Shown: one piece after another, positions 1 to 64,000 of the stretch | Position numbering within the stretch: position 1 is the first letter of the stretch | How the letters are laid out: each line of letters starts with the position of its first letter | From: Bacteroidales bacterium | GTDB taxonomy: Bacteria; Bacteroidota; Bacteroidia; Bacteroidales; UBA3824 | DNA: 64,000 bases | Reading direction: 5' to 3' | Assembly (NCBI GenBank): GCA_017544805.1 | Contig: JAFYDK010000099.1 | Location: forward strand, 62,001 to 126,000 | The notes under the pieces: model-generated | Seen by the model: only the letters and a program-made list of their open reading frames with translations | Told to the model about the DNA's origin: nothing | The model's database searches: none | Program-made: the position numbers and the translations under genes

Positions 1-1141
1 TGATGTAAACGGAGATTTGTTATTTTTCGGATGCGAAGATATAGGTTATTTTTTTTCTATATATGATAGAAACAATGCGCTTATATATAGTAAGGAATGT
101 ATGCATGCTAACAATATATATGCATTGCGTGAGCCGAATACATATAATACATATTATTTTATTCTGTCGGTAAGGGAAAATTTACGCCCACCTAAGAGCC
201 ATTTGTTATATGTTAAAATAGTAATTAATGACAACGGCGGTTATGATATTACCTCAAATGAATTGGAAGCATATACAGGGCAGTTTCTGATACCATACGT
301 GTATAAAAACGATGTTTATGTTGTCTGCGACAAGAATCCTGATATTCTCTGTACTTTAAAGCTGAATGATGACGGGTTGGAGCTGTTAAACGAATATGAC
401 GCAAATTTTAAAGTCGATTATTATCATTTAGTTCCTTTTAAACTGAAATTTAACAATGAAATGTCGAAATTGATATTCAATGAAGGAATTTTCGATTATG
501 ATATTTCGCAGCATAAAATTATCGGTTATAAGCCTTTTCCGGAAAGAATATTATCTTTTGAGTTATCAGAGGACGGATATTATACATACATATCTTCAGG
601 GAGGAACCTTTTGCGTTGTAAAACATCTGAAATATCTTCTGATTTTGGAAATCCTGAGATTTTTGAGTTGTTGAAAAAAGATGTCAGTTACCGTGATATG
701 TTGTCATGTAAGGGTAATATTTATGCTGCGGATCATTATACCAATAAAACAGAACTAAATAAACATTTTATTACCGTAATTGAGAATGTAAATTCTAAGG
801 ATTGTCATTTAAATTTTAGTGAAATAGAAGTTGATTCTAAGCGTCGTTTTTTCTTCCCTTATGTGATTCGTACATACCGTTCGTTTGAAACCGAAACGTC
901 ATGTTTAACAGCTAATTTTAAATATGTAGGTCATTTTGCGGAGTCTTTTGAATGGAATTTCGGCGACGGCTCTCCTAAGTCTTATTTGAAAAATTCGAGC
1001 CATACTTACGAAAAAGAAGGAAAATATTCCGTAACATTGAAAGTAAAATACTCTGATAAAGAGACATCCACAGTCTCAGACGAGGTGAAGATTGTAAAAT
1101 CTTTGAAACCGTTGAAAGTGGAAATCGTGCGGGAGGAATAA
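1..1141 (+). CDS. PKD-domain exported protein, 5' end outside window
   Basis: The reading frame is open from base 2, so the gene starts left of the window; the TTG at 17 is not a start because codons for DVNGD precede it and match the paralogue at 2179-3513. The visible part holds a beta-propeller-like region of the kind found in large Bacteroidota surface proteins, which usually open with a 'SISDxNGxLLF' motif. A single PKD domain follows (FEWNFGDGSP, then HTYEKEGKYSVTLKV) and ends close to the stop. No T9SS C-terminal sorting domain is present. The protein is almost the same as its neighbour two genes on, so this is a recent tandem duplication. Function is unknown; a cell-surface or periplasmic binding role is inference. 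Confidence 0.8.
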   Translation, partial: DVNGDLLFFGCEDIGYFFSIYDRNNALIYSKECMHANNIYALREPNTYNTYYFILSVRENLRPPKSHLLYVKIVINDNGGYDITSNELEAYTGQFLIPYVYKNDVYVVCDKNPDILCTLKLNDDGLELLNEYDANFKVDYYHLVPFKLKFNNEMSKLIFNEGIFDYDISQHKIIGYKPFPERILSFELSEDGYYTYISSGRNLLRCKTSEISSDFGNPEIFELLKKDVSYRDMLSCKGNIYAADHYTNKTELNKHFITVIENVNSKDCHLNFSEIEVDSKRRFFFPYVIRTYRSFETETSCLTANFKYVGHFAESFEWNFGDGSPKSYLKNSSHTYEKEGKYSVTLKVKYSDKETSTVSDEVKIVKSLKPLKVEIVREE

Positions 1142-1145
1142 AAAA

Positions 1146-1177
1146 TTTGTATAATATTATAAAAAAACTTAAATTTG
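1146..1177 (+). promoter_or_regulatory. Canonical Bacteroidota promoter
   Basis: TTTG at 1146-1149, a 20-nt spacer, then TAAATTTG at 1170-1177, matching the Bacteroidota consensus TTTG-N19/20-TAnnTTTG. The start site should lie near 1183, about 20 nt before the ATG of the lipoprotein gene, which is probably cotranscribed with the overlapping gene after it. Confidence 0.75.
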
Positions 1178-1201
1178 TAGCGATAAATAAAAACTGATCA
1201 A

Positions 1202-2179
1202 ATGAAGTATAATTTTTTTAAACCAATTGTAACTGTTATTGCTATTGTTTCGATTTCGTTCTATTCTTCGTGCGAAAACGAAGACTTGGTTGTTGCTGAA
1301 AGTTCAAATAAAATTGACTTAGACCAAAATGAAATTCCGTTGCCGGATTCTATTGCGAAAACATGGATAATTCCGCCGCATGAGTCGAAATTGTCAAAAG
1401 GTTTTGTTCAAGACGAGAGATCTCTTTACTCACTTGAGGATTTCGATGAAACAGACTCTTTGTTAAAATCCGTAAGATATGCCTATCATAGGGTAAATAA
1501 GGATATTAAATATGAAGTGATGAAGGTTTATCGTAGAAATTCAGATAAATTTTTCTATGTTATGACAACGAATCTTGATTATAAGGTTGGTAATGGATGT
1601 TGGGTTTATAACAATGATGAAAAAAATGCAGCGTATTATGGTAGATTATATACATGGGAAACTGCTACTAAATTAGCATCTGAGTTTTTCTTGAATTTGC
1701 CGCTGTATAATAAGGACGGTAAAAAGCTTTTAGATTCGTATCCTACTCCGGGCAGATTGATGAAATTTGAGGATGTTTGTGATATTATAGAGCGTGATAA
1801 TATAGCTAATCTGCCGCAATATGGTGTAAGTATTGATGATTTTTATGGATTTGTTGACGATTCATTAATGTTATATTATGATGCGTTTGTCGGAGGTTTG
1901 GATTTGAAGTCGGATAATTTGCCGGCCCGCGTATTGGCAGGAGGCAGATCCCGTGAAGGCGTATATTCCTATTTAAATGATTTTGGTGAGTTCTGGCTGA
2001 TAAACGGTAATCCGGCTTCCCCTGAATTTCATTATACATTATGTATAGAAAAATATTTTAGAGGTGCTAATCACAGTGTTGAATATTTTAATCATGCTGC
2101 ATACGTTAATCATATGATTATGAATACGAATGCAGTTTCTGTAAGATATGTTTTTGAACCCATTTACCGTAAAAGATAA
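1202..2179 (+). CDS. Lipoprotein with degenerate FISUMP-type domain
   Basis: 325 aa. The N-terminus is a lipoprotein signal peptide with a lipobox ending in Cys at residue 24 (SFYSSC). The rest resembles the FISUMP family of Bacteroidota and Fibrobacter surface proteins: a YGRLYTWETA motif, a central DDFYGF region and a C-terminal NAVSVRYVFEP that matches the usual 'GFSVRCV' ending. The cysteines of typical FISUMP proteins and the 'WRLPT' motif are not clear, so the assignment is by pattern and the domain is diverged. The gene has its own promoter, and its stop overlaps the next start (TAATG at 2177), which indicates translational coupling with the PKD protein. A surface-exposed lipoprotein partner of that protein is inference. 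Confidence 0.7.
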   Translation: MKYNFFKPIVTVIAIVSISFYSSCENEDLVVAESSNKIDLDQNEIPLPDSIAKTWIIPPHESKLSKGFVQDERSLYSLEDFDETDSLLKSVRYAYHRVNKDIKYEVMKVYRRNSDKFFYVMTTNLDYKVGNGCWVYNNDEKNAAYYGRLYTWETATKLASEFFLNLPLYNKDGKKLLDSYPTPGRLMKFEDVCDIIERDNIANLPQYGVSIDDFYGFVDDSLMLYYDAFVGGLDLKSDNLPARVLAGGRSREGVYSYLNDFGEFWLINGNPASPEFHYTLCIEKYFRGANHSVEYFNHAAYVNHMIMNTNAVSVRYVFEPIYRKR

Positions 2180-3513
2180 TGGAAAAGGTATTATCAATTT
2201 TAAGACAGATTATTGTATTTTCAATAATCTGTCTTTTAAATATTTGTACTTTATATGCTCAGAATGAGTACAATATGTTGCGGTTTAGAGACGGTACTGT
2301 ATTCGATTTTAACACATCACCGATGACTGTAAAATATAATTCCGGTTCATTATCTAATTCGTATTCTGCAAGTATTTGTGATGAAAACGGGGATTTGTTA
2401 TTTTTCGGGTGCGAAGATATAAGTCATTTTTTCTCTATATATGATAAAAGCAATGAGCTTATATATAGTAAGGAATGTATGCGTGCTAACAATATATATG
2501 CCTTGCGTAAGCCGAATACATATAATACATATTATTTTATTCTGACAAAAAGGGAAAAATCGCAGTTAAGCAGGGGAAATTTGTTGTATGTTAAAATAGT
2601 AATTAATGACAACGGCGGTTATGATATTACTTCAAATGAATTGGAGGCATATACAGGGCAGTTTCTGATACCATACGTGTATAAAAACGATGTTTATGTA
2701 GTCTGCGACAAAGATTCTGATATTCTCTGTACTCTAAAACTGAATGATGACGGGTTGGAGCTGTTAAACGAATATGACGCAAATTTTAAAGTCGGTTATT
2801 ATCATTTAGTTTCTTTTAAACTGAAATTTAACAATGAAATGTCGAAATTGATATTCAATGAAGGAATTTTCGATTATGATATTTCACAGCATAAAATTAC
2901 CGGTTATAAGCCTTTTCCGGGAAGAATATTATCTTTTGAGTTGTCAGAGGACGGATATTATACATACATATCTTCAGGGAGGAAGCTTTTGCGTTGTAAA
3001 ACATCTGAAATATCTTCTGCTTTTGAAAATCCTGAGATTTTTGAGTTGTTGAAAAAAAACGTCGGATACCATGATATGTTGTCATGTAAGGGTAATATTT
3101 ATGCGGCGGATCATTATACCAATAAAACAGAACTAAATAAACATTTTATTACCGTAATTGAGAATGTAAATTCTAATGATTGTAATTTGAATTATTCAAA
3201 ATTGGAAATTACATCTCCGATAAATTTTTTTTTCCCCTATATACTCCGGACTTACCGTTCATTTGAAACCGAAGTATCTTGTCTGACTGCTGATTTTACA
3301 TATACAGGTCATTATGCAGAGTCTTTTGAATGGGATTTCGGCGACGGCTCTCCTAAGTCTGTTTTAAAAAATCCGAGCCATACTTACGAAAAAGAAGGAA
3401 AATATTCTGTAACATTAAAAGTAAAATACTCTGATAATGAGGAAAGTACCATTGTTGATGAGGTGAAAATTGCTAAGGGCTTAAGTCCGTTGAAAGTGGA
3501 AATTGTTAAGTGA
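2179..3513 (+). CDS. PKD-domain exported protein (complete paralogue)
   Basis: 444 aa. Signal peptide with predicted cleavage after LYAQ (residue 28). Residues about 35-330 form a beta-propeller-like region beginning with a VFDFNTSP motif and a 'SICDENGDLLFFG' motif, as in the N-terminal part of many gliding-motility-associated Bacteroidota proteins. A PKD domain sits at about 360-435 (FEWDFGDGSP). There is no C-terminal sorting domain, so export beyond the periplasm by T9SS is not supported. Long stretches are identical in DNA and protein to the truncated gene at the window start, while the loop after 'YFIL' and the segment before the PKD domain differ, so the copies have begun to diverge. 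The start overlaps the upstream lipoprotein stop. Confidence 0.8.
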   Translation: MEKVLSILRQIIVFSIICLLNICTLYAQNEYNMLRFRDGTVFDFNTSPMTVKYNSGSLSNSYSASICDENGDLLFFGCEDISHFFSIYDKSNELIYSKECMRANNIYALRKPNTYNTYYFILTKREKSQLSRGNLLYVKIVINDNGGYDITSNELEAYTGQFLIPYVYKNDVYVVCDKDSDILCTLKLNDDGLELLNEYDANFKVGYYHLVSFKLKFNNEMSKLIFNEGIFDYDISQHKITGYKPFPGRILSFELSEDGYYTYISSGRKLLRCKTSEISSAFENPEIFELLKKNVGYHDMLSCKGNIYAADHYTNKTELNKHFITVIENVNSNDCNLNYSKLEITSPINFFFPYILRTYRSFETEVSCLTADFTYTGHYAESFEWDFGDGSPKSVLKNPSHTYEKEGKYSVTLKVKYSDNEESTIVDEVKIAKGLSPLKVEIVK

Positions 3514-3520
3514 ATAGTTA

Positions 3521-5401
3521 CTATATTTCTTTTTTTCGTTTTTTGTAATAGATGTCAATTTTGGTGGCATAATAGTCGTTTATGCCTTCTAATTGTAAAA
3601 TATATTCGCCTTCGGGCATAGTTCCGGCTTTGATTTCGATTTTGCCGTTGCCGGTGATTCTGCCTCTTAATTGATTTGCGGAATTAATACTTTTTAGAGT
3701 GTAAAAACTGAATTTTTTTAAATTCAGAATGTTGATCTTATAAGAGGCATTGGAGCTTTCGATTTTGAACGCCGGATAACAATTTGTACAAAGAACAGCT
3801 TTTTCTATTTTAGGGTTTTGTGTTAAAATTTCACCTTCTGTGTCAAAAACAATGTATCTGACGTTGAAACCCGGTTCCATTGTGAAAGTTTGACCTTGAT
3901 AAGTGTTGTTGAGTTTTAAAATGATTCTTTCTCCATCACTACCGAAAACTGTCAGAGGAACTTTGCATCTGAAAAAACTTACGGAACTATCCGAAGGCGT
4001 TTGAATAATTTTTATATTTAACAGTCCGTCAGAGGTTTGCTGCCATTTAACATCGTATATCGGATAACCCGAACCGTAAAACCATTGCATAAAAAACCAA
4101 TCCAAATTCTTGCCGGAAACTTTTGAAACCAAGTTGAAAAAATCTTTCGCACAAGCGTTGGAATATTTGAAAGTTTTGTTGTTTAAATACTCTCTGAGGG
4201 TTTTGAAAAATGCAGCATCTCCTATTTCTCTGCGCAGAAGATGAATTACCATTGCGCCTTTGGAATATCTTAAAGAAGTGTCAAAAAGTTTTCCTATGTT
4301 CAAGGTGTCTTTTGCGTTAAGACAGCCTTGGGGATTGCGGCAGGCTTTTTTAATCATGGCTTTGCGCCATTGCGAGAGGTCAGAGGTTTGTCCTAAACCT
4401 TTTTCCGCCGCTAAATATTCACAATATGTGGCAAAACCTTCGTTCAAAAAAATATCGCTCCAAGATTTACAAGTTACCATATTGCCGAACCATTGATGCG
4501 CAAGTTCGTGAATCATTAAATCTAAACTGAAATCCGATAAAAAACTTATTGTCTGATGTTCCATTCCGCCTTGCCAACCGAATTGTGCATGTCCGTATTT
4601 TTCTTTTATGAAGGGATACTGACAAAGTGAGTCGCAAAACATTTTGAAAACTTCGGAAAGTTTCCACGTTTTTCTGCGGCATTGTTCATAACGTTCTGGG
4701 TAAACGTAATTTACGATTTCAACTGTATCTTTTCCCGTTACGACGAATTCCGAATAAACTTTGTATTGTGTTACGGCAACGGCTATCAAATAATAAGCGC
4801 ACGGATATTTGTGCCTCCATTCAGTGGTGCGAATATTTTTTTTTACCGTTTCTTTGAAAAGTTTTCCGTTGGAAACGGCTTTGTATTTTTCGGGACACTT
4901 TATAGTAATGAATACTGAATCTATTTTGTCGGAAATGTCCTGTTTGATTGGTACCCAGTCTTTTGCACCGTATGGTTCGCTTAGCGTCCAAAAAACGGGA
5001 ATGCCATCGTGTGCGGAATAACAAACCGAACCGAGTCCCGTTTTGGTGGGATTTCCTTGATACACAACAGAAAAACTATCTGTTTCTTTCCATGAATTTT
5101 GCGGTTTTATTTCCAAAAAATTGTTTTTATGCGAAAATTCAAGAGTATCTTTTCCGTATAATACGTTTAAAACTTTCAAACTATCGGAAAGGTCAAGTTT
5201 TACTGGAAGTTTTTTTTCGGATTTGTTTTTTATTCGGAAAAATTCTGTCGCTTTGCCTTTTAGAAATCTTACTTCAGGATTGATTTCTAATTCTAATTTC
5301 AAAAAAATCATATCCGCATCGGCATTTTGAGGGTATGCTGATGTCTGAATTATTATAAAAAAAGTTAAAAAAAATATGTTTTGGGGCTTAAAAAAGCACA
5401 T
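3521..5401 (-). CDS. M1-family zinc aminopeptidase, exported
   Basis: 626 aa. An N-terminal hydrophobic stretch ending near SAYPQ looks like a signal peptide, so the enzyme probably acts in the periplasm. The M1 signature is complete: substrate-binding GGMEH (family GxMEN), zinc motif HELAH at residues 298-302 and the downstream third ligand in NEGFA. The catalytic domain is preceded by the usual M1 N-terminal beta domain and followed by about 230 residues that include a beta-sandwich-like tail. Expected to release N-terminal amino acids from peptides. It converges on the PKD gene with 7 bp between stops and has a good promoter at 5463. Confidence 0.88.
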   Translation of the reverse strand: MCFFKPQNIFFLTFFIIIQTSAYPQNADADMIFLKLELEINPEVRFLKGKATEFFRIKNKSEKKLPVKLDLSDSLKVLNVLYGKDTLEFSHKNNFLEIKPQNSWKETDSFSVVYQGNPTKTGLGSVCYSAHDGIPVFWTLSEPYGAKDWVPIKQDISDKIDSVFITIKCPEKYKAVSNGKLFKETVKKNIRTTEWRHKYPCAYYLIAVAVTQYKVYSEFVVTGKDTVEIVNYVYPERYEQCRRKTWKLSEVFKMFCDSLCQYPFIKEKYGHAQFGWQGGMEHQTISFLSDFSLDLMIHELAHQWFGNMVTCKSWSDIFLNEGFATYCEYLAAEKGLGQTSDLSQWRKAMIKKACRNPQGCLNAKDTLNIGKLFDTSLRYSKGAMVIHLLRREIGDAAFFKTLREYLNNKTFKYSNACAKDFFNLVSKVSGKNLDWFFMQWFYGSGYPIYDVKWQQTSDGLLNIKIIQTPSDSSVSFFRCKVPLTVFGSDGERIILKLNNTYQGQTFTMEPGFNVRYIVFDTEGEILTQNPKIEKAVLCTNCYPAFKIESSNASYKINILNLKKFSFYTLKSINSANQLRGRITGNGKIEIKAGTMPEGEYILQLEGINDYYATKIDIYYKKRKKEI

Positions 5402-5462
5402 AAAAACCGCTTTTAAAAATTATTTTTACGTTAAGATTTTTTTTGATGTTTTTTTACGGGTG

Positions 5463-5470
5463 CAAAATTA
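5463..5470 (-). promoter_or_regulatory. -7 box for the M1 peptidase gene
   Basis: Reads TAATTTTG on the minus strand, a full match to TAnnTTTG, about 60 nt upstream of the start codon. Confidence 0.6.
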
Positions 5471-5589
5471 ATATTCTAAATGCTTAATACACAATTTTTT
5501 TTATAAAAAAAATAATTCTTTTGGACGAAAAATAAAGATTTAATATACAACGAATTATAAAAAAATTTTTTTTTATGGTCTAAATTTAT

Positions 5590-5597
5590 TTACTTTG
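5590..5597 (+). promoter_or_regulatory. Probable -7 box for acpP-fabF-rnc
   Basis: TTACTTTG, 7 of 8 matches to TAnnTTTG, followed by a GCACCC start region and about 50 nt of leader before acpP. The upstream 100 bp is very AT-rich and has no clear TTTG at the right distance. Confidence 0.5.
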
Positions 5598-5650
5598 CAC
5601 CCACAAATTGAATAGAAAACATAGTAAACAAAATTTAAAATTTAAAAATT

Positions 5651-5887
5651 ATGTCAGACATTTCTTCACGCGTAAAAGCTATTATCGTTGACAAACTCGG
5701 TGTTGATGAATCAGAAGTAACACCTGAGGCAAGTTTTACCAATGATTTAGGTGCAGATTCACTTGATACGGTTGAATTGATTATGCAGTTCGAAAAAGAA
5801 TTCACTATCACTATTCCGGACGATCAGGCAGAAAAAATTTCTACCGTGGCAGATGCAATCGCATACATCGAAAACAATTCTAAGTAA
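5651..5887 (+). CDS. acpP: Acyl carrier protein of fatty acid synthesis
   Basis: 78 aa, the normal length for AcpP. The [10 protein letters not shown] motif carries Ser37, the site of 4'-phosphopantetheine attachment. The acidic helix II (EFEKEF region) is the surface that docks FabF and other fatty acid synthase enzymes. It is the first gene of acpP-fabF-rnc, an order kept in many bacteria. A second, divergent ACP at 16061 serves a different cluster; this one is the housekeeping copy by sequence and context. Confidence 0.97.
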
Positions 5888-5924
5888 TTATTGTCATTAA
5901 CACACAAAAAAGGTAAGAAGTTTT

Positions 5925-7172
5925 ATGGAATTAAAACGCGTAGTTGTTACCGGCATTGGAGCAATAACTCCTTTAGGCCACAATATAACCGAGTTTTGGG
6001 ATAACTTGAAAGCTGGGGTAAGCGGCGCAGGTCCAATTACCCGTTTTAATCCCGAAAAGTTCAAAACCCGGTTTGCATGCGAGGTTAAAGATTACGACCC
6101 GGCTAAGTATTTCGATAGAAAGGCTGCCGCTAAAATGGATCTTTTTACTCAGTTTGCTTTGATAGCAGCCGAGGAAGGTTTCAAAGATTCAGGACTCGTA
6201 GACTTTGACTTCAAGCATGACCGTGCAGGCGTAATTTGGGGCTCCGGCATCGGCGGTATCAACGTAATGACCTCTGAGGTAATTGAATATGCTAACGGTG
6301 ACGGTGTACCTAAATTCAGTCCCTTTTTTATTCCGAAAATGATTAGCGACATTGCAGCTGGTTATATTTCGATGAAATATGATTTGCGCGGTCCTAATTA
6401 TGCGACTGTATCTGCATGTGCTTCGTCTGCTCACGCAATTATTGATGCATTCAATTGGATAAGATTGGGCAAGGCTGACATCGTTGTAACAGGCGGGTCG
6501 GAATCTCCTATCGGAATTGCTGCTCTTGCTGGTTTCAATTCTATGAAAGCACTTTCTACCAGAAACGATGATCCTAAAAAGGCTTCCCGTCCTTTCGATA
6601 AAGACAGAGACGGTTTTGTTATCGGTGAGGGTGCAGGTTGTCTTATCCTCGAAGAATACGAACACGCTAAGGCAAGAGGTGCGAAAATATATTGCGAGGT
6701 CGGAGGCGGTGGCGCATCGGCTGATGCGCATCACATAACGGCTCCTCACCCCGAGGGACGCGGTGCTTCGCAAGTAATGCGTATGGCTATTGAAGATGCA
6801 GGTCTAAAGCCCGATGATATTGATTATATCAATGTTCACGGTACTTCTACCGGTTTGGGCGACAAAGCTGAATCTTTGGCCATAAAACAGGTATTTGGCG
6901 AACACGCTTACAATTTGAGTATCAGCAGTACGAAAAGTATGACAGGGCATCTTTTGGGCGGTGCGGGCGCAGTGGAATCCATTGTGTGCGTTCTTGCCAT
7001 GGTCAATGACACGGTGCCTCCTACAATCAATTTTGAAACTCCTGACCCTGAAATCGACCCCAAACTCGATATTACTCCGAATGTTGCAAAACAAAGACCG
7101 ATTAGAGCGGCTCTTAACAATACTTTCGGTTTCGGCGGGCATAACGCTTCAGTGGTTTTCAAAAAATTGTAA
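5925..7172 (+). CDS. fabF: 3-oxoacyl-ACP synthase II
   Basis: 415 aa, full length for the KAS II family. Catalytic Cys165 lies in SACASSAHAI; the two histidines are in HGTSTGLGD and GHLLGGAGAVE, giving the Cys-His-His triad of elongating ketosynthases. It condenses malonyl-ACP with acyl-ACP to extend fatty acids. It lies 37 bp after acpP and 24 bp before rnc in one apparent operon. It is also the only ketosynthase in the window, which matters for the orphan hotdog/ACP operon at 13-16 kb. Confidence 0.97.
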   Translation: MELKRVVVTGIGAITPLGHNITEFWDNLKAGVSGAGPITRFNPEKFKTRFACEVKDYDPAKYFDRKAAAKMDLFTQFALIAAEEGFKDSGLVDFDFKHDRAGVIWGSGIGGINVMTSEVIEYANGDGVPKFSPFFIPKMISDIAAGYISMKYDLRGPNYATVSACASSAHAIIDAFNWIRLGKADIVVTGGSESPIGIAALAGFNSMKALSTRNDDPKKASRPFDKDRDGFVIGEGAGCLILEEYEHAKARGAKIYCEVGGGGASADAHHITAPHPEGRGASQVMRMAIEDAGLKPDDIDYINVHGTSTGLGDKAESLAIKQVFGEHAYNLSISSTKSMTGHLLGGAGAVESIVCVLAMVNDTVPPTINFETPDPEIDPKLDITPNVAKQRPIRAALNNTFGFGGHNASVVFKKL

Positions 7173-7196
7173 GCACTAAAAACTTTTAAAGAGATA

Positions 7197-7928
7197 GTGT
7201 TTACCGACTTATTGTCATTTTTTAAATTTATTTTTAGGTCCGATAAAAAATTCGTCTTAGAATTAAGACGAATTACGGGCTTTTTTCCGAATCATCTCGA
7301 ATTTTATAAAACGGCTCTTATCCACCGTTCCAAATCTATAAGAAAAAGGGGCGGTTTTATGGTAAACAACGAGCGTTTGGAATTTTTGGGAGATTCGGTA
7401 CTTGATTTGCTAATCGGCGAATATTTGTACAAAAAATTTCCTGAAGAACAAGAAGGTTTTTTAACACAGTGTCGTTCGCGGATTGTAAACGGTGAAAACC
7501 TTACCGAACTTACTAAGCATATCGGTTTGGATAAATTGGTAAAGACTAATGTCAAAACTAACGCTCAAGGCGTTCATCTCTACGGAGATGCTTTTGAGGC
7601 TTTTTTAGGTGCGGTTTATTTGGATAGAGGTTTCAAGAAAGCGGGTAGATACATTATCGACAGAATTATGCCTAAGTATCTGAATATCGTGGAATTGGAG
7701 CATCATAATTGCAATTATAAATCGCAAATGATAGAGTGGGGGCAAAAGCATAAAAAAACGGTTGTTTTTGAAACCGATCTCGATGCTCCCGGAAGCAAAT
7801 ATTTTGTTTCTACCCTCAAAATCGGCGACAATGAGATGACTATCGGCATAGGCTCGTCCAAAAAAGAAGCCGAACAAAAAGCGGCACGTATGTGTCTTGA
7901 AAAACTTGGTGTTATCAACGGAGATTAA
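7197..7928 (+). CDS. rnc: Ribonuclease III
   Basis: 243 aa. The catalytic helix NERLEFLGDSVLD starts at about residue 58 with the acidic residues for divalent metal binding, a second acidic pair lies in YGDAFEAFLGA, and a double-stranded RNA-binding domain runs from about residue 175 (YKSQMIEW to KKEAEQKAARMCLEKL). The enzyme cleaves double-stranded RNA in rRNA maturation and mRNA decay. The start is a GTG at 7197; the next ATG is far inside the catalytic domain. The family normally starts close to this point. It is last in the acpP-fabF-rnc operon and is followed by a strong hairpin. Confidence 0.95.
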   Translation: MFTDLLSFFKFIFRSDKKFVLELRRITGFFPNHLEFYKTALIHRSKSIRKRGGFMVNNERLEFLGDSVLDLLIGEYLYKKFPEEQEGFLTQCRSRIVNGENLTELTKHIGLDKLVKTNVKTNAQGVHLYGDAFEAFLGAVYLDRGFKKAGRYIIDRIMPKYLNIVELEHHNCNYKSQMIEWGQKHKKTVVFETDLDAPGSKYFVSTLKIGDNEMTIGIGSSKKEAEQKAARMCLEKLGVINGD

Positions 7929-7940
7929 TTCTCTTAGAGA

Positions 7941-7992
7941 AAAATAACTTATGGATTCAACGTTTTTTTAAGAGTTATCCATAAGTTATTTT
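7941..7992. terminator. Long hairpin terminator after rnc
   Basis: Arms 7941-7956 and 7977-7992 are perfectly complementary over 16 bp, with a 20-nt loop and a T-run in the 3' arm. A plausible intrinsic terminator for the operon. Confidence 0.7.
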
Positions 7993-7999
7993 TTTATGT

Positions 8000-8111
8000 A
8001 CAAATGATATTTGTTAAAGAATGTTAAAACTGAAAAATAAATTTTGATAACTGAAAAATAAGTTATAAAATTGCATTGTCAATTATATGACGGACTAATC
8101 AGTTTTATAAC
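8000..8111. promoter_or_regulatory. Candidate operator region of the BlaI/M56 cassette
   Basis: Three kinds of symmetry precede the repressor gene: a perfect dyad ACAAAT-GAT-ATTTGT at 8000-8014; a 13-bp direct repeat AACTGAAAAATAA at 8028-8040 and 8049-8061, 21 bp apart or two helical turns; and an inverted pair GTTATAAAA at 8062-8070 and TTTTATAAC at 8103-8111 around the likely promoter. BlaI-family repressors bind dyads upstream of their own genes. Which of these is the true operator cannot be decided from sequence. Confidence 0.45.
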
Positions 8112-8129
8112 GTAAATATAAGTTAGAAA

Positions 8130-8495
8130 ATGATGGAACAACTTACTAAAGCAGAGGAAAAGGTAATGCAACTTTTGTGGAAGTTGAAAAAAGCTTTCGT
8201 AAAAGACATTATTGAAGAAATGGACGAGCCAAAACCGCCTTACAATACTATCAGTTCAGTGATTAGAATTTTGAAGGATAAAGGTTTCGTGGATTTTAAA
8301 GCCTACGGAAAAACTTATCAGTATTTTCCGAAAGTTTCCAAACTTCAGTACAAAAAGTTCACTTTTGCGCAAATGTTGAGAAATTATTTCGACGGAAGTT
8401 ATCAGACAATGGTTTCTTACATGGTGGACGAAGAAAAAATTACTGACGAGGAAATCTCTGAAATCAAACGGATTATTGATAATAAAGGTAAGTAA
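8130..8495 (+). CDS. BlaI/MecI/CopY-family transcriptional repressor
   Basis: 121 aa, the usual size of the family. Winged helix at residues 1-75: LTKAEEKVMQLLW opening, recognition region PPYNTISSVIRILKDKGFV, then the wing; the C-terminal helices (about 75-120) dimerise. Family members repress an adjacent metallopeptidase operon until cleaved by an M56 sensor. The stop overlaps the ATG of such a peptidase (TAATG at 8493), so the pair is coupled. A second ATG lies one codon downstream of the chosen start. No beta-lactamase is present, so the signal is probably cell-envelope stress of another kind. Confidence 0.88.
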   Translation: MMEQLTKAEEKVMQLLWKLKKAFVKDIIEEMDEPKPPYNTISSVIRILKDKGFVDFKAYGKTYQYFPKVSKLQYKKFTFAQMLRNYFDGSYQTMVSYMVDEEKITDEEISEIKRIIDNKGK

Positions 8496-9811
8496 TGGTT
8501 CAAGTACTGAAATACACATTGGAGGCAGGTTTAATTTTCTGCATTTTCCAGTTCTTTTTTAATCAGGTGTATTGCAGTTTGTGTTATAACAAGTGGAACA
8601 GAATTTTTTTGATTTTCTCTTGTTTCGCCTCTTACCTGTTGCCGTTTATACAAATTGAATATTTTGAAAACGGTGTTGTTAATCTTCCTAAGTTTGAAAT
8701 CGTCAATATCGTAAATAACGGCGGTGTTGATGTTATTACGGTAAACAAGGAAAAAACTTTCCGAACCATGGCGGAAAATTTTTTCGATTCCAAGTTCTTT
8801 GATATTTCGGTTGAAATACTTTTTGCAGTCTATGTCGCGGGTGTTTTTATAAAATTGTTAGCTTTTTTCCTGAGCCTGAAAAAAACTTTGAAACTAAAAC
8901 GTAATCCGTTAATAACAACTTTAGATAACAATATTAAAGTTTTTGAAACAAAGTTGAATACTGTTGCGTTTTCTTTTTTTAAGAATATATTTTTGGGCGT
9001 TAAGGCAAAGCAACTTTCTAAGGAGGAAATCTCGGTTGTGTTTGAACATGAGAAGCAACATATCAGCGGAAAACATACTTTGGATTTGATTTGTTTTTCT
9101 TTGTTTTCGGCTTTGCAATGGTTTAATCCCGCTGTAAAAAAAGCCAAGGAAAATTCGAGGCTCGTTTGCGAGAATATTGCCGATAATACTGCCGGAAAGG
9201 ACGGCGGAATGACTCAATATTCTATGCTGATTTTAAAGCTCGGAATCTCTAACAATGCAAAGCAAACAAAGAAAAACAAAGATTTTAAGCAAGGTTTTCT
9301 TGTTCGGCGAATTGCCGGTCTTTTCAATATGGACAGCGATAAAGTTCGTAAAATTAGGTTTATATCTTCATTGCCGGTGATTTTAACTTTTTTCATAGCT
9401 TACGTGATGATTAAAGGTATGTTTTTGAAGACAAATTCCGGTCTTGAAATGCCCGTTCAAGGTAAAGTAAAGATTACTTCGGAATTTTTTGAAGACAAAA
9501 TTTATTCGGCCTCTGACGGTAATATTTTTAAAGTCAGACACCTTCAGACGGATTTTTATACTTTGAAAAATCAAAATGTTTATTCGCCTTTTGATGCTAA
9601 GGTCTTGAAAAAAGAAAAAAATCTTATTTCTTTGAAAGATTCATGCGGTTTGACCGTAGTTTTAGGCGGTTTTGATGTTTTTGATTTTCAACCGGATAGT
9701 ATTCCAAAAGGTGTTATAATCGGAAAAACGACGGGTGAATTGATGTTTATTAAAACCTATAAAAATTCTCTTGCCGTTGATCCTAAGAAAATCTTTAATT
9801 TCGATAAATAG
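8495..9811 (+). CDS. M56-family sensor metallopeptidase with M23-like C-terminal domain
   Basis: 438 aa. Several membrane segments in the first 125 residues and another near 290-310; zinc motif HEKQH at residues 185-189 in the cytosolic loop, as in BlaR1/MecR1. The extracytoplasmic tail (about 320-438) resembles the beta fold of M23/LytM peptidases: TSEFF, HLQTD, 'VYSPFDAKVL', 'GLTVVLGG' and 'GVIIGKTTGE' fall in M23 order. It keeps an H-x3-D like the first M23 ligand pair but lacks the later HxH, so it is probably a non-catalytic sensor of cell-wall fragments (inference). Partner of the overlapping BlaI gene. Confidence 0.8.
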   Translation: MVQVLKYTLEAGLIFCIFQFFFNQVYCSLCYNKWNRIFLIFSCFASYLLPFIQIEYFENGVVNLPKFEIVNIVNNGGVDVITVNKEKTFRTMAENFFDSKFFDISVEILFAVYVAGVFIKLLAFFLSLKKTLKLKRNPLITTLDNNIKVFETKLNTVAFSFFKNIFLGVKAKQLSKEEISVVFEHEKQHISGKHTLDLICFSLFSALQWFNPAVKKAKENSRLVCENIADNTAGKDGGMTQYSMLILKLGISNNAKQTKKNKDFKQGFLVRRIAGLFNMDSDKVRKIRFISSLPVILTFFIAYVMIKGMFLKTNSGLEMPVQGKVKITSEFFEDKIYSASDGNIFKVRHLQTDFYTLKNQNVYSPFDAKVLKKEKNLISLKDSCGLTVVLGGFDVFDFQPDSIPKGVIIGKTTGELMFIKTYKNSLAVDPKKIFNFDK

Positions 9812-9812
9812 C

Positions 9813-10043
9813 ATGACAGAAAAGACTTTTAAACGCAAAAATATGCCGGATTTTTCCGACAGACTGCTGTATTTTCAAATCGGACTTTCGATAGCATTAG
9901 CACTTGCGTTGCTAATAATTAATTACGAAAAGCCGAAAACCGAATATGAAAGCAACGAAACTCCTATTTTAGGTTTGGAAATGCAATTGATAGGGCAGTC
10001 AGATGCTCCAAATCATGTATTACCGCCTGAAATAAAAAAATGA
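9813..10043 (+). CDS. Truncated TonB-like membrane protein (N-terminal module only)
   Basis: 76 aa from the ATG at 9813; an upstream in-frame start would overlap the M56 gene. It has one membrane segment (YFQIGLSIALALALLIINY), then a short tail ending VLPPEIKK. The segment lines up with the first 75 residues of the full TonB at 10181: RLLYFQIGL with RGYFLEIGL, IINYEKPKTE with IFEWSTKVEK, and VLPP with VLPPPPPP. The acidic linker and the C-terminal domain that touches receptor TonB boxes are absent. It lies 1 bp after the M56 gene and is very likely cotranscribed. A competitor or assembly partner for ExbB/ExbD is inference; a decayed tonB duplicate is the alternative. Confidence 0.65.
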   Translation: MTEKTFKRKNMPDFSDRLLYFQIGLSIALALALLIINYEKPKTEYESNETPILGLEMQLIGQSDAPNHVLPPEIKK

Positions 10044-10180
10044 AAAAAAAATTAACTTTAATTTCATTTTGTGAATATAAAGTGTTAATTTAGCGTAGCG
10101 AAATTTTATGGTTTTGTACCGCAATTAGCACCTTTAAAACGTAGATTTTAAATAATAAACTTAGTAATACTTTAATTAAA

Positions 10181-10876
10181 ATGGCACAAAAAAAGACAGA
10201 AGCGGCTGATCTCGAAGGCAAAAGAGGTTATTTTTTGGAGATTGGTCTTATCGTAACCCTTGCAGCTTTTCTCGGTATATTCGAGTGGTCTACCAAGGTA
10301 GAAAAAGCAGATGAATTAATGGGCGTGCAGACAGTGTTGGAAGAAGAGGAAATGATTCCTATCACTCGTCAAGAGGACGTTGTATTGCCTCCTCCGCCTC
10401 CTCCTCAGCAGACTGTTACCGACATTCTTGAAGTCTTGGACGATAAAGTTGAAGTTCAGGAAGATTTCTCGGTAGACGAACTTGATGAAGAAGATCAAGT
10501 AGATTATTCTGAGCCTATCGTTGAGGTTGAACAAAAAGAAGAAGTAATCGAAGAACCGGAAATTTTCTTGATCGTAGAGGAAATGCCCGAATTTCCGGGT
10601 GGAGAAACCGGGCTTAGAAAATACATCGCTGAAAATGTTCGTTACCCCGAAATGGCTAAGGAAAACGATATTCAAGGTACTGTTTACGTTCGTTTCGTAG
10701 TTGATGAAAAAGGCAAAGTAACGAATGTTGAATTGTTAAGAGGTGTTGACCCGTTGTTGGATAAAGAGGCTTTAAGAGTTGTTCAGAGTCTTCCTAATTG
10801 GAAACCGGGTAAACAGAGAGGTAAAGCGGTTAAAGTATCGCACTCTGTGCCGATTAAATTCGCTTTGAAAAATTAG
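10181..10876 (+). CDS. Energy transducer TonB
   Basis: 231 aa. Single membrane segment at about 20-40, a proline run (PPPPPP at about residue 69), a long acidic linker, and a C-terminal TonB domain from about 135 (MPEFPGGETGLRKYIAENVRYP, GTVYVRFVVDEKGKV, WKPGKQRGK). This is the standard Bacteroidota TonB that transmits proton-motive energy through ExbBD to outer-membrane receptors, such as the one at 26955. It follows the BlaI-M56 cassette after 137 bp without a clear promoter, so cotranscription or separate control is open. Length and domain order are normal. Confidence 0.9.
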   Translation: MAQKKTEAADLEGKRGYFLEIGLIVTLAAFLGIFEWSTKVEKADELMGVQTVLEEEEMIPITRQEDVVLPPPPPPQQTVTDILEVLDDKVEVQEDFSVDELDEEDQVDYSEPIVEVEQKEEVIEEPEIFLIVEEMPEFPGGETGLRKYIAENVRYPEMAKENDIQGTVYVRFVVDEKGKVTNVELLRGVDPLLDKEALRVVQSLPNWKPGKQRGKAVKVSHSVPIKFALKN

Positions 10877-10895
10877 TTTTTTCTCTTTCATTTTT

Positions 10896-10942
10896 AAATA
10901 TAAACGGCTGCCTTTTTTTTAAAAAGCAGTCGTTATATTTTT
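10896..10942. terminator. Bidirectional hairpin between tonB and the GH2 gene
   Basis: Arms 10896-10911 and 10926-10940 pair with one bulge and a G-U pair around a T-rich loop; the converging genes both end here. Confidence 0.65.
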
Positions 10943-10953
10943 CCCTTTTTCTT

Positions 10954-12774
10954 TTATTCCCAATCTTGTTTTTTCTTTTCGTACCAAGATTTCATAATGT
11001 AAAATGCTTTTTTCTTTTCACCGTTGTCAGAGAAAAGTCCTTTACGGTTGTAATAATCTTGAATGTCGTTTAACACTCTGCGGGGTGAACGGAAATCTTT
11101 TAAAATCCATGGTGTTGTTCCTGCAAAACCATCAATTTTGTCTAACATTGCAATGTTTTGAATGTAAAGATTTTCTTGAAATTCTTCCGTCCAACGTTGA
11201 TTCTTTTCACCGTGATAACCATATTTTGCACCGCCGCCAAACTCGCTGATAATCACCGGTTTATTGTACGGTATTTCCCAAGTCATTTTAGGTGCGTCGT
11301 TTACGTCGCGATACCACCCGATATACTGATTGAAACTGATAACATCAACGTATTTGTTCATATTATCCTGAAGTTTGTTATGAAAATTTGATGCCGAGGT
11401 AACTTCCATTGCCATACTTATAAGACGTGTTGAGTCCAAATTTTTGGCGTATTGCGCAAGTTGTGAAAGAAAATTTTCTCTGGCTTGACCGTGCGGAGTT
11501 TCGTTAGCAATCGACCATATAATAACGTTTGCGCGGTTTTGATCACGCAAAATCATATCTTTTAACTGATTTTTTGCATTCTGAAGTGTTGCGGGATTTT
11601 CCCATGCAATAGTCCAATAAACGGGAATTTCTGACCATACGAGTAAACCCATTTTTTCAGCCGTTCTTACCATATATTCATTGTGGGGATAATGCGCCAA
11701 ACGGACAAAATTGCAACCGAGTTCTTTCGCCCAGCCTAATAGTTTTTCTGCGTCTTCTACACTGTTAGCACGTCCGCCGCCATTGGGTTTTTCCTCGTGG
11801 ATGCTGATTCCGCGTAAGAAAATGGGTTTGCCGTTAAGAATGATTTTTTTGTCCTTGGTTTCAATTGTGCGGAAACCTATTTCATCTTTTATCGTCGTAT
11901 TTCCTAACGTTAATTCCGCTGCATAAAGTTTCGGATTTTCAGGCGACCATAATTCCAACGTTTTAGCCTTTATAACGCCTGATATTTTACCGTCGCTGTC
12001 TGTTACATAACTTTGCTTTAATTTTAATTCCGGAAACGAAATTTCAACGGTTTTGCCCGAAAGTTTTTGATTGAGATTAACCGAAAACGCAATTTCACGG
12101 AATTTTTGTTTCGTGTTTTGAACTTTTTTCAACGTAAAACAATAGTTTTCAATATAAACATCCTGAGTTTCAACCAAAAAAACATCCCTTGTAATGCCAC
12201 CGTAATTCCACCAGTCAAAAATCTGAGTCGGAACATTTTCCGCTTTGCGTTTATTATCGACTTTTACAATAACAAAATTTTCACCGTCCTTTATCTTGTC
12301 CGTAACATCATAATTAAACGCTGTAAAACCGCCTTCATGCCGTCCCAAAAGTTTTCCGTTGAGATAAACGTATGCTTCGTAATTAACCGCTGAAAAATAC
12401 AAAATCACTTTCTTGTCTTGCTTTTTCTTATAATTGAACGACTTCTTAAACCATACAGTTCCCTCATAAAAAAATAATCTCTCATCCTTCGTATTCCAAT
12501 CCGAAGGAATCTGCATTTGGGGCGCTTTGTCAAAATCATACTCTATCAAATCCTCAGGTCTCTGAGGCTTGGAATTCAAAAAGAACCCCCACGATGTCGG
12601 ATTCATCCTATAATCATAATAGCCCTCTTCTTGAACATCAACAATATAATTCCAATTTCCGTTGAGAGAAATTTTCTCCCTCGAAAGTACGTTCCCAATT
12701 TGCGGAATCTCCTGCGCTCTCGCTCCTAACGAAAGCACTATAAAACATATAACCGCTTTTAATATTCTATTCAT
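10954..12774 (-). CDS. Secreted GH2 glycosidase, beta-glucuronidase-like
   Basis: 606 aa. Signal peptide with cleavage near ARAQ (residue 21), then the GH2 sugar-binding jelly roll, immunoglobulin-like middle domain and TIM barrel. The acid/base is Glu425 in SIANETP and the nucleophile Glu511 in ISEFGGG. After the nucleophile, Asn576 and Lys578 in YNRKGLF match the NxK motif that binds the carboxylate of glucuronic acid in beta-glucuronidases, so that activity is favoured over beta-galactosidase. It is a monocistronic leftward gene with a good -7 box. A periplasmic enzyme removing glucuronic acid from glycans or conjugates is the likely role. Confidence 0.82.
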   Translation of the reverse strand: MNRILKAVICFIVLSLGARAQEIPQIGNVLSREKISLNGNWNYIVDVQEEGYYDYRMNPTSWGFFLNSKPQRPEDLIEYDFDKAPQMQIPSDWNTKDERLFFYEGTVWFKKSFNYKKKQDKKVILYFSAVNYEAYVYLNGKLLGRHEGGFTAFNYDVTDKIKDGENFVIVKVDNKRKAENVPTQIFDWWNYGGITRDVFLVETQDVYIENYCFTLKKVQNTKQKFREIAFSVNLNQKLSGKTVEISFPELKLKQSYVTDSDGKISGVIKAKTLELWSPENPKLYAAELTLGNTTIKDEIGFRTIETKDKKIILNGKPIFLRGISIHEEKPNGGGRANSVEDAEKLLGWAKELGCNFVRLAHYPHNEYMVRTAEKMGLLVWSEIPVYWTIAWENPATLQNAKNQLKDMILRDQNRANVIIWSIANETPHGQARENFLSQLAQYAKNLDSTRLISMAMEVTSASNFHNKLQDNMNKYVDVISFNQYIGWYRDVNDAPKMTWEIPYNKPVIISEFGGGAKYGYHGEKNQRWTEEFQENLYIQNIAMLDKIDGFAGTTPWILKDFRSPRRVLNDIQDYYNRKGLFSDNGEKKKAFYIMKSWYEKKKQDWE

Positions 12775-12811
12775 CTGTGTTAAATTTTTTTAATTGTTAT
12801 AATCTACACTA

Positions 12812-12819
12812 CAAATGTA
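12812..12819 (-). promoter_or_regulatory. -7 box for the GH2 gene
   Basis: TACATTTG on the minus strand, full consensus, about 38 nt before the start codon and 32 bp from the edge of the multi-hairpin repeat. Confidence 0.6.
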
Positions 12820-12850
12820 TTATGAAATTTTGAAAAAAACAAATGATATG

Positions 12851-13031
12851 CACTACCTACGGTAGTGAGTGCCGCTCAAGCCGCGGGGGCTGTTCTTTCT
12901 TGGAAGAAAGAACCAAAGAACTTTTGTGAGATATAAAAAGGGAAAGCCCCTAAAGGCTTTCCCTTTTTATATCTCTTAAAAGTTTTCCGGTTCCCTTTTC
13001 CAAAAGGGAACTGCCTCGCCGGCATGAGGCG
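12851..13031 (+). repeat. Dispersed multi-hairpin element, copy A
   Basis: A 181-bp intergenic element made of consecutive hairpins, repeated at 45476-45655. In order: CACTACC/GGTAGTG; a GC-rich CCGC/GCGG pair; TTCTTTCT/AGAAAGAA with a TGGA loop; a 21-bp perfect stem with outer end GAGATATAAAAA and a 6-nt loop CCTAAA; GTTCCCTTTT/AAAAGGGAAC with a CC loop; and GCCTC/GAGGC around GCCGGC. A further 7-bp hairpin at 13036-13052 is private to this copy. It sits between the start of the GH2 gene and the end of the DUF3098 gene, both leftward. It encodes no protein of its own. Confidence 0.85.
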
Positions 13032-13053
13032 CATTCACCGCTGTAAGCGGTGT

Positions 13054-13308
13054 TTAATCATTGCTTTTTTTCATAATAGCATAGATTTCGAAGCAAAATC
13101 CGAATAGGACGACGATGGGTGCGAGAGTTATGTGCGTGAAGCTGAATATTGATTCGTCGAAGACGTTTGGGTCATCGGAGCCGCCGCCTCCCATGAGGAT
13201 AAAACCTATTAGGATAATGCCTAAACCTATTAGCATGAGTTTGTAGTTCTCTTTAGAGAGAGCCATTGAGAATTTAGAATCTTCTTTGTTATCGTTTTTT
13301 ACTTCCAT
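13054..13308 (-). CDS. DUF3098 small membrane protein
   Basis: 84 aa with two membrane segments (about 25-42 and 60-77) separated by a glycine- and aspartate-rich loop (MGGGGSDDPNVFDES). This matches the Bacteroidota DUF3098 family, whose role is unknown. In many relatives the gene lies in an ftsX-DUF3098-uppP-truB order; here it is last in the hotdog/ACP operon, 15 bp after the oxidoreductase, while uppP is alone at 56864. The displaced position suggests that the operon joined it recently or that the block was broken up. Confidence 0.8.
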   Translation of the reverse strand: MEVKNDNKEDSKFSMALSKENYKLMLIGLGIILIGFILMGGGGSDDPNVFDESIFSFTHITLAPIVVLFGFCFEIYAIMKKSND

Positions 13309-13323
13309 AATTTTGTGTGAATT

Positions 13324-14775
13324 TTATAGTTGTGGGAGTTCTCCGGTTATGAGGCGGAAAGTTAAGAGTGAAGTCATAGACACGCCTAATATGCCGTGAA
13401 GTCCGATATTTTGTCCAGTCCAGTAGATGTTGGAGGCGAGTTTTTGGAACGGCATTTTTTTGATTAAGCCGTACGCACTGCCTTGAGCAGTTGAGGTGTA
13501 GTTTTGATATGTCAGGGGTGTTGAAACGTAGAATTTATCGACTGCGTTTTTGATACCCGGAACATATTCTTGGGCTAAGTCAAGAAGTTGTTGAGCTTTT
13601 TGGAGTTTAAAATCTTCGTATTCTTTGCCTCTGTGCATTGGGAGAGAGCCGTTATCGAATTTTTCGACATCTTTATAGAGCATAGGGGTTAGAATATCAA
13701 TGTTTTGAGCATAATCGCCTTGTTCGGGAACGGTGTAGCTGATAAGTGCGCATGAGGGTTTTGAAGAAGCTTTTTGTGAGCCTTCGTTCCAAATATCTTG
13801 AGTTTTGTGAATGTAGATATTGTTGTTTTGATATTTTAGAACGTCTTTTTTTAATGCAATATTAACAGTAAACATTCCAAAACTATTTTCTAATGCGGCA
13901 TATCGGCGTTTTTGAGCGGCGCGGACAAATGTTACCTTGTCTAACATCGACATTAACTCTTTCGGGTGTACGTTTGAGACCACGTTTTTAACTTCGATTT
14001 TGCCTTTTCCTAAGATTTCCACGGCTGAGATTTCGCCGTTTTTTTCTTCTAAGGATATAACTTTGGAATCTGTTAAAATTTCGCCACCGAATTTTTTAAT
14101 GTTTTCAGCAAGTCTTTGAGCTATTTGCATTCCGCCGCCTTTTATTCTGTACGCACTCTGAATGAATGACGAATTGATTTGAGCGAAATGATAAAGCGGT
14201 AGTTTGTCAGTCAGCGGCAATTTCGGCGATGTACCCGACAAAACGTTTTTTAAATTTTCATCGGTTATAACGCTATCAAGATATTCTTTAGCTGGTTTGC
14301 TAAAAGGAGATTCGCTGTTTAGGATTTCTTCTTGAGTGCGGTTGAATGCCTCAAAAATATTTTCACCGATTTCTTGAATGAAAGCGGTGTAGCTTATAAG
14401 GTTTTCTTTTTGGGAAGGAAAATATTCCGTCATTTGTTCGCGGAAATTTTCGTAACCGTTTTTGAACAGATATTTTTTGTCTTGATAATAGATATGATCA
14501 AACCCTTGAGTATCCATTTTAACCCACGGTAAGTCAATGAGGTTGAATAGTTTGAAAATTCTATTGAGCGGCTGACCTTCGTCCATACCGCCGATGTAAT
14601 GAAATCCGGTATCAAAACATTGCGAGCCGCGTTTAAAAGTTTGCAAACAACCTCCTAAGAGTTTGCCTTGTTCCAAAACAATAACTTTCATACCTTTTTT
14701 TGCTAAAAGATATGCAGTTTGCAAACCTCCTAAACCTGCTCCTATAACCGCTACGTCGTACATTTTTCCCAACAA
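13324..14775 (-). CDS. FAD-dependent oxidoreductase, CrtI/carotenoid isomerase-like
   Basis: 483 aa. The N-terminus has the Rossmann FAD motif (VIGAGLGGLQTAYLLAKKG) followed by an acidic residue and GGCLQTF, as in phytoene desaturases, carotenoid isomerases and all-trans-retinol saturases; the C-terminus has the second FAD contact (WTGQNIGLHGILG). Such enzymes reduce, oxidise or isomerise long conjugated chains or lipids. Here it follows four acyl-processing genes in one leftward operon (5 bp after the FabZ-like gene), which fits action on a polyene acyl product. The exact substrate cannot be told from sequence. Confidence 0.75.
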   Translation of the reverse strand: MLGKMYDVAVIGAGLGGLQTAYLLAKKGMKVIVLEQGKLLGGCLQTFKRGSQCFDTGFHYIGGMDEGQPLNRIFKLFNLIDLPWVKMDTQGFDHIYYQDKKYLFKNGYENFREQMTEYFPSQKENLISYTAFIQEIGENIFEAFNRTQEEILNSESPFSKPAKEYLDSVITDENLKNVLSGTSPKLPLTDKLPLYHFAQINSSFIQSAYRIKGGGMQIAQRLAENIKKFGGEILTDSKVISLEEKNGEISAVEILGKGKIEVKNVVSNVHPKELMSMLDKVTFVRAAQKRRYAALENSFGMFTVNIALKKDVLKYQNNNIYIHKTQDIWNEGSQKASSKPSCALISYTVPEQGDYAQNIDILTPMLYKDVEKFDNGSLPMHRGKEYEDFKLQKAQQLLDLAQEYVPGIKNAVDKFYVSTPLTYQNYTSTAQGSAYGLIKKMPFQKLASNIYWTGQNIGLHGILGVSMTSLLTFRLITGELPQL

Positions 14776-14780
14776 AAAAA

Positions 14781-15143
14781 TTAAAGTCTATCGCATACAA
14801 TACCCGAAAGGGTCATGTAAGTTGTTTGATTGAAGAAAATTTCAGCTGAAAGTTTTTCCCCATCCTCTACTTTTATTTTAACATTCAGGGTAGGGGAGCC
14901 GTCGGGGGTTACCATTGCCGTAAGACGGCATCTGTCTATGGTTTTCAGTGTTAAAGGTTTGCTTAAAACGTCCTCTGCTAACTCCTTAATCATCTGAATA
15001 TTACAAACACCGGGAGTAATTGGTTTTTCGGGGAAATGTCCCTGATAAACTTTATGTTTAGTGTTTAGGCTTACTTCGTAAAGGAAACCGCCATCTTCGA
15101 GGGATTCTTTTTTCTTGACGTAATAAAAATCTTCTATTAACAT
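14781..15143 (-). CDS. FabZ-like hotdog 3-hydroxyacyl-ACP dehydratase
   Basis: 120 aa, single hotdog fold. The active-site segment GHFPEKPITPGVCNIQMI matches FabZ/FabA dehydratases: His before the Phe-Pro pair, and a proline-containing turn leading to the central helix. The usual catalytic Glu/Asp of the central helix is less obvious (the helix reads CNIQMIKELAE), so activity is likely but not certain. It lies in the ACP-hotdog-thioesterase-hotdog-oxidoreductase operon, where it would dehydrate ACP-bound intermediates. It is distinct from the housekeeping FabZ, which is not in the window. Confidence 0.7.
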   Translation of the reverse strand: MLIEDFYYVKKKESLEDGGFLYEVSLNTKHKVYQGHFPEKPITPGVCNIQMIKELAEDVLSKPLTLKTIDRCRLTAMVTPDGSPTLNVKIKVEDGEKLSAEIFFNQTTYMTLSGIVCDRL

Positions 15144-15157
15144 GATGTTTTTTCTAA

Positions 15158-15610
15158 TTAAGAGTTAACGGGAAAAAATCCCCAGCGGTCTTTCCACTGA
15201 GCGTAAAATTCGGGATTTGAAGCTTCAAAAACACCGCTTCTGGTAACAAATAATTGAGTGGTTTGAGCCTCAATGATTACTGCGCCGTCGCTTTTTCGGG
15301 TTATGAGATAATTGAAAACCATTTTTGCGCTGCGCGTGGGAACGTAAGTAATCTTTACATTAAGTAACTCGCTGATACGTGCTGAATTTTTGTATTTTAT
15401 GTGCATATCCGCAACGGGTGCAAGATAACCGCTGTTAAAAATATGAAGGTATTCAAAGCCGTATTTTGCGCCGAATTTTTCCCGTGCATCTTCCATGTAT
15501 TTTACATAATTGCCGTGCCAGACCATTTGTATTCCGTCCAAATCATAAAACGGAACTTGAAAATCATAGTCAAGGCTCAAAACGGGAGCATTTTCAGTTT
15601 TGAGTTCCAT
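15158..15610 (-). CDS. Acyl-CoA/acyl-ACP thioesterase, 4HBT type
   Basis: 150 aa from the ATG at 15610; a longer frame to 15646 would overlap the upstream gene, and TAATG coupling at 15610 favours this start. The fold is hotdog of the YbgC/4-hydroxybenzoyl-CoA thioesterase kind: VPFYDLDGIQMVWHGNYVKYMEDAREKF holds the catalytic Asp-x-DG and HGNY motifs. It hydrolyses acyl thioesters; in this operon the substrate is probably an acyl-ACP. Such thioesterases are standard parts of aryl polyene and flexirubin gene clusters. Confidence 0.75.
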   Translation of the reverse strand: MELKTENAPVLSLDYDFQVPFYDLDGIQMVWHGNYVKYMEDAREKFGAKYGFEYLHIFNSGYLAPVADMHIKYKNSARISELLNVKITYVPTRSAKMVFNYLITRKSDGAVIIEAQTTQLFVTRSGVFEASNPEFYAQWKDRWGFFPVNS

Positions 15611-16047
15611 TATTTCTTTTTGTCCATAAAAATTTTGATCTTGCAAGATGCAGCTGTTTTACCGTTGATTTTAGTAACTGCATTCATTAGCGTGATATTC
15701 AATGCGTTGGACACAACAACAAGAGATGACTCCAATTCATCTCCGACTTTAGCGGGAATTTCGAGATTAAACTTTTTGATTTCGGCGATATAACCCAAAA
15801 CAATCGGTCTTTTGTTTATCCAATCATTGTAACCTGCAAAACAAGCCGCCGACTGTGCAATGTGTTCTATCATGCCCGATTCAGAAAACGAATTGCCGGA
15901 GACAAAAATATTGCCCCCGTCAATTGTAAGTCCTGTTTCGACCGAAGAATCGTTAGCGGCAAAAATTTTGTCCACCATCAACATCGGTTCGCGTTGAGGT
16001 ATAAAAGTTTTAATCTCTTCTCCTGCGTACATTACAGGTGCAGACAT
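15610..16047 (-). CDS. Hotdog-fold dehydratase of polyene-cluster type
   Basis: 145 aa from MSAPVMYAGEE; an upstream in-frame extension to 16146 would run through the ACP gene and is rejected. The core IPQREPMLMVDKI and the central helix ESGMIEHIAQSAACFAGY match the small dehydratases of the FabA/FabZ superfamily found in aryl polyene clusters (ApeP-like), with a Glu-His pair at the centre. It lies 14 bp after the ACP gene, and its stop overlaps the thioesterase start. Likely role: 3-hydroxyacyl-ACP dehydration in chain building. Confidence 0.65.
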   Translation of the reverse strand: MSAPVMYAGEEIKTFIPQREPMLMVDKIFAANDSSVETGLTIDGGNIFVSGNSFSESGMIEHIAQSAACFAGYNDWINKRPIVLGYIAEIKKFNLEIPAKVGDELESSLVVVSNALNITLMNAVTKINGKTAASCKIKIFMDKKK

Positions 16048-16060
16048 TTTTCCCTTTTTT

Positions 16061-16306
16061 TTAAGCGTTGAGTTTGTCAAAAACAAAATCGTAAAGATTT
16101 TGGAAAGTTTTAACCTGAGATACGCTCTGACCTTTGATTTCAACACCGAATTCTTCCTCTACCAAAGCAATCATGTCTACAAGGCTAAGACTGTCTAATT
16201 GCAAGGTTTCCTTGATGTTAGCATCAGGAGTTATTGAAGATTCTTCTACTTCAAATTCGTTAGCGAGAACGGAATTCATTTTTGCTATGAGTTCGTTTTT
16301 TTCCAT
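16061..16306 (-). CDS. Secondary acyl carrier protein
   Basis: 81 aa, with the attachment serine at residue 39 in LDSLSLVDMIALVEEEF. The sequence differs widely from the AcpP at 5651, and the motif is DSLS rather than DSLDTV, as in ACPs of dedicated secondary pathways. It is the first gene of the leftward operon, with a near-consensus -7 box at 16351. It probably carries the growing acyl chain for the two dehydratases and the thioesterase. No dedicated ketosynthase is nearby. Confidence 0.85.
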   Translation of the reverse strand: MEKNELIAKMNSVLANEFEVEESSITPDANIKETLQLDSLSLVDMIALVEEEFGVEIKGQSVSQVKTFQNLYDFVFDKLNA

Positions 16307-16350
16307 TTTGATTAAATATGTTTTTGATAATAAAATATTAAGTGTGGCTG

Positions 16351-16358
16351 CAAAGTTC
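16351..16358 (-). promoter_or_regulatory. Probable -7 box of the ACP/hotdog operon
   Basis: GAACTTTG on the minus strand, 7 of 8 matches to TAnnTTTG, 45 nt before the ACP start. Confidence 0.4.
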
Positions 16359-16480
16359 GTGATTTTTTTTCAGTATGGCAAAAAAAATCCGTTAAAAAAA
16401 TAATAAGATTGCAAAAATTCGGATAATGCAATTTTTTTTTACCTTATTATCCCTTTTGTTTTTTTTCTCTTACCTAAAAA

Positions 16481-18412
16481 TTAAATCCCTTTTTCATATT
16501 CTTCTGTTGCTTTTTCCCAAACTTCCATTTCTTTTTCTAATTCGGCTTTGATTTCGTCGTAACGTTTGAATAAGTTCATATCGGTTTGATTTTCAGGAAG
16601 TTCTAATTTTTTCTGAACCTCTGACAAATCTTCTTCTAATTCTGCAATCCTTTGTTCTGACTTTTCGACAGCAGATTTTAGTTTTCTGACCGCTTTTTCT
16701 TTTTCCTTTTTCTGAAGATAATCTTGTTTTGACGATGTCGGTGCCGTGGTTTCTGTTTTAACGGCTTGTTTGTTATTACCTTGAAGTTCAAACTGCCTCA
16801 TATTTTCGATTTTGAGTTTCTCCAAGAAATACGTTATGTCGCCACGGTATTGTTTTACTTTTTTGTCTTTGAACTCGTAAATAGTTTCAGCCAAACCGTG
16901 TAAGAAATCTCTATCGTGCGAAACCAAAATCAGCGTGCCGTCATACGCCAAAAGTGCCTTTTTGAGAATATCTTTGCTTCTAATGTCCAAATGGTTAGTC
17001 GGCTCGTCAAGTACCAAAAGCGAATACGGTTGAAACAAAAGTTTTGCCATTTCGAGTCTTGCCCTTTCGCCGCCTGATAAGACTTTGACTTTTTTTTCAA
17101 TATCTTCGCCGCCAAAAAGAAACGCGCCCAAAATATCCCGAACTTTTGTTCTCATATCGCCCGTTGCAATATCGTCAAGCGTTTGAAAAACAGTTTTTTC
17201 CATATCCAAAAGTTCGTCCTGATTTTGAGCATAATAACCGATTGAAACGTTGTAACCGAGTTTCAATTCGCCTTCAAAAGGCAACTGTCCGATAATGCAG
17301 CGTGAAAACGTCGTTTTACCTTCGCCGTTGCGTCCTACAAAAGCCACTTTTTCGCCCCTTTGCAACTCAAAATCAACACCCTCCAAAATCACTTTTTCGC
17401 CAAATGCCTTTTTAAAATTAGAGGCTTTCACCACAATTTGACCTGAACGCGGTGCGGGCGGAAACTTAAAATGTATTGACGAATTATCTTCCAAATCCAC
17501 TTCCAAACGCTCCATTTTTTCAAGCATTTTTATACGCGATTGCACTTGATTGGATTTCGTTGGTTTGTAACGGAAACGTTCAATAAAATCTTCCGTATCC
17601 TGAATGATTTTTTGCTGATTTTCGTATGCTGCAATTTGTTGACGGCGACGCTCTTGTCTTAATTCCAAGTACTTAGAATAAGGAGCATTATAATCGTAAA
17701 TTTTTCCGAGTGAAATTTCAACGGTGCGTTTTGTAACATTGTCCAAGAAACTTCTGTCGTGTGAAATCAAAACAACTGCACCAGCATAATCCTTCAAAAA
17801 ATCCTCCAACCACTGAATTGATTCAATATCAAGGTGATTAGTCGGCTCGTCAAGAAGAAAAACTGACGGTTTTCTTAAAATGACTTTTGCCAAAATGATT
17901 CTCATCTTCCAACCGCCTGAAAATTCCGAAGTCATTCTGCTGAAATCACTCTGTTTAAAGCCCAAACCTTTCAAGACAACCTCTGCTTGCGCCTCATTTT
18001 GGTCGTTTGCCAAAAGTTGAAGTCTTTCTTGTGCTTCTGTCAAACGGTTTATTAATTGTAGATAATCGTCTGTTTCGTAATCTGTTCTGTCTGCTATTTC
18101 AAGTGAAAGTTTATTAACTTCCTCCTCCAATTTTTTTGTATCTTCAAAGCAAGTGAGCGTTTCGGCGATAACAGTTCTGCCCTTTGGCAGATCCATTTGT
18201 TGCGGTAAATAGCCGATTGTAACCCCACCCGGAATAGTAACACTGCCCCTTTCAACGGGTTGTTCGCCCGTAATAACTTTTAACAGCGTGGATTTTCCCG
18301 CACCGTTTTTACCCGTCAGACCAATTCTGTCTTTCGGATTAATTACAAAACTTATGTCTTGAAAAAGGTCGGTACCCGAAAACGTTACCGTTACGTTGTT
18401 GATTGAAATCAT
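16481..18412 (-). CDS. ABC-F family ATPase (translation factor type)
   Basis: 643 aa, two ABC domains without membrane segments. Walker A motifs are GLTGKNGAGKSTLL (about residue 33) and GRNGEGKTTF (about 360); the signatures are FSGGWKMRI and LSGGERARL; both Walker B segments read LLDEPTNHLDI or LVLDEPTNHLDI. A charged linker separates them and a coiled coil ends the protein (about 570-640). ABC-F proteins act on the ribosome; this layout is closest to the Uup/YdiF kind, with translation quality control more likely than antibiotic resistance. A full-consensus -7 box lies 30 nt upstream. Confidence 0.88.
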   Translation of the reverse strand: MISINNVTVTFSGTDLFQDISFVINPKDRIGLTGKNGAGKSTLLKVITGEQPVERGSVTIPGGVTIGYLPQQMDLPKGRTVIAETLTCFEDTKKLEEEVNKLSLEIADRTDYETDDYLQLINRLTEAQERLQLLANDQNEAQAEVVLKGLGFKQSDFSRMTSEFSGGWKMRIILAKVILRKPSVFLLDEPTNHLDIESIQWLEDFLKDYAGAVVLISHDRSFLDNVTKRTVEISLGKIYDYNAPYSKYLELRQERRRQQIAAYENQQKIIQDTEDFIERFRYKPTKSNQVQSRIKMLEKMERLEVDLEDNSSIHFKFPPAPRSGQIVVKASNFKKAFGEKVILEGVDFELQRGEKVAFVGRNGEGKTTFSRCIIGQLPFEGELKLGYNVSIGYYAQNQDELLDMEKTVFQTLDDIATGDMRTKVRDILGAFLFGGEDIEKKVKVLSGGERARLEMAKLLFQPYSLLVLDEPTNHLDIRSKDILKKALLAYDGTLILVSHDRDFLHGLAETIYEFKDKKVKQYRGDITYFLEKLKIENMRQFELQGNNKQAVKTETTAPTSSKQDYLQKKEKEKAVRKLKSAVEKSEQRIAELEEDLSEVQKKLELPENQTDMNLFKRYDEIKAELEKEMEVWEKATEEYEKGI

Positions 18413-18441
18413 TTTAAATCAATTCTATAAAAAAATTTTCG

Positions 18442-18449
18442 CAAAGTTA
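18442..18449 (-). promoter_or_regulatory. -7 box for the ABC-F gene
   Basis: TAACTTTG on the minus strand, full match to TAnnTTTG, 30 nt before the start codon. Confidence 0.6.
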
Positions 18450-18540
18450 AGAATTGATAATGGAATATGCAAATAAATAACTTTTCTAAAACTTGGCGGA
18501 ATCCCCAAAAAAAATGACACTTCCGTCAAGTTAAAAAAAA

Positions 18541-19032
18541 TCATGACAAAACTTTCTCTACTTGTCCTAAATCCTTACATTCGTCTAAAAGCTGACGTAT
18601 TGTTTTCTTAAAAACGGGGTGAATGAAATCAGGCGCAATTTCTGTCAAAGGCACCAATACAAATTTCCTTTCTTGCATAAGTCTGTGCGGAACAATTAAT
18701 TGCGGTTCGTCTGAAATTATTTCGTTAGCGTAAAAAATAATGTCAATATCAATTGTTCTTGCTTGATAACCTTTTGAAGTTCTTTTGCGTCCTAAAAGAT
18801 TTTCAATTTCTGAAATCTTCTTTAAAACTTCTTCTGCCGAAAAAGTTGTTTCAAAAATAACTGCTTGATTCAGATATTGTTGATCCGTGTATCCCCAAGC
18901 ATCGGTTTCATAATAAGAAGATTTCTTTATAAGAGTTCCGATTGTTTTTTCTAATTCTAAAACCGCTTTTTTTAACCATGAATCTCTATCGCCGAGATTG
19001 CTGCCTAACATCAAAAAAACTTTTTTACTCAT
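18541..19032 (-). CDS. folK: HPPK, 2-amino-4-hydroxy-6-hydroxymethyldihydropteridine diphosphokinase
   Basis: 163 aa from MSKKVFLMLGSNLGDR; an upstream in-frame ATG at 19077 would overlap the preceding gene and adds residues the family lacks. Family motifs: GSNLGDR, FLNQAV-type segment (YLNQAVIFET), LLGRKR and the metal-binding RTIDIDIIFY. It transfers pyrophosphate from ATP to the pterin in folate synthesis. It is third in a leftward row metK-unknown-folK with 8 bp to the upstream gene. Confidence 0.92.
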   Translation of the reverse strand: MSKKVFLMLGSNLGDRDSWLKKAVLELEKTIGTLIKKSSYYETDAWGYTDQQYLNQAVIFETTFSAEEVLKKISEIENLLGRKRTSKGYQARTIDIDIIFYANEIISDEPQLIVPHRLMQERKFVLVPLTEIAPDFIHPVFKKTIRQLLDECKDLGQVEKVLS

Positions 19033-19040
19033 ATCTTTTT

Positions 19041-19382
19041 TTATCCTAATTGTTCTTTTTTTAGCGGTTTGTCCCAAAAAACTTTTCCGTTTACTTTCGA
19101 TGCTAAACCGTCAATTTTTTCTTGAAGGATTTTCATAAACTCCTGTTCGCGTTTTTTGGAACGACGACCTTGTCCTTGATAAAGGACTTCGCTGAAATAA
19201 GCATCGTAGGAAATGCTGAAATCGGTTTCGTCATTGTGCGGGAAAAAACTTACGGCTGCCTCATATTTGATTTTCCCTTCTTGAGAATCGGATATAAGTA
19301 ATATTAAAGCAGCCTTGCGCTTAACTCCGTTAAACTCAAGTGCTGCTTCAAAATACTGCTTGTAAACATTTATTACTGCCAT
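19041..19382 (-). CDS. Conserved-looking small protein of unknown function
   Basis: 113 aa, no signal peptide or membrane segment. It looks like a compact alpha/beta cytosolic protein: an N-terminal strand-helix, a hydrophobic KAALILLIS strand, an acidic middle (SFFPHNDETDFSISYDAYFSE) and a basic helical segment GQGRRSKKREQEFMKILQEKI. I do not recognise the family. It is placed 6 bp after metK and 8 bp before folK, so it is cotranscribed with both and possibly under the same SAM-responsive leader. Confidence 0.75.
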   Translation of the reverse strand: MAVINVYKQYFEAALEFNGVKRKAALILLISDSQEGKIKYEAAVSFFPHNDETDFSISYDAYFSEVLYQGQGRRSKKREQEFMKILQEKIDGLASKVNGKVFWDKPLKKEQLG

Positions 19383-19388
19383 GTTTTG

Positions 19389-20678
19389 CTAAAGAATCGA
19401 AAATTCTTTTTTAATAGTGTCTACGTAATCGAGTTTTTCCCATGTAAAGAATTCAATCTCTTTTTTTACGGTTTTGCCGTTTTCTATAACATCCGTAAAC
19501 TCTTTGTATGGTTTTCTCCCGAAATGTCCGTAAGAGGCTGTCGGTAAGAAAATCGGGTTCTTGAGTTTTAGACGTTTGATAATTGCCGCAGGGCGCATAT
19601 CAAAAATTTTAGCAATTCTCTTGGCTATTTCACCGTCTGAGAGTTGAATTTTTTTAGTTCCGTAGGTATTAACATAAATTCCTACCGGCTCTGCAACACC
19701 GATTGCGTAGGCAACTTGTACCAAAACTTCATCACAAACGCCTGCTGCAACGAGATTTTTAGCGATATGACGTGCTGCGTATGCTGCCGAACGGTCTACT
19801 TTTGAAGGGTCTTTGCCCGAAAATGCTCCGCCGCCGTGTGCGCCTTTGCCGCCGTAAGTATCAACGATGATTTTTCTTCCTGTCAAACCAGTATCGCCGT
19901 GAGGTCCGCCGATTACAAATTTGCCTGTCGGATTTACCAAAAGTTTGAAGTCTTTTTCAAAAAGTGCTTTTTCTTTTTCTGACAATTCTTTTTGAAGTTC
20001 AGGCAAAAGAATGTTTCTTACATCCTCGGTAATTTTATTGACCATTGCTTGGTCTGCTAAAAGTTGTGCTTCTTCTGAGGTCTCGGTAGGTTTGATAAAA
20101 TCGTCGTGCTGCGTACTGATAACGATTGTGTCAATTTTTTTCGGAGCATTGTTGTCATCGTATTCTATCGTAACCTGAGATTTTGAATCGGGACGCAAAT
20201 AAGTCATAACTTTGCCTTGACGACGGATTTGTGAAAGTTTTTTAAGAATTTTGTGTGAGAGTTCGATGCTGAAAGGCATTAAATCTTCTGATTCCTTAAC
20301 GGCATAACCGAACATCATGCCTTGGTCGCCTGCACCTTGTTTTTCTTCTGATTCTCTTTCAACTCCGCGGTTGATGTCCTGACTTTGGCCATGGATTGCA
20401 GAGATTACACCGCAAGAATTTCCGTCAAACATATATTCGCCTTTTGTATAGCCGATTTTGTTGATAACATTACGTGCAACTTGTTGAACGTCAACATATC
20501 CGCGGGTTTTTACTTCACCGCCCAAAACTGCGAGTCCCGTTGTTACGAAAGTCTCACATGCTACTTTCGATTCTGAATCCTGTTTCAAAAATTCGTCAAG
20601 CAGAGCATCTGAAATTTGGTCTGCAACTTTGTCTGGGTGTCCTTCGGATACCGATTCTGATGTGAAATAATAAGACAT
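19389..20678 (-). CDS. metK: S-adenosylmethionine synthetase
   Basis: 429 aa from [17 protein letters not shown]; a longer frame to 20756 runs through the leader and is rejected. Motifs: [16 protein letters not shown] (ATP and metal site), [12 protein letters not shown], and the [22 protein letters not shown] loop region with catalytic lysine and arginine. It makes SAM from methionine and ATP. A probable SAM-II riboswitch at 20741-20800 and a consensus promoter at 20813 precede it, giving product feedback. Length is slightly above the common 385-400 aa owing to insertions in the middle, which is usual in Bacteroidota. Confidence 0.96.
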
Positions 20679-20740
20679 TTTACTTTTTAGATTTTTGTTT
20701 AAAAAATTAATATATAGCGGTGGGTCTGAAAGAAATGTCT

Positions 20741-20800
20741 GCTTTTGCTTTAGCATTTTTTTTAAGCGGTTGCAATCAAAATCAAATCCGTCCGCAATTA
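20741..20800 (-). promoter_or_regulatory. Probable SAM-II riboswitch in the metK leader
   Basis: On the minus strand the leader reads GCGG (20795-20792), then a loop with GATTT and a T-rich stretch ending ATTGCAA, then CCGC (20769-20766) closing the P1 stem, exactly 11 nt of A-rich sequence, and GCTAAA (20754-20749). The SAM-II structure known from the metX leader has the same order: P1, GAUUU, AUUGCAA, P1', 11 nt, GCUAAA. Position also fits: 65 nt before metK and 10-15 nt after the expected transcription start. Recognised by motif reading, not by a covariance search. Confidence 0.8.
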
Positions 20801-20812
20801 TCTTTACGGCTG

Positions 20813-20820
20813 CAAAGTTA
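20813..20820 (-). promoter_or_regulatory. -7 box for metK
   Basis: TAACTTTG on the minus strand, full consensus, directly upstream of the riboswitch-like leader. Confidence 0.65.
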
Positions 20821-20898
20821 AGAATATTATTTCGTAAAAAAAAATGTAATAATTGTTTTTTTGAAATAAATTATTTTTCTTTGGAACAAAAAATTGAT

Positions 20899-20906
20899 TA
20901 AATTTG
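20899..20906 (+). promoter_or_regulatory. -7 box for the lipoprotein gene at 20942
   Basis: TAAATTTG, full consensus, 35 nt before the ATG. A TTTG at 20880-20883 is present but with only 15 nt spacing. Confidence 0.55.
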
Positions 20907-20941
20907 TAATCAAAAAAACTAATTAAATATTTATAAAAGAA

Positions 20942-21427
20942 ATGAAAAAACTATTAATTCCGGCTGTTGCAGCCATGATGACGGTATTTACAACCTCTTG
21001 TAGCACTTCAAAATATATGGAGGCGAGGTCTGTGCCGATTAATGATATTGAAGTCTTTTCAAAGCCCTTGGTAGCATCGCTTCAAGTAGCATCCGAGCGT
21101 AAGACTTGGGTCGTTACAATTCGTAAAAAAGATGCTATGGCAATGGGACTTAATGTCAATAATATGAGAGCTTATGCTATTGCCATCGCTTGTAAGGACG
21201 GTAATCCTGATTCAAAACCCGTTTATGATGCTATCGTGGGCGCAACTTATGTTATTAAAAGCTCAGGCAAACGCTATGAACTCGAAGTAACCGGTTTCCC
21301 GGCTAAATATTCTTCTTTCAAGGATTTGGAAAAAGACGATATTGAACTTTTAAGATTTTCAGGTCAGGGAGAAACTTATGTGCCTTGTATCGAAAACGGA
21401 CATCATTTTCCTATGTTTAAAAAGTAA
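20942..21427 (+). CDS. Lipoprotein of unknown function
   Basis: 161 aa. Signal peptide with lipobox ending at Cys20 (FTTSC), followed by a serine-rich linker, so the protein is lipid-anchored, probably in the outer membrane. The body is a small mixed alpha/beta domain of about 130 residues with no motif I can name. It has its own promoter and is followed after 5 bp by a predicted outer-membrane barrel gene, so the two may work together in the envelope. No enzyme signature was seen. Confidence 0.75.
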   Translation: MKKLLIPAVAAMMTVFTTSCSTSKYMEARSVPINDIEVFSKPLVASLQVASERKTWVVTIRKKDAMAMGLNVNNMRAYAIAIACKDGNPDSKPVYDAIVGATYVIKSSGKRYELEVTGFPAKYSSFKDLEKDDIELLRFSGQGETYVPCIENGHHFPMFKK

Positions 21428-21432
21428 TTGTT

Positions 21433-22089
21433 ATGCGTGGAATTATATTTTTGTTGATGCTTTTAGTGCTTGGTTTTCAGAGCCTTAAGGCACAGATTAT
21501 AACAACGTCTTCCAATTCGGGAATATCTTCAAAACAAATCGTTTCTTCGCAGCAAACTAGGGACGGCGGCGAAAAGTTTTGGTTTATGAAATTAGGTTGT
21601 AACTTATCCGGACTCGAACAAGATAACGGAGATTCTTACGAATACGAGGATATTGACCGTTCGCTGGGTTATAATCTTGAATTCGGTTTCAATAAGCAAA
21701 TTGCTCGCACACCGATTTTTTATAAATTCAATTTTGGTGCGTGCAGCAATTTAAGCGGGTCGTATATTGATAAAAACAGCAATTTCAAAGATAATTTGAA
21801 AGAATTTGACCCTGATGACCTTCATCATGCAGTATATATTTCTCCTTTGAATTTTGGAGTGAAAGTCAATTTCGGTATTTCGCTTGAGGCGTCTGTCGGA
21901 GCATTTTATATGTTTGAGTATACTCCTGATTTTCAACACGATTTCGGTGCTAATCTCGAAGCAGGTTTATGGTTGTCGAAATTCTATATCGGAGTTCTTG
22001 TTCAAAGGGGATTAGCTGAAAGAGACAGCGATGTTCCCGATAATTCGTATTTGAGCAATGTTGCCTTGCGTTTAGGATTCTCGTTTTAA
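21433..22089 (+). CDS. Predicted outer-membrane beta-barrel protein
   Basis: 218 aa. Signal peptide with cleavage near SLKAQ (residue 20). The mature part alternates hydrophobic and polar residues in strands such as FWFMKLGCNLSGL, YNLEFGFNK, GVKVNFGISLEASVGAFYMFEY and FYIGVLVQRG, and ends with LRLGFSF, the terminal aromatic typical of outer-membrane barrels. It would fit a small 8-strand OmpA/OmpX-type barrel. It forms an operon with the lipoprotein 5 bp upstream and ends at a strong bidirectional terminator. Confidence 0.7.
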   Translation: MRGIIFLLMLLVLGFQSLKAQIITTSSNSGISSKQIVSSQQTRDGGEKFWFMKLGCNLSGLEQDNGDSYEYEDIDRSLGYNLEFGFNKQIARTPIFYKFNFGACSNLSGSYIDKNSNFKDNLKEFDPDDLHHAVYISPLNFGVKVNFGISLEASVGAFYMFEYTPDFQHDFGANLEAGLWLSKFYIGVLVQRGLAERDSDVPDNSYLSNVALRLGFSF

Positions 22090-22112
22090 TCTTAAAACTA
22101 TAATTTAAAAGG

Positions 22113-22143
22113 AAAAAAGCCGCAAAAAAATTGCGGCTTTTTT
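22113..22143. terminator. Bidirectional intrinsic terminator
   Basis: Perfect 13-bp stem AAAAAAGCCGCAA/TTGCGGCTTTTTT with a 5-nt loop, between convergent genes ending at 22089 and 22165. Confidence 0.85.
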
Positions 22144-22164
22144 CTTTTAAATGTTTTTCTTTTT

Positions 22165-23577
22165 TTAACCTTTTGAACTTCCGTCAAAACAGTGTGTACA
22201 AAGTCTGTTTTTCGGTAATCCTATCGCTTCCACAAGGTCTGAAAGCTTTTGGAATTTTAATGTGGTTAATCCTAAATCCTTGCGGATTTGTTCTACCATG
22301 GCTTTGTATTCCTCTGATTCGCTGTCGGCATATTTTGCCCAGTCAATATCTTCAAGATTGCCTTTGAGTTTGAGAACGGCTTTTCTTGTTGCAAGTTCCA
22401 TTGACGAACGCGAACGGCTGAAATTTAAGTATTCACACGGATAAATCAGCGGCGGACAAGCAATTCTCATGTGCACTTCTTTGATTCCGTATTCAATTAA
22501 ATCTTTTACATTATCTTTCAATTGTGTGCCTCTGACAATGGAATCGTCAAGGAAAATGCCTTTTTTGCCGTCGATTAACGCCGTGTTAGGAACGAGTTTC
22601 ATTTTTGCAACAAGTTCCCTTTGTTTCTGATTTTGAGGCATAAAACTTCTCGGCCATGTCGGAGTATATTTTGCATACGGTCTTAAATACGGAATATGTA
22701 TCGTGTTGGAATATCCTAAAGCGTGTCCTATGCCGCTGTCGGGAATACCGGCAACAAAGTCCGCATCCATTTTACCGTCCGCAAGTGCAAGTTTCTTTCC
22801 TGACTCATAACGGCTCTTATCAACGTTGATTCCTTCGTAGAATGAGGGCGGATAACCGTAATAAACCCACAGAAACGAACAAATCTGCATTTCTTCATTT
22901 TCTTTTTTCAATGTTTTGATACCTGTGGTTTTTACGGTTACGATTTCGCCCGGACCGAGATATTGATAAATTTTGTAACCCAGATTAAGGAAAGATGTGG
23001 TTTCTGATGCAAGACAAAACGAACCGTCTTTGTGTCCTATTATAATAGGAGTTCTGCCTAATTTGTCTCTGCCGGCAATTATTTCTTGACCGTTGAGGAT
23101 GAGAATCGAACATGAGCCTTTTATCGTGTTGTAAACGTTTTTGATACCTTCGGTGAAAGTTTCTTTTTCACAGATAAGCATCGCTACGAGTTCCGTCGGA
23201 TTGATACCGCCTTGAGAGGTCTCGGCAAAGGTTTTGCCTTCCGATAAGAAACGCTGCGCTATTTGTTCGAGATTGTTGATTTTGGAAACTGTTGTGATGG
23301 CAAATCTTCCTAATTTGGAATAAATTACCAACGGTTGTGCTTCCGTGTCGCTGATACAGCCAATTCCGGCTTTGCCTTCGAATGAGGCTATATCGCCCTC
23401 GAATTTTGTCCTGAAATAACTGTTTTCGAGGCTGTGAATTGCGCGTTGAAAACCTTTGGTTTCGCTGTAATACGCCAAACCGCCTCTTTTAGTGCCTAAA
23501 TGGGAATGATAATCCGTTCCGTAGAACACTTCAGATACGCAGTCCTCTTTTGAGACCGCACCAAAAAATCCGCTCAT
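22165..23577 (-). CDS. PurF-like amidophosphoribosyltransferase paralogue lacking the N-terminal Cys
   Basis: 470 aa. N-terminal glutamine amidotransferase class II fold and C-terminal phosphoribosyltransferase fold, with the PRPP loop intact (GIFLDDSIVRGTQL, about residue 330). The protein begins MSGFFGAVS, whereas PurF starts MCGI with Cys2 (Cys1 after processing) as the glutaminase nucleophile; here the position is serine. Glutamine hydrolysis should therefore be lost or altered, leaving an ammonia-dependent or regulatory role in purine synthesis, or an unrelated transferase. Other conserved segments remain (GTKRGGLAYY, CSFLWVYYGYPPSFYEGI). I recall similar Ser-starting proteins in Bacteroidota annotated simply as PurF. 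Confidence 0.75.
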   Translation of the reverse strand: MSGFFGAVSKEDCVSEVFYGTDYHSHLGTKRGGLAYYSETKGFQRAIHSLENSYFRTKFEGDIASFEGKAGIGCISDTEAQPLVIYSKLGRFAITTVSKINNLEQIAQRFLSEGKTFAETSQGGINPTELVAMLICEKETFTEGIKNVYNTIKGSCSILILNGQEIIAGRDKLGRTPIIIGHKDGSFCLASETTSFLNLGYKIYQYLGPGEIVTVKTTGIKTLKKENEEMQICSFLWVYYGYPPSFYEGINVDKSRYESGKKLALADGKMDADFVAGIPDSGIGHALGYSNTIHIPYLRPYAKYTPTWPRSFMPQNQKQRELVAKMKLVPNTALIDGKKGIFLDDSIVRGTQLKDNVKDLIEYGIKEVHMRIACPPLIYPCEYLNFSRSRSSMELATRKAVLKLKGNLEDIDWAKYADSESEEYKAMVEQIRKDLGLTTLKFQKLSDLVEAIGLPKNRLCTHCFDGSSKG

Positions 23578-23618
23578 TGTAAATTTAGTGTGTGATGATT
23601 GTTTGTTTTTTCTCTTGG

Positions 23619-23626
23619 CAAAATTA
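23619..23626 (-). promoter_or_regulatory. -7 box for the PurF-like gene
   Basis: TAATTTTG on the minus strand, full consensus, 42 nt before the start codon. Confidence 0.6.
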
Positions 23627-23677
23627 GATAAAAAAAATTAAGGGCGAAAATAAATCCGCCCATAGAATCAAAAAAAA

Positions 23678-25867
23678 TTAAAATCTGTCAAATTCTTGAT
23701 CTCTTTTATCATTGGTGTCTTTCAACAGAATTGTTGCTCCTTGTTTTTTGTTTTTGAATTGTTCCAAGGAGTTCGGCGGCGCAGAGTTAAGACTTGGAAC
23801 CGTTTTTCCCTGATTAAGGGACTTGGTTATCTCAGCTCTTGTTAAAGGTGCCGCTGTGTTAGACTGTGTTGAATGCGTTGAATGTGTTGAACGTGTTGTC
23901 GGCTTTATTTCTCTTGTGTGAGAAGTGATTGCCGTATTAGTCTTTTTGTTAGAATGTTCACTGCTGAAGTCTGTGTTTTTGAAATGACTCGTGGGTTTAG
24001 CAGTTGAAAATCCCGGTTTTGAACTTTCTTTTTCGTTCGTTTTGAATGCTTTAACGGATTGTTTGAGCTCTTCGCTCTTTTCTGCAAGTTGCTGACTTGT
24101 TGCCGCAAGCTCCTCTGCTGAGGCTGCATAACGCTGCGTAATCTCGTTAAACTGCTGAACGGCTCCGTTTATCTGATTAATACCGCTGCTTTGCTGTGTA
24201 CTTGCTGCGGCTATCTCTCTTACGAGGTCTGCTGTTTTCTCTATTTCGGGAATAATATTCTTTAACAAAGAGTCTGCGTTTTCGCTTATTGTAACACCTT
24301 CCTTTGAAACTTTGTCAATTTCAGAGGCAGCGACGGCACTTCTTTCGGCAAGTTTTCTGACCTCGGCTGCTACAACGGCAAAACCTTTTCCTTGTTCGCC
24401 CGCTCTCGCAGCTTCAACGGCTGCATTAAGAGCAAGTATATTGGTCTGAAAGGCTATTTCGTCAATAATAGAAATCTTGTTTGCGATTTCTTTCATTGCC
24501 GCCATACTCAACTGACTCGCCTCACTACTTTGTTTGATGTTTAAAAGTGCTTTTTGCGCAATGTGTTCTGTTTGACGGGCATTGTCGGAGTTTTGACTGA
24601 TTCCCGCGCTCATTTGCTCTACCGATGATGAAACCTCTTCCGCCGAAGAGGCTTGATGTCCTGCTCCGTCGCTCATTTGTTGCGATGTACGGGCAATTTC
24701 AAGCGAAGTCTGATTGATGTTTTCCGCATTAACGGTAATACTATTGATGGATTTTCTCATCATTGATGCCATTTGATTTACGCTCTGTGCCATCTCGCCG
24801 AATTCGTCTTTGCTATCAACGTCGATAACGGCTGTCAAATCGCCTGAAGCTATAGTGTTGATACCTTCAAGCGTTTTCTTAGCTTTACCGCCTATTCTCT
24901 TGGAAATAAGTATTGTATAGAAAATGCAGAAAATAAATATCAGTGCGGATACACAGATAAATATTTTTACAATACTTACTAATTCATTGTCGATTTTTAC
25001 AAAAGCATCGTTGGTTTCATTATCGTTTTTCTGCGTCATTTGTCTTGAAAGGTTGAGTATTATGTATCCCTTCTCTGCATTGCTTTTGGCTAAGTTTTCG
25101 TTTTCGTCTGCCATTTGGTGGTAAGTTTTGCTGCCATTAGCATATCCTTTGACATTATCAATCGCATCATCTACTTTTCTTGATTTACCGAGCTCCGAGG
25201 CAAAACCTCTTATTGAATTTAATTTCTGAATTAAATTCGTGAAAACTTCCTCAAGCTGTGATTTGTCGCTGATTTTACCTTTCGCATTCTCTACCATACG
25301 GATAATTTCCGATACGATTTTTACTCGCTCTGCTATTTGCTTGGTATTTTTGCCGTTTTTGCTGTTGGAATTGATTAATGTCTCGCGTATATCCTCCAAA
25401 TCCGCATAAAACTGCTCTTTGTACTGTTCTAATTCTTGATAAAGCTGTGTCATCTGTTTTTTGTTATCTACCATTTTTGAGGCAGCTTGTTTATATGAAG
25501 AAAGTGCAGAAGAGATACTGTCAAGTTTACGTTGATCTGGGGCTGAAAGTTTTTGTTTTTTTAGACCCGTTATGGCATTATCAAGTTCGCCTAAATATTT
25601 ATCAGCATTGATTTGTTCAGACATATCCTTTGGATTAAGTCTCATACCTCTTGCATGATACATCGCCATAAGTGCATAATAATTAATATCACCGCTGTAT
25701 CGGTTTTGTGGCAATATGTTGTTGGCCATGTGATCTATGTGTTCACCGGTTTTGTTGAATGAGGTAATCATTATAATAGCGGCAGTTGTCATCATAATAC
25801 AAATAGCTGTAAATATCCAAGCTATTTTGCCCGCTATTTTCATGTCGTTGAAATTGAATATGTTCAT
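23678..25867 (-). CDS. Methyl-accepting chemotaxis protein
   Basis: 729 aa from [13 protein letters not shown]; a frame to 25948 adds an unlikely lysine/asparagine-rich extension. Layout: membrane segment 1 (about 15-37), a helical periplasmic sensor of about 260 residues, membrane segment 2 (about 300-322), HAMP, then a long signalling coiled coil whose tip contains [21 protein letters not shown] Ser/Thr/Asn-rich flexible tail of about 100 residues ends in EFDRF, which fits the x-aromatic-x-x-aromatic tether for CheR/CheB. No che genes lie in the window. Part of the tail is coded by a 9-bp repeat near 23857-23900 (STHSTHSTQ). Confidence 0.9.
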
Positions 25868-25910
25868 AACGTTTGTTTTTTTGGCATTAATATTATTTGT
25901 ACAATCAAAA

Positions 25911-25943
25911 TTTGTGCAAGATATGTTTTTTTTGCTAATTTTG
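25911..25943 (+). promoter_or_regulatory. Canonical promoter for the FAH-family gene
   Basis: TTTG at 25911-25914, 21-nt spacer, TAATTTTG at 25936-25943, about 30 nt before the ATG. Confidence 0.7.
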
Positions 25944-25974
25944 CGCAAAAAAAATATTAAAATTTTAAATAAAT

Positions 25975-26586
25975 ATGAAAATTTTTTGCATCGCAGCCAA
26001 TTATCCTAAACACAATCAGGAAATAAAGATGAAAGCCGAGTTAGAACCCGTTATGTTTATAAAACCGGAAACGGCGTATCTTAAAAATTTCAGTGATTTT
26101 TATTTGCCGGAATTTTCTTCTCAGGTGGAATACGAAACCGAAATTGTGCTTAAAATCAATAAGATGTGCAAATGTGTTGATAGAAAGTTTGCTTCACGTT
26201 ATTATTCGGAATTAACATTAGGTCTTGATATTACGGCAAGAGATATTCAGAACTTAGCGAGGGAAAAAGGTTTGCCGTGGTTTTTGAGCAAAGGATTTGA
26301 TTTTTCAGCTCCCGTTGGGGATTTCTTGCCTAAAACTGATTTTGATACTGTTCATGACATAGATTTTTCTTTGAAAATTAACGGTGAGGAAGTTCAAAGA
26401 GGAAATTCAAAGGATATGATATTTTCTTTTGACGAAATAGTGTCATATATTTCGCAGTATGTAACCCTTAAAACGGGAGATTTAATCTTTACGGGTACTC
26501 CACAAGGGGTTGGAAAACTTAATATCGGTGATAAACTCGAAGGCTTTTTGTCTGGGAAAAAGGTTTTGGAGATTAATGTAAAATAA
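25975..26586 (+). CDS. Fumarylacetoacetate hydrolase (FAH) family protein
   Basis: 203 aa, the length of the small YcgM-like members. Metal-binding glutamates lie in YETEIVLKI, the conserved [10 protein letters not shown] segment and the [12 protein letters not shown] loop follow, and the C-terminal [14 protein letters not shown] motif is complete. Family members hydrolyse or decarboxylate acylpyruvates and related keto acids, with Mg2+ or Mn2+. It is a single gene with its own promoter; the first repeat of the 43-bp array begins on the last base of its stop codon. Confidence 0.88.
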
Positions 26587-26838
26587 TCATATAACCCTAA
26601 ATGATAACTTTGTTCAAAGGACAAAATGATCATTTAACCCTAAATGATGACTTTGTCCAAAGGACAAAATGATCATTTAACCCTAAATGATGACTTTGTC
26701 CAAAGGACAAAATGATCATATAACCCTAAATGATAACTTTCTCCAAAGGACAAAATGATCATTTAACCCTAAATGATGACTTTGTCCAAAAGACAAAATG
26801 AGCATATAACCCTAAATGATAACTTTGTCCAAAGAGGG
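26586..26838. repeat. 43-bp tandem repeat array, six units, two hairpins per unit
   Basis: Units begin at 26586, 26629, 26672, 26715, 26758 and 26801 (the last is partial). A full unit contains ATCATTTA-ACCC-TAAATGAT, a perfect 8-bp hairpin, and TTTGTCC-AAA-GGACAAA, a perfect 7-bp hairpin; junctions form the palindrome AAATGATCATTT. Two unit types alternate in the order A B B A B A: A has ATCATATA with GATAAC, B has ATCATTTA with GATGAC. The array fills most of the 368-bp gap between the FAH gene and the TonB-dependent receptor. It starts on the stop codon and has no unique spacers. Confidence 0.9.
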
Positions 26839-26857
26839 AAAAAATATAATCAGAGGG

Positions 26858-26904
26858 CGTTATAATAAACTATTTTGGTTTTTATTATTAAACGTTATAA
26901 TAAA
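26858..26904. promoter_or_regulatory. Repeated CGTTATAATAAA sites upstream of the receptor gene
   Basis: A 12-bp direct repeat at 26858-26869 and 26893-26904, 35 bp apart, with an imperfect inverted copy TTTATTATTAAACG at 26881-26894. They lie 51-97 bp before the receptor ATG, where an operator or promoter would be expected; no TAnnTTTG match is present here. Function is inference. Confidence 0.4.
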
Positions 26905-26954
26905 ATAAACGTCAAATAACAGAGTTTTTTAAATCATACAATCAAATTATTATA

Positions 26955-29420
26955 ATGAAAAAGATACTTTCTTTATTGACACTATTATTAATATGTCTTA
27001 ATTCTTTTGCGGATAATTCACCGAATGATAAGGCCGCAATCTTAGGAAAAATTTTAGACGGCAAGACGGGACAACCCGTTGAATATGCAACAGTTGCCGT
27101 TTATGATCAACAAACTAACGGATTGATTTCCGGAACTATTACCTCTAATGACGGAAGTTTCAAAATCGATGGGCTCAAAAGCGGAACTTATTATATTAAA
27201 GCGAGTTTTATCGGTTATGACGAAAAAATTGTCCGTGATATTGTATTGGAAGGAAAAAACAAGGATTTAGGTGTTATAAAACTTTCAACCTCTGACGCCG
27301 AAATCGAGGAAGTTGAAATTGTTGCTCAAAAAAAGGACATCAGTTATCAGATTGACAAAAAAGTCATTAATCTTTCCACCGATATTAATGCCGACAACGG
27401 AAGTGCCGCCGATGCTTTGGAAGGTGTTCCGAGTGTAGATGTGGATATTGACGGAAATGTTTCACTTCGTGGTAGCAGTAATTTTACTGTTTTGATTGAC
27501 GGCAAACCTACCGCTTTGGACGCAGCCGAGGTCTTAAAACAAACTCCTGCCGCTATGATTGATAATATCGAAATTATTACTAACCCTTCAGCAAAATATG
27601 ACCCCGAAGGTACTACGGGTATTATTAATCTTGTCACCAAAAAAAATATGATTCAAGGTATTAACGGTGTTGTTAATGCTAATGTAGGAAGTCAGGGACG
27701 TTACGGCGGAGATTTTCTTTTTAACCGCAGAAAAGATAAAATTAATTATTTTGTCGGAGGACATTATAATCAAAGAGGTTTTGATTTTAATTCTGTTTCA
27801 GACCGTATCACACATGAAACGGATTATGATAAATATGTTTATCAGAAGGCTAATCACGAGCGCAGATTCGGCGGTGGCGGTCTTAAAACGGGTTTGGATT
27901 ATTACCTTAACGATAATAATCTTTTTAACTTTTCTATCGAAGGCGGACTTTTCACAAGCAGTGTTGATGGTAATAACACTTATAAAAATTATGTTAAGAC
28001 CCAAGATGTTGAGTCAGATCATGAAGATGTGAAATCTACGACTACTGAAGACGAAAATTCATATTATTATAACACGAGTTTGTCGTATACGCATAATTTT
28101 GCGGGCAAAGGTCATAAATTGAATTTCAACGGTTTTTATTCTTATAACGACCGTGATGCGGATAATCTTTTTGTTCAAGAGGCTGAATCAGAAAACGATA
28201 TATTTAAAAAATCAGGTCATCAAATCGGTAATCAGAAAACAACCAACAGGGGACGTATTAATCTTGATTATACTAAACCTTTTGCTAACGGTAATAAATT
28301 TGAGGCAGGTCTTCAAGAGGATTTGAACCATGCCGTAACCGATTATGACTTTGACGATTATGTGTCATCTTCCGATAGTTATGTTTATAATCCTGAGTTT
28401 ACGAATGATGTAGTTTTTAAGCGTTATATTTCATCTGTGTATTCAACATTTTCGGCAACTTTCGGAAATTTTGGTATGCAACTCGGATTAAGGGGTGAGT
28501 ATACTTACAGGGAGATGAATACCAAAAACGGATTACTTGATACAACGTTTTTAATCGACCGTTTTGATTGGTTTCCTTCGATTCATCTTTCTCAAAACAT
28601 AGGACAAAATTCTCTTCAAGCGGGTTATTCAAGACGTATACGCCGTCCTTGGGAGCAGGCGTTGAATCCTTTTCCCGCATATTCTGACGAATATTCAAGA
28701 AGAATAGGTAATCCTGATTTGAAACCTCAATACACTGATGTTTTTGAACTTAATTATCAGATGAATTTTGATAAGTTTTTTGTTGCCTTGGAGACTTTTT
28801 ACCGTCATACGGACGGAGCAACGGAAAATGTCAGCAGCCTGGCCACTGACGGTTCGGGTATTTTGATTTCAAGATTTGAGAACCTTTCTACAAATAATAA
28901 TTTCGGACTTGAACTCTCTGGTGATTATGAGATTAATAAATGGATTAAATTCAGTGCGAATTTTGAAGTCAGACAATATTATATAAGAGGTAATTATAAC
29001 GGTCAGATGCGTTATCAGGACGGAAAATCATGGCGCACGAAAGAAACATTATCTCTTTCACCGGGCAAGACTACAAAGATTCAGATTAATATGCGTTACC
29101 GTGGTAGCGACAAGACGCTTGTATCTTCCAATCAAGGCAATCTTGATTTAGGACTTGCAATCAGACAGAGTTTCTTTAAGAAAAGGCTTTCTATGTCATT
29201 CAGTATGAGGGATATGCTTAATACTGGAACGAGCAAGCAAACCACCGACACGCCGGAATATTGGCTTTATACGGAAAGACACCGTGCTGCTCCGATGTGG
29301 AATTTAGGTATTTCCTTTAAGATTAATAGTTATAAGGAGAAACGTCCGAACGGTTATGAAGGCGGTGAAGGCGGCGAAGAAGGCGATATGGAAGGCGGCT
29401 TTGACGGCGGTGATTATTAA
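26955..29420 (+). CDS. TonB-dependent outer-membrane receptor with CarboxypepD-reg domain
   Basis: 821 aa. Signal peptide ending near SFAD (residue 20), a carboxypeptidase-regulatory-like Ig domain at about 27-110 (GKILDGKTGQPVEYATVAVYD), a plug at about 130-230 (DALEGVPSVDVDIDG, ITNPSAKYDPEGTTGIIN), then a barrel of about 560 residues. It resembles the 'outer membrane beta-barrel' receptor group rather than the SusC group, and no SusD lies nearby. The barrel's likely last strand (NLGISFKI) is followed by about 30 residues rich in Gly, Glu and Asp. Substrate unknown. Energy would come from the TonB at 10181 or another copy. Confidence 0.88.
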   Translation: MKKILSLLTLLLICLNSFADNSPNDKAAILGKILDGKTGQPVEYATVAVYDQQTNGLISGTITSNDGSFKIDGLKSGTYYIKASFIGYDEKIVRDIVLEGKNKDLGVIKLSTSDAEIEEVEIVAQKKDISYQIDKKVINLSTDINADNGSAADALEGVPSVDVDIDGNVSLRGSSNFTVLIDGKPTALDAAEVLKQTPAAMIDNIEIITNPSAKYDPEGTTGIINLVTKKNMIQGINGVVNANVGSQGRYGGDFLFNRRKDKINYFVGGHYNQRGFDFNSVSDRITHETDYDKYVYQKANHERRFGGGGLKTGLDYYLNDNNLFNFSIEGGLFTSSVDGNNTYKNYVKTQDVESDHEDVKSTTTEDENSYYYNTSLSYTHNFAGKGHKLNFNGFYSYNDRDADNLFVQEAESENDIFKKSGHQIGNQKTTNRGRINLDYTKPFANGNKFEAGLQEDLNHAVTDYDFDDYVSSSDSYVYNPEFTNDVVFKRYISSVYSTFSATFGNFGMQLGLRGEYTYREMNTKNGLLDTTFLIDRFDWFPSIHLSQNIGQNSLQAGYSRRIRRPWEQALNPFPAYSDEYSRRIGNPDLKPQYTDVFELNYQMNFDKFFVALETFYRHTDGATENVSSLATDGSGILISRFENLSTNNNFGLELSGDYEINKWIKFSANFEVRQYYIRGNYNGQMRYQDGKSWRTKETLSLSPGKTTKIQINMRYRGSDKTLVSSNQGNLDLGLAIRQSFFKKRLSMSFSMRDMLNTGTSKQTTDTPEYWLYTERHRAAPMWNLGISFKINSYKEKRPNGYEGGEGGEEGDMEGGFDGGDY

Positions 29421-29454
29421 TGTTTATTTAAATAACATTTTAAGGAAAAAATTT

Positions 29455-29462
29455 TATCTTTG
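29455..29462 (+). promoter_or_regulatory. -7 box for the Sua5/prfB genes
   Basis: TATCTTTG, full consensus, with GCATCG start region and about 25 nt of leader. Confidence 0.65.
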
Positions 29463-29494
29463 CATCGAAATATTAAAAAGTTACTTAACAGGGT

Positions 29495-30055
29495 ATGCAG
29501 AACGAAGTTATAAGATTGGCCGAAGCTTTAAAGAACGGCAAAGTGATATTGTATCCTACCGATACCGTATGGGGATTGGGCTGTGATGCAACAGACGAAA
29601 AAGCGGTGGAAAAAGTTTTTGAGATAAAACACCGTCCAACTTCAAAAAGCCTTATCGTCTTGGTAAGTAACTTCTTGATGTTGCAGCAGTATGTAGAAAC
29701 AGTGCCTTTCAAAGCCGTTGAATTGATGGATGAGGCAACAGGACCGCTTACGGTGATATATCCGCGGGCTAAAAATCTTGCTAAAAATCTTTTAGCGGAA
29801 GATGGTTCGGTCGGCATCAGAATTCCTGACGATGAGTTTTGTAAGGCGTTGATTTCTGCATTAGGACGTCCTATCGTGTCTACATCGGCTAATTTGAGCG
29901 GTGAAAAACCTTCAAGTATTTTTAAGAATATCTCTCAGCAGATTATAGATTCCTCTGATGAGGTATGTGTTTTAAGGCATGATGATCAAACAATAGCTGC
30001 GCCTTCGCAGATTGTGAAAGTAAATCAGGACGGTAGCGTTATTAAAATAAGATAA
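29495..30055 (+). CDS. L-threonylcarbamoyladenylate synthase (Sua5/YrdC/YciO family)
   Basis: 186 aa, single YrdC domain. Motifs: ILYPTDTVWGLGCDA near the N-terminus, KHRPTSKSLIVLV with the basic residues that hold ATP, VGIRIPDD and the PIVSTSANLSGE segment. YrdC/TsaC makes threonylcarbamoyl-AMP for the t6A modification of tRNAs; the related YciO lacks that role, and the two are hard to separate by eye. There is no Sua5 C-terminal domain. It is followed after 14 bp by prfB, so both are translation-related and probably cotranscribed. Confidence 0.88.
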   Translation: MQNEVIRLAEALKNGKVILYPTDTVWGLGCDATDEKAVEKVFEIKHRPTSKSLIVLVSNFLMLQQYVETVPFKAVELMDEATGPLTVIYPRAKNLAKNLLAEDGSVGIRIPDDEFCKALISALGRPIVSTSANLSGEKPSSIFKNISQQIIDSSDEVCVLRHDDQTIAAPSQIVKVNQDGSVIKIR

Positions 30056-30069
30056 TTTTTTTTTCTCTG

Positions 30070-31159
30070 ATGTACAATAAAGACGAATATAAGGCTCTAA
30101 TAAGACGAGTAGCGGAGCTGAGGAGGCATCTTTGACGTTGATGTTAAAAGAGCTTCAATAGCAAAAAAACAGTTAAAAACGGAGGAAGACGGCTTTTGGG
30201 ACGACGCCAAAGAGGCTGAAAAGTATCTGAAATCAATATCCGATGAAAAAAAATGGATTACGGATTTTGATGAAGTTGAAGCCTCAGCAAAGGATTTGCA
30301 AGTTTTGGCGGAGTTTTCCGAGCAAGGGGAGGAGGTAGGTCAGGATTATGACCAACAGTATTCTCAAACCTTGTCTTTGATAGAAAATCTTGAGTTTAAG
30401 AATATGCTCCGTAACGAGGAGGATGCTTTTGACGCTATTTTAAAAATTAATGCCGGAGCCGGCGGTACGGAGTCAAACGATTGGGCGTCAATGCTTATGC
30501 GTATGTATATGCGTTGGGCTGAGGACAATGGATATAAAGTTTCGGTTACAAACCTTTTGGAGGGCGAGGATGCCGGAATCAAAACCGTTTCGTTGCAGAT
30601 TTCGGGCGAATATGCTTTTGGCTGGTTGAAAGGCGAAAATGGAGTTCACCGTTTGGTTAGAATTTCACCTTTTAATGCGCAGGGCAAGCGTCAGACTACA
30701 TTTGCTTCGGTTTTTGTTGTGCCGCTTATCAACGACGATATTGAAATTACTATAAATCCTTCCGAACTTGAGTGGGATACATTCCGCTCTTCGGGTGCCG
30801 GCGGACAAAATGTTAATAAGGTGGAAACCGGAGTCAGAGTAAAACATATTCCCTCTGGAATCGTGGTTGAAAACACCGAGAGCCGTACGCAAGGTCAGAA
30901 TCGTGAAAATGCGTTGAGAATATTAAAATCGCATCTTTACGAAATCGAATTGAATAAAAAACGTGAAAAACAGGCTGAAATCGAAGGTAAAAAGAAAAAA
31001 ATAGAGTGGGGAAGTCAGATTCGCAGTTATGTGATGCACCCTTACAAAATGGTTAAAGATCTTAGAACTAATATTGAAACTTCTGATGTTCAGGCTGTTA
31101 TGGACGGCGCACTAAATCCTTTCCTAAAAGGATATTTAATGCAGTTTGGTTCTCAGTAA
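30070..31159 (+). CDS. prfB: Peptide chain release factor 2, programmed +1 frameshift
   Basis: Starts ATG at 30070 and is read for 21 codons to CTT at 30130; the next codon is an in-frame TGA (30133-30135), and the frame continues at GAC 30134 after a +1 shift, giving 362 aa. Both parts join into one typical RF2: helical domain 1, the SPF tripeptide at 199-201 that reads UGA, and GGQ at 244-246 that triggers peptide release. RF2 recognises UGA, so low RF2 favours frameshifting and autoregulates the level. An automatic gene caller would start it at 30296 and lose 75 residues. It follows the Sua5-type gene by 14 bp. Confidence 0.95.
30121..30136 (+). promoter_or_regulatory. prfB recoding site
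   Basis: AGGAGG (30121-30126), 3 nt, CTT, TGA, C. This is the classic RF2 frameshift cassette: an internal Shine-Dalgarno at the right spacing, slippery CTT, a UGA stop and the unfavourable C that follows it. Confidence 0.93.
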
Positions 31160-31306
31160 CTTGCGGCATAGTATTTGTAATTTTATTGTAATAGAATATT
31201 GTTTTAACTAATTTTAACATAGATGTATGCAACCTTTGTATGTTTTCTTCGTATAAGAAAGTACAAACAATAAAACAAAGGATTAACATAAAAATTAAAG
31301 GAGGAT

Positions 31307-31372
31307 ATGCCTATAAGGAAAGAGCTACGCTTAAATTTTAAACAGTACAAACATGGATTACACAAATCTTAA
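31307..31372 (+). CDS. Possible leader peptide overlapping the sigma factor start
   Basis: A 21-codon frame (MPIRKELRLNFKQYKHGLHKS) opens 2 nt after the strong Shine-Dalgarno AAAGGAGG and ends 20 bp inside the sigma factor gene in another frame. Strong ribosome sites are rare in this phylum, so the frame may be a translated leader coupling or tuning sigma factor synthesis. The 2-nt spacing is short for efficient initiation. Alternatively the AGGAGG serves another purpose. Confidence 0.3.
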   Translation: MPIRKELRLNFKQYKHGLHKS

Positions 31373-31943
31373 AGACCAAGAGCTCGTTGACTTGTTTATT
31401 TCAAGTAACGACAACGACTGCATCATAGAATTGATTAGACGTTACAAAAGCAAGGTATATACATATATTTTGTTGAACGTTAAAGAACGCGAATTAGCGG
31501 AAGATATTTTTCAAGAGACCTTTATCAAAGTTATAAAGTCCCTTAGAAAAGGCAGATATATGGAGAAAGGCATTTTCTTATCATGGGTAGTAAGAATTTC
31601 GCACAACTTGATAATCGACCATTATCGCCGTGACAGACATTTGAAGATTACATCTACGGACCAAAATGATGCAGACCTCTTCAACAGCAAGAAATATGCT
31701 GATAGAAATATTGAGGACTTGATGGTTCAGAATCGTATCGAGTTTGAAGTAAGGCAGCTCATTAACGAACTTCCAAAAGACCAGAAAGAAGTGATACTGT
31801 TGCGTCATTACGGAGAAATGAGTTTCAAAGAGATTGCAGACCAGACAGGTGTTAGCATCAATACCGCCCTCGGTCGTATGCGTTACGCTTTGATTAACCT
31901 TAGGAAAATGATTGAAGACAGAAATCTCCAATTGTACGCTTAA
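31353..31943 (+). CDS. RNA polymerase sigma factor, ECF-like
   Basis: 196 aa. Sigma region 2 at about 20-95 (AEDIFQETFIKVIKSL is region 2.2-like, WVVRISHNLIIDHYRR is region 2.4-like) and region 4 at about 130-185 with the helix-turn-helix MSFKEIADQTGVSINTALGRMRYAL. Regions 1 and 3 are absent, as in ECF factors. No anti-sigma gene is next to it, the neighbour on the right being a convergent lipoprotein gene. Control may run through the 190-bp leader, which contains a strong AGGAGG. The regulon is unknown. Confidence 0.88.
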   Translation: MDYTNLKDQELVDLFISSNDNDCIIELIRRYKSKVYTYILLNVKERELAEDIFQETFIKVIKSLRKGRYMEKGIFLSWVVRISHNLIIDHYRRDRHLKITSTDQNDADLFNSKKYADRNIEDLMVQNRIEFEVRQLINELPKDQKEVILLRHYGEMSFKEIADQTGVSINTALGRMRYALINLRKMIEDRNLQLYA

Positions 31944-32002
31944 ACGAGGAAACAGGTTATCATTATTCTTTCATTTAAAAGATTTTAAAAAAAGGAATAA
32001 GA

Positions 32003-32035
32003 AAAGCCGGATACTTAAAAGGTGTCCGGCTTTCT
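32003..32035. terminator. Bidirectional terminator after the sigma factor gene
   Basis: 12-bp stem AAAGCCGGATAC/GTGTCCGGCTTT with one G-U pair and a 7-nt loop between convergent genes. Confidence 0.8.
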
Positions 32036-32054
32036 CTTTATGTTTTTTTTTTTA

Positions 32055-32660
32055 TTATTTCTCTTTCAAATCCGTGTATGAAATTAATCTGTAACCATCT
32101 GGTTTGCGGACTATAACGACACGCATCTTTTTATATACTTCGGGAGTAATTTTAGAGTCTTGCTCTTTCCATAAGATTTCGTCCGAATTATAATCGCCTT
32201 TCCATGCCTTGTCACAAGTGTAGACATTTACCTTTAATAATAAAGTGTCGTTTTTCTCTTTGATTATCTCGTCTACTTTTGAGAATACTAATTCGTTTTT
32301 CTCAAAAGGCATGATTTGATATTTGTCTTCTTTTTTCTTGTAATCAACATCAACTGTATTTTGAGGCTCTTTTATCGTTGAAGAAAAATATTGCGCCGTT
32401 ATTTTGTCTACTTCTTTTGCATCAACGGTGATAAAATTGCCTTTTTCCGCTTTTGAAAACTTTTCGGGATTGCTCAAATAGAGTTTTTTTACCGAAAAAT
32501 CTATTTTCGTAACATCATCAGCCTCCGGTCCGTCGAAGGTTGCTGTGTAAACTTGCGATAAGTCTGTTAAAAAATTGTTTATCCTTCCCATCTCTTCAAG
32601 GGGATTTTTACACCCCGAAAGTAAGAATAACGAAATAATTGAAAATATAACTTTTCTCAT
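32055..32660 (-). CDS. Lipoprotein of unknown function
   Basis: 201 aa. Lipobox LLSGC gives Cys17 as the lipidated residue. The mature protein is lysine- and aspartate-rich with two similar-looking strands near the end (KMRVVIVRKPDGYRLISYTD), consistent with a small NTF2-like or cystatin-like fold, but no family is recognised. It is monocistronic, facing the sigma factor gene, with a full-consensus -7 box 30 nt upstream. A simple envelope protein is all that can be said. Confidence 0.75.
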   Translation of the reverse strand: MRKVIFSIISLFLLSGCKNPLEEMGRINNFLTDLSQVYTATFDGPEADDVTKIDFSVKKLYLSNPEKFSKAEKGNFITVDAKEVDKITAQYFSSTIKEPQNTVDVDYKKKEDKYQIMPFEKNELVFSKVDEIIKEKNDTLLLKVNVYTCDKAWKGDYNSDEILWKEQDSKITPEVYKKMRVVIVRKPDGYRLISYTDLKEK

Positions 32661-32689
32661 TTTTGCTGATATTATTTGTATTAACGCTG

Positions 32690-32697
32690 CAAATATA
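32690..32697 (-). promoter_or_regulatory. -7 box for the lipoprotein gene at 32055
   Basis: TATATTTG on the minus strand, full consensus, 30 nt before the start codon. Confidence 0.65.
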
Positions 32698-33017
32698 GGA
32701 ATTTTATATTAAAATACGAAAACAAATTGTTAAAAACATAAAGGAAATATTATACTTTTTATTTGACGGAAAAGTTAATTTTCGTCCCGTATGGTTGCCT
32801 TAGTGTAGCATTTAATTAACAAAATCTTAAATAAAAAAGTGTTCTGCATAACAGATAAAGTTTATATCTTTGCACCGTAATTAGAAAGGAAAAAGGTTAC
32901 GAAAATTGATAGATATAAAAACAAAAAAAGATGCAGCTCCCCAACACACATAAGGAGCTTTGGTGAGAAAACAATAAAGTAAACAGAGTTATTAATTTTA
33001 AAAAAAAGGAGAAGATC
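32698..33017 (+). promoter_or_regulatory. Promoter and long leader of the acidic repeat protein gene
   Basis: This gap holds no gene. TATCTTTG at 32865-32872 is a full -7 box, with the start near 32878 and a leader of about 140 nt. The leader contains a small hairpin (AGCTCC 32935-32940 with GGAGCT 32954-32959) and ends in AAGGAGAAGATC before the ATG, an uncommonly clear Shine-Dalgarno for this phylum. 32698-32860 is AT-rich and shows nothing further. Confidence 0.6.
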
Positions 33018-33503
33018 ATGAAAAAGTTGAACAAAAAAATGGTTGTAGTTGCAATGGCTTTTGCAGCAACATTGTTGAATCCGGCAAACAGTTTTTCTAA
33101 TGTTAGAATCGACACTCTTAAAACTGCTGATTCTGAAGAAACTGCAATCAACCCCGATTTTGAAGAAGAATTGGAAGAAGAGGCTTTAGTAGTTGAAAAC
33201 TGGATGTTTGAACCCGTTTATGTAAACGCTGAAGAACATCTTGAGGTTGAGGCTTGGATGAGCGAAAATTTATTTGAAAATGCTGAAGAAAAACTCGAAG
33301 TCGAGGATTGGATGAGCGAAGATTTATTTGAAAACGCTGAAGAAAATCTCGAAGTTGAGTCTTGGATGAGCGAAAACGCATTTGAAGATGCTGAAGAAAA
33401 ACTCGTAGTAGAGGATTGGATGAGCGAAAAAATCTTTGAAGATGCCGAAGAACCGCTTGAAATCGAATCTTGGATGAGCGATCCCGATTATTTCAAAAAA
33501 TAA
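33018..33503 (+). CDS. Exported acidic protein with 18-residue WM repeats
   Basis: 161 aa. Signal peptide to about residue 26 (NPANSFS), then almost only tandem repeats. The unit is 18 residues: AEEKLEVEDWMSEDLFEN and variants, with six Trp-Met motifs preceded by N, A, D, S, D, S in turn. The D/S alternation suggests a later 36-residue duplication. The protein is strongly acidic and has no cysteine or catalytic motif. I recall short exported proteins with similar 'EWM' motifs in Bacteroidota, without known function. The gene has its own promoter, a long leader, a clear Shine-Dalgarno and a strong structured 3' end, so high expression is plausible. Eighteen residues equal five alpha-helical turns, which would line up the tryptophans if helical. 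Confidence 0.85.
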   Translation: MKKLNKKMVVVAMAFAATLLNPANSFSNVRIDTLKTADSEETAINPDFEEELEEEALVVENWMFEPVYVNAEEHLEVEAWMSENLFENAEEKLEVEDWMSEDLFENAEENLEVESWMSENAFEDAEEKLVVEDWMSEKIFEDAEEPLEIESWMSDPDYFKK

Positions 33504-33555
33504 TCAAAAACGCTAATTAAAAAAAATTATACCTATCAAGAAACAATCGACATTA

Positions 33556-33642
33556 TTCTTTCAATGTGAAAGAACATCCGGTTTCCAATAGTCCCTCTTT
33601 GGGAAACGGATGGCTGCGGTAGTGAAACGCAGTTTTTTTTTT
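33556..33642 (+). terminator. Three-hairpin 3' end with intrinsic terminator
   Basis: TTCTTTCA-ATG-TGAAAGAA (33556-33574), then a 12-position stem with arms 33575-33586 and 33601-33612 carrying one mismatch, then CTGCG/CGCAG (33614-33632) followed by ten T. The last is a proper intrinsic terminator for the acidic repeat gene; the first two may protect the mRNA from 3' exonucleases. Confidence 0.75.
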
Positions 33643-33929
33643 ATACTTTTCAAAAAAAAATTTCCCTTTAAAAATAATATCAAAAAAAATACGCCCCGTT
33701 GGTTACAAGGCGCATTTCTTATAAAAAATCACAGCTCTTTTGTCTTTCTTCTTTTTAGGAGAACTTTAACCTCTTAAATAATAATTATAAACACATCATC
33801 AAAAAAAACTTTTCATACAAAAAATAATAAATTTATTAGGTAGCTTGTTTTGCGTATATATTGAAGTCTTAAGTTAATTCACTTATATAACACTTATTCA
33901 GAGCTTTACCCTATGTAAAAAAATGTTAA
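33643..33929. other. AT-rich intergenic stretch without recognised features
   Basis: Between the terminator and the convergent SGNH gene. No coding frame, promoter consensus or strong hairpin was seen. Confidence 0.6.
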
Positions 33930-35030
33930 TTATTTCTTTTTCTTTTTTATTATTTCTGTTTCTATGAAATAAGTCAGATAACGTGCCATTTCAGAGGCTT
34001 TTTTTGCTGAAGGATGCCAGTCTGCACCGTAATCAGCTGGGTCTTCTGAAAGTTCTTGAAAATCAAAACGGAAAATTTTTGTATCTTGCAAAATCTGCAT
34101 TGCCGTTTTGGAATTAGAAATCGTATTCATCAAATCCTGACTTTGCTGATAATGTAGCATAGGAGAATTTACGAGGATAATTTTTGCTGACGGGTAATGT
34201 TTTCTGATAGTTTTAAGAAAAGCGATGTATCCGACTGCAAATTTTTCTAATTCATAATTATTTTCGCTCAAATCGTTGGTTCCTAATCCTAAAACTACAA
34301 TATCTGGTTTGAATTTTGAAAATTCCCATTTCGTGGTTGTATCGTTGATAAGGGTGTTTTCATAAACTCTTGGCATCGGATATTCAGAACCGCTTTTTTT
34401 GTCCCCGTAATTTTTGTAAATGCCTATGCCTGAACGTGCTACAACCATAGAAATAGCGTTTAGGTTTTTAATCGTAATACCGGCGAAGGATTTAGCGAAG
34501 TTTGAGGTCGAATCGCTGAAAGAATCATCTCTGCCTGAGGCTTCATTACCGTAGCCGCAGGTTATGGAATTGCCGATGAATTCTATTTTAATACGTTTTT
34601 TTGTGTCGTATTTGAGAAGTTTAGCACCTTGATTGAGTTCAAAACCGTAAAATTCAGGGTAGCAGAAAAGTCCTTCTGAAACAAGCATAATGCTTACCGT
34701 ATGAACTCCTTGTGGCAAATTGTCAGCAATTTGAAACTTAAAAACTCCATCTGAAGTCTCTGAAGTGTAGGTAGAAAACTTTTTGAAATCTTTTCCGTCT
34801 ACCGAATAAACATAATATCCGGCATTGCTTTTGACTTTAACGGCGGCTGAGGTGCCGGAAAATGTTAATGAAAATTTTGTTCCGGGATAGCAATACGACA
34901 AACAATTATCTTTGTTGATAACCCTTCCTTCTACAAAGACGGACGGATTGTCGTGTTTTACCGCAACTTGTGCGGATAAATTCATTACTGAAGAAAACAT
35001 CAGTGTAAGGATTAAAAAATATTTCTTCAT
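33930..35030 (-). CDS. Secreted SGNH/GDSL esterase, CE2-like
   Basis: 366 aa. Signal peptide ending LSAQ (residue 21), an N-terminal jelly-roll domain to about 140, then an SGNH hydrolase domain. Catalytic motifs: block I EFIGNSITCGYG with the serine nucleophile, block III GLGTNDLS and block V DWHPSAKKA with the Asp-His pair. The two-domain layout is that of carbohydrate esterase family 2, deacetylases of xylan and mannan. It probably removes acetyl groups from glycans in the periplasm or outside the cell. It is monocistronic with a full -7 box at 35065. Confidence 0.85.
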   Translation of the reverse strand: MKKYFLILTLMFSSVMNLSAQVAVKHDNPSVFVEGRVINKDNCLSYCYPGTKFSLTFSGTSAAVKVKSNAGYYVYSVDGKDFKKFSTYTSETSDGVFKFQIADNLPQGVHTVSIMLVSEGLFCYPEFYGFELNQGAKLLKYDTKKRIKIEFIGNSITCGYGNEASGRDDSFSDSTSNFAKSFAGITIKNLNAISMVVARSGIGIYKNYGDKKSGSEYPMPRVYENTLINDTTTKWEFSKFKPDIVVLGLGTNDLSENNYELEKFAVGYIAFLKTIRKHYPSAKIILVNSPMLHYQQSQDLMNTISNSKTAMQILQDTKIFRFDFQELSEDPADYGADWHPSAKKASEMARYLTYFIETEIIKKKKK

Positions 35031-35064
35031 CTTTTATTTTAATTGCATTTGTTTTTTTTTAGGG

Positions 35065-35072
35065 CAAATTTA
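35065..35072 (-). promoter_or_regulatory. -7 box for the SGNH esterase gene
   Basis: TAAATTTG on the minus strand, full consensus, 35 nt before the start codon. Confidence 0.6.
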
Positions 35073-35091
35073 ATTCATTTTCATAAAACAA

Positions 35092-35124
35092 AAAAATCCG
35101 TGAATTTTTATTTCACGGATTTTT
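35092..35124 (-). terminator. Terminator of the YD-repeat gene
   Basis: Perfect 13-bp stem AAAAATCCGTGAA/TTCACGGATTTTT with a 7-nt loop, 25 bp after the stop codon; the A-rich 5' arm gives a U-tract on the leftward transcript. Confidence 0.75.
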
Positions 35125-35148
35125 ACTATTATATGCAAGTATAATAAA

Positions 35149-35958
35149 TTATTTTAGCAAAAATAACTGTCTTGCGGCTCCGAAGTATTCAATTGTACGG
35201 GTATAAACTTTTTCGCTTTTGCCTTCAGGTGAGGTTATAGAAACAATGTCTTTTGTCCAGTTGCCTGTGGTATCTACCGTATAATTGTGATTTTCAATCG
35301 TTTTGCCGTTTTTAGCGGTAACGGTAACTACGCGGGCAGAGATAAAACCGTTTTTGTCGTAAGTTAAAGTTTCTTCGGTTTTTTCGTCTTCGTTTTCTGT
35401 AACGCAAGAGTTTTGTCTGCCTTGTGCATCGTAAGTATAAGTGATAAGTCCGTTGTTGTTGCGCTCCGTTGCTATTTTACCGTCAGAGGTATAAGTGAAT
35501 TTCTTCAAAACGTTGCCGTAAGCGTCATTGGTGCGTATTAAACGGGAGTTTTCATCGTAATAAAACGAAACTTTCGAGTTGCTTGCCGTGCAAACAGTCA
35601 TGTTGTTGTTTTCGTCGTAAGTATAGTTTTCACGATAATAACCGGATTCGCTGTTTTGAGTATATTCAACGAGGTTGCCTTTGCTGTTATATTCGTAAAT
35701 ATACTTACCGTTTTTGTCAGAGGCCATTGAAAGTCTGTTTCTTGAGTCGTAAATATAACGTTGTTCATTGTCAGTGCGGTAGCCGTGGTCGTCAAACGTA
35801 TAAGTTACGCTTCCTGAGTTGTTGATACTTTCTGTTACTGATTTTACAGCACCTTTGAGTCCCATTTTTTCGGTGTCGGGACGGTGGTCTGTTTGTGCCG
35901 TTACATTCAAGGTTGCGGTAACGGCTGCAATTAATGCTACGGTTTTAAATGATGTCAT
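35149..35958 (-). CDS. Exported YD/RHS-repeat protein, short
   Basis: 269 aa. Signal peptide ending VTAQ (residue 22). The mature protein is a chain of YD-type repeats such as YIYDSRNRLSMASDKNGKY, YTYDENNNMTV and YTYDAQGRQNSC, the beta-hairpin units that make up RHS and YD shells. At under 250 residues it is far too short to enclose a toxin and has no core DPxG-type cleavage motif, so it is more likely a stand-alone surface or periplasmic protein. No toxin or immunity gene adjoins. Role unknown. Confidence 0.8.
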   Translation of the reverse strand: MTSFKTVALIAAVTATLNVTAQTDHRPDTEKMGLKGAVKSVTESINNSGSVTYTFDDHGYRTDNEQRYIYDSRNRLSMASDKNGKYIYEYNSKGNLVEYTQNSESGYYRENYTYDENNNMTVCTASNSKVSFYYDENSRLIRTNDAYGNVLKKFTYTSDGKIATERNNNGLITYTYDAQGRQNSCVTENEDEKTEETLTYDKNGFISARVVTVTAKNGKTIENHNYTVDTTGNWTKDIVSITSPEGKSEKVYTRTIEYFGAARQLFLLK

Positions 35959-36095
35959 GTTTGTATGGTTTTAAATTGTTAATATAATCTTGTTTACCTA
36001 ATGTTTCTTTTTCCTTGTTCAAAGATTAACTTTTATTATAACGATTAAAAAAAACAAAAATTGCATAAAAAAACTTCTCTTTTTTTTAAAAAAAA

Positions 36096-39000
36096 TTACG
36101 ATTTTTTTATGTTTTTCTTTTTTGCATGTCCGCTTGTGAAAATGTTTACGCATTTTTTAGGAATTTCCAGCCAAAGCAATATAAACATCACAACCGACCA
36201 ACTCCAAAGAACTACCATATTGAATTTATAAGTATCAAATCTGTTGTTTTTGATAATCTTGCAGGGAGCATAAAAATGCGCTCTGCCTATATCAGAAACA
36301 GGTTCCATAAAGATAGGGTCTTTCTTTTGTATTAATCTGTGTGTCGGCGCGTTATAAATCTTTTTAACAGCTCTTTTATTCAAGACTAATTCTGCAAGTT
36401 TTTCGTTGTAATAGTCTTTTTGGAGCTGATACAAGCCGTCTTTGCCGAGTATTTTTTCTAAGCTGTCAAGTTTTTTTTGACGTGCTGCGTTGTATTCTTC
36501 GGCTACATCGTTATAATACTCTTTTTGCGCTCTTAAAAACAGTTGTAAAAAGTTGCCTATCATAGCGTTGAACTTACCCGGAACAAATTCTTCGGTATGT
36601 TCAAATCCGATTTCAGGTTTTCTGTAATTGAGAAATTCCGTTTCGTTTTTCAAAATCAAAAGCAAATCCTCAAGTTCTTCTTGCTCTTCTTCTGACGGAT
36701 TTTCTATTTCGCAAAGTTTGTTGCATCGTGCCGTAATATTGTCAAGCTCGCTCATTAAATAAGTGCTTAAATAAATACAGCGTGATTTTTCTTTGTCAAG
36801 TTCGTAAAACTCTTTTTCGTAAGGGTTGTTTTGAAACTGATCAACTGCCAAAGCCTCGTAACCCCATCTTGATACCATTAAATCGCCGATAAAAGGAACG
36901 TTAATTTTATCGCTGACACTTTCGTGCAAATCGTCAAAATCTATCATCGCCCCGCCCAAAAGCATCTGAGGCACAAGCACAAACGGTATCAAAATGTAAA
37001 TCGCAATTACCGAATCCAATGCCGAAGAAATTATTAGTCCCATCATGTTTGCTGTACACGAGGTCGTGAACATAACAAACCAATAAGCCGTAGTCATGCC
37101 TTGAATTTCCAAAATATAATTGCCGACCAAAATGAAAGAAATAGTCTGAATTGCCGAAATCAAAAATACAATTATCGTCTTATTTAAAAGGTAACTGAAT
37201 TTCGATAAGTTTAGAAATTTTTCCCTTTCAAGAATTTTTCTGTCCCTAATAATCTCGTCAGCAGCACAGGAAAGCCCCGTAAACAAGGCTACGACTACTA
37301 TCATAAACAAAAAGACAGGTAAATTTCTGTTATCGGCAAAGACGTATTCGCCTTCGTCGTTGATGTATTTCGTGAAAAAACCCAAGATGAAAGCCAAAAC
37401 AGGCGACTCCAAAAATGTTATCGCCATGTATTGACGGTTTGCAAGTTTTGAGAGAATATTCCGCCTTAAAAATATCCAAAATTGTTTCAGCGGATTAGGA
37501 ATCGTGTATTTCGCTTGTGGAAGCGGTGTTTTTTTCTCCTCTTGAGTATCAACTTCCGCAAATTCAAATTCGCTGTTCGATAAAAATCTTTCATACCATT
37601 GTTTGGGGCTGACTTTTCGTTTTTGAGTGTAAAAACCATGTTCGTTAACCTCGCGTGATTCAATGATTTGAAGGATTTCTTCACTATTGACGTTTCCGCA
37701 AGTCGGACATTCGCTTTCTCCTGCGTCCACGTAATCGCTCATCAATTTGAAATACGTTATCGCCTCCATCGGATTGCCGTTGTATATAACATAACCGCCT
37801 TTGTCCATAACCCAAAGTTTGTCGAACATTTTGAAAATATTCGATGAAGGTTGATGTATGTTTACGATTACGATTGTACCTTTAACGGCTTGTTGTTTAA
37901 GAAGTTGCATAACGATTTCGGAGTCTGTACTCGATAATCCGGAGGTCGGCTCGTCCACAAATAAAATAGACGGCTCTCTAACAAGTTCCAAAGCGATGTT
38001 AAGCCTTTTGCGTTGTCCTCCCGAAATCACGGTGTGCAAATCGTCCCCAACCTTGAGATTTCTACATTCATACAAATCCAAATCCTTGAGAATTTTTGTT
38101 ATATGAGCATCAAACTCTTTGTCAGAGAGGTTGTTAAGACAAAGTTTGGAATTATAATAAAGGTTTTGCCAAACGGTGAGTTCGGCTATCAAAAGGTCGT
38201 CCTGAGGAACTATTCCTATGATTCCGTCCGGCATTTTGTCTTTGCCCGAAATATTGTTGCCGTTGATGAAAATTTCGCCAGTATCAAGTTTGTATTTTCC
38301 CGTCAAAACGTTCAGAAGCGTACTCTTGCCTGTTCCGCTGCCGCCCATGATGCCGACTAACATTCCTGATTCTACCAAAAAGCTGAAAGGTTTTAATCCG
38401 GTTTGGGCGTTTTTGTAACTGAACGAAACATTGTTGCCAGAAAAAACAACTTTTTGTCTGTCTGATACCCTCGTAAAAATATTATTGACGGTACTTTGAT
38501 AAATCGAACCGATTTTTTCTCCGCGTATTATTGAACCGTTTTCAAAAAGAAGTACCTTGCCCGGCTGAATCATTTTGCCGTTTACAGTAAGCCCCGATAA
38601 TCCGTCATAAACGAAAAATATATTGGATATACTCCTGATATACAACATTCTAAGGCTGCCTTCCATTTCCGAAAGCTGAATGTGTTTGGTTCCTTCCAAG
38701 GCTTTGGGTAAATTGTCGGCAAAAAGAAAATCCGCTTTGTTATCGGCTATGCTCAGATCGTTTTTAACGAATGACAAAATGTTAAGGTATTCAGAATGTT
38801 CGATGTTGAAACTTTCAGATACTGTTTCAACGAAATCTTTTGAGGCTTCGGAAAAATTATTATCCGTTAAAACGTATTCTATGAGTTGTATTATAACCGT
38901 AACTTTGTCACGTTGATGAAGTTCTCTATTGATTTGCGCACATATTTTAAGAATTTTTACCGAACTTGAGGATATTCTTTTATGAGATTCTTTCCCTGAT

Positions 39001-39188
39001 TTTTTGTCTTTGTAGGAATTGACATAACCTTCGTAACGGTTCAGATATTTTTCTGCGAGAGCCGGCGAAAGCATCCTCTGAAGATATGCCTGAACAACAT
39101 CTTTTGATTTAGCGGCGTTGATAGTATCTTCGGGGTCAATAATCAGCGCAAACAAACGCATTAAAGCATCGAGTATCTTTTCGTTCAT
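36096..39188 (-). CDS. Large ABCG-like ABC transporter with N-terminal TerB-like domain
   Basis: 1030 aa from MNEKILDALMRLFALI; the longer frame to 39248 crosses the promoter. Residues 1-150 are helical and resemble TerB domains; about 165-240 look like a small beta domain (FHA-like place); the ABC ATPase follows (Walker A GGSGTGKSTLL near 285, signature ISGGQRKRLNIAL, Walker B FVDEPTSGLSS). A CPTCG motif comes next, then an ABC-2 membrane domain (LESPVLAFILGFF, VLVPQMLLGGAMIDF), a long charged coiled region, and a last membrane helix. Fusing ATPase and permease in this order is ABCG-type. Substrate unknown. It is divergent from gldH with its own -7 box. Confidence 0.8.
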   Translation of the reverse strand: MNEKILDALMRLFALIIDPEDTINAAKSKDVVQAYLQRMLSPALAEKYLNRYEGYVNSYKDKKSGKESHKRISSSSVKILKICAQINRELHQRDKVTVIIQLIEYVLTDNNFSEASKDFVETVSESFNIEHSEYLNILSFVKNDLSIADNKADFLFADNLPKALEGTKHIQLSEMEGSLRMLYIRSISNIFFVYDGLSGLTVNGKMIQPGKVLLFENGSIIRGEKIGSIYQSTVNNIFTRVSDRQKVVFSGNNVSFSYKNAQTGLKPFSFLVESGMLVGIMGGSGTGKSTLLNVLTGKYKLDTGEIFINGNNISGKDKMPDGIIGIVPQDDLLIAELTVWQNLYYNSKLCLNNLSDKEFDAHITKILKDLDLYECRNLKVGDDLHTVISGGQRKRLNIALELVREPSILFVDEPTSGLSSTDSEIVMQLLKQQAVKGTIVIVNIHQPSSNIFKMFDKLWVMDKGGYVIYNGNPMEAITYFKLMSDYVDAGESECPTCGNVNSEEILQIIESREVNEHGFYTQKRKVSPKQWYERFLSNSEFEFAEVDTQEEKKTPLPQAKYTIPNPLKQFWIFLRRNILSKLANRQYMAITFLESPVLAFILGFFTKYINDEGEYVFADNRNLPVFLFMIVVVALFTGLSCAADEIIRDRKILEREKFLNLSKFSYLLNKTIIVFLISAIQTISFILVGNYILEIQGMTTAYWFVMFTTSCTANMMGLIISSALDSVIAIYILIPFVLVPQMLLGGAMIDFDDLHESVSDKINVPFIGDLMVSRWGYEALAVDQFQNNPYEKEFYELDKEKSRCIYLSTYLMSELDNITARCNKLCEIENPSEEEQEELEDLLLILKNETEFLNYRKPEIGFEHTEEFVPGKFNAMIGNFLQLFLRAQKEYYNDVAEEYNAARQKKLDSLEKILGKDGLYQLQKDYYNEKLAELVLNKRAVKKIYNAPTHRLIQKKDPIFMEPVSDIGRAHFYAPCKIIKNNRFDTYKFNMVVLWSWSVVMFILLWLEIPKKCVNIFTSGHAKKKNIKKS

Positions 39189-39214
39189 CGGTTTTTCTTG
39201 ATTAAAAACAAATG

Positions 39215-39222
39215 CAAATCTA
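39215..39222 (-). promoter_or_regulatory. -7 box for the ABCG-like gene
   Basis: TAGATTTG on the minus strand, full consensus, 27 nt before the chosen start codon; this placement supports the ATG at 39188 rather than 39248. Confidence 0.6.
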
Positions 39223-39292
39223 ATAACTTTTTTTGTGTGTACAAACAACTAACGGTACTTATTTTTATTTTTTGAAAAAAACGGGGATAATT

Positions 39293-39324
39293 TTTGGGAA
39301 TTTGAGTTTATAACATTAATTTTG
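39293..39324 (+). promoter_or_regulatory. Canonical promoter of the gldH operon
   Basis: TTTG at 39293-39296, 20-nt spacer, TAATTTTG at 39317-39324, then GCACT; leader of about 15 nt to the ATG. Confidence 0.75.
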
Positions 39325-39343
39325 CACTATAAAATTGTCGGTT

Positions 39344-39814
39344 ATGAAGAAATTTTTTTTAGCATTGCTCGTAGTTTTTTCTGTATTTGCTTGCAACCGC
39401 GGAAGAATTTACGGCGAAAGGGAGGAATTGCCGAATATGGTTTGGGACATGAACAACATATTAAAGTTTGATGTCCCGGTTTTGACGGATACCGTAGCTT
39501 ACGATATTAAAGTCGATTTAAGAACTGTTGATTTTTATACATCTGCCAATTTGTGGTTGTTTTTTAAAATCGAAACACCTTCAGGTAAAGTAATGGCGGA
39601 TACTATGGAATGTATGCTTTATGATGATAAAGGTAATCCGCAAACCCAAAAAATGAGTTTCGGCGAGTTGGAAGATTATGAGTTTATGTTTAAGGAAAAC
39701 GTAAAATTCTCAGAAACCGGAGTTTATAAATTTAATATTCAGCACGGAATGCGAACGGAACAACTTCCGTATATTAAGGAAGTGGGTCTTATCGTAGAAA
39801 AACACGAAAAATAG
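39344..39814 (+). CDS. gldH: Gliding motility/T9SS-associated lipoprotein GldH
   Basis: 156 aa from the ATG at 39344. Lipobox ending at Cys17 (FSVFAC). The sequence fits GldH: an N-terminal MVWDMNNILKFDVPV strand set, a middle YTSANLWLFFKIETPSG and a YKFNIQHGMRTEQLPYIKEVGL ending. GldH is a Bacteroidota lipoprotein needed for gliding in Flavobacterium and retained in non-gliding relatives, with a link to the type IX secretion apparatus. It heads an operon gldH-trmB-EEP-GT2 with gaps of 4 bp or overlaps. Confidence 0.85.
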   Translation: MKKFFLALLVVFSVFACNRGRIYGEREELPNMVWDMNNILKFDVPVLTDTVAYDIKVDLRTVDFYTSANLWLFFKIETPSGKVMADTMECMLYDDKGNPQTQKMSFGELEDYEFMFKENVKFSETGVYKFNIQHGMRTEQLPYIKEVGLIVEKHEK

Positions 39815-39818
39815 AAAA

Positions 39819-40520
39819 ATGTCAAAAAACAAACTTGAAAAATTTGCGTTGATGGCTGAGTTCAAAAATGTGATTCAGCCCGAAGGACTTTTTGTCGATA
39901 ATTTTGAATTGAAAGGCAAATGGGCGGATGATTTTTTTAAAAATTCCAACCCTTTGACCTTGGAACTCGGTTGCGGAAAAGGTGAATATACCGTTGCTTT
40001 GGCAGGTCTTAACAAAGAAAAAAATTATATCGGTGTTGATATAAAAGGTGCGCGTATTTATACCGGCGCAAAACTCGCCCTTGAAAACAATCAGGAGAAT
40101 GCCGCATTCCTGCGTACGAGAATTGATATGATTGACAGATTTTTTTCTGAGGACGAGGTTTCGGAAATTTGGATAACTTTTCCTGACCCGCAGCCCAAGA
40201 AACAAAACAAACGTTTGACTTCAGCGCATTTTTTGAATCTTTACGGCAAAATCTTAAAAGACGGTTCTATAATTAATCTTAAAACTGACAGCCGTCTATT
40301 GCATTTTTATACATTGGAACTCTTGAAAGCCAATAATATAACTCCGATTGTACATACCGACGATTTGTATTCTTCGGATTATCTTAACGATGTTTTGAGA
40401 GTTAAGACTTATTACGAAAAGCAATTTTTGTCTGAAGGTAAAAAAATCACTTATCTGAAATTTAAGTTTGAAAAAAATAAACAGTTTGTAGAAATACCGA
40501 AATTTGAATTTTCGGAGTAA
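39819..40520 (+). CDS. trmB: tRNA (guanine-N7)-methyltransferase
   Basis: 233 aa. Rossmann methyltransferase with the SAM-binding motif LELGCGKGEYTVALA at about 48-62, acidic IGVDIKGARI, and the TrmB signature WITFPDPQPKKQNKRLTS, where the Asp-Pro and basic residues bind tRNA. It makes m7G46 in tRNA variable loops. It lies 4 bp after gldH and overlaps the next start by one base (TAATG), so translation is coupled. Confidence 0.93.
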   Translation: MSKNKLEKFALMAEFKNVIQPEGLFVDNFELKGKWADDFFKNSNPLTLELGCGKGEYTVALAGLNKEKNYIGVDIKGARIYTGAKLALENNQENAAFLRTRIDMIDRFFSEDEVSEIWITFPDPQPKKQNKRLTSAHFLNLYGKILKDGSIINLKTDSRLLHFYTLELLKANNITPIVHTDDLYSSDYLNDVLRVKTYYEKQFLSEGKKITYLKFKFEKNKQFVEIPKFEFSE

Positions 40521-41680
40521 TGAAAGGAAAAAAAGAAAGCAAATTCAAAAAAATTGCCGGTTGGTTTTTGCGCCTGCCTAAAAGAATTAACGTTACCGTT
40601 ACCGTACTTTTGATAACGGCAACGTTGATTTCTTACGCTTCAACGGTGCTAAACCCCGGTAAATATACCGCAATTCCGGCATTTGCCGGTTTGGGATTTC
40701 CGTATATTCTCTTTGTTGATGTTTTTTATACGATGCTTCTTATTTTTGCAAAAAAATGGACGGCTGTTTTTATGATTTTGACTATTGCTTTCGGTTACAA
40801 ACGAATTGATGAAACCGTTCAGCTCAATCCTATTCATTATCTTGAGGATTTTTCCAAAGAGGATTCTTCGTTTACGTTTATGTCCTTTAATGTCAGATTG
40901 TTAGACCGTTATAATTGGATAGATTCTAAGGGCGGAACAAAAAACAAAATTTTTGAATTTTTGAAATACGAAAGTCCTGAAATTATTTGTTTTCAAGAGT
41001 TTTATAACAATAGCAAGGATTCTTTACCGAATTGCGAACTTATCCGAGATATTCTCAAAACTGATTATGTCATAAGAGATTATGACGAAAAAGATACTGT
41101 TCATAAGACTGACAAAGGTTATATTATTTTTTCAAAATATCCGCTTTGTAACCGTCGTCCGATTTTTGATTTTACTGATAATATGATTGGAATGTCGGTT
41201 GATGCTGACATTTTCGGCAAAAAAGTCAGAATTTTTAATATTCATTTGAAATCCATAAAACTCGGTTACGACGATTATGATTTTATTGACAAAATCGAAA
41301 ACAAAAACAATAAAGAACAGCTTTCGGGTTTAGGTAATATTTTTACGAAAATTTCCAAAGCTTATCAAATTCGTGTTAAACAGGCTGAATATTTGAGCAT
41401 TTTGATAAAACAATCGCCTTATCCTGTGATTTTGAGCGGAGATTTCAACGAGCCACCGGTTTCGTATTGTTATAATAAAATCAGAAAAAGCGGTTTGGAA
41501 GATGCTTTTTGTATGAGCGGAACGGGTTTCGGAGAGACGATGAGGGTGAAATTTTTGCATTTTAGAATTGATTATATCCTTCATTCCAAGGTCATTGAAA
41601 GTAAACGTTTTCGCACCCACAGAGAAAATCTTTCCGATCATTATGCCGTGAGTTGTAAATTTAAATATTCCGGGCAATGA
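40520..41680 (+). CDS. Membrane-anchored endonuclease/exonuclease/phosphatase family protein
   Basis: 386 aa. Two or three membrane segments in the first 100 residues (VTVTVLLITATLISYA, FPYILFVDVFYTMLLIFA, WTAVFMILTIAFGY), then an EEP fold: MSFNVRLL, ICFQEF with the catalytic Glu, NIHLKS, ILSGDFNEPP with Asp-x-Asn, and the final SDHYAV with the Asp-His pair. All metal and catalytic residues are present. The active site faces the periplasm if the helices act as an anchor. Related proteins are common in Bacteroidota, with substrate unknown. It overlaps the GT2 gene by 4 bp. Confidence 0.85.
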   Translation: MKGKKESKFKKIAGWFLRLPKRINVTVTVLLITATLISYASTVLNPGKYTAIPAFAGLGFPYILFVDVFYTMLLIFAKKWTAVFMILTIAFGYKRIDETVQLNPIHYLEDFSKEDSSFTFMSFNVRLLDRYNWIDSKGGTKNKIFEFLKYESPEIICFQEFYNNSKDSLPNCELIRDILKTDYVIRDYDEKDTVHKTDKGYIIFSKYPLCNRRPIFDFTDNMIGMSVDADIFGKKVRIFNIHLKSIKLGYDDYDFIDKIENKNNKEQLSGLGNIFTKISKAYQIRVKQAEYLSILIKQSPYPVILSGDFNEPPVSYCYNKIRKSGLEDAFCMSGTGFGETMRVKFLHFRIDYILHSKVIESKRFRTHRENLSDHYAVSCKFKYSGQ

Positions 41681-42753
41681 TTGTTTTTGAAGTTTTTTTG
41701 ATTTTAATTGTATCTGTTTATGCGTTTTTGGTTTTGAAATGTTGTGTGAAATTTTACTTTTATAAGCCGGAAATAAATCTTAAAACTTCTTATAAAAAAG
41801 TTTCCGTCATGGTTTCTGCCAAAAATGAGGAAGAAAATATTTCTAATTTTATCACGAATATTTTATCTCAAAGTTCAGAAAATTATGAACTTGTATTGAT
41901 AGATGACAATTCTTTGGACAAAACTTTTGAAATTGCTGAGAAATTTTCTGATATAATTTTGAAAAAAAATCCGTTTTCCGGCAAAAAATCAGCCTTGAAA
42001 TACGGAATTGATTTTTGCAACGGAGATTTTTTAATTCTAACGGATGCTGATTGTTTCGGTAATAGATATTGGGTGGAAACAATTTCCAAAACGGCTTTTG
42101 CCTATGATGCTGACATGGTTTTAGCACCCGTAATTATCTGTGCTGAAGATAATTCTAATATTTTTCAAAGGCTTTGGCAGGCGGAAGGTTTTTCGCTTAT
42201 AACTATAACTGCGGGAACTTGCATTTGGGGCAGACCCGTAATGTCAAACGGCGGAAATATCGGTTATAAAACGTTTTTTTTCAAAAATAATGTCCTTTCT
42301 CTTAACAAGAAATATTCTTCGGGCGATGATATGTTTATGATGGAATCGGCTCAAAGACAGAGAAAAAAAATCGTTTATGTAAAAGATAGAAATGCCGTTG
42401 TCAGGACTTTTGGCCCTAAAAATCTCAAGCAACTTTTGCGTCAGCGTTCTCGGTGGGTTAGCAAAACGGGCGGTTATAAAGAAAAGTTTACGCTTTTTTT
42501 TGCGGGCGTGATTTTCTTCGGAAATTTTTTTGCCGCTATGTTGCCTTTGGTTGTCTGGTTTACGGATTGGCGGGTTTCTGTTTTTATGGTTTTAACGAAA
42601 TTTTTATCGGACTTTTTTTCTGTTAAAGTCTCTTCGGATTATTATCGCAAAAAACAGAAAATCAGTGATATAATAGTTTTAGAAATTATATATCCTTATT
42701 ATGTTTTATCTTCGGTGGCAGTGTTTTTATTCAAAGGCGTTAGGTGGAAATAA
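41677..42753 (+). CDS. Glycosyltransferase family 2, processive-type membrane enzyme
   Basis: 358 aa. One N-terminal membrane segment, then a GT-A domain with SAKNEEENIS, the LTDADC metal-binding DxD, SGDDMFM, and RQRSRW, the Q/RxxRW of processive or CESA-like transferases; two or three membrane helices close the protein. It should add sugars to a lipid-linked or membrane acceptor in envelope polysaccharide synthesis. Start by ATGA overlap with the EEP gene. It is the last gene of the gldH operon; a new promoter follows. Confidence 0.85.
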   Translation: MIVFEVFLILIVSVYAFLVLKCCVKFYFYKPEINLKTSYKKVSVMVSAKNEEENISNFITNILSQSSENYELVLIDDNSLDKTFEIAEKFSDIILKKNPFSGKKSALKYGIDFCNGDFLILTDADCFGNRYWVETISKTAFAYDADMVLAPVIICAEDNSNIFQRLWQAEGFSLITITAGTCIWGRPVMSNGGNIGYKTFFFKNNVLSLNKKYSSGDDMFMMESAQRQRKKIVYVKDRNAVVRTFGPKNLKQLLRQRSRWVSKTGGYKEKFTLFFAGVIFFGNFFAAMLPLVVWFTDWRVSVFMVLTKFLSDFFSVKVSSDYYRKKQKISDIIVLEIIYPYYVLSSVAVFLFKGVRWK

Positions 42754-42764
42754 AAAAAGTTTTT

Positions 42765-42772
42765 TATATTTG
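42765..42772 (+). promoter_or_regulatory. -7 box for the ROK kinase gene
   Basis: TATATTTG followed by GCG, full consensus, about 43 nt before the ATG. Confidence 0.65.
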
Positions 42773-42814
42773 CGCTATTAATTTTTAATTACCAATTTAT
42801 ATCAATATCATAAT

Positions 42815-43756
42815 ATGAAAAATGTAGCAGTAGGTATCGACATAGGCGGTACAAATACCGTTATGGGTATCGTAACGGAAGATGCAAAAATTTTGGCGGA
42901 AAAATCTATTCCGACCCAGAATTTTGTTGAGCTCGCTGATTATATTTCAGCGTTGGCCTCAGGAATCAAAGATTTGCTTTTGAAAGCGGAAGGTTATACT
43001 CTCAAAGGAATTGGTATAGGCGTTCCGAACGGCAATTATTACACAGGAACTATTGAAATGGCTCCTAATTTGCCATGGAAGGGCCGCGTAATGTTAGCCG
43101 ATGAATTGAAACGTCATTTCGATTGCAAAATTGTAGTTACCAACGATGCAAAAGCCGCAACAATCGGCGAAATGGTTTACGGTGGTGCCAAAGGTATGAA
43201 GAATTTCGTGATGATAACACTCGGAACGGGTCTTGGTTCAGGCGTTGTGGTTAACGGTTCGTTGGTTTACGGTTCTGACGGTTTTGCCGGTGAATTCGGA
43301 CACGTTACGGCTGTTCCGGGCGGAAGAATTTGTGGCTGCGGACGTCAGGGTTGTCTTGAAACTTACGCCTCGGCAACGGGTATCAAACGCACGGCTTTTG
43401 AACTTCTTGCAAAATATCCAGATGCTTCAAAAATGAGGGAAATTCCTTTTACGGAGTTAACAAGTAAGGATATTTATACTTTTGCAACTCAAGGCGACCA
43501 ACTCGCATTGAAAGCTTTTGATATTACGGCAGATATTTTAGGAAGAAAACTTGCGGATCTTTGTACGGTGATTTCGCCGGAAGCGATATTTATTTTCGGC
43601 GGTTTGGCTAATGCTAAAGAGTTAATCGTTGATGCAACAAAGGTTTACTTGGAAAGATATATGATGCCTGTATTCAAGGATAAGGTAAAAGTTTTGCCGT
43701 CAGCGCTTTTAGGAACTAATATTGCAGTTCTTGGTGCTTCGGCGTTAGTAATGTAA
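42815..43756 (+). CDS. ROK-family sugar kinase, probable glucokinase
   Basis: 313 aa. ATP-binding GIDIGGTNTVMG at the N-terminus, the catalytic Asp in TNDAKAATIGE, phosphate-binding ITLGTGLGSG, GEFGH, and the ROK zinc motif CGCGRQGCLET. This set fits glucokinases and related hexokinases of the ROK family rather than ROK repressors, since no helix-turn-helix precedes it. It would phosphorylate glucose released from glycogen or imported glycans. The following gene begins 15 bp downstream. Confidence 0.9.
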   Translation: MKNVAVGIDIGGTNTVMGIVTEDAKILAEKSIPTQNFVELADYISALASGIKDLLLKAEGYTLKGIGIGVPNGNYYTGTIEMAPNLPWKGRVMLADELKRHFDCKIVVTNDAKAATIGEMVYGGAKGMKNFVMITLGTGLGSGVVVNGSLVYGSDGFAGEFGHVTAVPGGRICGCGRQGCLETYASATGIKRTAFELLAKYPDASKMREIPFTELTSKDIYTFATQGDQLALKAFDITADILGRKLADLCTVISPEAIFIFGGLANAKELIVDATKVYLERYMMPVFKDKVKVLPSALLGTNIAVLGASALVM

Positions 43757-43771
43757 AAAATAATAAAAACT

Positions 43772-45457
43772 ATGGCTAAAAATTCAGTTACCGTTACGAA
43801 TCAAGAGGGTGGTGGCGATGTCGTTTTGGTCGTTAAAAAGAAAAAGTTTCCTTGGTGGATTTTGCTTTTCTTGTTACCGCTGATACTTTTGATTCCTGTT
43901 AAAAGACAGATTTTCATAAGGTTTTTGGCGCAGCCTTCTAATATTGCAGTTTCTCAGACAGCGGTTCAAGCCGTTTATCCTGAAATTTCAACGTTTGGCG
44001 GCGTAACGGAGAAACCTTTTTCCGGGACAACCGATGATAAAGGCGAGGTTATTATCTCTGATGTTAAACAGCCTTTATGGTACAAACTTTTCGGTGGTGC
44101 TAACGATTCCGTTTCTGTTACTTGTGTTAATACTTGTCAGGAATTAAACAATGCAAAATACGGTTTCAAGGAGTTTCCCTTTGATGATTTCAAGGACGTT
44201 TATTTGACTTCAAAGACGAGCGTTGAAACCTTGAAGGTCATTGATTTGGACGATAATCAGCCTTTACCTGATGTTAATGTTAGCATTATAAGTTCAGCTG
44301 ACGGCAGTTCAAACACGACAACCGTTTTGACGGATGTTTCCGGAAGTGTTGATATTAATTCAATGCCTGTTTGCGGCTCTGTTAAAGTCGTGGCTTCAAA
44401 GGAGGGTTACGAAAATGATACGTTGGAGGCGACACTCTTCGATCTCAACAACATGACGGAGTTGGAAAAATGCTTGAAACTCAAACCCTTGAAAGGTTGT
44501 GTGAAAGTTATTGTTAAAAACCTCAAGACTAAAACTCTTTTGGCAGGTGCGGTTGTGGAACTAACGATTAACGGTCAGTCCCAAAAACTTAAAACTAATA
44601 CCAACGGTGTCGGTGTCGGAATGTTTGATTCGTTACGTATAACACAGCAACTCAATTTTTTAGCCTCAAAATCAGGTTATGCGGACACATCCCTTACGGG
44701 TCCTACCGTCAAAGACTTTATGTCTTGGGATGACGAAAAACGCACAATGTATTTGCGTCCGCTGACAACCTCGTTAGTTTTTATTAATACTGACAATAAT
44801 AACGTTTTGGAAGGCGTTACGAACGTGATTTACAAAAACGGTACGAAAATCGCAACCGAATATAGTAATTCAAAAGGCGAATTTGTGGTCAGCAATATCG
44901 CCGAAAACGATAAAATATCAATTATCGCTTCCAAAACAGGTTATTCTACCAATTCTACAAAGGTTAAAAATCAAACCTTGGCAAGTCTTAATACACAGGC
45001 TTCAAGAACAATTCCTTTAACCAAAAACGAAGTCAGACGTGTAGACCCGCCACCTGTTAATAATAATATTTCTGACTTAAAAGGTCAAAGTGGTGATTTG
45101 CGTGTTAATCTTCAGTGGTACACCAAAACAGACCTTGATCTTCATGTTATTGACCCGTGCGGAAACGAGATTTTCTTCTCTAAACGCCGCGCATCTTGTG
45201 GAGGCGGAGCAGGTACTCTTGACCTTGATGCTAATGCCTTATTCGGTACAACTTCACGTCCTCAAGAAAATATCTACTGGAACAAACCTTCTAAAGGTAC
45301 TTATACAATCAAAGTAGATTGCTTCAAATGGCGCGAAAACTCAATGGCTCCTTTAAGTTATAACATAACAATTATTGATAAAGGCGTCCGTACCGATAAA
45401 CGTGGTACTATTACTAAGGGTCAAAACATTATCGTTTGTAAACATAATGTGAACTAA
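43772..45457 (+). CDS. Membrane-anchored multi-domain protein with YfaP/DUF2135-like C-terminus
   Basis: 561 aa. A short cytosolic start, one membrane helix at about 28-47 (WWILLFLLPLILLIPV), then three or four beta-sandwich repeats of the carboxypeptidase-regulatory type (for example LKVIDLDDNQPLPDVNVSI, VKVIVKNLKTKTLLAGAVVEL, FINTDNNNVLEGVTNVIY) and a final YfaP/DUF2135-like domain (LRVNLQWYTKTDLDLHVIDP, GTYTIKVDCFKW). It is held in the inner membrane with its domains in the periplasm, perhaps in adhesion or protein contact. Possibly cotranscribed with the ROK kinase. Function not known. Confidence 0.75.
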   Translation: MAKNSVTVTNQEGGGDVVLVVKKKKFPWWILLFLLPLILLIPVKRQIFIRFLAQPSNIAVSQTAVQAVYPEISTFGGVTEKPFSGTTDDKGEVIISDVKQPLWYKLFGGANDSVSVTCVNTCQELNNAKYGFKEFPFDDFKDVYLTSKTSVETLKVIDLDDNQPLPDVNVSIISSADGSSNTTTVLTDVSGSVDINSMPVCGSVKVVASKEGYENDTLEATLFDLNNMTELEKCLKLKPLKGCVKVIVKNLKTKTLLAGAVVELTINGQSQKLKTNTNGVGVGMFDSLRITQQLNFLASKSGYADTSLTGPTVKDFMSWDDEKRTMYLRPLTTSLVFINTDNNNVLEGVTNVIYKNGTKIATEYSNSKGEFVVSNIAENDKISIIASKTGYSTNSTKVKNQTLASLNTQASRTIPLTKNEVRRVDPPPVNNNISDLKGQSGDLRVNLQWYTKTDLDLHVIDPCGNEIFFSKRRASCGGGAGTLDLDANALFGTTSRPQENIYWNKPSKGTYTIKVDCFKWRENSMAPLSYNITIIDKGVRTDKRGTITKGQNIIVCKHNVN

Positions 45458-45475
45458 TAAAAATTCAAAAAGATA

Positions 45476-45655
45476 CGCCGCCTACGGCTGCGGTTGCCGC
45501 TCGCCGCGGGGGCGTTCTTTCTTGAAAGAAAGAACCAAAGAACTTCTAAGAGATATAAAAAAGGGAAAGCCCCAAAAGGCTTTCCCTTTTTTATATCTCT
45601 TAAAAGTTTTCCGGTTCCCTTTTTCAAAAGGGAACTGCCCCGCCGGCATGAGGCG
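45476..45655 (+). repeat. Dispersed multi-hairpin element, copy B
   Basis: Same element and orientation as 12851-13031. The first stem reads CGCCGCC/GGCTGCG with one mismatch; the long stem here is 25 bp, with six A and six T where copy A has five and five, and its loop is CCAAAA; the next stem is GTTCCCTTTT/AAAAGGGAAC with a TC loop. It sits between convergent genes ending at 45457 and 45705. Small frames through it are by-products of the repeat. Confidence 0.85.
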
Positions 45656-45704
45656 AACCTCATTACCAAAAGGCAGTGCAACTTTTTTGAGTTCTTGTTT
45701 TAGT

Positions 45705-48700
45705 TTACAACCATTTTACCAAAGCGAAATCTGTTCTGTGAACGAGATTTTTGTTTGTCGGGAATAGTCTGAAACCGTAATTGAAGTTACCGGGTTTATC
45801 GGGTCTGAGATCGATGCTGTAATGAGCGAAACGGCCTGCTTCTTTTTGGAGTTTGAGGGGAACGGTAGATAATAGTTTTGAACTACCGTCTTGGCTAACT
45901 TCGGTCATAACCATTTCAATAGCGATATCTTCAGCTTTGAGGTCTCCTAAGTTTACGACAACTTCACCGTAGTATTCTTCGCCCATGTAGAGCGGGTCTT
46001 TTACGATGTCGTGGAATGAAACTTTTTCTACTGAGAGTTTATCCCAAGCTTGAACAACTTTATGTTTCCAAGCAGCGAGTTCGAGAGCTACTTTGTAGTT
46101 GTTAGCGCTAACGGTTGCTCCAGTTTCTGCGAGTTTGTTGTAATAACGCTCGTAGTAATCGTCTAATTGACGTTTCATTGTGAAGTTAGGAGCGATGTGT
46201 CCGATAGAGTTTTTGATAACGCTAACCCACTGCTGAGGAACGCCTTGTTCGTTTCTTGTGTAGAATTTCGGGCAAATGTCCTCAATAATTGTACGGTAGA
46301 TAGTTGCTGCGTCCAATTGGTTTTGGAAACCTTGGTCTTGATAAGCTCTTTCTTGCGGCAAGCACCAACCTCCGTCGGGACGGTAACCTTCAACCCACCA
46401 ACCATCAAGTACTGAATAGTGAATAGCACCGTTCATAACAGCTTTCATTCCTGATGTACCTGAAGCCTCAAGAGGACGTGTCGGTGTGTTCATCCAAATA
46501 TCAACGCCGGAAACAAGTTTCTTTGCCAAAGAAATGTCGTAATCTTCCAAGAAGAGGATTTTGCCGACAAATTCGGGACGTTTAGAAATCTCAACGATTT
46601 GTTTGATGATACCTTGTCCGCCGCCGTCAGCCGGGTGAGCTTTACCTGCGAAGATAAACTGAACGGGTCTTACGGGGTCGTTTACGATTTTTGACAAGAT
46701 GTCAAGGTTTGTCATAAGCAAGTTACCGCGTTTGTAAGTTGCAAAACGACGTGCAAAACCGATGGTCAAAGTGTTGGGATTCAAAGCGTTTTTGATTTTT
46801 ACCATTGACGAAGGATCTTCACCGCGTTTTTGGTAATCGGCTTCCATTTTGATTTTGATGTAGTCGATAAGTTCTTTACGCTTTTGCTGACGCATTTTCC
46901 ATATTTCTCCGTCATCAACACCTTGAATAGCATTCCAATAAGACTCGTTAGATTGGTCTTTTAAGAATTTTTTGTCGAATGTTTTTGCGTAGAATTGCTG
47001 CCATTCTTTTGCTGCCCAAGTCGGGTAGTGAACACCATTGGTAACGTATCCGATGTTAAGCTCTTCGGGATAGTAACCGCTCCACATGTAGTTGAACATG
47101 TTTTTGGTAACCTCGCCGTGAAGCATTGATACGCCGTTAACCTCTTGAGATAATTGACAAGCAAGGTAAGAGAAGTTGAATTCCTGACCTCTGTCATCAA
47201 CGTTGTTTTTACCCAAAGCTAAGAACTCTTTCCAAGAGATACCGAGTCTTTCGGGATAGTGTCCCATGTAGGTCAAAATCATATCTTCGGGGAAAGCATC
47301 GTGTCCTGCCGGAACGGGAGTGTGAGTGGTGTAAAGCGTTGAAGCACGTACAATTTCCAAAGCCTCGTTGAGAGTGAAATTGTGTTCTTGGATAAGGTTG
47401 TTCAAGCGTTCGATACCCATCAATGCCGCATGACCTTCGTTCATGTGGTAAATCTGTTTTGTAATGCCCATTTTTCTAAGAGCGCGGATACCGCCTACAC
47501 CGAGCAACATTTCTTGTTTTAAACGGTTTTCTCTGTCGCCGCCGTACAAGTGGTGGGTTACCCAACGGTCTTGATCCCAGTTAGCCTCGAAATCAGTATC
47601 CAAAAGATAAAGTTCGATTCTTCCGACTTGAGCTTTCCAAACTTGAGCGGTAAGTTTTCTGCCCGGGAATGCCACTTGAATGGTCATTTGATTGCCGTTT
47701 TCGTCTTTTACGGCCGTAATTGGCAAGTATCTGAAGTCTTGAGGAACGTCCTCTGCAATTTGATCGCCCCAAACAGAAATCTTCTGACGGAAATATCCGT
47801 AACGGTAAAGCAATCCGACAGCAACCATATCAACGTTAGAGTCAGAAGCCTCTTTCAAATAGTCGCCGGCTAAGATACCAAGACCACCTGAGAAGATTTT
47901 CAGTGAGTCATGAATACCATATTCCATACAGAAATATGCAACGGAAGGACCTTTTGCATTTTTCTTTTCTTCCATATATGCACGGAAATCGGCGTAAACT
48001 TTTTCGTATTTAGCTATAAAATCCTGATCGTTTTCCAAAACGGACAATCTGTTGAGGTCAACCTGACGAAGCAAGGCAACGGGATTTTTACCCGATTTTT
48101 CCCACAGACCGTCTTCACCGATGGTCTGCCACATTTCTTCGGCCTCGAAATTCCAACACCACCAAAGGTTGTAGGACATTTCTTCCAAGCCTTTAAATTT
48201 TCCTGAAAGGTTCGGGTGAACCTGAATGTTTCTCCAAATAGGGTTGTTCACTTTTATTTCTTTTATGTTAAACGATTCGTGTGAATATTTTGAAAAATCA
48301 GCCTCTTCAAAACGTTTTACCGTTCTGTCTAATGCAATTGAATAGGCTTTTAGATAATATTTCGTGAGGTTCTTCCACAAGAATTGTTGTGAAAGTTCGT
48401 ATGCCGCCTTTCTTGTTTTTTCCATGTCAGCTTTTGACAAACCGGCATAGTCGATAACGGCTTTTGCAAGATTATAAACAACATCGTTATAATTATCATC
48501 GTTACGGTGAAGTACTATAACGGGTTTTGTATCTTTGGGCAAAAGACTTTCCGAATACTTTCCGAAACCGGCAAGGTCTGTTGTAATTGTCGGTACACTG
48601 AAGGCAATACTTTCAAGCGGCGTGTATCCCCAAGGTTCGTAATACGATGGAAATGCTGTTATGTCCATACCGATTAACAAATCGTAGTAAGGCATATTGA

Positions 48701-49958
48701 AAATTCCATCATCACCTTTCAAATATGAAGGAACGAAAATAAGTTTCAATTTGCTGTTTTCTGCATTGTCAAGACCGAGCGCAATAGCGCGGTTACATAC
48801 AGCGTCATATTCTACGTGGTGAAGACCGTGGGTCAAGTATTTTGAATATTTGTCGTTTGAAACTTTGTCTTGTTTGCCCTCCAAAGCGGCTTTAAGGTCT
48901 TGACGAGCTCCGTAGTTGTTAGCGGGAACTGTTATTAACGCCAAAATGTTTTTCTTACATTCGCCTAAGTCGATGATTTTTTTCAAAGCATCCAAAAATA
49001 CATCAATACCTTTGTTCCTGTATTCGTAACGTCCTGAAGTTCCGAGGATTAAAGTATCGTCGGAGAATTTCTCGCCGAAAAGTTTTGATGCAACGTTGAG
49101 CATCGTTTTTCTTGCTGCTGCACGCTTTGTGTTGTAAACGCTGCCTTTAGGAACAAAATCGTCTTCAAAACCGTTAGGCGTTACAATGTCTACTTTCCTG
49201 TATGTGAATTGTTTACACTCGATAGCGGTGATGTCTGAAACCGTCGTGTAAGCATCAGCGTTGAGTGCTGAAAGTTTTTCACAACTTTGTTTTGCCACCA
49301 TGTTGAATTCACGGGCTTTTGTATCGCCGTCGTATGAGTTAATCGGAGAGTACAAAGGCTGACCGTTTCCGGCAATACTTCTGCCGATTGCTGTGGCGTG
49401 CGTTGTGAAAACGGTTGCAATTTCGGGTGCGTATTTCTCAATGTAAAGAATACCTGCACCTGTCATCCATTCGTGGAAATGCGCTACGACACGGTTTTCG
49501 GGCTGAAGGTTGTATTGACAAAAACTCTCAATTACTTTACCTGCACTGTAACCGAAAATCACAGGTTCGATATATCCCCAGTCGCCTGAAATTGAATCAA
49601 GTTTGTAAGTTTCCCAAAATTCAGCGAAAATTGAGTCTTTTTTTGAGATGTTTTGGGAAAAATCAACGAGGATAACGATAGGTTCACCGATAATTTTCCA
49701 ACGTCCGATTCTGACACGTGTTTCGGTGCGGTTTATAACCCTTCTCCAATCTTCGAAAAGAGTTTTGTCCTCAACGAATTCCGGATTGTCTTCCGTGTTA
49801 CGCCAAATGTCAGGACCAATCATAACGAGGTTGTCACCGAATTTTGCCTTTAAGGTCTGCGCTTTTGTTGAAACGACGGTATGGATTCCGCCTACTTTGT
49901 TGCAGACTTCCCAACTCGTTTCAAAAACGAAATCGGGAGTTTGTTCTGTTGATGCCAT
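45705..49958 (-). CDS. Fused glycogen synthase (GT3-like) and alpha-glucan phosphorylase (GT35)
   Basis: 1417 aa. Residues 1-about 560 match eukaryotic-type glycogen synthase: FETSWEVCNKVGGIHTV at the start, then HFHEWMTGAGILY, TTHATAIGRS and the donor-site EPWGYTPLESIAF. About 570-1417 is an alpha-glucan phosphorylase of the short bacterial kind: AYFCMEYGIHDSLKIFSGG, YTTHTPVPAGHDAF and the pyridoxal-phosphate lysine Lys1172 in GTSGMKAVMNG. One chain can therefore build and break alpha-1,4-glucan. Such fusions are known in Bacteroidales annotations. No other glg genes are nearby. The transcript starts inside the 343-bp gap at 49959-50301. Confidence 0.9.
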   Translation of the reverse strand: MASTEQTPDFVFETSWEVCNKVGGIHTVVSTKAQTLKAKFGDNLVMIGPDIWRNTEDNPEFVEDKTLFEDWRRVINRTETRVRIGRWKIIGEPIVILVDFSQNISKKDSIFAEFWETYKLDSISGDWGYIEPVIFGYSAGKVIESFCQYNLQPENRVVAHFHEWMTGAGILYIEKYAPEIATVFTTHATAIGRSIAGNGQPLYSPINSYDGDTKAREFNMVAKQSCEKLSALNADAYTTVSDITAIECKQFTYRKVDIVTPNGFEDDFVPKGSVYNTKRAAARKTMLNVASKLFGEKFSDDTLILGTSGRYEYRNKGIDVFLDALKKIIDLGECKKNILALITVPANNYGARQDLKAALEGKQDKVSNDKYSKYLTHGLHHVEYDAVCNRAIALGLDNAENSKLKLIFVPSYLKGDDGIFNMPYYDLLIGMDITAFPSYYEPWGYTPLESIAFSVPTITTDLAGFGKYSESLLPKDTKPVIVLHRNDDNYNDVVYNLAKAVIDYAGLSKADMEKTRKAAYELSQQFLWKNLTKYYLKAYSIALDRTVKRFEEADFSKYSHESFNIKEIKVNNPIWRNIQVHPNLSGKFKGLEEMSYNLWWCWNFEAEEMWQTIGEDGLWEKSGKNPVALLRQVDLNRLSVLENDQDFIAKYEKVYADFRAYMEEKKNAKGPSVAYFCMEYGIHDSLKIFSGGLGILAGDYLKEASDSNVDMVAVGLLYRYGYFRQKISVWGDQIAEDVPQDFRYLPITAVKDENGNQMTIQVAFPGRKLTAQVWKAQVGRIELYLLDTDFEANWDQDRWVTHHLYGGDRENRLKQEMLLGVGGIRALRKMGITKQIYHMNEGHAALMGIERLNNLIQEHNFTLNEALEIVRASTLYTTHTPVPAGHDAFPEDMILTYMGHYPERLGISWKEFLALGKNNVDDRGQEFNFSYLACQLSQEVNGVSMLHGEVTKNMFNYMWSGYYPEELNIGYVTNGVHYPTWAAKEWQQFYAKTFDKKFLKDQSNESYWNAIQGVDDGEIWKMRQQKRKELIDYIKIKMEADYQKRGEDPSSMVKIKNALNPNTLTIGFARRFATYKRGNLLMTNLDILSKIVNDPVRPVQFIFAGKAHPADGGGQGIIKQIVEISKRPEFVGKILFLEDYDISLAKKLVSGVDIWMNTPTRPLEASGTSGMKAVMNGAIHYSVLDGWWVEGYRPDGGWCLPQERAYQDQGFQNQLDAATIYRTIIEDICPKFYTRNEQGVPQQWVSVIKNSIGHIAPNFTMKRQLDDYYERYYNKLAETGATVSANNYKVALELAAWKHKVVQAWDKLSVEKVSFHDIVKDPLYMGEEYYGEVVVNLGDLKAEDIAIEMVMTEVSQDGSSKLLSTVPLKLQKEAGRFAHYSIDLRPDKPGNFNYGFRLFPTNKNLVHRTDFALVKWL

Positions 49959-50301
49959 AATTTTTTATTATACTTCTTTAATTTATTTAAAAGTTTTCTG
50001 TTATGGACAATTGGGCATCAATCTTCCGATAGCCAATTAGACCTTAGTTAATTGTTAATTTTCAAAAGTTATAAACTCCAAAAAGTGTTGATAACCTTTT
50101 TCAAGTCGCCAAAGTACGAAGTATTTTTTTAATTTCCAACATTCATTTTGTTTATTTTCTAACTTTTTTTTAAAATTCTGTATTAACTTTTTGATTATCA
50201 GCTCAAAAAGAACAATATTTTTCCTTTAGAAAAACAAAATTACGGAAAAACGAAAAAAATATTTATTTTTGCAGCCGTATTTTTCTTATTAAAAAAACGT
50301 G
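49959..50301. promoter_or_regulatory. Divergent promoter region
   Basis: Contains no gene. TATTTTTG at 50264-50271 is a full -7 box for the rightward T9SS cargo gene. GTACTTTG on the minus strand (50110-50117) is a 7-of-8 match that could serve the glycogen enzyme, leaving about 145 nt of leader. Nothing else stands out in this AT-rich stretch. Confidence 0.55.
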
Positions 50302-52014
50302 ATGAAAAAAGTTTTTCATATTTTTTTGTTGTTAATGGCGTTTTCCGTTAAGGCTCAGGACTTTAGAGTCGAAATTTTGAACCTTGACGAAGAAAACTCT
50401 TTGATAGTTTGTCCCAAAACTACTTGCGTGTTTTCCGCAAAAGCTACACTTGACGGACAAGAAGTCGCAGCAACTTTCCTTTGGGATTTTGATAACGGTG
50501 ATAGAGTTGAAACTCAAGAAAATACCGTTAATTACATTTATCAAAAAGGCGGCGCATACATTATAAGTGTTAAAGCTGTTTATAATGATTATCAGGCTTT
50601 GTCTTACGGAAAGCTGAAAGTTGGGGTAAGTCCTTATTTTTCAAATTATTATAACGATATTGACAAAAGTTTCAAAGGAATTTGTTTGGGCAGTAAAGCG
50701 GTTTTAACGATGCCTTTGAATGATACTTTGGTTGAATATTTTCCGAAAAATTCTTTTTCTGCTAAAACTCCTCAAACGTTTTATTCAACCTCGTGGAAAG
50801 AGTTTGTAATGGTTAAAAACTTTAATAATCAGACCATTACGAGCGAAAGTGATATTAAATTTGTTAGAGTAAAACTTGTTCATACAAATTCCGAAAATTT
50901 GAAAATTTCTCTGTTCTCACCTGATAATAAAGAAGTTGTGTTGAAAGATTTTTCTGATAAGAAATATTTTTTAGGAATTCCGCAGGAAGGAAAAGCCGGA
51001 ACACTTTATAATTATACGTTTTCTTTAAAAGCTGAAAAAAAGTTGAACTCCGTGGTTTTGAATGAGGCGGATGATAATGTTATAAGTGAGGGAGAATATT
51101 TGCCGGAGGAGAGTTTTGAAAATTTTTTAACATCGCCTATTAATGGTCAGTGGACCTTGGTTTTGACCTCTAAGGGAACCGAGAGTGAAGGCTATGTGTC
51201 TGATTTTGAGATAGTTTTTGATGAGGAAAGACTATTGTCCGAGAAGTGGAATTTTTTTCAGAAATATGATTTAAGACGCGCTGTTTGGTCCGGCAAAGGC
51301 ATTTCAGCGACACGTAACGCTGTTGCAGAATGTACGCCGAAAGAATACGGCACAACGAAATATACGTTTACGGTTTCTGACGATTTTTCATGTGTTCACG
51401 ATACGGCTGTTTTTATTGAAGTCGAAAAAACGCAGTTTTCGGGAGCGGGCGATTCAACTATTTTTATCGGTGATGAAATAAATTTTGAATCTAAAACCTC
51501 GTGGGCTAATGCTTGTACGTGGACGGCAGGCGATGATTCAAAGCCCGAAAGCGGAAATCCCTTTGTTAAAGTCTATTATGAAAAAGGTCTTTATCAAGTG
51601 ATTTTGGAAAATTCTGACCTTTCAGGGTGCAGCGATAGGGATACGCAAACCGTTAAAATCGTTCCGAGACCTTTGGAGGTTAAGGAAGTTAATATTTTTA
51701 CGCCTGATGGTAACGGTCAAAATGATGTGTTCACTTTTTTCAACGAAAAGGATTCTTTCTTGAAAAACGGTGGTCTAACTAAAATGCCGGCTAATATCCG
51801 TTCTATTAAAGGTAAGATTTATAATGTTTTAGGACAGGTAGTTTACAAATGGGACGAGGTTGAAGCCTCGGTTTTCGGTTGGGACGGTACTATCGGAAAC
51901 AATGGTAGTCGAAAATGTCCTCCCGGAACATATTTTTACGATATTGTGGTCTTCGGTAAAGACGGAAACTCCTTGAACCGTTCAGGAACGATTTTCCTTT
52001 ATCGGCAAAAATAA
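50302..52014 (+). CDS. T9SS type-B cargo with PKD and P-domain
   Basis: 570 aa from the ATG at 50302; a GTG one codon earlier is also possible. Signal peptide ending VKAQ. Order: PKD-like domain at about 30-105 (FLWDFDNGD, KGGAYIISVKAVY), a proprotein-convertase P-like domain at about 165-310 (KFVRVKLVHTNSENLKISLFSP, INGQWTLVLTSKG), a second PKD at about 385-455, and a type-B C-terminal sorting domain (VNIFTPDGNGQNDVF, YNVLGQVVYKWDEV, PPGTYFYDIVV). The terminal domain directs export through the type IX system and surface attachment, which ties in with gldH. No protease domain accompanies the P-domain. Confidence 0.88.
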   Translation: MKKVFHIFLLLMAFSVKAQDFRVEILNLDEENSLIVCPKTTCVFSAKATLDGQEVAATFLWDFDNGDRVETQENTVNYIYQKGGAYIISVKAVYNDYQALSYGKLKVGVSPYFSNYYNDIDKSFKGICLGSKAVLTMPLNDTLVEYFPKNSFSAKTPQTFYSTSWKEFVMVKNFNNQTITSESDIKFVRVKLVHTNSENLKISLFSPDNKEVVLKDFSDKKYFLGIPQEGKAGTLYNYTFSLKAEKKLNSVVLNEADDNVISEGEYLPEESFENFLTSPINGQWTLVLTSKGTESEGYVSDFEIVFDEERLLSEKWNFFQKYDLRRAVWSGKGISATRNAVAECTPKEYGTTKYTFTVSDDFSCVHDTAVFIEVEKTQFSGAGDSTIFIGDEINFESKTSWANACTWTAGDDSKPESGNPFVKVYYEKGLYQVILENSDLSGCSDRDTQTVKIVPRPLEVKEVNIFTPDGNGQNDVFTFFNEKDSFLKNGGLTKMPANIRSIKGKIYNVLGQVVYKWDEVEASVFGWDGTIGNNGSRKCPPGTYFYDIVVFGKDGNSLNRSGTIFLYRQK

Positions 52015-52015
52015 T

Positions 52016-52057
52016 AAAAAAACGGCGGAGTACATTTTTGTATCCGCCGTTTTTTTT
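52016..52057. terminator. Bidirectional intrinsic terminator
   Basis: Stem AAAAAACGGCGGA/TCCGCCGTTTTTT with a further short inner pairing, then a T-run; it lies between convergent genes and its T-run reaches the stop codon of the leftward one. Confidence 0.85.
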
Positions 52058-52545
52058 TATTTCAAATTGCTGACAATAGCCATAAATTCTTTCATAGAAT
52101 CTTTGTCTGTCAGTTCTACGCCGTCCCTGAAACATTTGTAAATCTGATTATCTTTGAAATAAGCAGTTTCTAAATAATTGGAATCAACGTCCAAAATTAC
52201 TTCCCTTGCCAAAAGCACGGGTTCGGAATTTTTGTAATAAACTTCCGTATTTTCTTTAACGGAATCTCCCACAACCGAAATTCTTACAGTATCGTTGTTC
52301 AAAACTCCCATAATGGTTTTGTTACCTTTCTTTTCCTTCCTGATAAAATCCAACTGTTCTCCATTGGCTTTTATGTAATTGACATAGTAATCTACGTCAT
52401 TGAGGTAATTGCTGTTTAGAATTTCAGGCATTTGAGTGTTGCTGTTGTCTGATTTTCTGGTTGATACGGTATCGCGTCTGAAATTAGAACACGATACGGC
52501 AGTACATACCCATATCAGTGTAATAATAAATAAATATTTTTTCAT
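52057..52545 (-). CDS. Lipoprotein of unknown function
   Basis: 162 aa. Lipobox TAVSC gives Cys19. The mature part begins with a polar linker and then a beta-rich domain with 'VYYKNSEPVLLAREVILDVDSNYLETAYFKDNQ', a pattern seen in small periplasmic proteins with repeated hairpins that track expressions of 'object-colour' type, but no family is certain. It is monocistronic; no full -7 consensus was seen upstream. It ends in the shared terminator with the T9SS cargo gene. Confidence 0.7.
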   Translation of the reverse strand: MKKYLFIITLIWVCTAVSCSNFRRDTVSTRKSDNSNTQMPEILNSNYLNDVDYYVNYIKANGEQLDFIRKEKKGNKTIMGVLNNDTVRISVVGDSVKENTEVYYKNSEPVLLAREVILDVDSNYLETAYFKDNQIYKCFRDGVELTDKDSMKEFMAIVSNLK

Positions 52546-52600
52546 TTTCTTTATACGTTAAATTCTGTAATTAAAAAAACGCAATATATAACATTTTGTG

Positions 52601-53767
52601 TTAATTTGCAATAGTTTGTTTGTTAATTTTTTTACTCCCTGAATAAATTTCAAAACATTCGAGTTTGCACTCCAACGGACCGTTGAAAAGTTTGATTTTC
52701 TTTTTTGGGTGAAGTCCGATAGTTTTCAAAGCCGGAAGATTGCCGCTTAAAATCCATGCTTTGTAACCGTCATAATTGTTTTTGAGCGTATCGCCTATGT
52801 TTTTGTAAAATTCACCGATTTCGTTTTCCGTTTCCAAACGTTCTCCGTAAGGCGGATTCATTATCAGAAAACCTTCCTGTGCGGGTTTGGAATTATTGAA
52901 AAAATCTTTTCTGTTGAAATCTATGAAATTTTCAACACCTGCTTTTGCCGCATTCTGACAACTTGCGTCTAATGCCGTAACGTCAATGTCAAAACCGCAA
53001 ATTATGTTTTCGGGTTTTGGTTTTGCAATATCTTTTTGTTCTTTTTTTAATTCCGCCCAAATTGAGGAATCGAAGTTTCTCCATTTTTCAACGGCGAAAT
53101 GTCTGAAATTGCCCGGAGCGATGTTCATTGCCATTAATGCTGCCTCTATCGGAAAAGTTCCGGAGCCGCACATCGGATCGGTAAATGCCTCTGAAGGTTG
53201 CCAGAGGGCAAGTTTTAAGATTCCTGCCGCTAAAACTTCATTAACGGGAGCCTCCGTTTGACGGACTTTGTAGCCGCGTTTGCTCATTGGTATTCCCGTT
53301 GAATCGAGCGAAATCGTAATATCCGAATTGTAAATATGAATGTTAATTCTTAAATCAGGATATTCCGTATCAACACTCGGACGGCGTCCGCGTTTGTTTC
53401 TGAAATGATCCGCAATGGCATCTTTGCATTTTAATGCGGCGTATTTAGAATGTGTGAAAACAGGCCCTGAGGCGGTGCAATCAATTGCAAAAGTATCACT
53501 GACAGCCATATAATCCTGCCAATTGATTCTAATGACCTCTTCGTAAAGTTCCTTGTCGTTGAACGCCTTAAATTTTTTGATTGGTACAAGTACTTTCAGT
53601 GCGGTTCTCAGCCAGAAATTAGCACGGTAAAGCACTTGAATATCGCCTCTAAAAACTACGGCTCTTGTTGAAAGTTTTATGTCTGAGGCTCCGATTTTTG
53701 TTAATTCTTCCGCCAAAACTCCTTCCAAACCGAAAAAAGTTGTGGCCGTCATATCAAATTTTTCCAT
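52601..53767 (-). CDS. THUMP-domain 23S rRNA (guanine-N2)-methyltransferase, RlmL-like
   Basis: 388 aa. N-terminal ferredoxin-like and THUMP domains (residues 1-about 155, FFGLEGVLAEELTKIGA), then a Rossmann methyltransferase with TDPMCGSGTFPIEAALMA as SAM site and the catalytic MNPPYGERL. This is the RlmL half of E. coli RlmKL, without the RlmK part, as in most Bacteroidota; m2G2445 of 23S rRNA is the expected product. It lies 18 bp downstream of the Rieske-like lipoprotein gene and probably shares its promoter at 54276. Confidence 0.9.
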   Translation of the reverse strand: MEKFDMTATTFFGLEGVLAEELTKIGASDIKLSTRAVVFRGDIQVLYRANFWLRTALKVLVPIKKFKAFNDKELYEEVIRINWQDYMAVSDTFAIDCTASGPVFTHSKYAALKCKDAIADHFRNKRGRRPSVDTEYPDLRINIHIYNSDITISLDSTGIPMSKRGYKVRQTEAPVNEVLAAGILKLALWQPSEAFTDPMCGSGTFPIEAALMAMNIAPGNFRHFAVEKWRNFDSSIWAELKKEQKDIAKPKPENIICGFDIDVTALDASCQNAAKAGVENFIDFNRKDFFNNSKPAQEGFLIMNPPYGERLETENEIGEFYKNIGDTLKNNYDGYKAWILSGNLPALKTIGLHPKKKIKLFNGPLECKLECFEIYSGSKKINKQTIAN

Positions 53768-53785
53768 TTTTTGCGTTTTTAATAA

Positions 53786-54232
53786 TTAGAAACGGTTGTT
53801 AGTAATTCTTACGGTGTTTCCCGTATTATCGGTAATAGTTTCGTATTCTCTTAAAGCGTGTTTTGCTTGACCAGAGACTACGATTCCGTGTAAAAGTACG
53901 CTAAACCTTGAGTTACAGTTAGTTATAGTGTCTTGATGACAAAGACATTTTGTTTTTTCATCAAAGACCAAAGGTGCGTGTTTCGGATTAAGACTGCACG
54001 CACGGTCAAAAGCGTAAAAAGTTCTGCCGTCAAAGTTATAAAGCAAAATGCCGTTATAACCGCCTGTTATGTAAACTTTACCGCCCGGCGATTGAAGAGC
54101 CGAAAATCTTGAATCGCTAAGGGATACGGTTATATTAACGTAAATTTCAGGCACAGGGTTGTCTTTTTCGCTGTCACATGACAAAAAAAATATAAAAAAA
54201 ACGGCAATAAGAGCCGGTAATTTTAATTTCAA
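53786..54232 (-). CDS. Lipoprotein with a degenerate Rieske-like fold
   Basis: 148 aa. Lipobox ending at Cys19 (FFLSC). Later segments recall the Rieske beta fold: LLYNFDGRTFYAFDRACSLNPKH, KCLCH (fits C-x-x-H), NCNSRFSVLLHGIVVSGQAKHALREY. The first ligand pair C-x-H is replaced by C-S-L, so a normal 2Fe-2S cluster is unlikely. Similar lipoproteins without all ligands occur in Bacteroidota and have no known role. First gene of a pair with the rRNA methyltransferase. Confidence 0.6.
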   Translation of the reverse strand: MKLKLPALIAVFFIFFLSCDSEKDNPVPEIYVNITVSLSDSRFSALQSPGGKVYITGGYNGILLYNFDGRTFYAFDRACSLNPKHAPLVFDEKTKCLCHQDTITNCNSRFSVLLHGIVVSGQAKHALREYETITDNTGNTVRITNNRF

Positions 54233-54275
54233 TTTTTTTTATTTAAGTTTGTAGCGGATTTTTTGTAATCCGAGG

Positions 54276-54283
54276 CAAAGTTA
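54276..54283 (-). promoter_or_regulatory. -7 box of the Rieske-like/RlmL-like pair
   Basis: TAACTTTG on the minus strand, full consensus, 44 nt before the start codon. Confidence 0.6.
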
Positions 54284-54307
54284 AACAAAAAAATTAAACT
54301 TCAGTAT

Positions 54308-55369
54308 ATGAAAAATTTAATATTAAAGACATTAATTTTTGTTTTTCTGATAACTATCTCATTTCCAGATAGTATCTATGCTCAGTTTGAAGGAGGAAAA
54401 GCAAATTTGGGAGCGGAGTTTGCCCCTTCGGGAAGTCAGTTTACGCAAGACGGCTTTTTAATTGAGAAAGGTTTAAAGCGTAAAAAGCAGAAAAAACTTT
54501 ATGAAAAATGGAAGAAACATCAAGATAAGCAAAAAAAGAAAATGCAGAAAGATTCTCTTAAAACCGTCAAAAAGATGGAGAAAGATTCTTTGAAAGCAGA
54601 TAAAAGGTTGCAGAACGATTCTGATGATGATGAGGAGGAGGTTAGCGAAAAGGAGAAAAAGAAAGCTAATAAAGCTGACGATGATGCTTTGTTAGATAAG
54701 AATGCCCGAAAGGAGCAGAAGAAAAAGGATAAAGAAGAGAAAAAGAAGCATAAAGACGAAGAAAAGACGAAGAAAAAAGGTGGAGATTCTTTGGAAGATG
54801 ATATGGATATGGATTATGATGTCCCTGACCTTGAGGATTTTGGAAAGGAGGGCGAGAGTGCCGAATTTGAGGTTGAGCAGGAGGCCGTCTTTGAAAAAAC
54901 AGACGATTTAGAGCAGGAGAAAAAATCCAAAGACAAAAAAGAGAAGAAAGAGAAAACCAAAATGACTAAAGAGGAAAAGGAGGCTAAGAAAAAGCAGGAT
55001 AAAATAACGAAAGAATTTAAGAAAAATAGCGGCAAGACTGTTGATAGAAAAAAGAGTCAAAAAATCAGGGAAAAGCAAATGCAGAAAGCCAAAAAAGAGG
55101 AAGAAAAAAAAGCGGCAGATGCAGAGCTTCATGCCCGTGCTGCCTCAGGCGGCGATCTGACCTCCAAGGAGAAAAAAACGTTGGCAAAGGAGCAGCGTAA
55201 ACAATATATTGCCGATTATAAGCATCAGAAAAAGGCTAAAAAGGCAATCTTGAAAATTCAAGACAAAAAAACAGCTCGACAAATGAAAAAGCATCATAAA
55301 AAGACAGATAAAAAAATGAAGGATAGACGCAAAAAATCCAAACCCGGATTTTTTAAGAACTTTTTTTAA
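54308..55369 (+). CDS. Exported lysine/glutamate-rich coiled-coil protein
   Basis: 353 aa. Signal peptide ending SIYAQ (residue 26), a short neutral start (FEGGKANLGAEFAPSGSQF), then more than 300 residues dominated by Lys, Glu, Asp and Gln, with runs such as KKMQKDSLKTVKKMEKDSLKADK and a more acidic centre around 155-190. It should be mostly helical and highly soluble, with no enzyme motif. The last 60 residues are strongly basic. It lies 12 bp upstream of a small membrane coiled-coil gene, so the two may form one unit. Low complexity makes homology hard to judge. I do not recognise a family. Confidence 0.75.
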   Translation: MKNLILKTLIFVFLITISFPDSIYAQFEGGKANLGAEFAPSGSQFTQDGFLIEKGLKRKKQKKLYEKWKKHQDKQKKKMQKDSLKTVKKMEKDSLKADKRLQNDSDDDEEEVSEKEKKKANKADDDALLDKNARKEQKKKDKEEKKKHKDEEKTKKKGGDSLEDDMDMDYDVPDLEDFGKEGESAEFEVEQEAVFEKTDDLEQEKKSKDKKEKKEKTKMTKEEKEAKKKQDKITKEFKKNSGKTVDRKKSQKIREKQMQKAKKEEEKKAADAELHARAASGGDLTSKEKKTLAKEQRKQYIADYKHQKKAKKAILKIQDKKTARQMKKHHKKTDKKMKDRRKKSKPGFFKNFF

Positions 55370-55381
55370 TAATATAACAAA

Positions 55382-55765
55382 ATGAGTACGGCAGCATTTA
55401 CTTCTATTATGTTGATTGTAATTTTTGCGTTTATAGCTGCAATGATATGGGCTTATAGACGCAATGATTACAAAGCGGAGCAGAGAACTTTTACTCCAGA
55501 AGCCCTTAATAGTCTTGACGATACGATGAAGACTATAACCTCTTATAGTCAGGAGTATTTAAAGGATTTGCAGCAGAAGGAGGAGCAGGAAAAGAAAAAA
55601 AATGAGGAAGAGGAGCGGCAAAAAGACCCGCTTGCTAAGGTTGAAGCTTTGACCAGCAGAGCGAAGATGATTCAAGCTAAAAATCATATTCGCAAATCTG
55701 CTGCTGACGAGTATTTTGAAAAAACGCGCAAGATTGCAAACGAAATTTTAAAACCCAAAACCTAA
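55382..55765 (+). CDS. Small membrane-anchored coiled-coil protein
   Basis: 127 aa. One membrane helix at about 4-24 (FTSIMLIVIFAFIAAMIWAY) followed by about 100 charged residues with high helix content (LKDLQQKEEQEKKKNEEEERQ). The charged part should lie in the cytosol by the positive-inside rule (YRRNDYK just after the helix). No family recognised. It follows the exported Lys/Glu-rich gene by 12 bp and was probably made with it; one charged protein on each side of the inner membrane is an attractive but untested picture. Confidence 0.75.
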   Translation: MSTAAFTSIMLIVIFAFIAAMIWAYRRNDYKAEQRTFTPEALNSLDDTMKTITSYSQEYLKDLQQKEEQEKKKNEEEERQKDPLAKVEALTSRAKMIQAKNHIRKSAADEYFEKTRKIANEILKPKT

Positions 55766-55795
55766 AAAAAAATTTTTTTTCTCAAAAAAACGTGT

Positions 55796-55803
55796 TACAT
55801 TTG
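55796..55803 (+). promoter_or_regulatory. -7 box for greA
   Basis: TACATTTG followed by GCAGCG, full consensus, leaving a leader of about 100 nt before greA. Confidence 0.65.
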
Positions 55804-55910
55804 CAGCGTAAAAAGATTATTAAAGTTAGGCAAGGGAGAATCCAAAAGGTGATGAGCGTTTTGAATTCTTCTTTGTTTTTTGTTTTATCAAAAAAATAAA
55901 ATTAGAAAAA

Positions 55911-56384
55911 ATGGCTAAAATCACTTATTTAACGGATGAGGGTTTGAAAAAACTTAACGATGAACTCGATCATCTTATCGCTGTAGAGCGTCCGAATATA
56001 TCTAAACAAATCGCCGAGGCAAGAGAAAAAGGCGATCTTTCAGAAAACGCCGAATACGATGCCGCTAAAGAGGCTCAAGGTCTTTTGGAATTGAAAATTT
56101 CAAAACTTCAGGATTTGATTAAAAATGCTCGTGTTATTGATAAAAGTCAAATTCAATCGGATATTGTTCAGATTTTGAGCAAGGTAACGATTCAGAATGT
56201 TAAGACCAAAATGAAAATGACTTATACTTTGGTTGCAGAAAGCGAGGCTAATCTCAAAGAAGGTAAAATTTCTGTTGAAACGCCTATTGCTAAAGGTCTT
56301 ATGGGCAAAAAAGTCGGTGATACGGCTAAAATTAAAATTCCTGCCGGTGAAGCAGAATTTAAAATTATCGACATCAGTATTTAA
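55911..56384 (+). CDS. greA: Transcription elongation factor GreA
   Basis: 157 aa, standard length. N-terminal antiparallel coiled coil with the acidic tip (ARAREKGDLSENAEYDAAKEAQ type, D and E at the tip that reach the polymerase active site) and a C-terminal FKBP-like domain from about 80. It rescues backtracked RNA polymerase by stimulating transcript cleavage. The HIT-family gene follows after 23 bp, the usual Bacteroidota neighbour. Confidence 0.95.
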   Translation: MAKITYLTDEGLKKLNDELDHLIAVERPNISKQIAEAREKGDLSENAEYDAAKEAQGLLELKISKLQDLIKNARVIDKSQIQSDIVQILSKVTIQNVKTKMKMTYTLVAESEANLKEGKISVETPIAKGLMGKKVGDTAKIKIPAGEAEFKIIDISI

Positions 56385-56407
56385 AGAAATTCATAATTAA
56401 GAAAAAT

Positions 56408-56806
56408 ATGGCAACAATTTTTTCACGTATTATAAAAGGTGAGATTCCTTGTTATAAAATTGCTGAAAACGATGAGTTTTTTGCATTTTTGGATGTTAAT
56501 CCTATTCAGAAGGGACACACGTTGGTTGTTCCGAAAGAGGAAATAAGTTATATTTTTGACATTGACGACGACAAACTCGGTCGTTATATGGCTTTCGCAA
56601 AAAAAGTTGCGGCAGCTATCAAAGCTGCAATTCCTTGCGTTAAAGTAGGTATTGCGGTTGTCGGTCTTGAAGTACCTCATTCCCACATACATCTTGTTCC
56701 TCTCAATCAAGTAAACGATATGTCGTTTGAACACAAAATGACTCTCGAAAAAGAGGAAATGCAGCAGATTGCTGACAAGATTGTTAAAAATTTTTCTATG
56801 AATTAG
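56408..56806 (+). CDS. HIT-family nucleotide hydrolase
   Basis: 132 aa. The histidine triad reads HSHIHLVP at about 91-98. The N-terminus TIFSRIIKGEIPCYKIAEND and the FLDVNPIQKGHTLVVPK segment are those of the Hint branch. Such proteins hydrolyse adenosine 5'-phosphoramidates and similar nucleotides; the physiological role is vague. In an operon with greA. Confidence 0.93.
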   Translation: MATIFSRIIKGEIPCYKIAENDEFFAFLDVNPIQKGHTLVVPKEEISYIFDIDDDKLGRYMAFAKKVAAAIKAAIPCVKVGIAVVGLEVPHSHIHLVPLNQVNDMSFEHKMTLEKEEMQQIADKIVKNFSMN

Positions 56807-56863
56807 TTTTAGAACCTTTGGGGCGGGAAATTTATTTTTCTTCGCCCTTCGTTTTATAAAAAA

Positions 56864-57721
56864 ATGGGAACGTTAGAGGCTTTTATTTTAGGCATAGTTC
56901 AGGGTTTGACCGAATTTTTGCCGGTCAGCAGTAGTGGACATCTTCAAATAGGACAACATATTTTAGGTACGACCGAAACCGGCGGTTTAACATTTGACAT
57001 TGTCGTACACGTGGCTACCGTTTTTGCTACAATCGTAATTTTCAGAAAACAAATTTGGGATTTGATTTGCGGTTTTTTTAAGAAAATTAATCCTGATAAT
57101 TCACTTCCTTTTTGGCGCAGACTCAACGAGGCTCAGCGTTATGTGATTTTAATAGTGATTTCAATGATTCCGATAGGCATCGTAGGACTTTGTTTTAAGG
57201 ATAAGGTTGAAGAAATTTTCTCTTCAAGCATTACCGTGGTAGGTGTTTGTCTTATTGTAACCTCAATTCTTTTGGCTTTAACGCATTACATCAAACCTCA
57301 AGAAGGAAAAGAAAAACAGGAAATTTCGCCCTTACACGCTTTTATAATCGGTTTGGCACAGTCTGTTGCCGTTTTGCCGGGACTTTCAAGGTCGGGTTCA
57401 ACGATTTCTACGGGCTTGGTTCTGGGAAACAAACGCGAAAGTGTTGCTCAATTTTCGTTTTTGATGGTTATTCCTCCGATTTTGGGCGAGGCACTTTTGG
57501 ATTTTAAACATATTTTTGCACCTTCGGCAGAATACCTTGCTCAACATGGAGGCGAAATGGTTCAAATTCCTACTTTAGCTTTGATAATCGGTTTTGTTGC
57601 AGCTTTTGTCAGCGGTTGTATCGCTTGTAAATGGATGGTGCAATTAATTAAGAAATGCAAACTTATTTATTTTGCAATTTATTGTTTTGTTATGGGTTGC
57701 GTTTGTATTGCTTTCCTTTAG
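56864..57721 (+). CDS. uppP: Undecaprenyl-diphosphate phosphatase (BacA/UppP)
   Basis: 285 aa, eight or so membrane helices. Motif 1 GLTEFLPVSSSGHL at about 14-27 and motif 2 LPGLSRSGSTIS at about 170-181 carry the catalytic Glu, Ser, His and Arg residues. It recycles undecaprenyl pyrophosphate for peptidoglycan and surface polysaccharide export and gives some bacitracin resistance. It stands alone here rather than between DUF3098 and truB. Ends at a terminator hairpin at 57745. Confidence 0.95.
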   Translation: MGTLEAFILGIVQGLTEFLPVSSSGHLQIGQHILGTTETGGLTFDIVVHVATVFATIVIFRKQIWDLICGFFKKINPDNSLPFWRRLNEAQRYVILIVISMIPIGIVGLCFKDKVEEIFSSSITVVGVCLIVTSILLALTHYIKPQEGKEKQEISPLHAFIIGLAQSVAVLPGLSRSGSTISTGLVLGNKRESVAQFSFLMVIPPILGEALLDFKHIFAPSAEYLAQHGGEMVQIPTLALIIGFVAAFVSGCIACKWMVQLIKKCKLIYFAIYCFVMGCVCIAFL

Positions 57722-57744
57722 CCGTAACTGAATAAAAAATATTA

Positions 57745-57783
57745 AAAAAAAACGTTCCGAATGATAATCGGGGCGTTTTTTTT
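57745..57783 (+). terminator. Intrinsic terminator after uppP
   Basis: Stem AACGTTCCGA/TCGGGGCGTT with two G-U pairs and a 7-nt loop, followed by eight T. Confidence 0.8.
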
Positions 57784-57815
57784 GCATTATTTATTTTATT
57801 TATTAATTTAGCGGT

Positions 57816-59906
57816 ATGATTACAAAGCGGAGTTTTAAAGCTTTTTTGATTGTTTTTTTGATGGCAATCTTTGTAAATCAGAGAGTTTTGGCTTTTGAGC
57901 CTAATGAAACTTTCGGAACGGAGCTTTGTGCACATAATCAAACTTATACCTCAAGCGAACTTTTAGCTTGTGTTTTGGTTTCGATTTCGGTTTTAATGGT
58001 AGCCGTTTTGTATGTCAGAAGATTTTACCTTGAAAAATTATTGAAGGCTCAGGACGATTTGAAAAGTCAAACGGATAGTTTCAACGCAACTAAGGAATTG
58101 TTGGAGTCGCAGCAGGAGAGTCTTAACAATGCTTTGCTGGATTTGTCGGTTTTAAGCGAATCAGGTCAGTGTATAATCAAAAGCCAAAGCATGAAAGATA
58201 TTTCTCAAAACGTTTATGAGGAAATTAAAAAGTTTTTTGAAATTGATTATATCGGAGTTGGTATTTACAACGGTCCTCATTCAAGCATTGATTTTCCCTC
58301 CTTTGTCTTAAATGGTAATGTGATGCCTTTTGCGCGTTATAATGTTGAAAATATAAGCAACATGATTGTCTGGTCGTTTATCAACAGAAAATCAGTTGTT
58401 ATCTCCGATTACAAATCCGAGGTTGGTAATTATATTGATACAGATTATTATAAATTAGATACTTCGCTTTTCGGTTCTGCTGTTTATGTCCCATTGTACG
58501 ACAATGATATGACAATCGGAATGTTTACTGTTCACAGCCTTAAAAAAAATTTTTTCACATCTTATCATTTGAGTATTATCAATAATTTGGCGACTTACGT
58601 GGAATTTGCCATTGTTAATATTTCGTATATCAGACGTAACGAATTTCAGAAAAAACTTATTGAAGAAAGAAATGTTGAACTTCAGAACACGTACAACGAT
58701 TTAAAAGAGAATCAGCAGAAACTTGAGGATTTGAATTCCGAACTTCAGAGATTTTCTGTTTCGGTCAGCAACACAGAAAATGCCGTTATCATGTTGGATG
58801 AAAACCGTAATATTATTTGGGTGAACAACGCATTTACAAAAATTTACGGTTATACTTTCGAGGAATATACTGCCAAAGGTGCTAATTATAAAGTTGCCAT
58901 GAACAATCCCGCTACGATAGCCTATTACGATGAGGTTTTTAGAGATTGTAAGCCGAAAACTTTTACACTTTTGCATTATACTAAAACGGGTAAGGAGATT
59001 TGGATTCAGTCGTCCGTAACGCCGATTCTTGATTCTAACGGAAATGTTATTCAAACGGTTTCCGTTGATACTGACATTTCAAAAGTTAAATTTGCCGAAA
59101 CCGAAATCACCAAACAACGCAATGAAATTGAGCTTAAAAACAAAGAAGTTACGAAATCCATTGAATATGCCTCTATTATTCAAACGGCTCTGATGACGGG
59201 AAAAGCCGCTTTGCAGCAACTCTTTAGTGATAGTTTTTATCTTAACCTGCCAAAAGCTATCGTTTCGGGCGATTTTTTGTGGATAGGGCGTAAATTCGGC
59301 AGAAAATATATTGCGCTTTGCGACTGTGCGGGACACGGTGTTCCTGGAGCTTTTGTTTCGTTGATGGGTAAAATGTTTTTGGACGAAATTCTTCAAACGG
59401 CTTGCGAAGAAGATACTCCGGGGATTTTAATCAGGGAATTGAATGATAAACTTCATAAATCCGTTAATAGTTTGAGTAATAAAATCGGCGGTGTTGATGG
59501 TATGGATTTATCGTTTTGCATTGTTAATTCCGATAATACGATGTTGGAATATGCCGGGGCTTACCGTCCGCTTTATATTGTGCGTCAAGGTGAGTTGTCA
59601 AAACTTCAGCCGGACCGTTGTTCGCTCGGAAATATTGACGAAGATTCTGATTTTCAGTTTGCAACGCATGAGATAGAATTGTGTAAAGGTGATTTCTTAT
59701 TTATGACATCTGACGGTTATTCCGATCAGTTCGGTCAGGAAAACGGGAAAAAAATGGGTCGTGTTAATTTTTATAAACTTATAACAGAGGCCGCTTCTTT
59801 GAGTTGTGATGAGATGTCGGAATTCTTTCTTGAACGTCATATTTCCTGGCGTGGAAGTTTGGAGCAAGTTGATGATATTTCTATGGTGGTCATAAGCTTT
59901 TCATAA
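57816..59906 (+). CDS. SpoIIE-type PP2C phosphatase with GAF and PAS domains
   Basis: 696 aa. Signal-like N-terminus and a membrane helix at about 50-68, then a coiled coil, a GAF-like domain (about 120-270), a second coil, a PAS domain at about 310-430 (SVSNTENAVIMLDENRNIIWVNNAF), the KSIEYASIIQTALM linker and a SpoIIE/PP2C domain with CDCAGHGVPGAFVSLMG and TSDGYSDQFG. It would dephosphorylate a serine-phosphorylated protein such as an anti-anti-sigma factor in response to small molecules or redox. No STAS or HATPase partner gene lies in the window. Confidence 0.88.
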   Translation: MITKRSFKAFLIVFLMAIFVNQRVLAFEPNETFGTELCAHNQTYTSSELLACVLVSISVLMVAVLYVRRFYLEKLLKAQDDLKSQTDSFNATKELLESQQESLNNALLDLSVLSESGQCIIKSQSMKDISQNVYEEIKKFFEIDYIGVGIYNGPHSSIDFPSFVLNGNVMPFARYNVENISNMIVWSFINRKSVVISDYKSEVGNYIDTDYYKLDTSLFGSAVYVPLYDNDMTIGMFTVHSLKKNFFTSYHLSIINNLATYVEFAIVNISYIRRNEFQKKLIEERNVELQNTYNDLKENQQKLEDLNSELQRFSVSVSNTENAVIMLDENRNIIWVNNAFTKIYGYTFEEYTAKGANYKVAMNNPATIAYYDEVFRDCKPKTFTLLHYTKTGKEIWIQSSVTPILDSNGNVIQTVSVDTDISKVKFAETEITKQRNEIELKNKEVTKSIEYASIIQTALMTGKAALQQLFSDSFYLNLPKAIVSGDFLWIGRKFGRKYIALCDCAGHGVPGAFVSLMGKMFLDEILQTACEEDTPGILIRELNDKLHKSVNSLSNKIGGVDGMDLSFCIVNSDNTMLEYAGAYRPLYIVRQGELSKLQPDRCSLGNIDEDSDFQFATHEIELCKGDFLFMTSDGYSDQFGQENGKKMGRVNFYKLITEAASLSCDEMSEFFLERHISWRGSLEQVDDISMVVISFS

Positions 59907-59940
59907 TTTTCCCCTTTTTTTAAAATAAAAAAAACTATTT

Positions 59941-60066
59941 TTAGAATGTCGTAATGATTTTTTTTATCATTGCGACGATAAAAAATATGCACGAAGATAA
60001 TGCAGCTGTTATTAAGCTGAACACAATGAAAATCAACGCTTTTTTCAATTTTATATTATTTTCCAT
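59941..60066 (-). CDS. Possible 41-aa single-pass membrane protein
   Basis: A short frame ATG 60066 to TAA 59941 encodes MENNIKLKKALIFIVFSLIT and continues through a hydrophobic stretch to KKIITTF. It has a charged start, a membrane helix of about 20-24 residues (ALIFIVFSLITAALSSCIFFIVAMI) and a basic end, the usual build of small membrane proteins. No clear promoter is upstream and the stretch is AT-rich, where hydrophobic frames arise easily. The Cys at residue 26 could be a lipobox-like site (LSSC), which would make it a tiny lipoprotein instead. Confidence 0.45.
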   Translation of the reverse strand: MENNIKLKKALIFIVFSLITAALSSCIFFIVAMIKKIITTF

Positions 60067-60379
60067 TTTTTTTCTGTGTTAAAGGAAAGTTAATTTTGTT
60101 ATTTTCTGCTTATATAACACGTGAAATGTTATCAACCCTATAAAAAAATCAGTTTTTTTTATTCAATTCTGAAGTTTTTTTTCATCAATATAAGATTTAT
60201 TGTTTTTTATATTTACCTTGAAAAAATAAAAATCATGGACATCGAAAATAAGAAATTAAAGTCCCAAAACATTGGTTCTGATTCCTAAAAAAAGATGAGA
60301 AATTAACTTTTGCATTAGAGAAAAAATTGCCTTTTTCTCAAATTTTTATTAATTTTGCGGTCTGAAAATCAGCAAAATT
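60067..60379 (+). promoter_or_regulatory. Intergenic region with the hemN promoter
   Basis: No convincing gene; a 17-codon frame at 60235 is too short to support. TAATTTTG at 60350-60357 followed by GCGG is a full -7 box for the heme genes and leaves a leader of only about 17 nt. The rest is AT-rich with no notable structure. Confidence 0.6.
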
Positions 60380-61744
60380 TTGAAACAAAATATCATCGAA
60401 AAATACAATGTACCTGTGCCAAGGTACACAAGTTATCCGCCCGCAAACTATTTCGCAGAGTTAGGCGAAGCGGACTTCAAAAATGCCGTCTTGGAGTCAA
60501 ACGAGCAAAAAGACAGCAACTTGTCGTTTTATATTCATTTCCCATATTGCCCGAGATTGTGTCATTATTGCGCTTGTAACTCGTATGCAATGCCGCAAAC
60601 GGAAAATGTAGAGCGTTATATCGACGCTCTGCACAAAGAAATCGACATGATTTTGCCGCTTTTGAACTCTGAGAGAAAAATTTCACAAATTCATTACGGC
60701 GGCGGCACTCCAACCTCAATGCCGTTGGATGCAATTAAAGAACTTAATCAGCATTTACTCAGCGCATTTAAAACTATCGAGCGTCCCGAAATCGCTATCG
60801 AATGTCATCCCGGTTATCTTGACGAAAACGGCTGGCAAACTCTCGCAGATGCGGGTTTTACGCGTATGAGTTTAGGTATTCAGGATTTTAATGCTGACGT
60901 GCTTAAAACTGTCAACAGAAAACCATCACTGATTCCTATCAACGAAGTTTTTAAGATTTTGCGTCAAAGAAATATCAAAATCAACCTCGATTTTCTTTAC
61001 GGACTGCCTTTGCAAACTCCTGAAAGTTTTTATAATACTATCAGTCAGGCTGTTGCACTTGCACCGGATAGACTTGTAACTTTTAGTTACGCACACGTGC
61101 CGTGGATAAAAAAGGCTCAGTTGATACTCGAAAAAGCTGGACTTCCAGCACCCGAAAACAAGGAAAAAATGTTCGACAATGCCGCACAACTCCTTGAAAA
61201 AGAAGGTTATGTGCGTATAGGAATGGATCATTTCGTAAAATCTGAGGACGAACTTTTTGAAGCACTCCAAAATCATCGTCTCCACAGAAATTTTCAGGGC
61301 TATTGCACAAGACGTACAACAGCGCAAGTTTATGCGTTCGGTGTTACGGGAATCAGTCAGCTTACAGCGGCATACGCGCAGAATACCAAGGTTATAGACG
61401 AATATATTTCGGAGGTTTTCAGCGGTAAAATTCCTGTTAGAAAGGGTTACAAACTTGACAAAAATCAACAGTTAGTACGCGAAGTGATAGAATCGCTTAT
61501 GTGCAATTATTACGTTGATTTCAAGGAAATTGCAGAAAGATTAAACGTAGAAACAGACTTTTTGAAATCTGTAACTACTTATAATATAGATATTTTGAAA
61601 AATATGCAAGACGACGGTATTTTGGAATTGAACGAAAATTCAATAAAAATCACCGCTGAGGGGTCGCCTTTTGTGCGCAATGTTGCCGCTTCTCTCGATC
61701 CGCTGATGAAGAACACTACAAAATCATTCTCAAAACCGATTTAA
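60380..61744 (+). CDS. hemN: Oxygen-independent coproporphyrinogen III dehydrogenase
   Basis: 454 aa. Radical-SAM motif C-x3-C-x2-C-x-C at Cys57, 61, 64 and 66; the fourth cysteine separates true HemN from HemW. The YNVPVPRYTSYPPANYF start, the YGGGTPT glycine loop and the C-terminal helical domain are complete. It converts coproporphyrinogen III to protoporphyrinogen IX without oxygen. The start is a TTG at 60380: no ATG precedes the conserved beginning and the promoter is only about 22 bp upstream. First gene of hemN-hemG-hemE. Confidence 0.93.
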   Translation: MKQNIIEKYNVPVPRYTSYPPANYFAELGEADFKNAVLESNEQKDSNLSFYIHFPYCPRLCHYCACNSYAMPQTENVERYIDALHKEIDMILPLLNSERKISQIHYGGGTPTSMPLDAIKELNQHLLSAFKTIERPEIAIECHPGYLDENGWQTLADAGFTRMSLGIQDFNADVLKTVNRKPSLIPINEVFKILRQRNIKINLDFLYGLPLQTPESFYNTISQAVALAPDRLVTFSYAHVPWIKKAQLILEKAGLPAPENKEKMFDNAAQLLEKEGYVRIGMDHFVKSEDELFEALQNHRLHRNFQGYCTRRTTAQVYAFGVTGISQLTAAYAQNTKVIDEYISEVFSGKIPVRKGYKLDKNQQLVREVIESLMCNYYVDFKEIAERLNVETDFLKSVTTYNIDILKNMQDDGILELNENSIKITAEGSPFVRNVAASLDPLMKNTTKSFSKPI

Positions 61745-61745
61745 A

Positions 61746-63122
61746 ATGAAAACAGATATATTAATTATAGGTGCGGGACTTACGGGACTTACAACCGCCT
61801 ACACGTTAGCCTCAAAGGGCAAAAATGTTCATGTGTTGGAGCGTATGGAACGCCCCGGAGGTCAGATTCATACGTATTCAGAAGATGGTTTTGTTTTTGA
61901 AAGCGGACCCAACACAGGCTCGATTTCAAATCCAGAGGTCGTAGAACTTATGCAGGAACTCGAAAAAACATCCAACGGGAAATGCCGTCTTGAAACCGCT
62001 CCCGATTCGTCGAAAAGGCGTTTGATTTGGAAGGGCGACCGTTTTAGAGAATTGCCGTCGGGACTTGGAAGCGCAATTACGACACCACTTTTCACCCTCG
62101 GCGATAAGTTTAGAATTTTGGGCGAACCGTGGAGAAAAAAAGGCAACAACCCCGATGAGACAGTAGGCGAACTTGCACGCCGCCGTCTTGGAAAATCTTT
62201 TGTTGATTATGCCGTAGATCCTTTTCTTTCAGGAGTTTATGCCGGCGACCCTAATACTTTGGTAACACGTTACGCATTGCCAAAACTTTATAATTTGGAA
62301 CAGAATTATGGTTCGTTTGTGCGCGGTGCTATTAAAAAAGCAAAAGAGCCCAAAACCGACCGCGACAAATTGGCTACAAAAAAAGTATTTTCTGCCATCG
62401 GTGGACTTTCAAATATAACAGATTCGATGGCGGAATTTTTGGGAGATAGAATTTCGCTTGGTGTCAGCAATTTAAAAATAAATCCGAAAGAAAACGCTTT
62501 GGAGGCTACTTTCTTGGATAAAAGCGGTAACAAACAGACAATTAGCGCATCAACGGTGATAACAACTTGCGGTTCGTATTCGTTGCCGGAAATTTTGCCG
62601 TTTGTGGAGCCGGAATTGATGAATCAGGTCAACAACCTTAAATATGCTCCCATGATTGAAGTTTGTGTGGGCGTAAAAGATACTTTGGGCGGCGATTACA
62701 AAGCATTCGGCGGACTTGTTCCAACTATTGAGAAGAAAAAAGTTCTCGGAATTTTGTTTCCGTCAGCATGTTTTTCGGGACGTGCACCCGAAGGCGGCGC
62801 ATTGTTTACGTATTTTATCGGCGGTGTCAAACACGCTGAAATGCTCGAAAAATCCGATTCGGAAATCACGTCTATCGTTGAGGAAGTTTTTCACGATATG
62901 CTAAAATTTCCGAATACATCAAAGCCGGATTTGATAAAGATTTTCCGTCACAAAACGGCAATTCCGCAGTACGAACTTTCAACAGGTGAGCGACTTTCTG
63001 CCGTTGAAAAGCTTCAAAAACAATATCCGGGTCTAATAATTGCGGGCAACCTTCGCGATGGTATCGGTATGGCTCACCGTATAAAACAAGCCCGCGACAT
63101 TGCCGAAAAATTAATCGGATAA
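61746..63122 (+). CDS. Protoporphyrinogen oxidase, HemG/HemY (PPO) type
   Basis: 458 aa. FAD motif ILIIGAGLTGLTTAYTLASKG at the N-terminus, a conserved GGQIHTYSEDGFVFESGP, and the PPO segment VDPFLSGVYAGDP near 165. The C-terminus carries the second FAD contact GNLRDGIGMAHRI. It oxidises protoporphyrinogen IX by six electrons; the oxygen-dependent family contrasts with oxygen-independent HemN beside it, but in anaerobes other acceptors may be used. It starts 1 bp after hemN ends and is followed after 5 bp by hemE. Named hemG or hemY in different genomes. Confidence 0.9.
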   Translation: MKTDILIIGAGLTGLTTAYTLASKGKNVHVLERMERPGGQIHTYSEDGFVFESGPNTGSISNPEVVELMQELEKTSNGKCRLETAPDSSKRRLIWKGDRFRELPSGLGSAITTPLFTLGDKFRILGEPWRKKGNNPDETVGELARRRLGKSFVDYAVDPFLSGVYAGDPNTLVTRYALPKLYNLEQNYGSFVRGAIKKAKEPKTDRDKLATKKVFSAIGGLSNITDSMAEFLGDRISLGVSNLKINPKENALEATFLDKSGNKQTISASTVITTCGSYSLPEILPFVEPELMNQVNNLKYAPMIEVCVGVKDTLGGDYKAFGGLVPTIEKKKVLGILFPSACFSGRAPEGGALFTYFIGGVKHAEMLEKSDSEITSIVEEVFHDMLKFPNTSKPDLIKIFRHKTAIPQYELSTGERLSAVEKLQKQYPGLIIAGNLRDGIGMAHRIKQARDIAEKLIG

Positions 63123-63127
63123 AAAAG

Positions 63128-64000
63128 ATGATAAAGTGTTTTCAAAATATTAATCGTCCGCCGGTGTGGTTGATGCGGCAAGCAGGACGAGTGTTACCAA
63201 GGTATAGGAAACTAAGAGAAACGTATAGTTTTCGCGAACTCATGGAAACGCCGCAACTCGCAGCAGATGTTACACTTATGCCCGTAGAAGACCTCGGTGT
63301 GGATTTCGCAATTATTTTTAGCGACATCCTTATAGTGCCGACTGCTTTGGGTATGGAAATTGAGTGGACTGACTTTGGACCAAAGTTTTTGAAACCGTTG
63401 TGCGAGGAAAAAAATCCGTCGAAAACACTGAAATTTAGCGGCGAAAAATTTGAGCATGTTTATAATGCAATTGATATTGTTGTTGAAAACAAAAAAGCAC
63501 CGCTTATTGGTTTTTGCGGAGCACCGCTAACAACGTTGTGTTATATGATTCAAGGTGTTAGCAGCAAACAGAATTTTCCTGAGGCCAAAAAGTTTTTTTA
63601 TACGCAGAGTCTTGAAACAAAAAATCTGATTGATATTGTTACCGAAATTTCAATCGAATACGCTTTAAAACAGGTTGAACACGGCGTGGAAGTTTTTCAA
63701 ATTTTTGAGAGTAACGCCGGAATTTTGCCAACCGAGATGTATAAAGAATTGATTTTGCCGAGTGTCAAAAAAATTGCTGACGCTGTACGACAAAAAGGTA
63801 TTCCCGTGATTTTCTTTCCAAAAGGAATCGGCATGGGGCTCATAAATATAACGTCGGAGATTTGCGATATTGTGGGAATAGATTGGCAGACAGATATTTG
63901 GGATGCCCGCAGATTGATTGATAAAAAGGTAAAGATTCAAGGTAATTTTGATCCGCATTTGCTATTGACATCTAAGGATAAAATTGCTGAGGAAATCGGA
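63128..64000 (+). CDS. hemE: Uroporphyrinogen decarboxylase, 3' end outside window
   Basis: 291 codons visible from the ATG at 63128, still open at the window edge, so about 50 residues are missing. The HemE signature NRPPVWLMRQAGRVLPRYRKLRE is at the start, with the arginines and the later Asp (IIFSDILIVP) that hold the substrate carboxylates. It makes coproporphyrinogen III for HemN. It lies 5 bp after the PPO gene in one operon. That the signature is exact argues against a methyltransferase of the MtaA/CmuA branch. Confidence 0.92.
   Translation, partial: MIKCFQNINRPPVWLMRQAGRVLPRYRKLRETYSFRELMETPQLAADVTLMPVEDLGVDFAIIFSDILIVPTALGMEIEWTDFGPKFLKPLCEEKNPSKTLKFSGEKFEHVYNAIDIVVENKKAPLIGFCGAPLTTLCYMIQGVSSKQNFPEAKKFFYTQSLETKNLIDIVTEISIEYALKQVEHGVEVFQIFESNAGILPTEMYKELILPSVKKIADAVRQKGIPVIFFPKGIGMGLINITSEICDIVGIDWQTDIWDARRLIDKKVKIQGNFDPHLLLTSKDKIAEEIG

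Follow-up and report, generated by a model that had tools for sequence, protein, structure and literature searches.

A dispersed mosaic palindromic repeat whose arms have changed sides between sister species of a Bacteroidales genus

Two copies of a hairpin-rich intergenic sequence, copy A (12851-13031) and copy B (45476-45655), lie in a 64,000-nucleotide stretch of a Bacteroidales genome (GenBank assembly GCA_017544805.1, contig JAFYDK010000099.1, positions 62,001 to 126,000), referred to here as the window, and raise the question of whether a folded RNA or the behaviour of the DNA itself has shaped them. A preliminary description of this DNA read them as a dispersed five-hairpin element with compensatory changes between its copies, speaking either for selection on the folded form or for a mobile palindromic unit of REP or MITE type, and could name no known family. 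By comparing copies among related genomes, all of them metagenome assemblies, we find a shuffling repeat of a little-known kind rather than a single regulatory RNA.

Both copies are indeed present with the stems described, in the same order and in the same orientation, and both fold far better than shuffled sequence (-102.2 kcal/mol, z -12.1, for copy A and -101.9 kcal/mol, z -12.3, for copy B; 0 of 200 shuffles as good). The count of five hairpins proved too low, since the array of copy A holds seven, with a GC hairpin at both ends and a second outer hairpin beyond 13031. Broadly, the plan across all copies is a mirror array, in which an outer hairpin (h1, optional), a GC hairpin (optional) and an AT hairpin (h2) with a 12-base tail lead to a centre, after which the same parts follow in reverse order. 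The features of the two copies are the following:

12851-12867, + strand: copy A, outer hairpin h1, CACTACC-TAC-GGTAGTG, with compensatory variants among the copies
12872-12886, + strand: copy A, GC hairpin of the L arm, CCGC-TCAAGCC-GCGG
12892-12925, + strand: copy A, L-type arm, hairpin GTTCTTTCTTGGAAGAAAGAAC and tail CAAAGAACTTTT, on the opposite side in the sister species G016
12928-12975, unstranded: copy A, centre, perfect 21-bp hairpin AAAAAGGGAAAGCC-CCTAAA-GGCTTTCCCTTTTT inside GAGATAT...ATATCTC, terminator-like on both strands
12978-13011, + strand: copy A, R-type arm, tail AAAAGTTTTCCG and hairpin GTTCCCTTTTCCAAAAGGGAAC
13017-13031, + strand: copy A, GC hairpin of the R arm, CGCC-GGCATGA-GGCG
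13036-13052, + strand: copy A, second outer hairpin, CACCGCTGTAAGCGGTG, outside the coordinates of the preliminary description
45476-45492, + strand: copy B, outer hairpin h1, CGCCGCC-TAC-GGCTGCG, with one stem pair broken
45497-45509, + strand: copy B, GC hairpin of the L arm, CCGC-TCGCC-GCGG
45514-45547, + strand: copy B, L-type arm
45550-45599, unstranded: copy B, centre, perfect 25-bp terminator-like hairpin
45602-45635, + strand: copy B, R-type arm
45641-45655, + strand: copy B, GC hairpin of the R arm

The L-type arm reads GTTCTTTCTT..AAGAAAGAAC-CAAAGAACTTTT and the R-type arm, read inward, GTTCCCTTTT..AAAAGGGAAC-CGGAAAACTTTT; the differences between them are transitions, and the pairing of each hairpin is preserved. 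Each complete copy parsed has one L and one R arm and none is LL or RR, the partly converted locus L007 aside, while the GC hairpin also occurs in other arms as CGCC/GGCG, CGGC/GCCG, GCGC/GCGC or CTGC/GCAG. The conserved R-arm hairpin is found twice in the window against 0.00 times in 100 shuffles. Furthermore, copy A as a whole is a single long near-palindrome (arms 12833-12948 and 12955-13070, 72% complementary), so that long-range pairing competes with the local stems. As for the changes between the two copies, the two reported switches from A-T to G-C pairs in the first stem do occur on both sides, with a third pair broken in copy B (T-A to C.T), and the extra A/T pair reported in the centre is real, the perfect arms measuring 21 bp in copy A and 25 bp in copy B.

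The dispersal read from these two copies is borne out on the genome scale, as grouped search matches give about 21 loci, and not merely two, in the 3.05-Mb assembly to which the window belongs (G000). The element is carried by six of the 17 other genomes of the same genus and, by the same search, by no genome of the 21 other genera covered within the order. An exact R-arm pattern run over 84,980 species returned 51 stretches, all titled as Bacteroidales metagenome-assembled genomes, from goat abomasum, sheep rumen, red deer and one rumen-type assembly (Tb.RUG.530); the L-arm core pattern, among 295 genomes of the order, was found in G000, in G004 and, once each, in two more. Among Rfam families none attains its gathering score with the element, and a search at E up to 1 gave just hairpin models far under threshold, the best being a miRNA model (53.7 bits against a gathering score of 245) to which the long hairpin is alike by shape. 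Elsewhere, the window holds a SAM-II riboswitch aptamer at 20740-20801 on the - strand (66.1 bits against a gathering score of 44), tandem arrays of 43-bp units (26537-26877) and of 54-bp units (33177-33481), and, in two adjacent genes, a long direct repeat (1-1128 and 2379-3506; spacing 2378 bp) with 91-96% identity along much of its extent.

The behaviour of the arms became apparent when loci were grouped by the similarity of their flanks, the arms were read in the frame of those flanks, and G000 was compared by script with G016, with which its flank identity is mostly 91-97%. At 12 of the 19 orthologous sites with both arms readable, the arms are swapped left to right and the flanks stay: L001/L066 (copy A), L003/L032 (copy B), L002, L004, L008, L010, L011, L025, L027, L062, L064 and L065. 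The order is unchanged at the other seven (L006, L007, L009, L012, L018, L022 and L061), and in one further pair (L005/L078), the twentieth, the G016 copy is reduced to a single R hairpin with a GC hairpin on either side. Private marks move with the arm, namely GGAGGC at L004/L057, the outer hairpin of copy B at L003/L032 and an aberrant L hairpin at L011/L071; ectopic donors of the swapped arms were also considered, and rejected at the loci where such marks had moved. Between G004 and G014, none of seven sites shows an arm swap, which counts against the explanation favoured below. The outer hairpin h1 travels with the arm in L002-L004 and stays in copy A, and at L025 and L027 h2 is swapped and the GC hairpin is not. 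Swap boundaries thus vary by locus, lying outside h1, in the gap between h1 and the GC hairpin, or in the gap between the GC hairpin and h2, which fits homology-based switching and not one fixed recombinase site.

The centre, on the other hand, keeps its orientation in the readable swapped pairs (L001, L002, L003, L004, L008, L011, L027, L062 and L064). The clearest case is L062/L162, where a 75-bp asymmetric centre scores 71 forward against 19 reversed; in the others of this list the orientation is that of loops read by eye, and in several type I/II pairs the call comes from a 6-8 base loop, as whole-centre scores do not separate the orientations because they include tail differences that move with the arms. 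Inversion of the whole element, a candidate at one stage, was dropped since the centre loops keep their orientation. The centre has been replaced at L010 and lost at L025, and is ambiguous at L065. Centres also flip without arm exchange, as in L033 versus L034 (G004/G014) and L081 versus L090; a third copy at the locus of the latter pair, L099, differs from L081 in both arms and in the centre.

The explanation that we favour, and hold to be rather probable, is a BIME/REP-like mosaic palindromic repeat of one ruminant-associated Bacteroidales genus, situated at gene 3' ends and reshaped by template switching, for which we infer both the mechanism of arm exchange and the function as RNA. At the DNA level, hairpins would be extruded from the near-palindrome while it is replicated or repaired, and template switching by the polymerase, or an exchange of strands between the arms, would then repeatedly copy, flip or trade pieces, the outcomes being reciprocal L/R exchange with the centre in place, arm overwriting, occasional centre flips, and centre loss or replacement. 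Long perfect palindromes are poorly tolerated by bacteria (palindrome instability), and LL or RR products would be palindromes of this sort, so that the copies that survive would be those with both an L and an R arm, whichever comes first. Dispersal to new sites would be older, as suggested by sites that hold the element in some species and lack it in others. At three loci, the corresponding gene junction of G007 and/or G001 is without the element (L214, L215, L216, L218), which fits gain or loss alike; these element-free sites are too diverged for a target duplication to be read, and no clean empty site was found. The architecture, copy number and gene-end location of the REP- or MITE-like unit proposed earlier stand, and its current mobility is not borne out, the copies of G000 being nearly all at the same places in G016.

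Arm overwriting is seen directly at L007, whose left tail (CGGAAAACTTCTGGGAG) repeats the sequence of the tail on its right, the left tail of the G016 ortholog L051 being CAAAGAACTTTTAAGAG; the mark TTCTGGGAG in the left tail of L007 was copied from the right arm, and L051 carries it on the right only. Multi-base "compensatory" changes can thus arise in one event. That template switching between inverted repeats can homogenise arms and invert spacers is established (PMC8604942; see also PMC8794818), and quasipalindrome or template-switch mutation as described there resembles the overwriting of L007 and the centre flips of L033/L034. Reciprocal arm exchange with an unflipped centre lies outside the outcomes reported in the passages of these papers on template switching (PMC8604942, PMC8794818), and would need four switches or a double exchange, which counts against template switching.

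The position of the copies with respect to genes, taken from simple ORF calling, bears on the RNA side of this explanation. Copy B lies between convergent genes, exactly the intergenic 3' setting of the preliminary description, which suits copy A in part, as the latter is 3' of a DUF3098 gene (13054-13308, - strand) but also 5' of a glycoside hydrolase gene (10954-12774, - strand). The copies of G000 occupy 12 convergent, six tandem and no divergent sites (n=18), against 8, 19 and 6 in the window background (Fisher p 0.006 for the convergent excess), none of about 60 copies over all genomes lies between divergent genes, and many type IV copies start 1-5 bases past a stop codon. Transcripts from either side would fold into a row of hairpins, and the type I centre, as in copies A and B, which by sequence is a GC-rich hairpin with a T run behind it on either strand, might act as a bidirectional terminator or as the 3' end of an mRNA; such a role fits the convergent excess and the absent divergent sites. 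A pattern scan gave 5 against 0.4 and 2 against 0.4 terminator-like sites in shuffles, mostly at other hairpins. Judging from these sequence patterns, we limit the proposal of a putative termination function to type I copies: centres of type IV are not terminator-like, and some copies without a terminator-like centre lie between genes likely to share an operon (leuC-leuD, acrA-acrB-like, cysD-cysN-like, names read from sequence), where termination is unlikely. No rule was found between loop orientation and gene direction, and selection on loop orientation was dropped. At the leuC-leuD junction of G009 (contig C65, L221), a different GC-rich palindromic insert (CCGGGGGTTAACACCCCCGG...) stands where G016 and G004 carry the element; this junction thus attracts more than one kind of hairpin element.

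A wider reading, to which we give a rather small chance, takes the element as part of a palindromic repeat class of ruminant Bacteroidales, Acetobacteraceae plasmids and phages, with unlike arms regularly exchanged, reciprocally and in place, centre and flanks untouched, by a rearrangement distinct from inversion, conversion and transposition and possibly enzyme-driven. The 34-base type IV L arm (GTTCTTTTTTGAAAAAAAGAACCAAAAAACTTTT) occurs exactly in IMG/VR contigs, in one Pseudoroseomonas cervicalis plasmid and in one Microviridae record from cattle blood; a second P. cervicalis plasmid has the L arm with one base different, and a second Microviridae record (cattle genital secretion) an R-type arm with its GC hairpin. 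The arm-pattern matches in IMG/VR comprise 31 stretches (L228-L258) with 37 distinct places and up to three copies per contig, on contigs of 54-72% GC (mean 63%); in at least 20 of them another arm follows, most often at a distance of 42-60 bases. The IMG/VR and P. cervicalis elements are like those of the genus in their order of hairpin, tail, centre, tail and hairpin and in an L arm identical to type IV, and, as in the genus, one of the plasmid copies directly follows the 3' end of a gene; they differ in the R arm (CTTCTTTTTCTGAAGAAAAAGAAG), in surrounding DNA of 54-73% GC and in that the plasmids come from another phylum. Searched whole, the 180-bp copy B had no match among plasmids and one partial match among phages, and two 14-kb viral contigs matched plasmids in nearly nothing but the element. 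No published description of these two-armed elements was found, a literature search on Roseomonas palindromes being empty. The arm, AT-rich and self-complementary, may have arisen by convergence, but chance would hardly yield an identity of 34 bases. In the two Microviridae records (L212 1201-1255, MG945619.1; L259 669-702, MG945182.1), both from cattle samples, a single arm each lies in a non-coding stretch.

That the element is a structured cis-acting RNA under selection, either a terminator or a 3' stabiliser, whose changes are ordinary RNA covariation and whose DNA exchanges are incidental, appears improbable to us. The strong folding of copies A and B, the compensatory changes in h1 and h2, the near-invariant arms next to diverged flanks and the location at gene 3' ends would all suit such an RNA, and both hairpins covary above shuffled alignments (h2, 99.5% of cells paired, score 0.301 against 0.153; h1, 96% paired, 0.427 against 0.171). 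This covariation demonstrates conserved hairpins and offers no choice between RNA selection and a DNA mechanism, since template switching in DNA, with its copying of an arm or hairpin side, makes the same changes; the inference of selection on the folded form drawn earlier from the compensatory changes does not follow, L007 being a direct case. Besides, the h2 double changes mostly separate the L and R arm types, which implies few events, the copying at L007 shows that double changes are possible in one step, and centres have been replaced or lost between close relatives (L053/L054, L025/L080).

REPs are palindromes of 20-40 bp with a GTAG or CGTC motif left unpaired at one end (PMC3733652); the present unit, at about 180 bp and with no GTAG or CGTC foot found by eye beside h2 or the GC hairpin, falls outside that definition. 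It has in common with REP, BIME and REPIN sequences (PMC3733652, PMC2817692, PMC3116915) short dispersed palindromes, inverted pairs, variable spacers, a mosaic make-up and a location mainly between convergent or same-direction genes, sites which REP elements likewise favour (PMC3733652). As in REPs and BIMEs, its intergenic sites avoid divergent promoters, and as in BIMEs, inverted palindromic units alternate with other motifs (variable centres, optional outer and GC hairpins). It differs from these families in having about 21 copies of about 180 bp rather than many units of 20-40 bp, with three distinct hairpins nested in each arm, arms of two fixed types that are unlike each other, no RAYT gene next to it, and arm exchange at fixed sites. 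A MITE would share its terminal inverted repeats with an autonomous transposon; among the matches in G000 and related genomes, no copy was noticed that has a gene between its arms. The hairpin and palindromic elements of mitochondria and plastids (PMC2800124, PMC2670323), compared by description only, are similarly mobile-looking nested intergenic hairpins with no known transposase, and differ in their organelle genomes and unrelated sequence. In this sense, the element is of a known kind, the bacterial interspersed palindromic mosaic, and is a new family with an unusual and well-replicated behaviour.

It is likewise unlikely, in our estimate, that a RAYT (Y1) transposase acts here in trans to mobilise a REP/REPIN or MITE family, with excision and re-insertion behind the arm exchange. 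Such a family would account for dispersed palindromes at gene ends and for sites occupied in some species and not in others, and PF01797 genes stand above cut-off in 12 of the 18 genomes of the genus. However, the arm motif was within about 1.5 kb at none of the 22 Y1 loci searched, so that the link to RAYT/Y1 genes suggested earlier found no backing, G000 has no Y1 gene above cut-off and a lone weak match without a Pfam match, and inspection by eye showed no GTAG or CGTC foot next to the hairpins. Flipped re-insertion, moreover, would invert the centre and keep the borders fixed, whereas the centre stays and the borders vary. A 356-aa protein of G000 (L063, 3831-4901), with a sub-threshold Y1 transposase-like match and no Pfam match, has SusD-like and secreted-protein genes as neighbours.

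Invertible segments are common in Bacteroidales and both arm orders exist at orthologous sites, but in-place inversion by a site-specific DNA invertase (phase variation) is very improbable, as there is no fixed crossover site, the centre is not inverted with the arms and, the centre being near-symmetric, inversion would hardly alter any output. An assembly artefact at a multi-copy palindrome would find an example in L059, a 3-kb G014 contig almost identical to G000 in which the left half of one locus meets the right half of another (L065 and L022, joined inside h2R; either a chimera through contamination or a real ectopic recombinant), but we give it hardly any credence, since the arm beside each flank is readable from short junction stretches, independent errors predict LL or RR about half of the time and almost no complete copy is either, and locus marks move with the arms.

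The mosaic repeat reshaped by template switching remains our favoured explanation, and the exchange pattern between G000 and G016 has a meaning beyond it. The 19 comparable sites in two sister species constitute a natural, repeated record of how cells handle long imperfect palindromes, and a repeat that swaps its arms offers a direct test of RNA selection against DNA template switching behind "compensatory" changes. Finally, with one arm found unchanged in phage contigs and in an alphaproteobacterial plasmid, the element may belong to a wider family that has no name as yet.
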